In this document: positions 1 to 64,000 of the stretch, piece after piece
How positions within the stretch are numbered: position 1 is the stretch's first letter
How the letters are laid out: each line of letters opens with the position of its first letter
NCBI GenBank assembly: GCA_947172415.1
Contig: OX359194.1
Coordinates: 744,001-808,000 of the forward strand
Direction of reading: 5' to 3'
Length of the DNA: 64,000 nt
Source: Chondrosia reniformis
Taxonomy: Eukaryota > Porifera > Demospongiae > Chondrillida > Chondrillidae
Made by a program: the position numbers and the translations under genes
The notes under the pieces: generated by a model
The model's database searches: none
Told to the model about the DNA's origin: nothing
What the model saw: the letters and a program-made list of their open reading frames with translations, nothing else

Positions 1-281
1 TAGAAGCTTGGATCAAATAGAGTTCAAACTAGAGTGAAACCGAGGTGCAGGCTTCTATTTGGACAATTAATTATATATACAATATCTTAAACATACATAA
101 GAACTAATCACTATATATATATATATCCTTATAACATATCCTCAGCCATGTATATGACAACACACACATGATGCATGATATATAGAGAGGTTAATATTGG
201 TTGATCTCCAAACAACTCAGCACCATAAACCATAAGGATGATTATGTAGTATAAGATGAATAATTTGTCATATTGAATTAC

Positions 282-820
282 TTTTCCCTTCTCCTCTGGT
301 TGTATCAACATGATAATTACAGGAGGTCTGTGGTCCCATATCATCTGCCAGAAATCAGATATTGTATTGGGAGTGGGACCTGCGGACAAGTAAGGAAACA
401 TACGTATGTGTATTTAGCAAAATAAGTGTGTATACATAACATGTGCTATTATACGTACAACATATCAAAAAAGTATGTAATTTAAGACTAAGAGATCAGT
501 TAATATATACCTTGAGATGCGATATAAGCATTCTGTCTTTCAAAACCCTATATATATGATAGGACAAGAACAGCTATAATAATACTATACTATATTATAT
601 ATATATTGTTATTGCTGAATGTAAATATTTTTATGTGTACAGCAAAAACAATTACAGTAAATATTATAACTAATTTTTAACCATTATATACATTTTAAGC
701 AAGACCACATATGTAAATTAATATACGTATATGTCATTATACTCACATCAATGTAGGAAGCATTGATATAGTCACTTCCATTCTCATCAGGAACAGACAG
801 TACTACTCTGGAATGGTCAA
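282..820 (-). other. Gene 1 start of phosphatase domain D1
   Basis: Exons at 747-820 ([10 protein letters not shown]), 511-547 (37-nt microexon, AYIASQG) and 282-379 ([17 protein letters not shown]). These are the first conserved tyrosine phosphatase motifs in the usual order. The KCERYW, WPD and HCSAGVGR exons are not in the window. No exon is visible in 1-281, which is intron. Confidence 0.85.
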
Positions 821-3800
821 CTGAATTGAATACACATATTATACAGTGTTAGTTATAATATACTAAGGTAACCTATATATATTCATTTTAATTGCTTCTA
901 ATAAGAAAGCTATATAATTAGAGAGATTGTGGGACTGAGCATATATTAATATATAGAAGTAACTTGGTATTCTAGTGAAGGATGTCTACATGTATATAGG
1001 ACACCTTCTAGAAGGAACTGATAAATGTTAGTAATATCAACAAGTACAATTCATTAAAAGAAGTGATAAACTAGGAATAGAGTAGATGAAGTTACTTATA
1101 ATGCTTTTTAGATATATAATGGTAATCTTGAATCATTGTGACATAGTTCAAGGTAAGCCCTTACATGTGTTAATGTTGAGATATCTGTTCTTTTTCTTGT
1201 GAGCTTTAGCAATGTCATCTACTCCTCTTGGATCATTTTGAATTTTCTGTAACAACACATGTCAATACATAGTACATATACACTGACTGCATTATATTAG
1301 TCATGCAATCATTGGTTTATATACAAACTGTCTACAAAGTATTTTACATTTTACTTGTAATCATTACTTTAAATTCCTTCTTGAAACCACTGTCTTTTTC
1401 TATTCTCATTTTTCTGACATGTGTTGAAAATTCGGATATGGGAATAATCTTAGAAATATCTTCATAAACTGCAGAATTTATAAAATTATAAGATATTGGT
1501 AAGATCAAATTGGTATATATTTTCTATTATAAAATCATTTTAATAACACAATGAACACATAATATATATACGCACACGACTCATCCACAATGCCATTGCT
1601 GGTGTCATTATCCATCTGAATGTCCTCTGTACTGCCAAGGTCATCAAGCTCTGTCCAAGTACGGTCAGGAATCACTGGAGATGAATCATCCAAAGTTTGA
1701 TTTGTCTCAGAAGTACTCTTATTTTCCTTATGTGGTACGGCATATAAATAATTAGCATCATTTGACCGGTTTTGTTTTTTATGTTCTTTTCGCCGATGTT
1801 TCCTAAAAGATGAGAATTACACTGTATATTTAATTAGCAGGCCTACAGTAAAGTCATTTTAAACTCACTTTAGAAACATAATACAGAGAATTAGAATCAC
1901 AAATATAATGATCAGAAGAACCACTACAGTTCCTGCTATAATGCCAACAACAGTGATTGAGTCAGTTGCAATTGAAGCTGTAGATATTTACAAAAAACAC
2001 ACAGTTTTCACAGTTAGATAAATATATATATAAAGCTGTAGTGAAATTTGATAATGTGTATAGTAAATATAGTCTACTAAACCTTACTATTAGGAATTGT
2101 TGTAAACATCACCATGGTAGCATCAGGTCCAGTTCCATTACTATTAATAGCAGCTACAGTAAAATTGTATGTCACTCCAGTCATCAGATTATCCAATAAT
2201 AATTTAGTTTCTGTTGTTCTTGTCATCTGACTTGATGAATCACTACTTAACTGGTACTTTATCAAATATTCAGTAATTACTCCATTTCGGTCTTTCTCAG
2301 CTGGTGGATCCCATGTTAAAATGGCTGATTTACTGGATGGTACTGCACTTAGATTAAGAGGAGGTCCACTTGGTTCTGTATAACAAAAAAAACAATGAAA
2401 TCATACATTAGAATACTGTAAAACAAACTTGTCTCTTTCTAATACGTATAAGTGAATTAAATGATGAAACAGCTGTAATCTACATGTCACTGTGATTATG
2501 GATATCATTTATTGTGAGAGTACAGAGTTTATTGTTGTGAGAATCATCAAAAATCAGTATCCAATTTATCGGTATAGATTAATATGCACAAAAGTATAAT
2601 AACACACTCACCTGCTGAAGGCATTCTTATAGTGTCCATGTTAGAATCACAAGAATCTTCTCCATTTGAAGATGTACATTCAACAGTGTAATTAACATAA
2701 GGACTTAAACCATTCACTGTATACTGTAACACTCTACCAGTTACAGTCTTTGGAGACAGACCACTCACAGTTGTAGATATAGTACACTTGTAAGTAAGAG
2801 AAGATGATCTAGCTGGTGCAGTGAGTGTGATATTGAGTTGTGTTGAGGAACTGGCTGACAGTGAAGATATTGAAGGAGCTGTATAAAGATAACACATATC
2901 AAGGTATGTATTAGGTGTCGCATTGCTTACGACAGCATATGATATAATTGGAGACACAGAATAGAGACATAACCTATATATTCACAGTTCACATTTGGTC
3001 TAGTTCTTAGGGTAATGCAAATTTGACATAAAATATTATAAAAATATTATAAAATGTATTATACACATACTTATAGTACCAGTTAACCAGTGATATGAAA
3101 TACCTTCAGGTCTAGTTCTTCCTGTTCCTGTCGCATTTCCTCCATCACCCAAGTCATTGAAAGCTACTACTCTCACTGTGTACTTTGTGTTAGCTGTTAG
3201 ACCACTCCATGTAGTAGTAGTAGTAGTTCTATTTGAATGTACCTCATCATCATCTTTATACACTTTATACTTGACTGGTAGTCCTCCAGTGTTAGATGGT
3301 GCTGTCCAAGTAACCATCAGTTGGTCACATGATCCAGATATCATGAGGTTAGTGGGAGCACCTGGAACTGGATACGATATACAATAGCACATTGTAACAA
3401 TCATGCAGTATTATAAATAGACGTAGAACGTGCATAAAGATTAGGCTCACTACCTGAATAAATAATGCCTGAAACTCTCATACTGTAAGGTCCTTGAACT
3501 CCAGCACCAAGGATTTCAGCTGCTACCCAAACATAGTAGGTGGTACCTGATTGAAGTCCAGTCAGTGTAGTTGATGTAGCTGTAATTCCTGATCTCTTCA
3601 TAGCATCAGATGGTGGATCTGTTTCAGTACCACGATCAGTTGAATACCTAACTACATATAATATCTTATATGTCATATTATTATATATCGGATAGGTTAC
3701 TGTAGTCCATGAAACATTCAAGGATGTTCCACTTTGAGTTAACATGACACCTTGTACTTGAGATGGTGGAAATATTTCAGGTACAGGAGGTGGAGTTTCT

Positions 3801-6693
3801 GTGTAAATGGTGATAATAATGATCATTTACACTTTGCCTGCCTTATAAGGGCATAAATAACAGCAGAATAGGTACAAACAAATTACAATTACAGTTTCTG
3901 AATATCTTTATAATATTATTGTACGTACCTAAGACAACTGGATATAATGTAGATACAGAGCCACTAGGATCCATTACACAGCTGTATGTTGTCGCATGAA
4001 TTGGTTGGAATGATGAGATATATAGTGTCCTCTCATTTCCTGATTTAGTAGAAATCTCTCCTTCAATTGGTGTAACTTGGCTCCTAGGATCACCACCAAT
4101 GAACCAATCCTTTAATGTACCAGTCCTTCGACATTCCAACTTTACAGGTTGACTGAGGGTAGGTGTTATAGTGATAGTAGTAGTTGGATCACCAATCCTT
4201 CCAACTGTTAAGGTGTTAGTTGCTGATGGATTAACTATAGAATTTGAGTTTCAGTAGATTACACTTCAAGTATAACAGCAACACAAGCTTCATTACCCTA
4301 ATACGTATAATACTGTGTATTAATGAATTAGAAATTCTGTACATAACTGAGCATTTTAGGAACATTTACACTAATACAGACATATGGTACGGCTAGAAAA
4401 AATCTTTACAAAAAACTTCCTCTTCAAGGTAGGTCCTCAAAACTGCCTAAGAACTTTTTAAAAGTTCCTGAAGTTGTATTTAGGAAGGATTTTACCTTAG
4501 TGGAATTTTCAGAGGCAGTTTTGAGGAACTATTCTAACACAGACTTAGAGGTGAAGATAAATTGAAAATTAACACGTAATAAACTGTAACATTCTTTGAG
4601 GAAGTTTACAGGCACAAATGAGGCAAAATATCATTATAATTTGGGTTAGGCTCCCAAAGCTAGAAAATATATATTTACACAGTACAGCACAAGCACAAGC
4701 AAACTCCAGACTATATATAAACGTAAATGGCATGAACTGTTTATATATATATTATATAGATGCATTAATTGTTGACAATTTTGATATTAATATGATGAAA
4801 TAGACTGTGGGGCTGATTTTCAGATTGTTTTGATAAATTGAAAAAACCACTGAATGGAGTCTATATATAGCTACAGTGTGGCTTACTATGTAGATAGTAT
4901 ATATAAGAGGAAACACATGAATTGATGGCTCAATGACAGAACATGCCATTTAGCTGTCCTTCACATGCAGCTATAATTGTTTTTTGTTATTCCCATTCCA
5001 AAGATTATCACATAATAACTCACCAAGTACCACAGGGTAGGTTGTCTTTGTCTGAGTATCACCACTAGAAGATGCCAAACAAGTGTATGTTCCAGCATAA
5101 CTTGGAGTGAATGAAGAGAAAGCCAATATCCCAGCTTTTGTTCTTATTTCATTTTCAGTGGGTGTTACCTCACTTCCTGTAGTGTACCATTGTTTTATCC
5201 TTGTACCATTATCACAGTGGAGTTCTACTGATTGACCAATGGTAGGTGTTACAGTGATGGTAGTAGTAACACTTTCATTAGGAGGTTGGCCAACAGCAAT
5301 AGTAGTTGGTTGAGATGCATTTCTCTGTGCTATATAAGAGAAAAATAACAATTATAAAAATGGCTACAACAGATTTGCAAACTCAAAGATGACATGCAGA
5401 TGTACTTATTTGATTTAGAGTGGGTGTTACTTCACTTCCTGTGGTGTACCATTGTTTACCTACACCATCCCCACTACACTGCAGTTCTACTGGTAGACCA
5501 ATGGTAGGTGTTACAGTAGTGGTAGTAGTTTGATTAGGAGGATCCCCAACTCTAATAGTAGTTAGTTCTGACACTGCTGGAAAATATAATAGTCATCCGA
5601 AGAGACAGCACTAACAAAACAGTAACTAAGCAATAAATATTTTTACTATTATACTCTTTTGTAGAAGGTTACAGTGATGGTAGCGTAAAAGTTTGATTAG
5701 GAGGATACCCAACAGTAATAGTTGATTTAGATGCATTTACCTGTGGTATTATATATGAGAAATATATTTCAAAGATGATATATATATACAATACAATGTA
5801 TATAGCTGTAGTAATATCTTATAGATATATACAGGCAAATCATAATAATTTATGTTATTTGTTTCTTTTCTGTATATAAGATGGAGTTACTAAGTACTAT
5901 ATGTATTAATTTATTGTAATATTTAATAGCAAAACAAATATATATATATATATAAGTCAATTATTAAAATTCATTGACCATGCGTTGCATATATTATACT
6001 AATGAAGAACTTGAAACTGACAATTACATGTTCATCATGTATAATATGGAGACTTATCATATTATTAAACTGAGTATATATTTCAGTCAAAGGTCAGTTT
6101 GGGTCTCCTATGAATAGGACCAGTTTTTGTTTACTAATTTAAATTTTTAATATATAGAAGGCTCATTAGGATGATATACAATAGATTAGTCGAGGATCAC
6201 GTGCAGATCCCATATATATGTAGTATAGTATATGGTGATCGCTCAATGGATATTTAATAATTATAGGTACCTTCCATTTTTAGTAATATATTGATCAAAT
6301 CATCTACCTCTGATCGGATCGAATTAAAAAAATATTTTAAATGGCTAACAGTATGTATTAATACTAGTCTTGCCTGCAGCGATTTATCAATGAGTCAAGG
6401 ACTATAGAGATGTATACATTAAATACTCTGACTGATTACCTTGAGGATCGAGGAGCGTGTCCATGAAAATATAATTATACTATACAGTATGTTGATTAAG
6501 ACCTTCGTGGGTCGAAACGTTCAATTTGTGCTAATTCATAAGGTTCAAAGCTACGATACTTAAGTACACGAAACATGTTATACATTTAAGTTTTTACTGT
6601 GCAAAAGATTTATATACGAATACAAATATTTGGTCACTCACCTACAACCGCACAGAGCAGGAGAAAATGTCGAAAACACCAAAAGTACTTCAT
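282..6693 (-). CDS. RPTP gene 1: receptor tyrosine phosphatase, Ig/FN3 ectodomain (3' end outside window)
   Basis: Probable single-pass membrane receptor whose cytoplasmic domain removes phosphate from phosphotyrosine. Fifteen exons are visible and sum to 908 codons in one frame: signal peptide, a half-Ig unit, two full Ig domains, four FN3 domains, a TM segment, juxtamembrane exons and the first part of D1. The frame is open at the last visible exon (282-379, ending phase 0). The rest of D1 and all of D2 should lie left of position 1. The start is the ATG at 6693, giving MKYFWCFRHFLLLCAVV followed by a phase-1 donor. Two further copies of this first exon lie upstream, so transcription may also begin there. 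The architecture is LAR-like (Ig then FN3 then two phosphatase domains), but the family is a local expansion, so I do not claim orthology to a named vertebrate gene. Gene 2 lies 5 kb upstream in the same orientation. Confidence 0.85.
1165..1977 (-). other. Gene 1 TM and juxtamembrane exons
   Basis: Exons at 1869-1977 (TM), 1576-1802, 1368-1468 and 1165-1246, with phase pattern 1-2, 2-1, 1-0, 0-1 as in the paralogues. The TM exon encodes a long Val/Ile/Leu run that turns basic just after it. The 1576-1802 exon contains YLYAVP, then TWTE, then GSTEDIQ. The last exon carries the start of the phosphatase fold, including a KNRY-type motif. Confidence 0.8.
2088..3798 (-). other. Gene 1 FN3 exons (four domains)
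   Basis: Exons at 3454-3798, 3104-3367, 2612-2878 and 2088-2375, each one FN3 domain and each phase 1-1. FN3 hallmarks are visible: the B-strand Trp ([23 protein letters not shown]) and the Tyr of the F strand ([42 protein letters not shown]). The third domain lacks the usual Trp and is Thr/Ser rich. Confidence 0.85.
3929..5573 (-). other. Gene 1 Ig exons (half Ig plus two Ig domains)
   Basis: Exons at 5406-5573, 5024-5329 and 3929-4234, all phase 1-1. The two full domains show the B-strand cysteine (VELHC or VKLEC), the invariant Trp (KQWYTTG or KDWF) and the F-strand Y-x-C motif (GTYTCL or TTYSC). The first exon has the B-strand cysteine and Trp but stops after TPTLNQI, before the F-strand cysteine. 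It is therefore half an Ig domain, closed by a usable donor (AA/GTACAT). Confidence 0.8.
4434..4527. repeat. Short inverted-repeat element
   Basis: Perfect 15-bp inverted arms (TCCTCAAAACTGCCT at 4434-4448 and its complement at 4513-4527) enclose about 64 bp. It lies in the gene 1 intron between two Ig exons. It could be a small MITE or a folding intron element; no target-site duplication is obvious. Confidence 0.5.
5665..5740 (-). pseudogene. Decayed Ig exon relic in gene 1 intron
   Basis: The minus strand reads like the start of an Ig exon (NASKSTITVGYPPNQTF) and then hits a stop where TVTPTIGQ should follow. It retains an AG before the start but has no second half. It is a vestige of an additional Ig unit between the signal exon and the half-Ig exon. 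Confidence 0.6.
6642..6693 (-). other. Gene 1 first exon: signal peptide
   Basis: A 52-nt coding exon beginning with ATG at 6693 and ending at a GTGAGT donor in phase 1. It encodes a hydrophobic leader (MKYFWCFRHFLLLCAVV). The MKY start recurs in genes 2 and 3 (MKYHWVFF and MKYSRLFR), which supports the start choice. Confidence 0.8.
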
Positions 6694-8190
6694 GTCAAAT
6701 AATTAAGCAACAAAACTTATTAGAGATCTATAGATGTAACTAGAGACTATATATAACCTATATTAAATCAGCAATACGAGACTCTTCAGTAAATTTTCAG
6801 TAAGTTAAAATATTGTTGTGACATCGACTGCATGTTCCAGGTTGTTGAAACAGTTGCTGATTATCTGATTATAAATAGCTAATAGCTAATAGCCTACATC
6901 GAAGGTGTGCATTATGTCAATTAACGCGTGACAAGTGGCCTTATGCTTAGTTATTATAGATAGGTAAAGGTTACGATGCAGATAAAAGAATGAAATACAT
7001 GTGAAAACACATTAATAATTGTAATACGTATGTGAATTTTGGGACCAAATATTAGTTAAAATTCTACATAGAGGACTGATTTTAAAATTATAAATGCAAC
7101 ATAATGATGTATGATTATACTGTAGTCTTAGAGTGATAACATATACAGGGAAGACAAAACTTGATATTACAGTTAAAATTCTACATAGTATAGTACAGAC
7201 CTTGAGATGCATTCTTCCTTTCAAAGCCCTATATTAGATGTACACTAATTATGCAGTGCAGCTTGTTTCTTGTAGTAAAAATGAGTTGTAAAGGCATCGT
7301 GAGAACATGTCAATATGGTGAGTCTAGATATTTATGTTGTTAAGATGTTATACTTACATGTTTACATACATTTTCATAAAGTCTTGTATATGCCTAATTA
7401 GCCAAGAATTCCTAATCATTGTTTCACAGCATGACTGTTATTCCAATTCTACTGGTGCCGCTTGGCTGTCATTCTGAAAATGAATTGCTAAATATGGCGT
7501 GACTTGTGTTGAGCTTGAACCTAGTCTGCTTTGTTATGTCCCATAACATACAGAACATTCTAACAAAGTTCTCTAATCAGTCTACACTCTTAAAATTAAA
7601 GACTTTCTCAACTAGATGGGTATGGGGGTGTTGGTATCTTATTAAACTGGCCATGGGATGTCCACTAGCCAACATGGGCTACCATTAAGGCACCCAGTGA
7701 ATCTACTTATTTTGGTAATATTCATCACTTTTACCATGAAGTCATACTTGAATATCTCACTTTCTATTTAACTGTACATGTGTATAGGCAATCATAAATA
7801 AAAAAACAAGTAAAATAAAACGTTTAAAAACTGAATCTATAGGGATGGCAGTGTTGCAAGATAGACCAGCACATATTAAAAAATAACACACATAATAAAG
7901 TTTTTAAGTGATATAATCATAAGAAACAATTATCAGAAATGGACCTATTGCTGCAGCTGGTTAACCATTTTGCAAAGGTTCAAATTGATGATCAAAGCAT
8001 GCTTAAAAGTAACCATAAGTGACTGCAAATAATCAAATGTAACCAAAGTTGCTTTTTTGCTGATAAAATCAAGTGCTAATTGAAATACATTAAATTGGGC
8101 GGTCATGTGTTTAAGTGTTTCATACAGTTTAAGTGTTTCATACAGTTTTTACTGTGCAAAAGATTTATATACGAATATTTGGTCACTCAC

Positions 8191-8242
8191 CTACAACCGC
8201 ACAGAACAGGAGAAAATGTCGAAAACACCAAAAGTACTTCAT
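8191..8242 (-). other. Duplicate copy of gene 1 first exon (unit A)
   Basis: ATG at 8242, open frame and GTGAGT donor in phase 1, differing from the gene 1 first exon by one base (GCTCTG to GTTCTG). It could splice into the gene 1 Ig exons as an alternative first exon. Whether it is transcribed cannot be seen from sequence. Confidence 0.6.
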
Positions 8243-8414
8243 GTCAAATAATTAAGTAACAAAACTTATTAGAGGATCTATAGATGTGACTAGAGACTAT
8301 ATAGCCTGTATTAAATCAGCAATGCGAGACTCTTCAGTAAAGTTTCAGTGGTTAAATATTGTTGTGACATCGACTGTTCCAACATCTATGGTTCCAGGTT
8401 GTTGTTGTTATGCT

Positions 8415-8462
8415 ATCGAAGGTGTGCCTATATCGAAGGTGTGCCTATATCGAAGGTGTGCC
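8415..8462. repeat. 17-bp tandem repeat, three copies
   Basis: The unit ATCGAAGGTGTGCCTAT occurs nearly three times in a row. The matching place in unit B (10382-10412) has only two copies. Confidence 0.8.
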
Positions 8463-8679
8463 ACGTCATCATTAACACATCTTGCACCATACGCCGTAGC
8501 CGCCCTGATCCGGATGTGGTTTCTGGGTTTCTGTGTACTATGCGCCCTGATGGTATAGGGTCGTTTCAATCGACTTTTCCCCTGTTTTATAGTACACTGT
8601 TCGAGTCTTACATCAATGGAAAGGCTAAAGATAGAAGTCTCAATTTACGTAGAAATCGGTATCGTCTAATTTAAAATTT

Positions 8680-8733
8680 CGAGTAAATCGACCTAGAACT
8701 ATCTTGCAAGATAGTACTAGGTCGATTTACTCG
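8680..8733. repeat. 54-bp near-perfect palindrome (unit A)
   Basis: Arms of 27 bp with one A/A mismatch, reading CGAGTAAATCGACCTAG, a mismatch, then ACTATCTTG and the complement, with no loop. It would form a long hairpin or cruciform. It is absent from the short unit at gene 1. Confidence 0.8.
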
Positions 8734-8927
8734 ATTTTATCATGATTTTATTACTAAACAAACTTTGTGGTCTTTATATGTCTTCACATCAGAAAACTCT
8801 TTTTAAGAATTAATATACGACGTCGACTATTAGCAACTTAACCATAAGACAGTAGCATTAATACAGTTTATTGACATTGGTTTTACAAAAAACCAGAGTA
8901 AGGACATTTAGGATGATATGTTTGTAG

Positions 8928-9030
8928 GTTATAGAATCGCCGTCTAAAATACTTATGAACCTGTCCACATACAAGTACGTTCGTAGTACAATACACACGT
9001 GTTGTAGTTTTTGGACGGCGATTCTATAAC
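8928..9030. mobile_element. MITE-like element with 17-bp inverted repeats (unit A)
   Basis: GTTATAGAATCGCCGTC at 8928-8944 is the exact reverse complement of 9014-9030. The 103-bp element has no coding capacity. The family is unknown. Confidence 0.6.
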
Positions 9031-10157
9031 GTACGTTGCCCGTACGTTTGCCGATTTTTAATCATAAATGTTTGTACTCTGTTTTATCGTAAAAAGCAAA
9101 TGAAAAACGTTAGTAGCAACTGCAAAAACGTTAAACCAATCCGAACATTCGTTAAACCAATGTGAAAAAGCTACTGCAACTTTAGCACTTGTAAATCGGC
9201 GGTAAATCACTTTGTTGCCTTTTTTGTATTTTTTTTCTTCAAAAATACGAAATAAATGAAATTTGCAATACAATAAAACGATTTGATAAAGATCTGGAAT
9301 TAGAACGAAAAACTAACTGTCACTTTAAGCTCGGACGGACGATCACATTTCTTATGGTAGCTATATAGGAAGGGTGCCATTTACTGCTTCCGGTTTTCTT
9401 ATGATGCAAAATGTGTTACGCGTGACATGTGGTCTTATGCTTAAGTATATAGAGAAATAGGTAAGGTTGCGTTGCAGATAAAGGGAATCATGAAATACAT
9501 GTGAACATACTGTAATACATATGTGAATTTTGGGACCAAATATTAGTTAAAGACTTTCTCAGTCTACACTCTTAAAATTAAAGACTTTCTCCAACTAGAT
9601 GGGTATGGGGGTGTTGGTATCTTATTTAAACTGGCCATGGGATGGCCACTAGCCAACATGGGCTACCATTAAGGCACCCAGTGAATCTACTTATTTTGGT
9701 AATATTCATCACTTTTACCATGAAGTCATACTTGAATATCTCACTTTCTATTTAACTGTACATGTGTATAGGCAATCATAAACAAAAAAACAAGTAAAAT
9801 AAAACGTTTAAAAACTGAATCTATAGGGATGGCAGTGTTGCAAGATAGACCAGCACATATTAAAAAATAACATACATAATAAAGTTTTTAAGTGATATAA
9901 TCATAAGAAACAATTATCAGAAATGGACCTATTGCTGCAGCTGGTTAACCATTTTGTAAAGGTTCAAGATTGATGATCAGAGCATGCTTAAAAGTAAACA
10001 TAAGTGACTGCAAATAATCAAATGTAACCAAAGTTGCTTTTTTGCTGATAAAATCAAGTGCTAATTGAAATACATTAAATTGGGCGGTCATGTGTTTAAG
10101 TGTTTCATACAGTTTTTACTGTGCAAAAGATTTATATACGAATATTTGGTCACTCAC

Positions 10158-10209
10158 CTACAACCGCACAGAACAGGAGAAAATGTCGAAAACACCAAAA
10201 GTACTTCAT
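10158..10209 (-). other. Duplicate copy of gene 1 first exon (unit B)
   Basis: ATG at 10209, with the same open frame and phase-1 donor as the copy at 8191-8242. Together with 6642-6693 it makes three candidate starts for gene 1. The upstream flank is conserved as well, so the promoter was probably duplicated along with the exon. Confidence 0.6.
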
Positions 10210-10381
10210 GTCAAATAATTAAGTAACAAAACTTATTAGAGGATCTATAGATGTGACTAGAGACTATATAGCCTGTATTAAATCAGCAATGCGAGACTCT
10301 TCAGTAAAGTTTCAGTGGTTAAATATTGTTGTGACATCGACTATTCCAACATCTATGGTTCCAGGTTGTTGTTGTTATGCT

Positions 10382-10412
10382 ATCGAAGGTGTGCCTATAT
10401 CGAAGGTGTGCC
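10382..10412. repeat. 17-bp tandem repeat, two copies
   Basis: Same unit as at 8415-8462, with one copy fewer. Confidence 0.75.
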
Positions 10413-10629
10413 ACGTCATCATTAACACATCTTGCACCATACGCCGTAGCCGCCCTGATCCGGATGTGGTTTCTGGGTTTCTGTGTACTATGCGCCCTGA
10501 TGGTATAGGGTCGTTTCAATCGACTTTTCCCCTGTTTTATAGTACACTGTTCGAGTCTTACATCAATGGAAAGGCTAAAGATAGAAGTCTCAATTTACGT
10601 AGAAATCGGTATCGTCTAATTCAAAATTT

Positions 10630-10683
10630 CGAGTAAATCGACCTAGAACTATCTTGCAAGATAGTACTAGGTCGATTTACTCG
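10630..10683. repeat. 54-bp near-perfect palindrome (unit B)
   Basis: Identical copy of the palindrome at 8680-8733. Confidence 0.8.
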
Positions 10684-10877
10684 ATTTTATCATGATTTTA
10701 TTACTAAACAAACTTTGTGGTCTTTATATGTCTTCACATCAGAAAACTCTTTTTAAGAATTAATATACGACGTCGACTATTAGCAACTTAACCATAAGAT
10801 AGTAGCATTAATACAGTTTATTGACATTGGTTTTACAAAAAACCAGAGTAAGGACATTTAGGATGATATGTTTGTAG

Positions 10878-10980
10878 GTTATAGAATCGCCGTCTAAAAT
10901 ACTTATGAACCCGTCCACATACAAGTACGTTCGTAGTACAATACACACGTGTTGTAGTTTTTGGACGGCGATTCTATAAC
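10878..10980. mobile_element. MITE-like element with 17-bp inverted repeats (unit B)
   Basis: Copy of 8928-9030 with the same arms, carried by the tandem duplication rather than inserted independently. Confidence 0.6.
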
Positions 10981-11753
10981 GTACGTTGCCCTGCCCGTAC
11001 GTTTGCCGATTTTTAATCATAAATGTTTGTACTCTGTTTTATCGTAAAAAGCAAATGAAAAACGTTAGTAGCAACTGCAAAAACGTTAAACCAATCCGAA
11101 CATTCGTTAAACCAATGTGAAAAAGCTACTGCAACTTTAGCACTTGTAAATCGGCGGTAAATCACTTTGTTGCCTTTTTTGTATTTTTTTCTTCAAAAAT
11201 ATACGAAATAAATGAAATTTGCAATACAATAAAACGATTTGATAAAGATCTGGAATTAGAACGAAAAACTAACTGTCACTTTAAGCTCGGACGGACGATC
11301 ACATTTCTTATGGTAGCTATATAGGAAGGGTGCCATTTACTGCTTCCGGTTTTCTTATGATGCAAAATGTGTTACGCATGACATGTGGTCTTATGCTTAA
11401 GTATATAGAGAAATAGGTAAGGTTGCGTTGCAGATAAAGGGAATCATGAAATACATGTGAACATACTGTAATACGTATGTGAATTTTGGGACCAAATATT
11501 AGTTAAAATTCTACATAGAGGACTGATTTTAAAATTATAAATGCAACATAATGATATATGATTATATACTGTAGTCTTAGAGTGATAACATATTACAGGG
11601 AAACAGATTTCACAATTATATAAATACTTGTAAAAGTCATGCATTATTTTAAAGCTATAATTGTAACGTCAAAAAACATTTAAGTTAGAATTGATACATA
11701 GTTAGAAGGGTTTGCACACATGATATTGTTAATCAGTAGATGTTTCTTAGTTA

Positions 11754-13773
11754 TTACACAACTCTAGCATAAGAATACTCATCAAAGGAATTGAGATAAG
11801 CTAGAAGCATCTCATAACATAACTTGTACTGCTCCTGCATGGAGAAAGAGGTAAAGTGACTCAACGTTTGATTGTTTGATTAATGGTATATAAGCATGAG
11901 TGGTGTTATAAACTCACCACAGTGGAGACCATGTTGGGTCTTTGCATTCTAATGGCTTTGACAGTCTGAAATATGTCAACTTCTCTTTCAACTTTAACTC
12001 TCTCAATCTCAGACATAGCAGTAATAAATACACCAGTACGACCCATACCATCACTGAAACAGTAAAAGTATCATGATGAGTGTTCATTAACATCAGATGT
12101 TAATTTACTGAGAACAATGCAATAAATGTATAAAAATATATACATACATGCTCAGATTCGGTAGTATAAGCTACACTCATTTATACATGCTATATAGATC
12201 AGTTTTAGATTTATTTATGGTATATTTGCTGAGATTGTAAGTATACCATTTCCTATGACATTGTATTTTCAATGTTGTTTCTATATACTTAAGGGAGAGC
12301 TTTTAAGATGACACAAGAAACCAAACTTTGTTATTAGATGTGTTAAAGACTGAATAATGAACCATGATCTCAAAGAAAGGGAGAACTTACTCGCACATGA
12401 CAATGACAGGTTTTTCAGATCCACACTTCTTCTTCTCTACATCTGCAATCATCCTCTCTAATGGAGTTATCTGAACAGGACCGTCAGCCTTCCAGTCACT
12501 TGAGTGAAACAAGGTCAACTCCATAGAATTTGATTCAGGCTTGAAATGAGGAAATAACAAAGAACTAAAATAACACGTGCATATTGAGGACTTTAAGGTT
12601 TCAATCATTAGAGTATTATTAACAAGTGATATTTAAATGCTTGTCAACTTCTATATATGTATTATACACTATAAAATATAAAACGGAATATGAAAATGGA
12701 AATGGAAAATAAATTGGAATTACAATATCAGGTTTTATACCTTTCTCTTATCTGAAATGTTAAGAGTGTAGATGGTGTAACCTTGATTTTCTTTAGCATG
12801 AAGCAGATCAACTTTGATAAAACTGTACTCTCCAGTTTTGAAATTTTTGCTTGGCCAAAATTGTACACAAGATTCCTTTGAATGATTATATACATATTAT
12901 GTAGGCTATAGCCTTGATAGATGAGGCTAATATAATATTGATCAGATATTACGTACAATAAAGAATTAAAACATTTTAAACATATATTATACGTACAGTA
13001 TATCTATAAATATTCATAATGCTGAAACTGAATATATAGATTACTCATTATACCTGTTCATTCTCCATAATATCACACAGTAGTACAATCACAGAAGTCT
13101 TCAACTGCCAGACCACTTTCCACAAGTCATCTCTGGTGTGTATCAGTGGAGACTGAGCAGCTATAAAGGTATGTTCACTGGAGTAGCTCTATAGATATTT
13201 AGGAGTAGAGAGATCTAGATGGAAGGGTTTTCTAATTTTCTTCCAACATCCAACTTACATTGATAAATGAGGCATTCATATAATCATTTCCATTTCCTTC
13301 AGTCCTTCCAGAAATATGAAGGTAGTTAAAGCAATCTGCAGTATATATTTTATATGGAAAACATTAACCTTAGCAGATACCACTACGTAGATACACGAGA
13401 CTTATAACAAAACTTGTAGGAATGTCTACCAACTTGGCATATGCTCACTACAGTGATATAAGTTATTAGCCCCTTGGATGCAAATCAGGAAAGGATATAC
13501 AATCAGTTTACTTGGCTGAGAACCCAGAATGGCTATTATACGTATGTAGACCAAATATGTATATATATGTACTGAAAAACACCTAATTTAATAATTTACA
13601 GAAATGCAATGTATACTGAAAACATTTTCTACACTTATTAAAGTATACATGCGTATAAACAGTTTCAACTCACAGGGGAATCTATTTTTGTACCTATTCT
13701 TCCAAGCAACTGGACTCTCTTGAGAATACAGTATATCTTCACTGCAAACGTTCTTTGATACACTGTTCAAAAT
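11754..13773 (-). other. Gene 2 phosphatase domain D2
   Basis: Exons at 13674-13773, 13259-13335, 13054-13188, 12741-12875, 12391-12539, 11918-12053 and 11754-11834. The P-loop reads [13 protein letters not shown]5R is present but the usual His before Cys is Met. The acid loop reads [10 protein letters not shown] rather than WPDxGxP. D2 is therefore probably regulatory or weakly active, as in many RPTPs. Confidence 0.86.
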
Positions 13774-16700
13774 CTGTAAAATGAACAGGAAAATTATACA
13801 GCAAATAGAGGACATGTGATGTACATAATTATTGCATGATACAATACCTTCAATTGTTTTATGACTAATGCTTACATCAAATTCAGACTGAAATCCAGTT
13901 ACTTCCTTGTCCTGCATGGGTGCTTCCAAGTCAGTGATCTTCCTCCTCAACTCATGGGCTGGTACGGCAGTCTCACCACAGGTCAAGTAGTCATTGAGAG
14001 CATCATGGATTAACACATACTGGTCCTGTATTGAGATAAATAAATCACTACAAACTCTTTGCAATTTTTACTGTTGATTCTAGGAGCTAACTTATTAAGT
14101 AATTAAGCACTTACAAGATTCTGAACCATGAAGGTCCTCTTTGATCTCATTTCGGTAACAAACTCATAAATATTCAAATCATCTGTCTCCTTCAATTTCT
14201 GCATCATGGCATCAATAGTGATGAATGTACCAGTACGACCTACTCCAGCACTGGGTTTTGAAGGAAACAAAGAAATTAAGAATATTAATTAGCTAACTGA
14301 ACATATTATGAAGTAAATCCTATTTATTTGTATTGTATATAATATGTACATAAATGATGATGTATATACGTATATTTATTGCATATTACCACTCTATACC
14401 AATTATATATAAGCAATCTTGTTACCAAACAAATCAATGACAACTATATGTATATAAAAAAGTAGCTGTCCTGTAGAGACCAATAGCTTAAGTATAGTTA
14501 ATTATAAACCACAGTCACACCTTTTCAATGACTGTTACATTACACATCGATAATATGAACTAACCTGCAGTGTACAATCAGAGGTTGCTGACTGTTCTGA
14601 TATACCTTTCTAACTTGCCTTGCAAACCGTACCAGAGATGAGGGATGTTGAGGTACTCCATGATTAGGCCATCCAGTGTACAGGAAGTGTTTCAATGTAA
14701 ATGGCTTGCTATTTGTGTCAGACATCTAAAATGAACAAATAAAATTTTATATAATATATATACATATAATATACTGATAAATTTACATTCTATATTAGAA
14801 TTATTATATGTGAATATTGTATACCATTAATGAACTTATAATTTGTTAATTTAAATTAAATGGTGTCTCACAGAGCTTACATTCTCAATCAGCATTTCTC
14901 TCACTTCATAGTCGGCAAGGATGTCACAAGACTTTAATTTTATGCAGAATCCACTACCAGGTTCAAACACTTGTTCTGTATCATCTTTCCAGTAGCGCTC
15001 ACACTTTTTCTAGAGAAATAAGAGGAAATTTCCAATATTTCATGGGAAAAAGTATATACATCTACAAAGCTCTCAAACAATGATGCCTATTAATATGTAT
15101 ATAAGTACTACATATGAGGTTTTGATCATATCACAAACCCAAACTCAGTAAAGAGTTTGATTCACTTTAATCCGCACGACTATGCATCATTTCCTCATGT
15201 TATTTGGATGACTAATCCATGTCACAATTAATGTTGACTTACTTTTCCCTTCTCCTCTGGTTGTGTCAACATGACAATTACAGGAGGTCTGTGGTCCCAT
15301 ATCATCTGCCAGAAATCAGATACCAATTTGGGAGTTGGACCTGTGGACAAAATATCAGATTCTAAAGAATATGAACCTTGTGTATGTACAGTATAATAGT
15401 CACAGATATATATATCCTTAGTACATATATAGGATAAGTATATTAATATAATATACAGACCTTGAGATGCAATGTAAGCATTCTTCCTTTCAAAGCCCTA
15501 TATTAGATGTACACTAATTATGGTATATTGATATACTTGTTATATGAAAATATTCATGTAATTCATGCAACCATTATTAAAAATAGTTTAGCATGTAACA
15601 TCCATTAATATTAGGTGTTTACATATAATTAGTGTAAGTTATTATGAAATTTAAGACATTTCTATATACAAAACTATATAATATACTCATGATCAGATAT
15701 ATGACATATTGGATTATATTATTGATTAGACAAAATATACAGAAAATACTTATAGAATATACATATATACACTCACATCAATGTAGGAAGCATTGATATA
15801 GTCACTTCCATTCTCATCAGGAACAGACAGTACTACTCTGGAATGGTCAACTGGATCCAGTTTAATACGTATATTACATTATCATACATAATAATAACAT
15901 TTAGTTTATATGATTATTATTAATATACAGTTATAGCCCTGTGCTTACATGTGTGAATATTGTGATATCTGTTCTTTTTCTTGTGAGCTTTAGCAATATT
16001 ATTCACTCCATTTGGATCATTTTGAATTTTCTATTTATAGAAACATATTACATTCCCGATAAAATATCTGAAACAACAGTAATGTACTTGATTAATTGCT
16101 TATAAAAACAATGCAATGAGAATATATAAATTATATATGGAGTCATATAACCTGCATAATATGTAAATAAGACTCAGAGATACTTAATTAGTAAATATAA
16201 AGATATCATTACATTGTATTCTCTCTCAAAACCATTGTTCTTGTCCATTGCCAACTCTCTGACATGAGCTGCAAATTGAGTCTTGGAAATCTGAGAAACA
16301 GCTGTAAAATAACAAATAGCCTAGATTAATAGTAATTTGGTGCATGCATCTGTATATACAGACTGATTTCCATTGCATGTAATCAAACACATAACAGACA
16401 AGGAAATTACCAAATTGAATGCAATAGAAATGTCACACATTTGAACCACATGATATACAATAAACGGGCTACGTTAGTATATATACTAACGTCGCCCGTT
16501 TATTTCTGCACTTTTAGTGTTCTCATGTAGTTGAGCGTCCTCTGTATTTCCAAAGCCTTGTATACCTGCCTCATCTGAATTATTCTTTACTTCATGATCA
16601 GAAGAAGCCATATATATCCCTTGTGGCACAGAGAAGAATGTTTTAATTTCCTTCTCTTGTTTTCTCTGTTGGTGTCGCTGCTTTCTAATGAGTTGGATAA

Positions 16701-19700
16701 TTCAGAATTTTATACTCATACATATAGCTGCATGCTGTAGAGTAGTTGTTGTAGTTCATAAACACAAAACACAAAATATATACATATGTATGAATATTGT
16801 ACCAAATGACCATAATATATATAAAAATAGATAATATAGGTGAGATAATTTGCTTTTAAGGAAATACTCACTTTGTTAATACAATACAGAGAATGACAAC
16901 TAGTATAATCAGTCCTAGAAGAACCACTACAATTCCCACTACAATACCAACAGTGTTTGAGTTAGGTGGAGCTGCATGAGTAAAATACAGAAGCATAACA
17001 TTGCTTATATAATAAGGTGCTATTTATAGTCTTATTAATTGTGATATTTAGAAATGAAATCACATACGTATATGTATATATAATAACTAGATGTTTGTAC
17101 AGTTATGAATTTTCTAAAACAGTAGATTTCACTAAAACATCTATTTAGCAATTACTATCTGAGATTGTGGAAAAATCCACCATGATAGCATCAGGTCCAC
17201 TTCTATTACAACTAATAGCAGCTACAGTAAAGCTGTACGTCACTCCAGTCAGCAGATTATCCAATGATAATTGTGTTACTGCTCCAACTGTTCTTGTCAT
17301 CTGACTTGATGCATTATTCCTCAACTGGTACTTAATCAAATATCCAGTAATTACTCCATTGTGGCCCTTCTCAGTTGGTGGATCCCATTTCAAAATGGCT
17401 GAATCCCTGGATGTTATTGCTTTTAGATTAAGAGGAGGTCCACTTGGTACTGTATATAAAATGTATTATATCACGTGTTTACTTGAAAGGCTTTTAGAGA
17501 TGTGTGTATTATACATTAATATTTGTGTCAAAATCTCTCATACCGTAAGGTCCTTGAACTCCAGCACCAAGGATTTCAGCTGCTACCCAAACATAGTAGG
17601 TGGTATTTGGTTCAAGTCCAGTCAGTGTAGTTGATGTAGCTGTAATTCCTGATCTCTTCATAGCATCAAATGGTGGATCTGTTTCAATACCACATTTATT
17701 TGAATACCAAACTACATACAATATCTTATATGTCATATTATTATAAATCGGATAGGTTACTGTAGTCCATGAAACATTCAGAGATGTTTCATTTCTGGTC
17801 AACATGACTCCTTGAACCGGAGAAGGGAGAGGTAATACAGGTGCAGAAGTTTCTGTATAATAAAATGAAGAATTGAAATTAACATCAATATAATGTACAA
17901 CCAAATTGACATTCCTTACTTATTCCATTGATATACATTGTATATATATGAGTCATATCAAATATAGTTATAATTACTTGGTATTAGCTCTTTAGTGTGT
18001 ACATGGAACAAATCATAACAATGCAACTTCTGCATGGATCACTTAACTAAATATTATTGTACGTACCTAAGACAACTGGATATACTGTAGATATAGAGCT
18101 ACTATGATCCACTACACAGCTGTATGTTGTAGCATGAATTGGTTTGAATGATGAGATAAGTAGTGTCCTATCATGTCCTGGTTTAGTAGAAATCTCTCCT
18201 TCAGTTGGTGTAACTCGGCTCCTAGGATCACCAGTGAACCAATCCTTAAATCTATCAGTCCTTTGACATTCTAACCATACAGGTTGACTGAGGGTAGGTG
18301 TTATAATGATAGTACTAGTTGGATTATCAGTCCTTCCAACTGTTAAGGTGATGGTTGGTAATGGATATAAATTAACTATAGAATTTGAATTGAATCTTCA
18401 TAGATTACGTACACTAAATATGTATCATATGTATAGATAAACATTACGATAACAATATTACAGTTATACATGCTATTGTCTTAAAAGTAGATTACAATAA
18501 ATATATAAATATTCTCAGTTATTATGATGAAGATTACGATGACAGTCTATATCTATATAATATCGATTCTAGGCTACTAATCATTAATAACATCAGTGAT
18601 GTCATGAGGACTATAAATTATAATTAGGTTAGTTCGACGCAGTCAGAGTTAAAGATGATTTCTAGAAAAATTTAGTTCATGTGAATTTGCAAAACTATTA
18701 TGTTACAGTAATTACATATAGGGAAATCCTGTGTGATCGATGAAATTTGTGCATGTTGAGACGCCTCACATGAATATGCATGAATTAGATGCACACATGA
18801 ATTTCTTGATTTACGGTGTATCTAACAATCCAAACCTAAATGATTCTAGTTCACATCAAAACATTGGAATGACTCACCAAGTACCACAGGGTAGGTTGTC
18901 TTTGTCTGAGTATCACCAGGAAAAGATACCAAACAAGTGTATGTTCCAGCATGACTTGGAGTGAATGAAGAGAAAGCCAATATCCTAGTATTTCCAGCAG
19001 TTGTACTTATTTCAGTTGGAGTGGGTTTTACTGCACTTCCTGTAGTGTACCATTGTTTATACCTTGTACCATTATCACACTGCAGCTCTACTGATTGACC
19101 AATGGAAGGTGTTACAGTGATGGTAGTAGTAACACTTTCATTAGGAGGCTGGCCAACAGCAATAGTAGTTGGTTGAGATGCATTTCTCTGTGCTATAGAT
19201 GAGAAAACTAACTTTTACGTATATACTCTACTCTTTTTTATGTGCATGTGTCACTTTAATAAATGATAAATAAATAAATTAATTAATATATACAATTATA
19301 GAAATGGCTACAAGAAATTTGCAAACTCAAAGATGACATGCAATGTACGTATATAGGTCTACTGATTAACCAATTAATAATAGGTGCATGCATGTTACAG
19401 TATAGTGTTTATATTTCAGTCAAAGGTAAGTTTGGGTCTCCTATGAATAGGTATAGACATAATATGTAGAAGGCTCATTAGGATGACATACAATCACTTA
19501 GTTTTTAGAAACCCTTATCATCTAATAGCTTAGTTGTAGCCGATCATGATCAGTGAAGTGATCCTAATATATGGATAACATTAATGATTTTATTGATCTA
19601 ATCATCTACCTCTATATGAGAAAAATAACAATTATAAAAATGGCTACAACAGATTTGCAAACTCAAAGATGACATGCAGATGTACTTAGTTCATTTAGAG

Positions 19701-20852
19701 TGGGTGTTACTTCACTTCCTGTAGTGTACCATTGTTTACCTACACCACTCCCACTGCACTGCAGCTCTACTGAAAATGAAACGATCACCAGAAGAGAGCA
19801 TAAGCAATAATATTGTTAAACTATTGTTTTTGAAAATGAACCTTCATTTTTAAGAATTAATTATTATAATAAAAGGTTTAAATTGACTGTACAAAAGTAA
19901 TCAAATAATAAAATATTAGGGACATTACGAAAAAGCCAATCTCAAGGCTTGAATATCCAATCAGTGGAATTTTAATATATGTACCAAATAACAAAAAATG
20001 AGTTATCCACAAGATATATATAATAATGCACACCTATATGCAATACTTATATAGTCGTTGTTGCATACATTGTGGAATGTTAACCCTTTAGCTGCCGCAT
20101 TTTTCTGATAGTCAGCAGCAGGAAAATTTAATAAAGAAGTGAAATGAATATATGTCAAATATAATTGGTCTTTCCTCGTATATAATGATATGTGTGACCA
20201 TCCATGCGAAAAGGGGCACCACGGAAGCCCTTCCAAAAACGCATTTTCCGTTGTGTACATGAAAATGCCCCTTTTCACATGGACAGTCACATACGTATAC
20301 AACACAAACTTCCTAAAATATATACCATTCTATTTGATCTTAATAAAATTTTTACACAATACACAATGGTTCCCATTCACTAAGAGGAAATATATAACTT
20401 TTCTGTATGTCAAAACAATTACAAAGCAAAACTGAAGAGTATTCCACAGGCATGCTACATATGTACATATTTAAAGTAATATCATCTTCAAACTAACATG
20501 TTTATATATAATATCCTACTAAGTACTGCATGCACTGAGCATATTACATCAGATCAGCATGACTGGGGCTTAGCATATAAATAGTAGGGAATTGTAATCT
20601 TACGTAGCTTAGTATACGTATGTATCAAAGTAGTAGGGATTATACATCATCTCCTCCCCCCAAGAAACAAATAGAGCGATCAAATTCGTGGTAATAATAT
20701 ACGTACGTAATCTGAATTTGAACCACTGAATTTGGGGTTACTTAATGCTAGTATACGCGATTCTCAAATCTATAGTCTTATAATTAATTTTATAACTTAC
20801 GCAAATTCGTTGCAACGGCGCAGAATAAGAAAAAAACCCAATGATACTTCAT
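11754..20852 (-). CDS. RPTP gene 2: receptor phosphatase with WPN instead of WPD in D1
   Basis: Complete gene. The exons sum to 1142 codons including the stop (1141 residues if the half-Ig exon is used, 1113 if not). Order: signal peptide, half-Ig unit, two Ig domains, two FN3 domains, TM, juxtamembrane, D1, D2. The start is the ATG at 20852 ([17 protein letters not shown]); the stop is at 11754-11756. D1 keeps [10 protein letters not shown], but the general-acid loop reads GWPNHGVP. The Asp that normally donates a proton in catalysis is Asn, so phosphatase activity is expected to be low or absent (inference). D2 has the degenerate loops seen in the other paralogues. It has the shortest ectodomain of the array. 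A palindrome supplies one splice donor in the juxtamembrane region. Part of the D1/D2 linker region is almost identical to gene 3. Confidence 0.87.
13876..15850 (-). other. Gene 2 phosphatase domain D1
   Basis: Exons at 15777-15850 (DYINASYID), 15461-15497 (microexon, YIASQG), 15243-15340 ([17 protein letters not shown]), 14881-15009 (KKCERYW), 14565-14725 (WPN loop and HCS), 14115-14250 (AGVGRTGT P-loop) and 13876-14025 (QYVLIHDAL, the Q-loop helix). The nucleophilic Cys and Arg are intact. The only catalytic defect seen is Asp to Asn at codon 14663-14665. Confidence 0.88.
15949..16971 (-). other. Gene 2 TM and juxtamembrane exons
   Basis: Exons at 16872-16971 ([21 protein letters not shown]), 16491-16684, 16213-16301 and 15949-16030. 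The third is 12 nt shorter than in the paralogues but stays in phase. The 16491 end lies inside a 42-bp palindrome and uses GTTAGT as donor in phase 1. The TWTE...GS.EDIQ motif of genes 1 and 3 is largely lost here. Confidence 0.8.
16461..16502. repeat. 42-bp palindrome carrying a splice donor
   Basis: Arms of 21 bp (TAAACGGGCTACGTTAGTATA and complement) with one mismatch and no loop. The minus-strand reading frame runs into the right arm (INGR) and the GTTAGT donor of the juxtamembrane exon sits within it. The resulting exon is 194 nt, the same as in gene 4. Confidence 0.8.
17156..17852 (-). other. Gene 2 FN3 exons (two domains)
   Basis: Exons at 17544-17852 and 17156-17449, both phase 1-1. 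They match the first and last FN3 types of genes 1 and 3. The middle two FN3 types are missing without trace. The first exon ends earlier than its relatives, at a donor after GPYG. Confidence 0.83.
18067..19769 (-). other. Gene 2 Ig exons (Ig fragment plus two Ig domains)
   Basis: Exons at 18878-19192 and 18067-18375 are full Ig domains, phase 1-1, with paired cysteines and Trp. A third possible exon, 19686-19769 (84 nt, phase 1-1), encodes only the middle of an Ig domain ([18 protein letters not shown]) and ends at the same kind of internal donor as the gene 1 half-Ig exon. It is open and in phase, but I cannot tell whether it is spliced in. Confidence 0.75.
20193..20291. repeat. 99-bp inverted-repeat hairpin
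   Basis: Arms of about 26 bp with three mismatches (TGTGACCATCCATGCGAAAA followed by GGGGCA) enclose a short spacer. It lies in the first intron of gene 2 and is likely a small MITE. Confidence 0.55.
20801..20852 (-). other. Gene 2 first exon: signal peptide
   Basis: A 52-nt exon starting at ATG 20852 and ending at a GTAAGT donor in phase 1. It encodes a hydrophobic leader beginning [11 protein letters not shown]. Same length and phase as the gene 1 first exon. Confidence 0.8.
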
Positions 20853-22033
20853 ATTTCCAACCAACTAAGCTGTAACTGGAGATCTAGACTATATTACTAT
20901 AATATAGCCTATACATGTAATATAAATCCCGAAATTAATTAACTTAAACGCTGTTATTGTTATAAAATTGCTTGTGCTTTAATTCATTTTCGAGATAAAA
21001 GTTTCCTAAAGGGTCATCAATAAAATAATGTTGATTTGGAATAAGTATAAGGCCAATTGTATATGTCATCATCACTTATTTGGGACTGAAATGGATTTTT
21101 GTTGTTGCGATTTTTTTGTCGAATATTATACGGTGTGGATGCATGTCATTGTATACATATATATACAGAGTTCACAATCTTTAGATGTACAAATACAATG
21201 AGATCACAATTTATATATACCTCTCTATCTATTACCTTTGTATATGCATAGATTAATCACTTTTAGGAAAACCTATATGTAGCTACAGCCATAGAACTAC
21301 TAGTATATACCATTTCATAACAACTCAGATTTTCTCACAGTGCAGGTTTCAGATATGTATGTATACGTATTATTATTAGCTCCATTTCTAGTGCATCCTC
21401 AAATATTATAATACCTTCAGAAACCTTAGACTTTGTTGTTATTGTGGTCAAAACCTCATGCACCACAGTGTATATAGACCTTGCTGGACTTTTAATTCCC
21501 TTTGGCTGAAATATGTCAACTTCTCCATTCAACCAATCATACCATATATATTGGAAGGGCCAACTTGCATTGATAAATGAGGCATGATTTAGTCATTGCT
21601 GTCCTTCCAGTAAAATATTGAAATACTTCAAACTTCTATTATAAACCTCTGAGGGCATACTTCATACATACGTATATACGTATATATTTATGTCTATGAA
21701 TCCTGACCCTAAGTATATATATAAAATTATTATAATTATTAGTTTCATTTATATCTTTCCATTCACAGTTTCATATATATTGTATACAAATTTGATTCAA
21801 ATAGAAAGACTTTTTCTTTCTTTCAAAAACTTATAATTGGATAATACTCTAAATGGAGACCGTGATTATCCACATCATGCCGGATTTGCACTATATAGTA
21901 CATGATTGGCATTGAAGATACTGTACTATATCCTCTAATTCAATTTTTAAAATGCACAAATTCAATATACGTATAATGGTTCCACACATGATACTGTTGT
22001 TAATAAAGCAGTCTGAGAGTATATCTCAAAGAA
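20853..22033. other. Intergenic region between genes 2 and 3
   Basis: About 1.2 kb holding the gene 2 promoter side and the gene 3 3' flank. It contains a decayed phosphatase fragment at 21335-21615 and otherwise only AT-rich sequence. No other gene is supported. Confidence 0.6.
21335..21615 (-). pseudogene. Decayed RPTP D2 fragment
   Basis: The minus strand has EVDIFQ followed by a degraded version of the [16 protein letters not shown] segment. At 21565-21615 it has a remnant of the first D2 exon (NASFIN-like, next to a CTTCCAG-type flank). Intervening D2 exons are gone and their order is not preserved. It looks like a remnant of a former array member or of a partial duplication. Confidence 0.6.
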
Positions 22034-24801
22034 TTACACAACTTTAAAATTAGCATAATTATCAAAGGAATTAATGTAAGCTTGAAGTATTTCATAACAT
22101 AACTTGTATTGGTCCTGCATGGAGAAAGAGGCAGTAAAGGTAAAGTGACTCAAGGTTTGATTAATGATATATGTATATGCATGAGTGGTACTAGCATGGT
22201 TATAAACTCACCACAGTGGAGACCATGTTGGGTCTTTGTGCTCTAATGGCTTTGACAGTCTGAAATATGTCAACTTCTCTTTCAACTTTGACTCTCTCAG
22301 TCTCAGCCATGACAGTAATGAACACACCAGTACGACCCATACCATCACTAAAACGGTAAAATGTTACTTTAAATATATAGATAAATACTGGTGACATTTA
22401 CATTTCAAATCTCTGCTATTTTTGATATAAATAAAGTAATTATGAAAAGCTTACTCGCACATGACAATGACAGGTTTCTCAGATCCACACTTCTTCTTCT
22501 CTACATCTGCAATCATCCTCATTAATGGAGTTATCTGAACAGGACCGTCAGCCTTCCAGTCACTTGAGTGAAACAAGGTCAACTCAAAGGATTCATAATC
22601 AGGCTTGAAATGAAGAAATAATTTAAAATATACAATAAAAAGCACTTCAAGTGAGCATATGCCTGGTACATAACATAACAAACATATGTAACTTGCATAT
22701 ACTCAGACTTTCATAATGATTACTGTGTTAGAAAAGAAATTGAATTGTTCATAAAAACGTTGCATACGTACCTTTCTCCTATCTGAAACATTAAGAGTGT
22801 AGGTGATATAACCTTGATTATCTTCAACGTACATCAGGTCTACTTTGAGAAAGCTGTACTCTGCTGTTATGATCTTTCCGTCTGGCCAAAATTGTACATA
22901 AGATTCCTAAAAGGAATTAAGGAATGTGTACTTTGTTCAGTTAAATACCTTTATATACCATCAGCACAATGGTATTACATAATAAATATTTGACATCACT
23001 AAACATTGTACCTCATTGTTAAAGTCGCAGAGCATCACAATGACAGAAGTCTTGAACTGCCAGACCACTTCCCAAAAGTCATCTCTAGTGTGCATCAGTG
23101 GAGACTGAGCAGCTATAAAGGATTGTTCATTGGAGTAACTCTATAGAGTAGAAATAGGTTCAGAGGAGACATCACATAAAATAGACCAAATGTGACAATA
23201 ATTTCAATAATAGCTTCTAGGTAGGAGCTGTGACAGCCAATATATACTGTAAAACCCTTAATATTAACATTATATTTAGAGTTTTACCGTATATAATTTA
23301 TTAGTGTCGATTAAATTTAGCGTTTTGTTGTAAATACTTGCTCCACACTACTGCGCATGTGGAAATAAACATTTTAGTGACCATAAATGTTAGCGAATGA
23401 TATTGCAGCACTAATTTCGCTTACATTAATGGCGCACTAATATTAAGGGCTTTACAGTATATGTGTTAATACTATAGTAGTTGTAATATTCTTCCTTCTA
23501 CCCAAAATACACCATTAGTTGCTATTTATATGTGTTTGTTATTGGGAAAGTTGAAAATTGCTATCTCCTAATTGATAAAGATATACCAGATTATCTTTAA
23601 TATGCACGTGCTAAATCTCTCTCAGATAACCATATGTATCAGGATTACATTTATGCATCCTAATAGTGCGAGATTGTAAGTTTTATCCGCAATCTTTTGA
23701 CCTGCATTGATTGGACACCTCAGTAATTCCGTATACGTACTAGTCTGTACACTTTAAGCGCTTCACCTAGCTTTCATTCTATGTTTTACTTAAAACCCAT
23801 AATTTCAATCTTTTACCTTCACATTCAATTCCCAATATACGGTATAATATCACATTCAAATCAACTTACTGTGACAAATGAGGCATTAAAGTAATCGTGT
23901 CCATTTTCTCTATTCCTTCCAGAAATGTAAATGTAGTTAAGAGAATCTATGCCAGGGTATAGGACACAATTCAGTCATGCTTAGGGAGGTGAATAAATGT
24001 AAGTGTTATTATCAGGTATGAGTTATTGTGGAACTCCCATTAGTTCAATGTGGTTATACAGGTAAACCCAGTGTATTACAAAAAATCAAACACCATCAAC
24101 ACTGAAACTAAAGTTGAATATTCATTACATCACAATAGGTATGTATAGACAAATCACAGTTCAGATTCTCTAGTGACAGAACATCTGCCTTCTGTCAATA
24201 TCCTTAAGCTTGAGTTGGTGAATGTACAAGAGCCCTAACCCTATGTAAGTCTGTGTATACAATGTAACCACTTCTAAGACCATCATCTTAAGAACTGACC
24301 CAAATGACCCAAAAGTGGTATGAATTCTGAGATGGTCTGATTTGTGGAGAGCTTCCCAATACAAAGAGAATGGTCTAATTTATTCAATGTATGTACAGTA
24401 CAGAAATTTGGGAAATATTCATGTTGAAATAAATTCGTGGCTAAGTGCAGAACACCACATAAAGTTGATTTTAGACCAACCCTAGTAGCCACTTAATACT
24501 GTAATTGGGTAAACTTTCTTTGTTAAAATATTTTCATGATTGGCTCTCACACGAAACAATTGCTTAAATAATTGTGTGACATGACACTGACAGCATCCTG
24601 CCCTGTGCCAGGTCATTTTCGTAGATGATAGCAAAGTGAGAAAACTAATTTATTGGCTTAGTGTTTGAATATATAGCATGTGGAATTTGGCTTCAACTCA
24701 CAGGGAAATCTATTTTTGTACCTATTCTTCCAAGCAATTGCACTCTCCTGAGAATACAGTATATCTTCACTGCAAACGTTCTTTGATACACTGTTCAAAA
24801 T
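22034..24801 (-). other. Gene 3 phosphatase domain D2
   Basis: Exons at 24702-24801, 23870-23946, 23012-23140, 22772-22906, 22455-22603, 22212-22347 and 22034-22114. The third is 6 nt shorter than in the paralogues, in phase. P-loop [11 protein letters not shown] and acid loop [10 protein letters not shown], as in the other genes. Confidence 0.87.
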
Positions 24802-27800
24802 CTGTAAAATGAACAGGAAAATTATACAGCAAATAGAGGACATGTGATGTACATAATTATTGCATGATACAATACCTTCAATTGTTTTATGACTAATGCT
24901 TACATCAAATTCAGACTGAAATCCAGTTACTTCCTTGTCCTGCATGGGTGCTTCCAAGTCAGTGATCTTCCTCCTCAACTCATGGGCTGGTACGGCAGTC
25001 TCACCACAGGTCAAGTAGTCATTGAGAGCATCATGGATTAACACATACTGCTCCTATATTGAGATAAAATGATAAAATATAGTTACAGTGTGATAAGAAT
25101 AAAAAAACTTATTCAATAAATCACTTTAAGAATAGCCTCTCTTAGCTTATAAGTGATAGGATATTCCTCTACTTCTCTAAAAGGAATTATTTCATTGTTA
25201 AACACGCATTTTGACATTTTCATGATAAATTACAGAAAAACTAATATCTCATTTTCTTTAAATTCCAACCTATTCTATGTTTAAGCACCTCAAGTTCCTC
25301 TCTTTTATTGCTAAAACTCTGTCACTTTCAATATTATTTACTAAATTACATTTTAGCATTTCATTGTTAAATAGACAAATTACAAAACAGTAAAATCACT
25401 CTTCAAGATAATGCAAAATTAATATTGTTCTTATTAGTCATTCGCTTGCCATTTGGAGAGTTTATCTCTGGCGGATTGCATATAAGGTAATATAATTTAT
25501 CTATTAATCACTTACCTGGCTCTGAACCATGAAGGTCCTCTTTGATCTCATTTGAGTAACAAACTCATAAATGTTGATGTCATCTCTTTTCTTCAATCTT
25601 TGTAGCATGGCATCAATAGTGATGAATGTACCAGTACGACCCACTCCAGCGCTAGCCATGGAGAGAAGTGGTTATTGAAGTAGAGAATAAATACAAAGTA
25701 AACAGAAAAACTTTCAAAGTTTCAATGTTCTTGCACAAGAAAACATTAATACATTACATACGTACATTAGGTGTATATGAGGTGTACTAATTAGGCAAAA
25801 ATAGTTAGTACAGTGCATGTTGTAAGCAAAAAGTACAGACAAGTGTCAGAGTAAGTAATGAAAGAACGTGTATTATTATTCTAAGTACATACGTACATAT
25901 GTACTAATTGAGATTCACTGTAGTTTGGTTTATATAGTTGACTCTCAGTGAAGTATTGCATAATATACATTATGAACTAACCTGCAGTGCACAATCAGAG
26001 GTGACTGACTGTTCCGATATACCTTTCTAACTTGTTTTGTGAACTGTATCAGAGATGAGGGATGTTGAGGTACTCCATGATCAGGCCATCCAGTGTACAA
26101 GAAGTGTTTCAATGTAAATGACTTGCTGTTTGCTTCAACCATCTAAAAGTAAACAGTTGAAATAAGAGAATAAACATTTGCAGTTTTGATATACATTGTA
26201 AATCAATAGATATATTAATGGTATTTGAATTATCTCACATTCTTAAGAAGCATTTCCCTAACTTCATAGTCAACAAAGTGGTTACATGACATCACTTTTA
26301 TGTAGAATCCTCTACCAGGTTTAAACACTTGCTCTGTATCATCTTTCCAGTAGCGCTCACACTTTTTCTATATAGAGAAATGATAAATATCAACTCACGC
26401 TAAAAAACAAGTAAAAATGATGATGAATGAATAATTTATATTGTAATATATATCTATTACTACACCCGTGCATACATATGTATAGTATTAGATCATATAT
26501 ATTGCTTAAATTATTGAAAAATGTTGGTGCGACAATCTATAGAGGTTAATTCTTTTAAGATGACTATTTGACTTACTTTACCCTTTTCTCGTATTTGTGT
26601 CAACATGACAATTACAGGAGGTCTATGGTCCCATATCATCTGCCAGAAATCAGATATTGTATTGGGAGTGGGACCTGCGGACAAGTGGGGAGGCATATTG
26701 TAAGTACAGTATAGTAATAATAATGATTGCAATCAAACTTGTCATTCAGTTCATCAGACACAAATCTACCCGGGACACATGTACAAATATATATCCAAGG
26801 GTTTCACTCTATTAATTTAAAGTTTAAAGATAATGAGTGAATATATACTATACAGTAATATACCTTGAGATGCGATGTAGGCATTTTTTCTCTCAAATCC
26901 CTATATATGGTATAAGAATATGTCTATAATTACAAAATACATTATACGCTATAGAAAAGATATCTATAATGACCATAAGCGAACACATTTGTATACGAAA
27001 CTACACTACACAATGTTAGATAATATATACATTGAGTGTTAGATATATAGAATAGTCACTCACATCAATGTAGGAAGCATTGATATAGTCACTTCCATTC
27101 TCATCAGGAACAGACAGTACTACTCTGGAATGGTCAACTGGATAGAAATAAACGTTTTATCACAAGTACATATATATATGTACTTGTATAATATTCTCTC
27201 AAACAAACATTGCATTTACCATATACTACCCTATAGTACATGTTCTGCTACATTACTAAGCAAGTTCTAATATCAAATTTGTTTGAAAAGGGAAATTTGT
27301 AATGGTAGCATCTATTAGTCTGTTAGTATTATGTACATAAATTTGTGGTATAAATAACTCAATTCTCAATGCAGTTCACACAAAGTCCATACATGTGTGA
27401 ATGTTGCCATATCTAGTCTTGTGTCTGTGAGCTTTAGCAATCTCATCCACACATTTTGGATCATTACGAATTGTCTGGAAGAACAGAAATGTATATGCTA
27501 CAGTAAACGTATACCTTTAGGAATCTGATAATTATTGCATAAACAAATTGACTTGTACGTACATGTAATCTACATATATAAAAAGTCATTAAAAATCATG
27601 ATTTTTCGTTACGTGTAAGTATGTAGCAGAGAGATTATTACATTGTATTCCTTCTCAAAACTACTGTCTCTTTCCCTTCTCATTTCTCTGACATGAGCCG
27701 CAAACTGAGACTTAGATACAGCCATGGAGAGATTCGCATAAACTGTAAAAATGTATATACGCATATAAATATAAAATTCAATCAGTAATCAACAATGGAA

Positions 27801-30800
27801 TAGTCTCATCGAAGAGTAGCTAACAAAATTATTATGGTACACAATTACAATATACGCACATGGCTCATCTATAACAACATTGCTAGGGACAACTTTCATC
27901 TGAATGTCTTCCATACTGCCAAATTCCTCATACTCAGTCCAAGTACGTTCAGGAATCACTGGATGATCATCCGAATTATAACTTACTTCAGAAGAGGCCT
28001 TGCTTAGTTTATTTGGTACAGAATATATGTGATTCATTTCTTTCTCTTGTTTATTTTGTTGTCGCTTTCTAGAATTATATTAAAATTTGAGATATATACA
28101 GTATGTAAAATTGTAAGGAACAATTAGCAATCCATAAACCCAAAACCTTTTCAATAGCTAATAAATATACTGACTTAATATGTTGTACGTACAAAATTAG
28201 GTATCTACGTATGTATGTATGTTGCCAATAATATTATTATAATAGCATGTTCCTGATCTTCATTAGTATTATCGAATTATCCTTATTATTGTTACACATG
28301 GGAAGTTCCACTACCTCTGACTCTTTGCATGGAATGTATCATACACTATGTGTTATTAGAATAAGAGATAAAAATTAAATAATAAGTAAAAACTCACTTT
28401 AGATAAAGTATAAAAATAATAACAGCAACAATCAGAATTAACAGCAACATCAGAACCACAAGTATTATAATGCCTGTTATAATGCCTGCCATGACTGAAT
28501 CAGGTGGAACTGTAGCTTGATGCAAACATAAATAAAGATTGTTGGGTAAATTTCACAACCTTATGATTATGTCTATAATACTCAGGAAAGTTTATACATT
28601 ACACCATGTGGACCTACATATGGTTCTCACCAGTTATATATGTGAGTGCCGCCAGTAGAAATCGCAGAAATGGCCTCCAACAGAAACCAACTTTTTCTTA
28701 GCAAATGTCTTTATGGCCCTTAGAGAACGTCGTTTGTACCAAGTTTGAAGGAGATTTCTTTTATTACAAAGGAGATATGGTCGGTTAAAATTATCGTAAA
28801 GTATTAAAAATATATGACGGCCATTTTTCCATAAACACCTAAGGCCATTTTCTGCGATTTCTACTGGCGGCGCTCACATATATAGTTTATTCATTATCTG
28901 ATGTACCTTATGTTATGTAAGTATACAAGTCTACTAAATCTTACTATCGGACATTGTTGTAAACATCACGATGGCAGCATCAGGTCCAGTTCCATTACTA
29001 TTAATAGCAGCTACAGTAAAACTGTATGTCAATCCAGTCATCAGATTAAGCAGTGATGACTTTGTTACATTTTCAACTGTCTTGTTAATTTGATGTGATG
29101 CATTATCGCTTTGGTGATACTTTATCAAATATCCAGTAATAACTCCATTTTGGTCCTTCTCAGCTGGTGGATCCCATCTCAAAATGGCTGAATCACTGGA
29201 TGGTATTGCTCTTAGTTTAAGAGGAGGTCCAGTTGGTTCTACGTATATAAAAAGAAGTAAAAATACTGCATGGAATACTTCAAAATACAACAAAATAAAC
29301 TCTTTCATGTTTCCCTGTAATATAAGTGATTTAAATGATGAAACAGTAGTGATCTGTTTGTCACTACGATGGATAGCATTTATTGTGATAATGTAGCAAA
29401 AGTCAGTACCCAACTATTAACAGTATAAATGAATACGACATAGATTAATATGCACAAAAGCATAATAACACACTCACTTGCTGAAGGCATTCTTATAGTG
29501 TCCATGCTAGAATCACAAGAATCTTCTCCATTAAGGTTTGAAGAATTACATTCAACAGTGTAATTAACATAAGGACTTAAACAATCGACTTTAAGCTGTA
29601 ACTTAGTATCACATTCAGTCTTTGGAGACAGACCACTCACAGTTGTAGATATAGTACACTTGTAAGTAAGAGAAGATGATCTAGCTGGTGCAGTGAGTGT
29701 GATGATGAGTTCTGTTGAGGAACTGGCTGACAGTGAAGATATTGAAGGAGCTGTATAAAGACAACACATATCAAGGTATGTATACTAGGTTTCATAACCT
29801 TATAAAATTCACAGTTCATATTACCTTTAGGTCTTGTTCTTCCTCTTCCTGTCACATTTTCTCCATCTCCCAGTTCATTGAAAGCTACTACTCTCACTGT
29901 ATACTGTGTGTTAGCTGTAAGATCACTCAATGTAGCAGTAGTATTATATATTAACGTATCATTAAATGTATCATTTCCATACACTCTATACTTGAGTGGT
30001 AGTTCTCCAGTGTGAGATGGTGCTGTCCAAGTAACCATCAGTTGGTCACATGATCCAGATGGAGGAGATATCATGAGGTTGGTTGGAGCACCTGGAACTG
30101 GATAATACAACAGTTAACAGTAAACAATATATTGTCCACAATAAACTAATGTACATGTTTATATGATATGATATCACTTATGGAAATGTTTAGCATAGAA
30201 TCCACACTACAAGAACAATTAAAGGAAAATAAACATTTTATACTATTATTAGTATGTACATAAATGCAAACAGAAACAGGTGTACCTAGCATCTTTGTGT
30301 GGTGTGTAAGAAGATACAAAACTGTCCTTGTCTGTAATAAGGTATTGACTACAGCTAACCCCATATATGGCAAAGCTGGAAAATCCATATTATATAAGTT
30401 GTAAGTTAACCTTTCATTACCTGAATAAGCAATGATTGAAGTTCTCATACTGTAAGGTCCTTGAACTCCAGCACCAAGGATTTCAGCTGCTACCCAAACA
30501 TAGTAGTTGGTGGTATTTGATTGAAGTCCAGTCAGTGTAGTTGATGTATCTGTAATTCCTGATCTCTTCATAGCATCAGATGGTGGATCTGTTTCAGTAC
30601 CATTATCAGCTGAATATCTAACTACATAGACTATTGCATACTTTGGATCAGTTCCAGTTACTGCAGTCCATGAAACGGTCGAGGATGTTCTATTTCTAGT
30701 TAACATGACACCTTGTACTTGAGATGGTGGAGGTATACTTACAGAAGGTGGAGTTTCTATAAAACATATTAAAGAAATATAAAAATCTTTAAAGTAGATT

Positions 30801-33800
30801 AATTCACATATAGTTTGAAGTATACATGATAACTGTCAATATACATATATAATATATATAATGTGCTCGCAAACAGGTTTATGGGCTACTGCTGGAGTTA
30901 GTTGATTAATTTGGTATATAATTTGGCATATAACTAAATATCAAAATTATACTTAAAACAGCTTGTATCTAAAATGAGGAATTCTCAAAAAAAACGTAAT
31001 TTATTTCTTTTCTTTTATGATTTATTGATGTCACAGTGTGCTACATTCACTATGCACATGGAGCAATTTTAAATCATTAAATAATATATCCTACAACACA
31101 TATATGTATAGCATATATATACATAAAACTAAACTTTTCAATCACCAATCAAAATATTTACAATATAAGGTACCTAAGACAACTGGATATAATGTAGATA
31201 TAGAGCTACTAAGATCCATTACACAGCTGTATGTTGTGGCATGAATTGGCTGGAATGATGAGATGAGTAGTGTCCTATCATGTCCTGGTTTAGTAGAAAT
31301 CTCTCCTTCAGTTGGTGTAACTCGGCTCCTAGGATCACCAGTGAACCAATCCTTAAATGCATCAGTCCTTCGACATTCCAACTTTACAGGTTGACTGAGG
31401 GTAGGTGTTATAGTGATAGTAGTAATTGGATCATCAGTCCTTCCAACTGTTAAGGTGATGGTTGCTGATGGATTAACTATAGAATTTGAATTAATTATAT
31501 ATAGTGTATAATACAGTACAACATTAAATACGTAACATAATATATATATATATATATATATATATAACAAACGGAGGCCTATATGAAAAATCCCTTAATT
31601 TAAAACGAGTTTTATACCCCAATCTTTATGATGATATGCCCATTTTGTTTTTAGGTTCTTTTTTGGAGCCATATGAATTATTTAATTAATTAATTATTTA
31701 TTTATTTATTTATTTATTTATATTAGATTACCTTAGTATATTGTAACTTGCACTGTATATATATATATACATATATACTCAGTTGTTATGATGAGGTTTA
31801 ACAGTCGATTGATTTTAAATCTTTACTCAGTTGCTAATATCAGTGTGGGTAACTCACCGATTGCAAGTACCACAGGGTAGGTTGTCTTTGTCTGAGTATC
31901 ACCACTTGAAGATACCAAACAAGTGTATGTTCCAGCATGACTTGAAGTGAATGAAGAGAAAGCCAATATCCTAGTTGACCCATCTCTTGTACTTATTTCA
32001 GTTGGAGTGGCTGCTACTTCACTTCCTGTAGTGTACCATTGTTTAGACCTTGTACCATTATCACACTGCAGCTCTACTGATTGATTAATGGTAGGTGTTA
32101 CAGTGATGGTAGCAGTTTCACTAGGAGGATTCCCAACTCTAATAGTAGTTGCTTCAGATCTATTATCCTGCACTATAATAAAATATGGAAATATCTGACT
32201 GTTTTTAGTTATTGATTGAGATACATATGCCACCTACAGTAAAACCTTATTAACTGCTTATTTCAATCCATTTTTTAATTTACTATATTTCCTGGTTTTT
32301 AACTAAAATCTTTGCCTTGCTAAAAATGTAGTTGTCAACCTTTCAGACATCCGCACTTAATAATATGTTAAAGTTGAACAGGGGCCCAGGCAGCAATAGT
32401 TATATGTAGATATACGTACATCAGAAGAGCAGGAGTCATTCAAAATGTGTCAGCATACTTGCAAACCACAAATAAGCATGTTTATGTAAATATATAATTG
32501 TTTGTCAATGACCTATGAGTAGGTAATTAGATTAGCTAGAAGCCATGGTAAAGGTACAGGGCTTCCCAGTGAGTGTCAACTGGATTTATATCACACAATT
32601 GCATGTGTATGATAAATATTCTTTTTATTCTATACTGAGTACTAACAGGATATTCAATAAAATCTCAGTCACTTGAGTATTACAGTCAGCTTTTAAACAA
32701 ACATCATAATACATAGGTGCATAATATGCCATACACAAGGCTTTATATATGAAAGGGGGACGGTTTAATTGTATCTGTGCAAAGGTTATAAATAATCACG
32801 GGGTGGGGGGGGGGAGAGTTATTATGTCTGACCAATCAAGTGACTAAAGTCTTTTTTAATAAGGGAGTTGAACCTGCCCCAAGCTGACTGCATTAAACAG
32901 GTTTCATTGAATCTGAGGACAATTGTCTCAGACAAACAATTATTGAGGGTATGGTCTAACCAATAGTTTGCTCGGATTTAGCTGCCTGTTGGACGTTCCT
33001 GTTACATGCATCAACTGAACACATTGAAATACAAAAGAGTTCATAATAATCATGATTTCATAATTAATTTTGTATATATAATATTATGTGTATATGCTAA
33101 TTGTTTACTTTCCCATGTAAGTAAACCATTAGCATTTAGTTACCACTGTTTTTTATTTTGTAGATGCTCTATGGTACAGATAAGTTTGTTTGTTCTCAGT
33201 ACTTGTTCACAGTGTGGGACACAATGCAACCTTCATAGATAATCAAGTAATTGACCCTTCTCAGCTTTTTTGAAACTCACCTTTAGAGCTGAAGTAATAT
33301 ATAGCAATCACTGTATATTTTATACTGCCCATTCAATACAGTGCAGTAAGCTAAATTTGCAAATGTAATGTTTTATTTATCAACTTTAATCACAAAAGTC
33401 AGACTTGTGTAACTTGCACTGTGTAGTAAATGATTGTAGCTGTGGTAGTGGTATACACAACATACAGCTATAGTCAATCTTTTCACTCTTAAGTGATGTT
33501 CATACTCGGCATTCATTGACAAGCTCAGGTTACATACAGACAGTATCTAATTTTAACCACACTCGGCATTCCAGTTCAATTACCAGTCATGCACAGGTTT
33601 GCTATATTTGGATCGTGATAACCATTAGTTGACCACAATGTTTGTCAAGCAAAAAACTGCTGACCAATAATAACAAATAGTCACTATAATAATTGGAAGT
33701 GTAGACAATATGCTTATCAGTAAAAGAACAAGATGTGGAGGACTGTACATACCTAGGACCTCAAAATTTGAGGAAATCTGACAAGTTATCAGGTCCTTAA

Positions 33801-35086
33801 GCACAAATTGGATAGGCCAATAATTAATCATAATTTACAACAATTATCCTTTTAGCATGGATCTTTGACCTCTTCAGCTAATACACACAAGACCAGTAAT
33901 TTAGAAATTGATTGTTTACATTTCTTTGGATAAGTTTCTCCTTGCAGGATAAATAATGCTGTTTCACTCAATTGCCACACAGACTTCTAGAAAAACAGGA
34001 CACTCGTTTTGGTCAACTAAATGTACTTATGACTGAAATGGATGCAGCGTATGAGTACACAGAAAAGAATATCTTGGGATCATGGATTAACTTCAGATAC
34101 TAGTATGGAAATTGAAAATGATGAAACTGAAATGGAAAATTCATTTTTATTTCAAAAGAATGATGGGATGATTTACTGTAGCGTCCAAGAAAAAGCCTTT
34201 ATTGACAAAATTATTCCTGAAGATTCACCATATAGATGCAGCACATGAATAACCAAATGAATGAATGCAGTATGTGAAACTGCAAGGCTGCATGACTCTA
34301 TATATAACCTTATCCTAGATACAAAGTTTAAATAGGAAAAATGCCTTTATACATAAGTGTTTCATGTACCTTCATGCCATTATATAATATTCGTAATTAT
34401 AATCAATAGGTCGGAGAACAGAACTTAAAGATGTTTCTAGTTAGTGGCATATAGGGTTGACCCTGTAGGTGCTACTAGTACATGAGGAAACTACAGAACT
34501 GCAGAGCCGCGAGACCCCCAATCAATTACATAGGTTTCGGAGTTAGTTACGTTGCACACGCTTTACCTCTTATCCATTTCATTGCTAGCAACGGAGTCCT
34601 CGATATTAGTTAATATTCCTATCCTATCCAAAGTGGAGCCGGACAATGGCTTCGAGGGGCTTGTACGTAAGATCGAAGCTAATTTTCTGCTTTTAAAGAC
34701 ACACAGTAGTGCAATTGGTAAAGTAAAACTAACATCCAAAGGCTTATACAATTGAAAGGTCGACATTAGATGGTAACCGGATAACAATACAAATTCAACA
34801 TACACAATATGCGTAACTCAAATAAGTGAGTAATCATTACAAAGTGATCTAACTTTTTCAAAATTAGGATTAATAAGGAAATTAATCCATATCTTTTATC
34901 TATTAATGTTCTAAAAGTTGCACACATTTTAATACGTTGTGTGTTTTATATAACTGAAAAGGAGAATATCTTTCATGTGAATGTAAACGATATATTTATA
35001 TATTAATTTCGGCTTTCAAACTCACCAAAAATCGTTACAACCGAACAGAACAGGAGACAACGTCGAAATAACCTGCTGTACTTCAT
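22034..35086 (-). CDS. RPTP gene 3: receptor tyrosine phosphatase, 2 Ig + 4 FN3
   Basis: Complete gene. The exons sum to 1317 codons including the stop (1316 residues). Order: signal peptide, two Ig, four FN3, TM, juxtamembrane, D1, D2. The start is the ATG at 35086 ([20 protein letters not shown]) and the stop is at 22034-22036. D1 has intact GWPDHGVP and [10 protein letters not shown] loops, so it should be an active phosphotyrosine phosphatase acting at the inner face of the plasma membrane. D2 has degenerate loops. The first intron is long (2.85 kb), and two MITE-like elements sit in other introns. The Ig exons and their introns are nearly identical to gene 4, while part of the D1/D2 linker is nearly identical to gene 2. 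This mosaic suggests gene conversion. Confidence 0.9.
23246..23458. mobile_element. MITE with about 20-bp inverted repeats and ATAT target-site duplication
   Basis: 213 bp, beginning ACTGTAAAACCCTTAATATT and ending with its near-complement, flanked on both sides by ATAT. It lies in a gene 3 D2 intron. It has the structure of a non-autonomous DNA transposon. Confidence 0.7.
24904..27137 (-). other. Gene 3 phosphatase domain D1
   Basis: Exons at 27064-27137, 26864-26900 (37-nt microexon), 26577-26674, 26239-26367, 25982-26142, 25516-25651 and 24904-25053. All catalytic motifs are present: [41 protein letters not shown] and the QYVLIHDAL helix. Confidence 0.9.
27393..28509 (-). other. Gene 3 TM and juxtamembrane exons
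   Basis: Exons at 28398-28509 (TM, very hydrophobic [19 protein letters not shown]), 27860-28068, 27642-27742 and 27393-27474. The second carries [13 protein letters not shown] and GSMEDIQ, matching gene 1. The last carries the start of the phosphatase fold. Confidence 0.85.
28635..28884. mobile_element. MITE-like element with long inverted repeats
   Basis: About 250 bp in the intron between the TM exon and the last FN3 exon of gene 3. The ends are complementary over about 37 bp with few mismatches (TATATATGTGAG outermost, then CCAGTAGAAATCGCAGAAA). It has no coding capacity. Confidence 0.65.
28945..30756 (-). other. Gene 3 FN3 exons (four domains)
   Basis: Exons at 30421-30756, 29825-30097, 29478-29750 and 28945-29238, all phase 1-1, in the same FN3 order as gene 1. 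Typical motifs include [15 protein letters not shown] and [14 protein letters not shown]. Confidence 0.87.
31174..32172 (-). other. Gene 3 Ig exons (two domains)
   Basis: Exons at 31858-32172 and 31174-31476, both phase 1-1, with Cys/Trp/Cys Ig signatures (VELQC, KQWYTTG, GTYTCL; VKLEC, KDWFTG, TTYSC). N-glycosylation sequons are present (for example NGT). Confidence 0.87.
31540..31726. repeat. Simple repeats in gene 3 Ig intron
   Basis: A (TA)n tract at about 31540-31566, then unique sequence, then a (TTTA)n tract at about 31680-31722. Together they form an insertion of roughly 215 bp that gene 4 lacks at the matching place. Confidence 0.75.
32173..35025. other. Gene 3 first intron (2.85 kb)
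   Basis: The right end of an almost identical tract shared with gene 4 runs to about 32690. A poly-G run lies at about 32800-32816. Two short plus-strand open frames (34042-34248 and 34552-34755) and a minus-strand one (34563-34805) occur in a locally less AT-rich patch, but I recognise none and see no splice context. No Ig or FN3 exon was found. Confidence 0.55.
35026..35086 (-). other. Gene 3 first exon: signal peptide
   Basis: A 61-nt exon, ATG at 35086, donor GTGAGT in phase 1. It encodes [20 protein letters not shown], a basic start followed by a hydrophobic core. Confidence 0.8.
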
Positions 35087-35739
35087 ATTTCGAATAACAA
35101 AATTAATAGGACTAGAGATATGCTATTATATGGAATATATATAAAATGGGACTGGAAACATGACGTCATTATCAAATGGGGATTCGGCCATTTTATGGCT
35201 ATCTAAACTTTCAATGCTGAGTCATCAGTTATGGCTTAAAAACTGAAATCAGCTTTATTTCAATATGATAATCTATAAAAGCCAAAATTTTAGTTCCTAG
35301 TTCAATGTTTGTTTGCTATCAAAATTGACTCTCTTCAAGAAGGGAGAAATATTTTTAAGAGGGGCTAATGCCCCCCTATCCCCTAAAAGAAACTCTGTTA
35401 TTGGAGTAGCATTTTTGCCAATGACCTCTAAGACTGAATAGAAACTGAAATTAAACATGTATGGTGTCAGCATTCACAGGCATCCATACAGTATGTCCAA
35501 TGAGTTTTGCAAATTTTGCTGTTAAATTTATTTTTTCTCCATTTCTCACCATAATATTACATCTCCTATTCCAATATTTCTTGGTACATTTAATGTGGCA
35601 ACGTTAAAGCAATGTACATGTTCTATTTTGGGGTTGTAACTTTTTATTAGAGACTAGCTACACCGTACACAAAATATAGGAATTTGTCTTGATGTTTATG
35701 TAATATTGTTAATTAAACAGCATTGAAAGTGAATTATGG
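35087..35739. other. Intergenic region between genes 3 and 4
   Basis: About 650 bp: gene 3 promoter side on the left and gene 4 3' end on the right. A minus-strand AATAAA lies at 35643-35648, about 90 nt past the gene 4 stop, and is a plausible polyadenylation signal. Nothing else is recognised. Confidence 0.55.
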
Positions 35740-37606
35740 CTATTTAAAATTAGAATAAGTATTAAAGGAATCAAGATAGGCTTGAAGCATCTCAAAGCAT
35801 AACCTGTACTGCTCCTGCATAAAATAGGGATGTAAAGAAAAGGTGTTTTTCATACGTACTTAACCAAAAATATTAGAAATAGTTTTTTAATCAGATGTGG
35901 TTTATTTTATACATATTGATTGATATTGCGTGTGTATAGTTACTCACTACAGTGGAGACCATGTTGGGTCTCTGAACCCTAATTGACTTGACAGTCTGAA
36001 GTATGTCAACATCTGCTTCTAACTTGACTCTCTCAGTCTCAGCCATGACAGTAAGGAACACACCAGTACGACCCATACCATCACTGAAAATATAAAAAAT
36101 GAAAGTTTACTGTTTTCTGCCAATTAACATTTCACAGTTTAACAATAAGCATTTATTTGACTCACTCGCACATGACAATGACAGGTTTTTCAGATCCACA
36201 CTTCTTCTTCTCTACATCTGCAATCATCCTCATTAATGGAGTTATCTGAACAGGACCATCAGCCTTCCAGTCACTTGAGTGAAACAAGGTCAACTCCAGA
36301 GGCTTAGAATCAGGCTTGAAAAAAAGGAATTGGTAGATGGGAATATTATATAAAGTTAACAAAGATTTAAAGCTAACTATCCATATAACATAATACCTGT
36401 GCAGTTGGAACATTTTCAAAATTAAATTCTCTGTATATATATATACGTTTTGTGTTATATATCATACGTATATTATATTATAATACCTTTCTCCTATCTG
36501 AAACATTTAGAGTGTAGGTGGTGTAACCTTGATTATTATCCGTAAACATCAGGTCTACTTTGAGAAAGCTGTACTCGCATGTTCGGATCTTTCCACTTGG
36601 CCAAAATTGAACACAGGTCTCCTTAGAAAAAAAATAGAGTCATAAAGAAAACAGGTTCCATCAAAAAATAAATACAAAAAATAATTCATAGAAAATACAG
36701 TATGTACTAGGGTTGATGATTGGGAGGGGATTAATTCAATTAATCTAGACAGACACATGCATACACAGTAATTAAAGTAATGCTTCTAATTCTGTGCTTA
36801 AGATCGTATTTGTAAGTAGCAGTGTAACTGGTATTTTGGATGGCCTGTAGAATAGCTACTACCTATTATTAGGCTATTGATTTTCATTTCCATGGTCTCG
36901 TTTAGCACTACAACCTCCACTAGTGTCTAAAAAAGCACGCATTACACAGTTAGCTCATTAGCTAATTTCTTAATTATGTAAATTACTCATTACCTGTTCA
37001 TTCTCCATAAAATCACACAGTAGTACAATCACAGAAGTATTGAACTGCCAGACCAGCTCCCAAAAGTCATCTCTAGTGTGCATCAGTGGAGACTGAGCAG
37101 CTATAAAAGCTTGTGGAGTGGAGTAGCTCTATATATAGAGTAAAGATATGTTCAGTGTAGGTACGTATGTTAGCGTGAATAGCTCTGAAAAGTCTTCATA
37201 TTAAGAGTAAGTTTAGCATACCTACCACACTTTGTGAGAGGGACCATAATATTATAAAGAGTAATAGACCCTCCCCCTATTATGTGGGAGGAGTTACTTA
37301 CATTGATAAATGAGGCATTGATATAATCATTTCCATTCTCGAACGTCCTTCCAGAAATATGAAGATGGTTAAGAGAATCTAAAGTGAAAATTGGTACATG
37401 TTAAACATAAAATATATACATTTCCAGTGAATAGAGTAATTTAAGTCACTGACTATATATGAAAAAAACACTTCGTCTAACAGAACATGTACCAATTTTA
37501 ACTCACAGGGGAACCTATCTTTGTACCTATTCTTCCAAGCAATTGCACTCTCCCGGGAAAGCTGTATATCTTCACTACCCACAGTTTTTGAGACACTTTT
37601 TAAAAT
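35740..37606 (-). other. Gene 4 phosphatase domain D2
   Basis: Exons at 37507-37606, 37302-37378, 36994-37128, 36487-36621, 36166-36314, 35948-36083 and 35740-35814. P-loop [11 protein letters not shown], acid loop [10 protein letters not shown]. The intron near 36930-36990 shares sequence with gene 5, supporting genes 4 and 5 as sisters here. Confidence 0.87.
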
Positions 37607-40600
37607 CTGTTAGATAGAAAACAAACACATTAACAGTATACAGAATAAGTGAATAATCACCAAAAGGTACCACACTGATGAGCCCAATGAGCTAGGGTTT
37701 AAAGGCTCTCTGTGTGCCACAAATAATGGATACAAGAGGTATTACAATGTATTGTATATATGTACTGATTGTTAATATAATAATATTATACGTATATGAG
37801 GCACAAGATTAGTACTTTCGTACATCAAATTCAAACTGAAATCCAGTTACTTCCTTGTCCTCTATGGTTGCTTCCAAGTCAGTGATCTTCCTTCTCAACT
37901 CATGGGCTGGTACAGCAGTCTCCCCACAGGTCAAGTAGTCATTGAGAGCATCATGGATAAACACATACTGGTCCTGTATTGAGACAAGAAAGCCATTAGA
38001 TCTCTCAGTGCAGGACGTACATACGTATATATAACAATGGTAATTACCTGATTTTGTACCATAAATGTTCTCCTAGTCCGACACTTTGTGACAAATTCAT
38101 AAATGTTCAGGGTATCCTCATCCTTCAATCTCTGTAACATTGCGTCTATAGTAATGTATGTACCGCTTCTACCAACTCCAGCACTAAGGAATTTATAATA
38201 CCATATATACACATTATTATATAATATTATTATCGGCTCTACCAACATAATTATGTATTTATTAGTTTTCTCATAAAAATCTGATTTTGTAAGAATTAGA
38301 CCACCTTTTATCAGCAGCCAAATATATGTGTTGCAAGGTTTCAGTAACATTAGAGTAGTATTGACTACTACTGTCTCATCTTTTGAAAGGATTATCTTTC
38401 GACTTTTAGGGCATCTAGTGAGGCAGTTTTGTTGTCTCTTCTTGGTTGTCACTTCTTGGTTGCCAGACTATTTAGAATGTCTTTAAGATGCTCTAAAAGT
38501 CAAAGATGATCCTTTCAAAAGATAAGTTCTACACAGTTAGAAGAAATTCTTATTCTATATATTACTACTTTCTCATTAATGTGATTGCTACAATGTATGT
38601 ATATATGGGTTCAGCTAACTTGCAGTGCACAATCAGAGGTGACTGACTGTTCTTGTATGCCTTTCTAACTTGCTTTATGAACCGGATCAAAGATGCAGGA
38701 TGTTGAGGTACTCCATGATCAGGCCATGCGCAATACATGTAATGTCTCATTACAAATGGTGTACCCTTTGCCACATACATCTATAAAGTATACATACGTA
38801 CGTAGAATTGATTTTAATCAAAACAACAGTTATCCTCTTGCACTTAGCTGAGTTCGAATACATTCAACAAAATGACATGTGTCACACTTTACTTACATTC
38901 TTAATTAACATTTCTCTGACTTCATAGTCAGCAAAGTATGAACACGACTTCACTTTGATGCAGAACCCTCTACCTGGTTCAAATACTTGCTCAACATCAT
39001 CTATCCAGTAGCGCTCACACTTTTTCTAAATACATATTAAATACAATGGTAGTTACAAGTGGAGGGTACAGAGGGAATTAAATTTAGTAATATCTTCTAA
39101 TTCTACTATACTTCTATACCTGCTTTGATGTTATTAGAACAAATGAAATGCTTGTATTACAAATACATATGTACGTACAATTATGAATATTCACGGCCAA
39201 TTCTATGCATAGATTAACCTTTCCCTTCTCCTGTGGTTGCGTCAACATGACAAGAACAGGAGGTCTGTGGTCCCATATCATCTGCCAGAAATCAGATATC
39301 GTATTTGGAATGGGACCTGTGGACAAGAGAAATATACAATATATTTACATATATCTATAGAGGGAGAAGTAAATGTGCATATCTGTACAGTACTTGTCAG
39401 TAGAGAAGCGGACTCAAATTGGACCAGGTCAAAAATAATTGAAACAAAATAGCTAGAGGCCTGGGGTATCTATTCAGACAAATACTGTATTATATGTATA
39501 TACGTACATGCAGACATAATGTGTAAAATTATCAGCCCTGAAGAGTTATATTTGTATAATCACACATGGGGCAGAAACTCACCCTGAGAAGCAATGTAGG
39601 CATTTGTCCTGTTGTAGCCCTACAAAATGTTGAAACCCATTGCGTATTATCAATGTATACCTACATGTATACTCAATTACATACAGATTGAATGTGTATT
39701 AAATATATATAATATGTACAAAGTCAAATATTGACCATATATATGTACATACACTCACATCAATGTAGGAAGCATTAATATAGTCACTTCCATTCTCATC
39801 AGGAACAGACAGCACTACTCTGGAATGGTCAACTGCATGGAATACAAGACTACAATCAAGACCCATCAGCTAGTGCTATACATATTGACCCTCCAATTAT
39901 TAACCTAATTATTAACAATTAGCTACCTATAGGACTGATAAATGCAAGTGATTCATCACAGCCAGAATAACAAAATGGATAGCACTAAGGTAGCTTTCTA
40001 TTATATAGTGCAATAGTACACATGCCATTATAAGTGTATACAGTACAATATTATGCGTATATACTGACAAGTGTCTTACATACATGTGTGTATGTTGATG
40101 TATCTGTTTTTCTGTTTGTTAGCTTTAGCAATACTATCTACTCCTTTTTGATCATTCTCTATAGTCTGGAAGGACGGAATAGATATATATATATATATAT
40201 ACAAAAAAATATATAAATATACTTCTGACAAGTTTGCATACATATAATATATACAAGTTACTTTAAGACAAATAAGTGGTATACAGACATCATTACATTA
40301 TATTCCCTTTCAAAACCACTGTTTTTATCCATTCTCATTTCTCTGACATGATTTGCCAATTGGGACTTGGACACAACTTTAGACAGATTTGCATACACTG
40401 CAGAAAGGGAATGTTCTACCTTAATTTAAAATTGGATTATATTGTAAGTTAAATTTAAACATATAAATTAAAAGGAATTCCAATATGATGCAAAAATTTC
40501 AAATAACGTGTAAATATGTATATACTCCATGCAAAATAAATTTCCTTCAAACTTAATTTGGCATCTTCAAATATTGCAATTTAAACATGTATATACGTAT

Positions 40601-43600
40601 GTACTTGGCTCCTCCACGACTACATTTCCGATGTCAATGTCACTCTGAATGTCTTCTTTTGTACATAACTCGTCAAACTCAGTCAGGTTACTTGCCGGTG
40701 TTGCTTGACACATCTGTGGATTAGATGATGTAGTCTCAGGAGATGCTTCCTTTTGAATTGAAACAAATTGGTCACATTTCTTGTATTTTTGTCGTAGTCT
40801 ATTTACAAAATAACAGTACTAATTCAAAAACAATTTTTTGACTCACTAATGATAGGATACTGGCATACAGATCATTAAATTGTTATATAGACATACTGAT
40901 TTAGTGTATATATTTGTAATACGTATATACAACGTAGTTGTTCAGATGAAGTCCAAAAAAGGGTAAAATGTATTGAATTAATTGCAGTGAAATGTAAGAT
41001 GTGTGTTAAACAATTAATTATATATCTATAAAGAAACTATCTATATAATTATATACTTTTATATTTTTTTTCACATACGTATATATATACTTGTTAATAA
41101 TAATAATAATTATATACCTTATAAAAATCACAAGGATAGCCGTAATCACTGATATCTCTATTCCCATTATTATGATGACCACTACAAATGCTATAATGGT
41201 CACCAGATCAGGTTCAGTTGCGGTTGCTTCATTATAATTCACTAGTAATACTGAATTAATGAAACACAGGCTGTAAATAACATTAATAATAACATACAGT
41301 ACATTATGTATACGTAGTTTTGATATAAATACGCAAGTATGAACTTATAATTATACATTACATTAGTGTATACAGTACCCTCAACTTTTCTATTTACCTG
41401 ATCCACTGACTGGACCTATTAAATTCCCACCATCAGTAGCAACTCCAATAGCTAGCATGTAAGTCTGAGATGAGTCCAATCCATCAATCACTACACTTGA
41501 TTCTGTAGTACTAGCTATTGGTTCTATTTCTCTCTTAACAGGTCCACTACTATCATTGAGGTATATATAGTACACTGGAAATCCTCTTGCTTCACGTAGA
41601 GTTAGTGGTTCCCAACTGATAGTGAGTGAGTTACCACTCCATACAGTCTTGATTGTAGAAGCATTGACTGATCTGATAGGAGCTATCAAGTAAAAAACAT
41701 ATACAATTTATCCCATCTACATTCCATACCATGTATTATATATATATATTCACCATCAAGTTAGGATGACAGAAGTATCTGATGTCAATATTATTGAAAG
41801 TAAGTGGAGGTCCACTTGGAACTATCAAGAAGTTGACATAAGTAAAATACATATGTATAACAATAAATATGTAACTCATGATCAGAGGTTAGGACTACGT
41901 ATACGTATATAGCCAAAAGATGCATGAGGCAGCTCTAGAGTAATTATTTTTCAGCGAAGGTCCGAGGCAATGGGCTATAACTGCTATCTATCCCATTGCC
42001 ACAGTATTCAAGGACAGCCCGGGATCGAAATGGCTAGCTAAAAAGGCAAAGTATTTCGTGAAATTTGCTTACTAAAGAAATCGTTGGTAACTATAAGAAA
42101 ACGTATGTATATTTATGTGAAGTGATAGGGTTTATTTGTCGCGATCATGATGATATATGAGCAACAGCAATATTAAGTCTTTGGAATAGAGTCAAGTTAG
42201 GATGACAGAGGTTTCTGATGTCAACATTAAATTGAAATTAAGTGGAAAACCACTAGGAACTACATTAAATTTTACAAATTGAAAATATAAATATGTATGT
42301 GAATGTATATTAGACTTTTCATGTAAAGAAGAGCATAGGACAAATAATGTACGAATATGTATTAAATATATGTATAGTGTATATAGAGAGAGGTTATTTG
42401 CACATAAAAAGCAACTTGTTTAAATATAACTGACTTAGTATACATAGAAACATACAACAAATAGCCACTCACCTGCTGAAGGCATTCTTATAGTGTCCAT
42501 GTTAGAATCACAAGAATCTTCTCCATTTGAAGATGTACATTCAACAGTGTAATTAACATAAGGACTTAAACCATTCACTGTATACTGTAACACTGTACCA
42601 TTTACAGTCTTTGGAGACAGACCACTCACAGTTGTAGATATAGTACACTTGTAAGTAAGAGAAGATGATTTATCTGGTGCAGTGAGTGTGATGATGAGTT
42701 GTGTTGAGGAACTGGCTGACAGTGAAGCTATTGAAGGAGCTTGAGAATAATAAGATAAATTAGTTAATTAGTTCCAATCTACTACAAAATAAATGCATTG
42801 TACATATTTATTCCCCCACAGGCATGGAGGAAGAAACACAAGCACATGCATGTACTAAGTATTTACATAAAATTCACCACTGAATGTAGTTATTCCAATC
42901 ACTTCACTCCATTCTCCATTTCCAACATCAGACACAGCTCTCACTCTCACTGTTTTTATTCTCCTTAACCATTAATTCAGACCCTTAATTTATACATACA
43001 CGTATGTATATGATAATAAATAATAACTACATAAGTTACGAGGAAGAATACTCTAGGAGATACTAGACTGTAAATCAATGACCCATAAACATTGAAAATG
43101 ACAAGTCAGGTATATAAATACAGAGCTGAGTTGGAAATTTATACTTTAAGTATATAGTTACAATCTTAATAGTGCACTGTTTGTAACAAAAGTTGATCAC
43201 ACAGATGTCTTAGAACTGCCAGGTACATATGAAAATTAGTAGGTACTAATTAAGTTTCATAGGTAAATAGGTAATTTGATTATTGCAACTATTTCTGGAA
43301 ATATGTATCCAAATATTGCATTTGGCCTCATTTGGCCTCTCTTGTATGTATGGGGTAACAAATACATAATACGTACATTTGTCTAGGATATTACCTTTAT
43401 AAAGTATTATGAAATACCTTGTGGTCTAGTTCTTCCTGTTCCAGTCACTTCTCCTCCATCTCCCAGTTCATTGAAAGCTACTACTCTCACTGTGTACTGT
43501 GTGTTAGCTGGTAGACCATTCCTTGTAGTAGTAGTAGTAGTAGTTGTCATTGAATGTATTAATGTACCATTTCTATACACTTTATACTTGACTGGTAGTC

Positions 43601-46600
43601 CTCCAGTGTTAGATGGTGCTGTCCAAGTAACCATCAGTTGGTCACATGATCCAGATGGAGGAGATATCACGAGGTTAGTGGGAGGACCTGGAATTTGATA
43701 ATTATAAAATATAAGAGACTCATAATATATCAGCATTTACTAAGCATTTACATAAATTCCTACAATCTATATGTTTCACAATATTGTATAAACACTAATT
43801 ATTGTTATGTACAGGCATGGATAGGTAGCTATAGAGACATAGATATGACATATTTATAGAGAAATATTAGAGAAAGAAAGCTGAAATTATAAAATTTATG
43901 GGAAACTTTTTCACTTCTAAATCACGAAAAAATAGGGGAACTTTAAGAATCTAAAGCAGATCTTAAAGCATCAATATCATCATCATTGAACTCTGGATGA
44001 CACACCAGCTGTCTATGGCTCAATTCTCTTTTTAAGTGGCTAGGGGGAGACTCTGGTTCCCATCAAGCAAACTTTGGTTAGCTCATTGTGCTCTTCAGGG
44101 GACATGAGTGGGTTAATATCCAGAGTTTAGTGATATGATGACACTTAAAATGATTTAAAAGATGATGATAACGATGATTTTAATTCATAATACATATATA
44201 ATTTATACACAAGTTGCAAGTTATAACTTTTTGAATCACAAGATACTTTCCTAACCTGGATTTGGCATTCTCATACTGTAATTTCCTTGAACTCCAGCAC
44301 CAAGGATTTCAGCTGCTACCCAAACATAGTAGGTGGTACCTGATTGAAGTCCAGTCAGTGTAGTTGATGTAGCTGTAATTCCTGATCTCTTCATAGCATC
44401 AGATGGTGGATCTGTTGCAGTACCACTATCAGTTGAATATCTAACTACATAGCCTATAGCAGTTCCAGTTACTGCAGTCCATGAAACAGTCAAGGATGTT
44501 CCACTTTGAGTTAACATGATACCTTGTACTTGAGATGGTGGAAATATTTCAGGTACAGGAGGTGGAGTTTCTGTGTAAATGGTGATAATAATGATCATTT
44601 ACACTTTGCCTGCCTTATATGGGCATAAATAACAGCAGAATAGGTACAAACAAATTACAATTACAGTTTCTGAATATCTTTACATATATAATATTATTGT
44701 ACGTACCTAAGACAACTGGATATAATGTAGATATAGAGCTACTAAGATCCATTACACAGCTGTATGTTGTAGCATGAATTGGTTTGAATGATGAGATAAG
44801 TAGTTTCCTATCATGTCCTGATTTAGTAGAAATCTCTCCTTCAGTTGGTGTAACTCGGCTCCTAGGATCACCAGTGAACCAATCCTTCAATACATTAGTC
44901 CTTTGACATTCCAACTTTACAGGTTGACTGAGGGTAGGTGTTATAGTGATAGTAGTAATTGGATCATCAGTCCTTCCAACTGTTAAGGTGTTGGTTGCTG
45001 ATGGATTAACTATAGAATTTGAATTAATTATATATAGTGTATAATACAGTACAACATTAAATACGTAACATAATATATATATACATATATACTCAGTTGT
45101 TATGATGAGGTTTAACAGTCGATTGATTTTAAATCTTTACTCAGTTGCTAATATCAGTGTGGGTAACTCACCGATTGCAAGTACCACAGGATAGGTTGTC
45201 TTTGTCTGAGTATCACCACTTGAAGATACCAAACAAGTGTATGTTCCAGCATGACTTGTAGTGAATGAAGAGAAAGCCAATATCCTAGTAGGTCCACCAG
45301 TTGTACTTATTTCATTTGTAGTGGGTGCTACTTCACTTCCTGTAGTGTACCATTGTTTAGACCTTGTACCATTATCACACTGCAGCTCTACTGATTGATT
45401 AATGGTAGGTGTTACAGTGATGGTAGCAGTTTCATTAGGAGGATTCCCAACTCTAATAGTAGTTGCTTCAGATCTATTATCCTGCACTATAATAAAATAT
45501 GGAAATATCTGACTGTTTTTAGTTATTGATTGAGATACATATGACACCTACAGTAAAACCTTATTAACTGCTTATTTCAATCCATTTTTTAATTTACTAT
45601 ATTTCCTGGTTTTTAACTAAAATCTTTGCCTTGCTAAAAATGTAGTTGTCAACCTTTCAGACATCAGCACTTAATAATATGTTAAAGTTGAACAGGGGCC
45701 CAGGCAGCATTAGTTATATGTAGATATACGTACATCAGAAGAGCAGGAGTCATTCAAAATGTGTCAGCATACTTGCAAACCACAAATAAGCATGTTTATG
45801 TAAATATATAATTGTTTGTCAATGACCTATGAGTAGGTAATTAGATTAGCTAGAAGCCATGGTAAAGGTACAGGGCTTCCCAGTGAGTGTCAACTGGATT
45901 TATATCACACAATTGCATGTGTATGATAAATATTCTTTTTATTCTATACTGAGTACTAACAGGATATACAATAAAATCTCAGTCACTTGAGTATTACAGT
46001 CAGCTACTATATAGGTTTGTGGTCAACTTAATCTAATGGGTTACTCCTTGCTATTGACTATGTACATCATACATATCTTAAAGCTTCCCTTAAAAATAAT
46101 ATTGTGTACTAGAAGTATAATCCTATATATATATAGATGTTTGAGATTATAATACATCTGTAGTCACTAAGATTGGCATGTACGTGTATACATGTATATA
46201 AGTACAGTATATATAATATATAATTACTGACAATTACACCATGTATGTACGTATGTAGGTTGTATAGAAATTGTAGACATGGATTGTGTTGGATATAATA
46301 TTATCCTCCTACCATTTGGGCAGAAGCTTCCCCAAAAAACTTAGACTAAGTGCACATGTGATGAATCTGCCTAAACTATATAGCCATTTCACTTAATAAA
46401 ATAGTAATAATTACGTAAGTAATAAAGAATCCTCAATTGTTGACAAGTATCAAATGAATGTACACTTTCACAGGAAATATATAGATATAACAGCAAATGC
46501 AACAACATACGATATATTGCTTGGCAATTAAATATAATGCTCTCTTCATTAGACTAACCAAAGCTTACTGCAACCAAAAGACAGAGCAGAAGACGATTGC

Positions 46601-46634
46601 AACTGTCATAAAGAGCCAAAGAGAGAAAGCCCAT
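35740..46634 (-). CDS. RPTP gene 4: receptor tyrosine phosphatase, 2 Ig + 4 FN3
   Basis: Complete gene. The exons sum to 1308 codons including the stop (1307 residues). Order: signal peptide, two Ig, four FN3, TM, juxtamembrane, D1, D2. The start is the ATG at 46634 (MGFLSLALYDSCNRLLLCLL), chosen because it leads to a phase-1 GTTAGT donor like the other first exons; the stop is at 35740-35742. D1 has WPDHGVP, and its P-loop reads HCNAGVGRSG with Asn where the others have Ser. This position often varies, so activity is still likely. The D2 loops are degenerate. The last FN3 belongs to a different type from genes 1-3 and matches gene 5. Three decayed FN3 relics lie in its introns, so the ectodomain was once longer. 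Confidence 0.9.
37824..39832 (-). other. Gene 4 phosphatase domain D1
   Basis: Exons at 39759-39832, 39583-39619 (microexon), 39219-39316, 38897-39025, 38620-38780, 38048-38183 and 37824-37973. Motifs: [59 protein letters not shown] and QYVFIHDAL. Confidence 0.89.
40084..41241 (-). other. Gene 4 TM and juxtamembrane exons
   Basis: Exons at 41118-41241 (TM, TIIAFVVVIIIMGIEISVI), 40605-40798, 40297-40397 and 40084-40165, with the usual 1-2, 2-1, 1-0, 0-1 phases. The DIQ core of the juxtamembrane motif is kept, but TWTE is not. Confidence 0.83.
41760..41821 (-). pseudogene. FN3 exon relic in gene 4 (third)
   Basis: Minus strand reads VPSGPPLTFNNIDI and then decays. It is related to the relic at 42192-42259, so the two are tandem remnants. 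Confidence 0.6.
42192..42259 (-). pseudogene. FN3 exon relic in gene 4 (second)
   Basis: Minus strand reads VPSGFPLNFN, then SETSVILT and a stop. It is the first third of an FN3 exon of the PSGPPLNLR type, preceded by a plausible acceptor. Confidence 0.6.
42880..42951 (-). pseudogene. FN3 exon relic in gene 4
   Basis: Nearly identical to the end of the intact gene 5 FN3 exon at 59746-60036 (the segment encoding [15 protein letters not shown]) but without the rest of the exon. A second copy of the same relic is at 58578-58648. Confidence 0.65.
44707..45486 (-). other. Gene 4 Ig exons (two domains)
   Basis: Exons at 45172-45486 and 44707-45009, phase 1-1, with Ig Cys/Trp/Cys signatures. The first is almost identical to the first Ig exon of gene 3. 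Confidence 0.87.
45487..46558. other. Gene 4 first intron
   Basis: The left half (to about 46005) is nearly identical to gene 3 intron 1 (32173-32690). The right half is AT-rich unique sequence with no exon or element that I recognise. Confidence 0.6.
46559..46634 (-). other. Gene 4 first exon: signal peptide
   Basis: A 76-nt exon, ATG at 46634, donor GTTAGT in phase 1. It encodes MGFLSLALYDSCNRLLLCLL and a few more hydrophobic residues. It lacks the MKY start of genes 1-3. An earlier GTAAGC would break the common phase, so I prefer the later donor. Confidence 0.65.
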
Positions 46635-47073
46635 ATTCCCAATAAACTGATCATGAGAGAGTATTAGTATATTTTAAGTACTAAGTGTATTAGTGTGTCC
46701 ATAGTATTGTGTGGTTACGTCCATTAAAATACCTTTTAGCTTTTAGGGTCATGCAACACTTTGTGTATATACGTGTATGTATATACGTTTAATAGAATAA
46801 TTAATTAAGAATATACATGTGTATAGGACATAAGTATTGAAATTACCAATGCATTATAGCCATTCCAAATTGAATAACCAATTGATATATCAAATAACAA
46901 AATTATACATATGCCAAAAAATGGCTTGAAAGAGAGTTCACACAGTAAATATATAACACAAGTTTTATGTTGTTTGTTAAAGCCTACAAACCACAAAAGT
47001 AAAGTACAGATTTATCTAGAAGGCTTTAAACAACAATATTAATCAAACAGCCCAGAAGGGGCATTTTAGAAAG
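46635..47073. other. Intergenic region between genes 4 and 5
   Basis: Only 440 bp separate the gene 4 start from the gene 5 stop, so the gene 4 promoter must lie here, overlap the gene 5 3' end, or lie within the gene. No element is recognised. Confidence 0.5.
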
Positions 47074-49435
47074 CTACACAACTTTAAAATTTGCATAAGT
47101 ATCAAAGGAGTCAAGGTAGGCTTGAAGCATCTCATAGCATAACTTGTACTGCTCCTACATTGAAAGGAGAGCCAATGTAAATTGACAGTTTTTGTTTTGA
47201 TGGAAAGAGAAAAAAATTCTTTGCAATAATTAATCAGAATATACTGATAATGTCTCCTTGTTATGTATATTGTGGCTATAAACTCACCACAGTGGAGACC
47301 ATGTTTGGTCTTTGAACTCTCATGGATTTGACAGTCTGAAATATGTCAACTTCTCCTTCAATTTTGACTCTCTCAATCTCAGACATAGCAGTAATGAAGA
47401 CACCAGTACGACCCATACCATCACTAGAATAATAGATTAATAACAATGCTTCAATTAGTTGAAAAAGTACAATTTCACAAATTGGCTCGTAAAAGTCTAA
47501 ATTTACCATTTTGTGTATGTATTTCGCTAATTATGCAGAACTCACTCGCACATGGCAATGACAGGTTTCTCAGATCCACACTGTTTCTTCTCTACGTCTC
47601 CCATCATCTTCATTAATGGAGTTATCTGAACAGCACCGTCAGCCCTCCAGTCACTTGAGTGAAACAAGGTCAACTCCAGAGGCTTAGTTTCAGGCTTGAA
47701 AACAAGGAATTGGAAAGAAATATAAAAGATCACAAATAATAAAACAAACAGGTACAACTCCAAAAATTGTGTTATTAGCTCCTCTGTCAATACCTTTCTC
47801 TTGTCTGAAACATTTAGAGTGTAGGTAGTGTAACCTTGATTATCTTCAGTATACATCAGGTCTACTTTGAGAAAGCTGTACTCGGCTGTCCTAATCTTTC
47901 CACTTGGCCAAAATTGTACACAAGTTTCCTTAGAGAAAAAGATGAAAGGTGAGAGTGGAAAAGAAATGTTAACCATGAATGCTCCATAAAGGGTATTTAG
48001 AAGAAGGTATGTACATAATGAATTAAAATGTTCACTGAGTAGAAGAACACCATATTTGGACATTTCAAGGCATAAGGACAGGAAAAGGGTAAATATGAAT
48101 TATTCATAATTTATTGCTTGTGACACTTGGTCGAGTAACTGGTATATCGTTTGGCACATAACTACTAGGTTAACATTAAATTGGAGTCCCAGAAATACAG
48201 TCAAAAAAATAGAAAAAACAGGGCTGCATGCAGAACTTGGGACCACAGGGGGTAAAATGAAATTTTTCAAAATTTAGGGGTCAATGGTATGAGGGTGTCG
48301 AAGTAATTTAGGGGTTCCCAAAAGTCTAGGAAAAACAGCCCTGGAAAAACAGTAGTGTTAAAGACAATTTACAGGTAAGGAAGTTATGTAAATACAGCAA
48401 ATGGATGGGTTACCATTAAATGCAATTAGATGCTCCAGAAGATCTGTGTGTATCCCAATGTGGTCTACTTAACAACAGCTTACTACAAGCTCCACCCATT
48501 TGTCTAAAAGCACGCATTACACAGCTAGCTCATTAGCTAATTACGTAATAATGTAAACTACTCATTACCCGCTTGTTCTCCTTAAAATCACACAGCAGCA
48601 CAATCACAGAAGTCTTGAACTGCCAGACCAGCTCCCATAAGTCATCTCTAGTGTGCATCAGTGGAGACTGAGCAGCTATAAAGGCTCGTGCACTGGAGTA
48701 ACTCTATAGAGAATCAAAAAATGGTTTGTATTTGTTATATTTTAGCAATTGGTTATATAATATTATTATAATGGGAGGAGTCAAGTTGATGAGTGGTTGA
48801 TAAACCAATTAGTTAGATGATAAACATAGCCTTCCCACCCTATATTATGTGGGAGGGGTCACCTTATCTAGACAGCAACAAACAAATGCCAACTTACATT
48901 GACGAATGAGGCATTCACATAGTCATTTCCATTTTCTGCTGACCTTCCAGAAATGTGAAGATGGTTCAAGGAATCTGAAGAGAAATGAACATGTGTTAAA
49001 GAAATGCCGATAGGAGAAAGTAAGTCCCTATATTTGTTTATATATAAGTTCTTATATGTTCAGGTGAGTTAGTGTAGTTGTGTGTTAAATAAAGAAATTG
49101 GGATTGCATATATACATGCTGTACATAAGGTAGTTGATAATTTGCTAAGCATTAGCACAGATAGCTATAACAGATTTGGATGTTTTGATTTGGAGGTCGC
49201 TGAGAGGACCAAAAATGTCCAAATCTGTAACAACAATCTGTTGGTAATGTTCACCAATCACTGACTACCATACAAATACTCCTTCATGCCTACATATCAT
49301 GATATGGACATAAAAGATAAATACTCTCCACTCACAGGGGAACTTATCTTGGTATCTGTTCTTCCTGGCTACTGGACTCTTCATGGAATACTGTGAATCT
49401 TCTTTGCATACGCTCTTTGATACACTGTTTAAGGT
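47074..49435 (-). other. Gene 5 phosphatase domain D2
   Basis: Exons at 49336-49435, 48898-48974, 48569-48703, 47794-47928, 47546-47694, 47288-47423 and 47074-47154. P-loop [11 protein letters not shown], acid loop [10 protein letters not shown]. It ends in [18 protein letters not shown] and a short tail. Confidence 0.87.
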
Positions 49436-52400
49436 CTGTTATCAATAAAATATGTACATATATATTGGTATATGGATGGACATCATATTTAAATACATGC
49501 ATGTGGATCACTGATGAAGGGTGGAATTCCCAGAAACGGCTGTCTGATCCAGTGGAGAAGAAGATGAAAGAAAGAAAAAGAAGGAAGAGAAGACTCCTGT
49601 ATCTTCATCCAAAGTTCTCTTCAGGTTTAGTTCCCCTATAGGCTTTTTACAGAATAGGCACAGCATGTAGGAAAATGGTGTATTAGATTTTTCATGCAGT
49701 TACTACGGCAAAACACTATCATACCACATGTATGTATTATTATTTGTCTCAGGTTGTGGTTTCTATAAACATACATTGGTCCAGATAATGAAGATTAAGC
49801 AATTAAAATAAGGTTAGAATATTCAATATATAAATACAGGAGTCTATTACTGTATACATTAACTTATACAAAGCATAATTATGCAATGCTCATCAACATT
49901 AAACAAACAGTTTAGTATGTGCTTACATTAAATTCAGACTGAAATCCAGTCATTTTCTTGTCCTGTACAGATGCTTCCAAGTCAGTGATCTTCCTCCTCA
50001 ACTCATGGGCTGGTACGGCAGTCTCACCACAGGTCAAGTAGTCGTTGAGAGCATCATGGATAAACACATACTGCTCCTGTATTGAGATATATAAATTATA
50101 TATAGAATATCTTTCCTTGAACCAAATTATATACAGCTATAATAATGTACGTATGTATTGTATATAAGAAAACATACAACAATAAATATGCACCGCATCA
50201 TAAAAGCAATCAGAATGTACCACTAAACAAAGAATTTGTCATACTCTGTCAAATATTTACATATTCCTACAAAAAGTAATGCTTATAGAATCCGTCAATG
50301 TCTCTCAGTGTTAGGATTTTACAGCTAGTAAGTGCTTGGGAGTGACAAGCTACCTTTTTGAACTGCTAATGGTCAAGCAGCTGAACACATATGTGGGTTT
50401 TAATACGTACATTAACCACAATTAGTATTCACACTAATGAGTGGTGATTCTCTTTATCAGAACAAGCTGATAATCCTAGCCCATTTCCAGTTAGAGCTGT
50501 TATCTCAATCAATTGGTCACTTGTCAACATAAACCACAATATACATGACACTGCTATATGTACCTGATTTTGCACCATAAACGTCCTCTTAGTCCGGCAT
50601 TGGGTAACAAACTCATAAATGTTGAGATCAGTTCTTTCCTTCAACCTCAGCAGCATTGTATCAATAGTGATGAATGTACCGGTACGACCTACTCCAGCAC
50701 TTCAGGAAAAAAATAGAAAAAACTTATGAAAGGATACTATTGTACATTATGCAACTTAACTGTAATTTTGCTACATATAGATAAGTTACGTAATTGTTGG
50801 TGTAGTGATCTAAACATCCTTTAAGAACAGATCCAGAGAAAAGAGTAACAATTAGCAATACTACCTATTTAAACAGTAAACATAGTAATGAAATGATGTT
50901 GCTGCTTTAATGATAGCCCTCAAGTATTTTCACTATAAAGATAAAGTTTCAGTGATCAAATGTGGGCAATAATTTTAAACAAATACTGTAAAGGTCTCAG
51001 TATCTTGCAGAGAACACCTACTGTACGTATATAGCTAGTTATTTGTAATGTTTCCATATTGCAATCACTGTGACACCTACAGACATATGAACTAACCTGC
51101 AGTGCACAATCAGAGGTGACTGACTGTTATGATATGCCTTTCTAACTTGCTTTGCAAATCGTACCAGAGATGAGGGATGTTGAGGTACTCCATGATCAGG
51201 CCATCCAGTGTACAGGAAGTGTTTCAAGGTAAATGGCTTGCTGTTTGCCTCAGACTATTGAATATAATTTCAGTAAAATTAAATATCCTGTATTTTCTCA
51301 TATTATATGAATCCTCAGTGTTTCTGTATACATTTACTGTACGTATATACCTATTAGTACATTGAATTATGCTTGAATTGAACGCACCTTTTTAACGAGG
51401 ATTTCCCTCACTTCATAGTCAGCAAAGAAGTGGTATGATCTCACCAATATGGAGAACCCTCTACCTGGTTCAAACACTTGTTCTGCATCATCTATCCAGT
51501 AACGCTCACACTTTTTCTACAGAAATAATAACAAACAAAGTTTTACCTAATGACAGATACGTATGTAGGAAAGCTTATAGAAAAACGGAGAAAGGTGTAT
51601 GTACGTACATTATTCAAGGCTAACTCAATTTTAATTAACAGGAACTTACCCTTCCCTTCTCCTCTGGTTGTGTCAGCATGACAAGAACAGGAGGTCTGTG
51701 GTCCCATATCATCTGCCAGAAATCAGATATTGAATTAGGAGTGGGACCTGAAGACAAATTAGAAAACCAATCTTCATTAAGACAAAGGTGCATATGTATA
51801 TAAGTACCTACGTACATATGTACGTATAAACGTATAAAATGATTATGTACGTATACTAAGATAGGCAAATGCACATAAACACAATTACACCAGATAGGTC
51901 AAGATTCTAGTACACATAAATACTCACCCTGAGAGGCAATGTAGGCATTCTTTCTCTTATAGCCCTAAAAAGAGGAAAACCCTCTAATTTAAGTATATAA
52001 ATGAATGTTTGTTTAACTTCAGTGAGGTATTTGAATAAAAAAGCTATTATGTATACATACACATTCTCCCTAAACCAAAAGTATGCATTAGATGGGACAC
52101 TAATGAGGGACTGTACGACCACATTAGCAAGTGAGCATCCATGGGCTCCTAAACAGTATAATTGCTGCACTTTTAAATCTTACCTCAAAGTGATGTCTTA
52201 TATACATAGATCAATTAATGCTAAACAGTTACGTATGTGTATTTGCTCATTGAAATGAGAAGATAAAGCTTTCAAAACAAACTGACCTTCTGTGGCTAAT
52301 ACATGTCTATATGTGTGGTATATCACCGATATGTATAGAGACATTGAAGATAACAGTATAAGAAGACTTACATCAATGTAGGAAGCATTGATATAGTCAC

Positions 52401-55400
52401 TTCCATTCTCATCAGGAGCAGACAGTATTACTCTGGAATGGTCAACTGGATGGAATAGAGAAAAATTGAGTTGCCATGCAATATTCACAACTACACATAC
52501 TGTTTAAAAAAGAAATAAATATTCATTTATTGACTGCAAAATGCACATTTTACAAATTAAAAAATGAACACAATCTTCATAAGGCTTATCAAAGTAATAA
52601 AGCTTTAGTAGAGCTGAATTAAATGGGTCTTAAAGGAGACCTAATTAGACTATCTCAACTGTAGCCATGTATGTACGTACGTACGTACGTATGTACACTC
52701 AATCCTCCCTTATCCGGGCACCTTGGGACCAGGTACTGTCTGTAACTCAGATATGCCCGGAGTTCAGAAGACCTATCACAAGTATAGAGTATAGCTGCTT
52801 TATTTTGTAAAGTATACATATTGAGTAAGCTACGACACTTGCTGTGTAAGGAAAATGAATAATGAATTTCGAAATCGACAGCATACTTCACCACCAAATT
52901 TGTTAACTATTATTCACATTCTCCACAACAAACAAGATCGGCAAACACGTTTGGCTTCAAAAAAGGCCATGAACGGGACACGTACGCAACTGCTGCCATC
53001 ACCATTTTGATAGCTTATTGACTCAGCACCAGCTTACATACTGCCCGGTAGAGGGACATGCCCGTATCTGGGGCGTCCGGATAAGGGAGGATTGAGTGTG
53101 CTTCTAAGCTATAGTCATTGGCCATGTTGGGAAACACAAAAGTGTCTTACATGTGTGAATGTTGAGATATCTGTTCTTAGTTCTGTGAGCTTTAGCAATA
53201 GTCTCCTTTCCTTTTGGATCATTTTGAATTGTCTGAAACAACAGAAGTGTTATACGTACGTATATATTCTACATTCTAGCACAGTGCTTGCCATATAAAT
53301 TGCACTACATTTGTTACAAGGGTATCTACATATATATATATATATATGAACTGTTAAGTTAATCATTGACTTTGGCTAGTGGACAAACTAATAAAGTGAA
53401 TGGTACGGAAATCATTACATTGTATTCCTTCTCAAAACCACTGTCTCTTTCCATTCTCATTTCTCTGACATGAGCTGCAAATTGGGACTTTGAAATGGCT
53501 TTAGACAGATTGGCATACACTGCAGAATGTCAACCAATGAATATCATTAAAATTGGTTCAATTGTAAAAGTAATACGTACGTACATCTCATTACAATTGT
53601 AGAAGAATATCATTACCTATGTCATGAACATACGTACACATACGTACGTCAATACACTTAGTGATTGTTCAACTTTCTGTATACATGTATGCATTATACC
53701 TAATAACATAGCACATACGTACATGGTTCATCTACAGCTCCATTAGTGATGTCAATCTTCTTTTGAATGTCTACCGCACTGCCAAAGTCATCTGAATCTG
53801 TCAGATTGGTTTTCGGAGCTGCCAGATAATTGTCTGATTTGGGTTTTGCCACAGGAGAGGCCTCTTTGTGGGATGGTGCATAATAGTCACTTTTCTTTTC
53901 CTTTTTCCTTCGCCTAAAACAGTAAAAAGTCAATAACCAAAATATTTACTAACGACAATAAGATCATAACATTGCAAGAAATGACTAAATGATAGGAAAT
54001 GTTGCACAACCTCACAAGGTAGTCATATACCATATAGAGGATAATGCGGTAAGAGAATTCTCATGCATATATGAAGAGCTGAACTATCAAACATTCTCAA
54101 TAGATGCATACATACGTACCTTACAAATATCACAATGATGATCACAATTGCTAATGCCAGTAAAACTAATACCACAATGACCACTACAATGGCAATTATA
54201 GTTCCAGGGTTATCTGGTCCTGGTGAAGATGATGGTGATACTGAACTAATAGGTACTGTAGTAAGAAACAGTGTCGTGACATCAGTAATAATAGTATACA
54301 GCAAATCAAATGGACATTTTGAAACTAAATAAATTTACAGAGTACATGCAAGTACAAAAGACAATAAACTGTATCACAAAAAATAAATGTAAATTGCATA
54401 CTAATCCTAAAAAAGATTTACATATAAACCAAAATAGAGCTAAGTTTACATTCTACATACGTATATTACACTATATTAATAGACAAAAAAGCAAAATTGT
54501 ACTATTAAAGTATAATTATATGTATATAACTATGCACAACCACCAAACCAAAGGAAGCTTTAGTATACAACTATAATACAAGTATATTCAGATTGCTTTT
54601 CTATTTACCTGATCCACTGACTGGACCTCTTAAATTCCCACCACCAGTAACAACTCCAATAGCTATCATATTAGTCTGAGATGAGTCTAATCCATTGATC
54701 ACTATACTTGATTCTGTAGTGTTAGCTGTTGGTTCTATTTCTCTCTTAACAGGTCCACTACTATCATTGAGGTATATATAGTACACTGGAAATCCTCTTG
54801 CTTCATGTAGAGTTAGTGGTTCCCAACTGATAGTGAGTGAGTTACCACTCCATACAGTCTCAATTGTAGAAGCATCAACTGATTTATCTGGAACTAATTT
54901 AAATAAATTCACAATAAAAATGCTAAAATCTGAAAAACTGTCAAGTACGTACATAATTATCCATTGAGTATATATTGCAGAAATTTCACTGATTCATTTA
55001 GAGCTATTACTAAGATTGTAGAACATAATAATATTATAGATGTATATGTGTATACTTCACACATATGTGGCACTGTTATAATAATTTGATTTGATTACTT
55101 TCATGCTGAAATATTTTCAAGGTCTAGGCAATTCTGTAATTACATAATTTTTTATTAAAAGCTTTCACGTGAGAAATATTCGCTGTTTCAGCCAATCATT
55201 AATATAATATTTTAAAAACACATTAAACAACACAGATTTCCTGAATTACCAAAATAGTGTATATAAGGCCCCTAGATTTAGCGTAGAGAGCCAAGGATTC
55301 CCAGAAGATCAAGATAAAGAAAAAGAAATTCCCAGGATCACTGATGACGGGTGGAATTCTCAGAAACAGCTGTCTGACCTAGTGGAGAAGAAGATGAAAG

Positions 55401-58400
55401 AAAGGAAAAGAAGAAAGGAAACTATTTTCATCCAAAGCTCTCTCCAGGTCTAGTTCCCTATAGGCTTTTTACAGAATAGGCATATAGCATGTAGGAAAAT
55501 GGTATCTTAGATTTTTCATATGTATTGTAACACAAGGATTCACAGAAGATCAAGATAAAGAAAAAGACAAAGACTCCCAGGATCACTGATGAAGGGTGGA
55601 ATTCCCAGAAACGGCTGTCTGACCCAGTGGAGAAGAAGATGAAAGAAGAGAAAAGAAGGAAGAAAAGACTCCTGTATCTTCATCTAAAGCTCTCTTTAGG
55701 TTTAGTTCCCCTATAGGCTCTTTTTACAGAATAGGCATATAGCATGTAGGAAAATGGTATCTTAGATTTTTCATATTGTAATACCACAAAACATAAATAT
55801 ACAAATTATTACTATTCATATGAAATTAAGAACCTTTTTCATTTGTAAAGAAAATAAGGTCTTTTTCTTTTCCATTTCCACCAGTAGTACCAGCTGTCAC
55901 AGTAACGTAATATGGTATTCCCGGTTCTAAAACATGTTGACAGAAAGTATACGTATATAGCATAAACATTAACTTCAAACATTTAAAAAATGAAGTTAGA
56001 AGAAAGGATGGCAGTGCTTGCATTGATATCTTATGACTGAAATGCACATTTACAGGTAGAAGCTGTAAGCTACGTACGTTTCTTAGCATTAAGAAGAGGA
56101 ATTGAATAATTACTGTATAAATAACTTAATCTAATGTTTATGAAACAGTGAATAATTGCTCCTCTATCTTGAATTTTATTTTGATTTCCAAATGATGTTT
56201 TGGGAGCTTAAAAGGCTAATACACAATTTGTTATTGATTTTAAGGTGACAATCAATAATACACTGAATAGGGTGGCCATGATTTTGTGTCAACCCTACTT
56301 AAATCATATGTTGTTACGATCATTACTTAAAGTATTGATTCCTGTTTCATTATTCTCAGTAGTCATTGCTTGACCAGTTGTATTCAGTACACCATGATTG
56401 ATAGTATATGTAACACTTGTGTATCCATCTGATGGTTCTGGAGGATCCCAAGAGATTGTCACAGAAGTATCAGTACTGGCAGTCTTCATCAAATTCTTTA
56501 CTGGACCAGGTACTACGTATACACATACATATACATGTATATGTTACATATGTATGGCCATGGATAAAGGAAAACTGATGGCAAAAATAAAAGACAACAA
56601 ATTGCATACCTTCCTCTAATGTAGTACTCATTCCATTCAATACTGGTCCTGTTCCATTGATATTAACAGCTGCTATGTTGAATGTATATTCAGTAATTGG
56701 CTTCAAATCTCTAAATGTATATCTCTGATCATCAGTAGTATTGAATGTTGGATTAGGTACTGAGTAGTTGAGAGTTGTCAAGCTTCCAGTCTCTCCCCAT
56801 TCAATTATGTAGTTAGTGATGATTCCATTTCTCTCCCATAAATCTGGTGCACTCCATTGAACAGTTATAAATGTTATATTTGGAATGGAACTGAAGTTGT
56901 TAGGTTGACCAGTTGGAGCTGTACGTATAATACATGTTACATATGTATAATGTAATTGATTGGAGTACATTAGGTGTTTCACTTGTCACTTTTTACTAAC
57001 AAAACAAAACTATTATAAACTTGCTAAATACAATTTACATTTCAACTATACAATATTATCCCCCTTTATTCTGATCGCAAGTAAAACTTGCATTCTGATA
57101 ACACAATACTTATGCAACTTATAGTTTACGTTTTCCAAGAGTTCTTGCTGTAATAATGCTATATGATCCCTCATTTCCACCAGTCTCACTGAGTCTGACA
57201 AACACTCTGTATTCTCTGAATGAGTTACAGTTACCAAACCTATGCCATGTTGAGCTGGCAACCTCGCTAGGATCTCTAATTGGTTTCCCCTCAGTAGATG
57301 AATCAGTAGCTTCTGCATAAGGTGCATCCACAGTGTAACCATCAGGTGGAGCATCCCAAGTCACGTTGATCATACTTGATGTTACTTCTGATACTCTGAG
57401 ATTCTGGACTACAATAAAATACAAAGATTAATAGATCTCATTGGGTTTCACAACAACATTTATATCACACTTCAATAAAAATGAGCAATATCTGGTTTAC
57501 AGTTAAAGTTTATGTAGTAAAAGGGCTATAATGATGTATGGTTTAGTGCACCTGATAAAATTAATCAAAATATAATAGTAAGTGTCAATAAAGAAAGTCA
57601 TTCCAGATCGTGCACTAAAACCAATAACAATTAATACATACTGTAAGCTTAGCCTTCTAAATCTTACTATCAGGAATTGTTGTAAATATCACCATGGTAG
57701 CATCAGGTCCAGTTCCATTACTATTAATAGCAGCTACAGTAAAACTGTATGTCACTCCAGTCATCAGATTATCCAATGATGATCGATTTACTGCTCCAAC
57801 TGTTCTTCTCATCTGATTTGATGAATCATTACTTAACTGGTACTTTATCAAATATCCAGTAATTACTCCATTTTGGTCCTTCTCAGCTGGTGGATCCCAT
57901 CTTAAAATGGCTGACTTACTGGATGGTTCTGCTCTTAGATTAAGAGGAGGTCCACCTGGTTCTGTATAAAAGATAAAAGAAGTAAACAATGATATCATAA
58001 CTAATACTGCAAATTACAACAAAATAAACTCTCTCATGTTTCCCTGTAATATACAGTAAGGATGTAACAGCTGTGATCTGCTTGTCACTGCGATCATGTA
58101 TGTATATGTGATAATGCAGTAAAAGTCAGCATCCAATTACAAACAGTATAAATATGCACAAACGCATAACAACACACTCACTTGCTGAAGGCATTCTTAT
58201 AGTGTCCATGTTAGAGTCACAAGAATCTACTCCATTTGAAGATGTACATTCAACAGTGTAAGTAACATAAGGACTTAAACCATCCACTGTAAACTGTAAC
58301 ACTGTATCAGTTACAGTCTTTGGAGACGAACCATTCACAGTTGTAGATATAGTACACTTGTAAGTAAGAGAAGATGATCTAGCTGGTGCAGTGAGTGTGA

Positions 58401-61400
58401 TGATGAGTTGTGTTGAGGAACTGGCTGACAGTGAAGATATTGAAGGAGCTTGAGAATAATAAGATATATTAGTTAATTAGTTCCATTCTACATTCATTGT
58501 ACATATTTATTCCCCCACATGGAGGAAGAAACACAAGCACATGTACTAAGTATTTACATAAAATTCATGTAGAATGTAGTTTTTCCAATCACTTCACTCT
58601 ATTCTCCATTTCCAACATGAGACACAACTCTCACTCTCACTTGGTAGGAAATGCATGTGGGATTGTACATCACAAAATGGAAGCTGTTTTTATTCTCCTT
58701 AACCATTAATTCAGACCCTTAATTTATACATATACGTACAGTACGTATATGATAATAAATAATAACTACATAAGTTATGAGGAAGAATACTTAAATGTAA
58801 ATCAATGAACCATAAACATTGAAAATGACAAGATATATATATAAATACAGAGCTGAGTTGGAAATTTATACTTTAAGTATATACGTATGTAGTTACGATC
58901 TTAATAGTGCACTGTTTGTAACAAAAGTTGATCACACAGATGTCTCAGAACTGCTCAGAACTGCCAGGTATGAAAATTAGTGGGTACTAATTAAGTTTCA
59001 TAGGTAAATAGGTAATTTGATTATTGTAACTATTTCTTGAATTATGTATCCAAATATTGCATTTGGTCTCACTTGGCCTCTCTTGTATGTATGGGTAACA
59101 AATACATAATACGTACATTATGTGGAATATAACTGTATTGGTCACATATACCACCCTCCCAAGCTGTCTAGGATATTACTAAGGATATTACTAAGTATTA
59201 TGAAATACCTTGTGGTTTAGTGTTTCCTGTTCCAGTCACTTCTCCTCCATCTCCCAAGTCATTGAAAGCTACTACTCTCACTGTGTACTGTGTGTTAGCT
59301 GTTAGACCATTCCATGTAGTAGTAGTTATCATTGATTGTACCTCATCACTATCTCTATACACTTTATACTTGACTGGTAGTCCTCCAGTGTTAGATGGTG
59401 CTGTCCAAGTAACCATCAGTTGGTCACATGATTCAGATGGAGGAGATATCATGAGGTTAGTGGGAGCACCTGGGACTATATGATTATAAAATATATGAGA
59501 CTCATAATATATTATTGTCAGCATTTAATAGCAAACCACTATATATAGAAGTTAGTCATACAGTATGTATTAAATCTAATTTAAAACAAGTATTTGTCAT
59601 GTTTTATGGATACATACGAGTATTTGAAGTGACAATCAAATCAACCAATCATAGTCAAACATCATGAAGATACAAAAGATGGGAATCAAACCCAGGAGAG
59701 CTAGTATGACCTTTATATGAATATTTTTAAATCTTCTATACATACCATCATAAGTAGTCTCACTAACTGTATTACTCCATTCTCCATTTCCAACATCAGA
59801 CACAGCTCTCACTCTCACTGGGTAGGTAGTTCCTCTTTGAAGACTAGTCAGTGTCACTGAAGTAGATGTAGGATTTGGACTCCATCTACTCCAACTACTA
59901 GAGGTACCCACTCTGTAGTCTACTTGATAGTGTTGTATGGTACGCTCACTTGAAGGAGCTGACCACGTGACACGAAGTGAAGGTTGATTTGATGTCACCA
60001 TTGGGGATACTGTCACTCCAGTAACTTTAGATGGGACTAAGAGTAAGTAATAAAATGTAGCACTTCTTGATTAAGATGACAAAGCAAGTACATAAAGTCT
60101 ATATGGTTGATTTGAAGTCACGGATGAGGACACTGATAATCCAGTAACTTTAGATGGAACTAATACATCATATGGGACTGATAGGTCATACCAAGAGAGT
60201 ACATAAGAGATAGGAGTGTGCAACTGTATATTCATAACCTTTAGGTACAACATTTAATACTGTAGAAATATGTCTCAAGTACGTAGATATGGTACATATA
60301 TTAATATTCCATAATGGAAATCGTCTGCTATATGAGAGTTGTAATGAGTTGAATGACTTCAAAGAGACTAATGAAACAGTTGATAGGGAATATTGAAGAG
60401 ATGATCGGCAAAAATCTACAATATGGGTTTACTGAAAATATGCTACAGAAACTTTCTACTCCATTAAATAAATAATTACAATGCCTAGACCCTTGAGAGT
60501 TTTAAGCCTTTATATCAGAAAGAAAACAATTTTTGCAATTAAGTGAAAAGGAAGACACATTTAGCTAATTAAGGATAATTAGGACAAACTGTATTTCATT
60601 GATCAGTGGCTACTATATAATAGTATTCATTTTCAATTCAGTTTAATTTATTGCAATGAAATTTGAAGTGTAGACCAGTTAATCTACATTTATTTAAAAA
60701 TATTTAGATATAAATAACCAATTGTACAAAAGGTTTGCAAAACGTACTCTTTAAATGACCTTAGTAAAATGTACACTCTGTACATGTGTATACATACATC
60801 AGCATAGATGTACTCTGAAGTTGCTTGAATGCCTATAAACAACAAGATGCATATGTACTCTATTTCTTAAGGGTGCCAGCTAAAAATATAACCTTTAATT
60901 ATTCTAAGACATTCTAGATCTAAGACTTCAAGAGATCAATATATATGTAATACGTACCAATTTTTATTATATGTAAAGCACCGATATTTGAAGGGTTTAC
61001 ATGCTGCTATTGCATATATACCTCCTTAAACTACTCTAATTATGTATGAAATAATTACAGTGCACACATTGAGTTAAGGAAAATATTTGAAAAAGGCTAT
61101 TTTTTGATTTTAAGTTCAAGATATTTTAGGATACCAAAGATTATAAAAGAGTAAAAAGTAAATTGTAAATTTGTTATATAGTAAAGGGCTTAGCCTAGAA
61201 AACTCACTACTGGTTTGTAGAGAATGCACTGAGTAGCAACAAACATTATGTAATGACAAAGTTTCTTGCAACTTCTCATTCAATAATTAATGATGTTCAA
61301 ACGACATTACTACTTTCCCATTGTATATAATTCAAAAGTTACATTCTCTTGAGTCAAATCAAACCAGTGAAGGCTAGTCTTTTACTTACACTTTTAATAC

Positions 61401-63688
61401 TGCAAGAGTGCAAACATCATTATTGGTAGAGTGAATCTAAGTGTTGAGCACTGTACTAATGATTGATATACGTACCTACGTAGATAATGTAAAACTATAA
61501 TTGTCTGTTTATATACACAAATATCCTTTTCTATAATATACAGTTATCAAAAATATGACATTTCCATTTACAAGATTAATTACAAGATATATTTCTAACC
61601 TGAATTTTGCATTCTCATACTGTAAGGTCCTTGAACTCCAGCACCAAGGATTTCAGCTGCTACCCAAACATAGTAGGTGGTACCTGATTGAAGTCCAGTC
61701 AGTGTAGTTGATGTAGCTGTAATTCCTGATATCTTCATAGCATCAGATGGTGGATCTGTTTCAGTACCACTATCAGTTGAATACCCAACTACATAGCCTA
61801 TTGCATACTTTGGATCAGTTCCAGTTACTGCAGTCCATGAAACATTCAAGGATGTTCCACTTCCAGTTAACATGACACCTTGTACTTGAGATGGTGGAGT
61901 TATTTCAGGCACAGGAGGTGGAGTTTCTGTGTAAATGGAAAATGATAAAAATGCTGTTTTGGCTTGTTATATAACATAATCAATCAAACTGGAACTGATA
62001 AACAATTGAACTGTACACATAATAATATGCTCCACTAATAGACTAAGAGACTTTATATAATATGCTCCCGCAAGACTTCTGCTTTGGCTTATCATTTACA
62101 CTTTGTCTGCCTTATATGGGCATAAATATCAAACAAAATACCATAACTAATGAGTTGCCATTAATTAAATGGTAACCTTTTGACAGCCAGTGAGAACAGT
62201 TATAATGCACATGCAGTGTATAATAAAAACGATTTAATATATTATTTGTAAAGGCAGTGTTTTGTTTACATTGTACAAATGTCAATAAATAAAGTCACAA
62301 TGGGAAAGTAAGCATCTTATCTTAGCCATTCATAGTAATTGAATTGTCTACTTTTACAATGTTAACTATGATTATTCACTCAAAAAGACAAAGAAGAAAG
62401 GATCACTGCTGGAGGGTGGAATTCCCTGTAACAGCTGTCTGGCACAGTGAAGAAAGGAAGAAGAGACCTAACTGTATCCCTTAATCTCTATAAGTTTGTC
62501 CTAAGTCCTTAGTCTAAGAAAATTGTATATTTCAGTTCTCTTTATGTTTCCTCATATTACGTAGGTATAATAACAATAGCTTTAGGAATATGGTGTATTA
62601 GATAATTCACTAATTATTAAAATGTCACACATGCTATGGTTAATGAAACTTCAAAGAAGCATTATAGTATTCTCATTTCATTTAAAAAATTGTTGTATCA
62701 CTCACCTAATGTTACTGGATAAGTACTAACTGGATTTGAATTAACAGTACATGTGTATCCTTTAGCATGAGATGTACTGAATGATGAGATAGTGATTGTT
62801 CTAACGTATGTGGAAGGTATATTAGAAAGGTATCCAGGAGTGTCAGTCACTGCAGTTCCACTAGTGAACCAGTTCTTTCCTACATCAGGCCCATCACATT
62901 CCAACTTTACAGGTTGACTGAGGGTAGGTGTTATAGTGATAGGAGTAGTTGGATCATCAGTCCTTCCAACTCTAATTGTGTTGATAGCTGATGGATTAAC
63001 TACAGAATTTATCAACAGAGACAATAATTTAGTCAGTTCCATTAAATCAAGACAATTAATCTTAATACTAAAACTGTAATATAATATAAAGAACGGCAGA
63101 AAAGGAAACAAACTTGAGCTTACTGAAAGCTGCCATTCAAAAATACAGATAAATAAAATGTTATTGTGTATGAATCCGTATTATATACAAATATAAATAT
63201 ATGAGACGACCAGTAGTTAGAATGAAAACAACAGATGAAGACTAATATTTAAATTCCTAATGACTGCTACTATATAAGATGGTTCTACATTCTAATACAC
63301 AAGCATGTACAGACACAAATTAACACTAATGACACCAGTTTACAACAAATTATTGTACGATTATCACATAATGACTCACCAAGTACCACAGGGTAGGTTG
63401 TCTTTGTCTGAGTATCACCAACAGAAGATACCAAACAAGTGTATGTTCCAGCATGACTTGGAGTGAATGAAGAGAAAGCCAATATCCTAGTATTTCCAGA
63501 AGATGTACTTATTTCATTTTGAGTGGCTTCTACTACACTTCCTGTAGTGTACCATCGTTTACCTACACCATCCCCACTACACTGCAGCTCTACTGATTGA
63601 CCAATGGTAGGTGTTACAGTAGTGGTAGTAGTGTGAAAAGGAGAAGTCGCTACTATAATAGTAGTTGTTTGAGACTTGGTTATCTGAA
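47074..63688 (-). CDS. RPTP gene 5: receptor tyrosine phosphatase, at least 2 Ig + 9 FN3 (5' end outside window)
   Basis: Longest member of the array. The visible exons sum to 5306 nt, about 1768 residues: two Ig, nine FN3, TM, juxtamembrane, D1 and D2. The stop is at 47074-47076. The signal exon, and possibly more Ig exons, lie right of the window: the first visible Ig exon begins at a phase-1 acceptor (63688), and just upstream is a retroelement fragment. D1 is intact ([28 protein letters not shown]). D2 has VIAMC and SDGMGRTG with a WRAD acid loop. One FN3 domain is split by an intron, unlike all the others. Introns hold four copies of a hammerhead-bearing repeat, a pogo-like element and two FN3 relics. 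The nine FN3 domains give an ectodomain closer to the classic LAR layout, but the paralogues are more like each other than like any named gene. Confidence 0.88.
49505..49700 (+). ncRNA. Hammerhead-ribozyme-bearing repeat, copy A
   Basis: The plus strand at 49505-49550 fits a type I hammerhead. GGATCA pairs perfectly with TGATCC (stem I). The core CTGATGA is at 49511-49517. GGG and CCC form stem II. GAAA is at 49533-49536. A two-base-pair stem III (AC/GU) closes a GGCT loop. The cleavage triplet GTC is at 49542-49544. One weakness is an A/A mismatch at the base of stem II. The rest of the repeat is shared with copies at 55292, 55533 and 62382. It lies in a gene 5 intron, antisense to the gene. 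Confidence 0.65.
49927..52445 (-). other. Gene 5 phosphatase domain D1
   Basis: Exons at 52372-52445, 51928-51964 (37-nt microexon), 51650-51747, 51388-51516, 51097-51254, 50564-50699 and 49927-50076. All catalytic motifs are present: [69 protein letters not shown]. Confidence 0.9.
52668..52695. repeat. ACGT simple repeat
   Basis: A run of GTAC/ACGT units directly abutting the left end of the pogo-like element. Confidence 0.8.
52696..53098. mobile_element. Non-autonomous DNA transposon, pogo-like termini
   Basis: Ends are a perfect 22-bp inverted repeat starting CACTCAATCCTCCCTTATCC, enclosing about 400 bp without a transposase frame. The CCTCnnTTATCCGG pattern resembles pogo/Tigger termini. 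A TA precedes the left end; the right flank no longer shows TA. It lies in the gene 5 intron between D1 and juxtamembrane exons. Confidence 0.65.
53151..54255 (-). other. Gene 5 TM and juxtamembrane exons
   Basis: Exons at 54120-54255 (Ser/Pro-rich stalk, then [21 protein letters not shown]), 53723-53913, 53419-53519 and 53151-53232. The juxtamembrane exon has a basic start (RRRKKEKK), two Tyr-containing motifs (DYYAP, NYLAAP) and an acidic [10 protein letters not shown]. Confidence 0.85.
55292..55532 (+). ncRNA. Hammerhead-bearing repeat, copy B (first unit of tandem dimer)
   Basis: A 241-bp unit with the hammerhead core at 55335-55380: GGATCA, CTGATGA, GAAAC, GTC, TGACCT. Stem II is weakened (CGGG against TCTC). 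It is followed directly by copy C. Confidence 0.6.
55533..55789 (+). ncRNA. Hammerhead-bearing repeat, copy C (second unit of tandem dimer)
   Basis: Core at 55580-55625 with CTGATGA, GGG/CCC stem II, GAAAC, GTC and a stem I of GGATCA against TGACCC (one mismatch). Equivalent bases in B and C are about 245 bp apart. Two tandem units each carrying a type I hammerhead match the layout described for metazoan retrozymes. Confidence 0.62.
58578..58648 (-). pseudogene. FN3 exon relic in gene 5 (second)
   Basis: The same truncated FN3 segment as at 42880-42951 in gene 4, with matching flanks, so it predates the split of genes 4 and 5 or was copied between them. Confidence 0.6.
60075..60159 (-). pseudogene. 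FN3 exon relic in gene 5
   Basis: Minus strand reads [19 protein letters not shown], a copy of the start of the neighbouring FN3 exon (59746-60036), then jumps to [10 protein letters not shown] and a stop. A tandem exon duplication followed by an internal deletion would explain it. Confidence 0.65.
60160..61599. other. Gene 5 intron between first and second FN3 exons
   Basis: 1.4 kb of AT-rich sequence. I see no exon, mobile element or RNA gene in it. Confidence 0.5.
62382..62610 (+). repeat. Decayed hammerhead-bearing repeat, copy D
   Basis: Same repeat family, but the core reads CTGCTGG instead of CTGATGA and GTAAC instead of GAAAC. It would not be an active ribozyme. Confidence 0.6.
62706..63688 (-). 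other. Gene 5 Ig exons (two visible domains)
   Basis: Exons at 63380-63688 and 62706-62999, phase 1-1, with VELQC/KRWYTTG/GTYTCL and VKLECD/KNWFTSG/KGYTCTV signatures. Confidence 0.87.
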
Positions 63689-63730
63689 CTGTAAGAAAAT
63701 AAAAGTCATTCATGGATCAATGCAAACTAA

Positions 63731-64000
63731 ATTTGTCTTGTGCTAGTGAAGAAGAACAAAGGAAGTTGGAGTACATCCGTGTACAGAAAACCAACCCACA
63801 CGGATAGATACCTTCACTTCTCGTCTCATCATCATCCTAGGGTGAAAGCTGGCATTGCCCTCTGCCTCAGGGACAGAGCGGAAAAGATCTGTGGTGCTGG
63901 ATCCAGTGTCCTCCAAGAGGAAAAAGAGCACCTGAAAGGGGTACTCCAGGCCAACGGATACCCCAGTAAGGTTGCTGCTAGGCACATGAAGAAGAGACAA
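63731..64000 (+). mobile_element. Penelope-like retroelement reverse transcriptase fragment (open at window edge)
   Basis: The plus strand is open for 90 codons after a stop, with no ATG at its start. It encodes SVYRKPTHTDRYLHFSS, then HPRVKAG, CLRDRAEKIC and EEKEHLKGVLQANGYP. This matches the region just after the catalytic core in Penelope-like reverse transcriptases. The segment is visibly richer in G and C than its surroundings. The left part of the enzyme is absent, so it is 5'-truncated or broken; the rest continues beyond 64000. It sits 43 bp upstream of a gene 5 Ig exon, in opposite orientation. Confidence 0.8.

Follow-up and report, generated by a model that had tools for sequence, protein, structure and literature searches.

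Genomic copies of a short interspersed repeat in the sponge Chondrosia reniformis begin, far more often than at control positions, exactly where a hammerhead motif within the repeat is predicted to cut. This pile-up of insertion 5' ends, rather than the single copy of the motif at position 49505 of the window (the whole 64,000-nucleotide stretch of DNA analyzed), is the finding worth following. Judging from the sequences, it is reasonably probable (roughly 0.6) that a degenerate minimal type I hammerhead cuts, or did cut, the RNA of this repeat and that some of the products are reverse-transcribed. The repeat is denoted family A, and a second hammerhead-bearing element family B, both labels having been coined in this analysis.

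The motif described in the earlier note is present letter for letter at 49505–49550 on the plus strand, by direct reading. The 5' side of stem I, GGATCA (49505–49510), leads into the core CTGATGA (49511–49517), the A that forms the 5' partner of a non-pairing A/A (49518) and the GGG of stem II (49519–49521). The loop TGGAATT then connects to the CCC of stem II (49529–49531), followed by the 3' partner of the A/A (49532), the core GAAAC (49533–49537), GGCT, GTC (49542–49544) and the 3' side of stem I, TGATCC (49545–49550). Stems I, II and III are 6, 3 and 2 bp long, respectively, and the predicted cut falls between 49544 and 49545. The extra T-A pair proposed for stem I is formed by 49504 and 49551, and the stems and the A/A at the base of stem II, which is position 10.1–11.1, are as had been described. 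In hammerheads, the 10.1–11.1 pair closes stem II, is usually G-C, and is important. No internal loop is visible in stem I of the family-A motif. The core (CUGAUGA, GAAA and UH) and the open stem I topology are those of a type I hammerhead, whereas position 10.1–11.1 is unpaired in the 49505 copy.

The pattern CTGATGA-N(6-30)-GAAAC-N(3-12)-GTC occurs three times in the window, compared to a mean of 0.04 in 100 shuffles, and the three matches are copies of one repeat. When a good motif was defined as one with an intact core and at least five contiguous stem I pairs, three stem II pairs and one stem III pair, the window contained one and 117 Mb of first-order Markov sequence trained on the window contained none. 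By these counts, the motif is very unlikely to be a chance occurrence.

The 49505 motif is not a lone intronic ribozyme, but the 5' end of a shortened family-A copy. On the evidence of its copies, family A is a short non-coding retroposon of ~240–330 nt, present in thousands of dispersed copies. A search of the 117-Mb host genome (15 contigs) found 1,831 motifs with exact core and spacing (917 and 914 by strand; none with the reversed pattern as a control) and 3,116 matches with ≤2 mismatches to a 21-nt 3' seed (1549 and 1567; control 0). When 49440–49620 was used as a query, 39 other places listed matched from query position 65 or 66, ending at 181 (38 places) or 179 (one place). Since these matches start at 49504/49505, the repeat begins at stem I in the 49505 copy. 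Family-A copies share the 3' end GATTTTT, usually followed by CAT, while their 5' ends are variable, the copies being shortened at different points. Length-changing indels also occur among them.

In the window, the 49505 copy extends over 49505–49692 (plus strand), ends in a TTTTT run, and is flanked by CATGT (49500–49504) and CATGC (49693–49697), a possible imperfect short target-site duplication. Two further plus-strand copies form a tandem pair at 55294–55535 (motif at 55335–55380) and 55535–55780 (motif at 55580–55625, with an A.C mismatch in stem I), with a motif spacing of 245 and a TATA-box-like TATATAA at 55260–55266, upstream of the first unit. A degenerate fragment comprising the motif region is found at 62399–62454 on the same strand (82% over 56 nt; 7.8 bits at 62400–62443 in the covariance model described below). 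The window pair (55341/55586) was the only direct tandem among 107 motifs examined from overlapping loci, and the genome-wide matches listed include one more pair on the same strand, separated by 191 bp. Long target-site duplications were considered as a rule for the family and rejected: one copy (L008) has a clear 17-bp flanking duplication, identified by eye, and elsewhere there are mostly short CATNN-type matches. These short flank matches had a mean of 2.52, compared to 1.83 when the partners were shuffled (at most 2.33 in any shuffle), in 48 entries that include two duplicated pairs and copies continuing upstream.

Long copies contain a TATA box. In all ten promoter-selected loci, TATATAAGG was followed by the family-A unit, and TATATAA was present in each of the ten copies read, several of which have a damaged core; one (L157) has an internal deletion and ends early. 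The 5' ends were mapped in 77 distinct copies, derived from 90 of 100 exact 3'-seed places among the matches listed, all on contig C1. Within this sample, 22 copies start at reference positions 87–99, 27–39 nt after the TATA box, half of them (11) at position 90 (GCCAAGG). A peak of starts ≈30 nt downstream of a TATA box fits an RNA start, which suggests that the 5' ends of the insertions are able to report RNA ends. Only two of the 77 copies begin exactly at the cut site, and 14 starts are scattered within reference positions 219–258. A (ACTAGTACATACA)-like minisatellite was observed downstream of full-length family-A copies at five loci (L148, L150, L152, L155 and L156), and may represent either a tail or a target.

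In a first sample, two copies began exactly at the base after GTC. Starts at the predicted cut site were then counted genome-wide, a junction being scored when the flank differed from the element at each of the three bases preceding the point tested. There were 88 such matches at the cut site, compared to 1, 3 and 4 at control points displaced by −3, +3 and +6 nt. At two other points where the element has a TG, there were 3 (+8 nt) and 15 (−4 nt, by a looser two-base test). The suffixes used in the junction tests are equally common (52–54 occurrences in 110 sampled loci), and the control counts, being raw totals, are upper bounds. The 88 matches include nine minisatellite entries on contig C2, five entries with TGT, apparently owing to a one-base deletion, and some near-duplicates. 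We opened 41 of them (40 chosen, plus L089), and found 29 independent junctions with other flanks, 11 with element-derived flanks (10 identified by script, L178 by eye) and one duplicate (L185 of L184, by eye). The script reported L183 and L203 as a pair as well; L203 is among those excluded. The independent junctions comprise 15 that start with TGACCC and 14 with TGGCCC. Compared to the worst control, scaled to 11.25, the Poisson probability of 29 junctions is 7e-6. The flank ends in CA in 17 of the 29 junctions and otherwise in 12, two of which (L187 and L206) lie in a minisatellite that also occurs beside other family-A copies. With CATG-like targets and a CA flank, the exact end is ambiguous by 2–3 nt. 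The nine C2 entries, at G000:C2:756961-757401, are spaced mostly at multiples of 25 bp, and this repeat is apparently a minisatellite derived from the family-A segment just past the cut site.

These observations are consistent with the following scheme, in which the motif is the ribozyme segment of the non-coding retroposon family A. Transcription would start ≈89 nt upstream of the cut, and part of the RNA would be cut after GTC by the hammerhead, acting either in cis or between two molecules that dimerize by means of ACAGCUGU, the self-complementary sequence of stem III. Some of the 5'-OH products would then be reverse-transcribed and inserted at CATG-like sites. That self-cleavage products were retrotransposed repeatedly, so that the genomic 5' ends record cutting in vivo by a degenerate hammerhead, is a more tentative proposition, to which we give slightly less than even odds.

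The most serious competing explanation, though an unlikely one, is that the hammerhead is an inactive relic, and that starts at TGRYCC arise from microhomology between the CATG target and a TG in the cDNA during 5' joining. The 17 CA flanks and the CATNN-type matches at the ends of other copies (2.52 vs. 1.83 shuffled) would be expected in this case, and an inactive ribozyme would agree with the A/A found in 76 of 82 copies and the A.C mismatch found in most. Microhomology may indeed add to the peak at the cut site. However, it leaves unexplained why there are far fewer junctions at the two other TG steps tested, where the counts were 3 and, with the looser pattern, 15, compared to 88. Furthermore, the 12 junctions with non-CA flanks exceed the raw totals of 1, 3 and 4 at the non-TG control points. 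Alternatively, a copy or subfamily without the upstream segment might have captured an outside promoter, giving transcripts that start at TGRYCC without any action of a ribozyme. A single transcribed shortened source of this kind could seed many copies with unrelated flanks, but the same start is shared by the 15 TGACCC and the 14 TGGCCC junctions. Capture would thus have been needed twice, in two sequence classes and exactly at the predicted cut, which makes this explanation improbable.

A chance likeness of the repeat to a hammerhead is less probable still. The lack of an Rfam match and the non-pairing closing A/A speak for it, but it has to contend with the absence of equally good motifs from the Markov sequence, the highest covariance-model score in 40 kb, a loop III that in many copies is that of the canonical hammerheads of the genome, and the pile-up of insertion ends at the cut site itself. 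Finally, the segment could have been preserved for the sake of an encoded lysine-rich peptide, since stop-to-stop frames of 61, 81 and 106 amino acids cover it in the three window copies. This idea is the most remote of all and was not supported: the third codon position is not the most variable (0.028, 0.044 and 0.037 for positions 1–3), and the copies differ by length-changing indels. Cutting by a degenerate hammerhead is the reading that we prefer.

Pairing was surveyed in 82 family-A copies with an exact core and a 15-nt spacer. All three pairs of stem II are kept in 76 copies, and position 10.1–11.1 is A/A in 76 and A-T in 3. Stem I has all six pairs in 10 copies and five of six in 62; it is weakest at the fourth position, which is paired in only 21 of 82. 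The commonest stem I is GGATCA/TGACCC, with an A.C mismatch (48/82), while GGATCA/TGATCC, as in the 49505 copy, is found in seven. More diverged copies, which their divergence suggests are older, vary around GGGTCA/TGGCCC and have exactly this sequence in two cases. The core columns varied less than shifted windows (0.019 vs. 0.036), but 10% of the shifts were as low, and the difference was not significant.

When folded in the hammerhead form, the 49505 motif had an energy of −6.9 kcal/mol, compared to −2.2 for the commonest type, −8.3 for a composite of the diverged type and −9.4 for family B. For the 49505 motif, the diverged-type composite and family B, the lowest-energy dimer consisted of a double hammerhead whose stem III was 8 bp long, whereas for the commonest type neither the monomer nor the dimer minimum was a hammerhead. 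In the monomer minima of the other types, including family B, stems I and II were kept and stem III was replaced. The minimum-energy fold of 49505–49706 contained no hammerhead (z = +1.52), and the monomer fold of 51 nt was uninformative (z = 0.07). Folds that lack a hammerhead count against cutting, as do the frequent mismatches and the non-significant core conservation. The family-A ribozyme would work like a minimal type I hammerhead, probably a weak one, and perhaps as a dimer. Dimer cleavage has reportedly been found for the minimal type I hammerhead class, going by the title of a 2017 study by Lunse et al.

Of the two findings that the earlier note had named as jointly refuting, the lack of a match to the hammerhead covariance model did occur; the other was a lack of cleavage in vitro. 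No hammerhead was found with Rfam in the whole window, including the three family-A copies, at the gathering score, nor at E ≤ 10 in 451 bases around the 49505 copy or in 20 diverged family-A copies. We also built a covariance model from 14 canonical hammerheads of the same genome and applied it, unfiltered, to 40 kb of the 64-kb window. The family-A copies in the window were ranked 1–3 in these 40 kb, with 24.1 bits for the 49505 copy, and 21.2 and 20.3 bits for the motifs at 55335 and 55580, respectively. The reading as a type I hammerhead is thus supported in part: by the architecture, by the starts at the cut site and by the top score in the genome-derived model, but not by Rfam. Membership in the class is yes by core and topology, and no by Rfam score or closing pair. 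From its sequence, the 49505 motif has the architecture of a type I hammerhead, and probably descends from one.

A search of this genome with RF00163 found 65 matches among 73 scored of 11,921 candidates, 51 of them over the cut-off. Many of the loci opened were tandem or head-to-head copies of the 354-bp family B, which has the same core as family A. Unlike family A, it has a 5-bp, G-C closed stem II and matches Rfam Hammerhead_1 above the cut-off. All 14 aligned canonical motifs have AGCT as loop III. Of the 82 family-A copies, 24 share this loop and 50 have GGCT instead; among the 20 diverged copies, AGCT is found in 13. The GAAACAGCTGTC of family B also recurs in many family-A copies. There are two hammerhead lineages in this genome, and we infer that the family-A ribozyme descends from the canonical ones, or is related to them, and has been weakened. 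That the two families share an ancestor as whole elements was not supported: comparison with one family-B locus (L042) yielded only a 13-nt core match and an 11-nt match with an E-value of 0.37.

Family A resembles both the canonical retrozymes and the Penelope-like elements, and fails the tested definitions of both. Penelope-like elements and Terminons, as described in excerpts of PMC7761336 and PMC11167929, have minimal hammerheads that share with family A the type I topology, a very short or missing helix III, no visible loop–loop contact and thousands of dispersed copies. Family A differs from this class as described there in its 2-bp stem III with a closed loop, its A/A at 10.1–11.1, and its short (~240–330-nt), non-coding carrier with a TATA box. 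It lacks an ORF with reverse transcriptase and GIY-YIG domains between pseudo-LTRs, for which the copies read, at ~330 nt or less, have no room; it may be a non-autonomous Penelope-like derivative. For the Anolis element, an excerpt of PMC11167929 states that no RNA-seq reads begin or end at the cut site, whereas in family A genomic insertions begin there. The metazoan non-LTR retrozymes, going by excerpts of PMC7229834, share with family A a unit of ~245 bp, a type I hammerhead, low GC and no LTR seen, and the one tandem pair in the window is a further likeness. In contrast to those descriptions, the family-A copies examined are mostly single, many are 5'-shortened, and the ribozyme is non-canonical. 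The unit size fits the 150–450 bp of retrozymes, but tandem units with canonical hammerheads were not found. According to excerpts of PMC6155905, the Schistosoma Sm-alpha element is another short retroelement that is non-autonomous and contains a type I hammerhead; its ribozyme is described there as very fast, which sets it apart from family A.

Among the matches listed in a literature search of titles and abstract openings, we found neither family A nor a report of hammerhead cut sites serving as insertion ends. When the 5' ends of insertions accumulate at a predicted cut, sequence alone would provide a record of cutting, and the same test could be applied to any genome that harbors elements of this type. 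Here, such a record would suggest that a motif missed by Rfam is active in vivo. If this is true, a retroposon's minimal hammerhead is functional in cells, and the 5'-OH product of a hammerhead can serve as a template for insertion.

The 49505 copy itself had been assigned to an intron of "gene 5". The position was correct, but the motif is antisense to the gene and is part of an interspersed repeat. The host gene encodes a receptor-type protein tyrosine phosphatase, part of which spans 47276–52503 on the minus strand. Y_phosphatase was found in three of the six frames scanned on the minus strand (47276–47530, 50429–50701 and 51039–51254), which lie to either side of the motif. The two minus-strand frames nearest the motif had no Pfam match, and further exon-like frames were seen by eye on this strand. 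Since the gene is on the minus strand, its pre-mRNA holds the antisense of the motif; as the copy also lacks the TATA part, no transcript with the motif in ribozyme form is evident. The copy is probably inert, and is most likely a fossil that has lost its promoter and lies antisense to the host gene, though its own stem I is fully paired.

Other hammerhead-related sequences were observed in the window and elsewhere in the genome. A degenerate canonical-type hammerhead with a lengthened stem II and an altered GAAA is located at 37669–37715 on the plus strand (17.5 bits in our model; 29-nt match to L010). The region 43926–44141 contains two oppositely oriented pieces left over from the 354-bp family-B element; the right one retains AGCTGTC|TATGGC, but not the 5' part of its ribozyme. 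At L043, L047, L050 and L051, family-B hammerhead elements form head-to-head inverted pairs, an arrangement known from Penelope-like elements.
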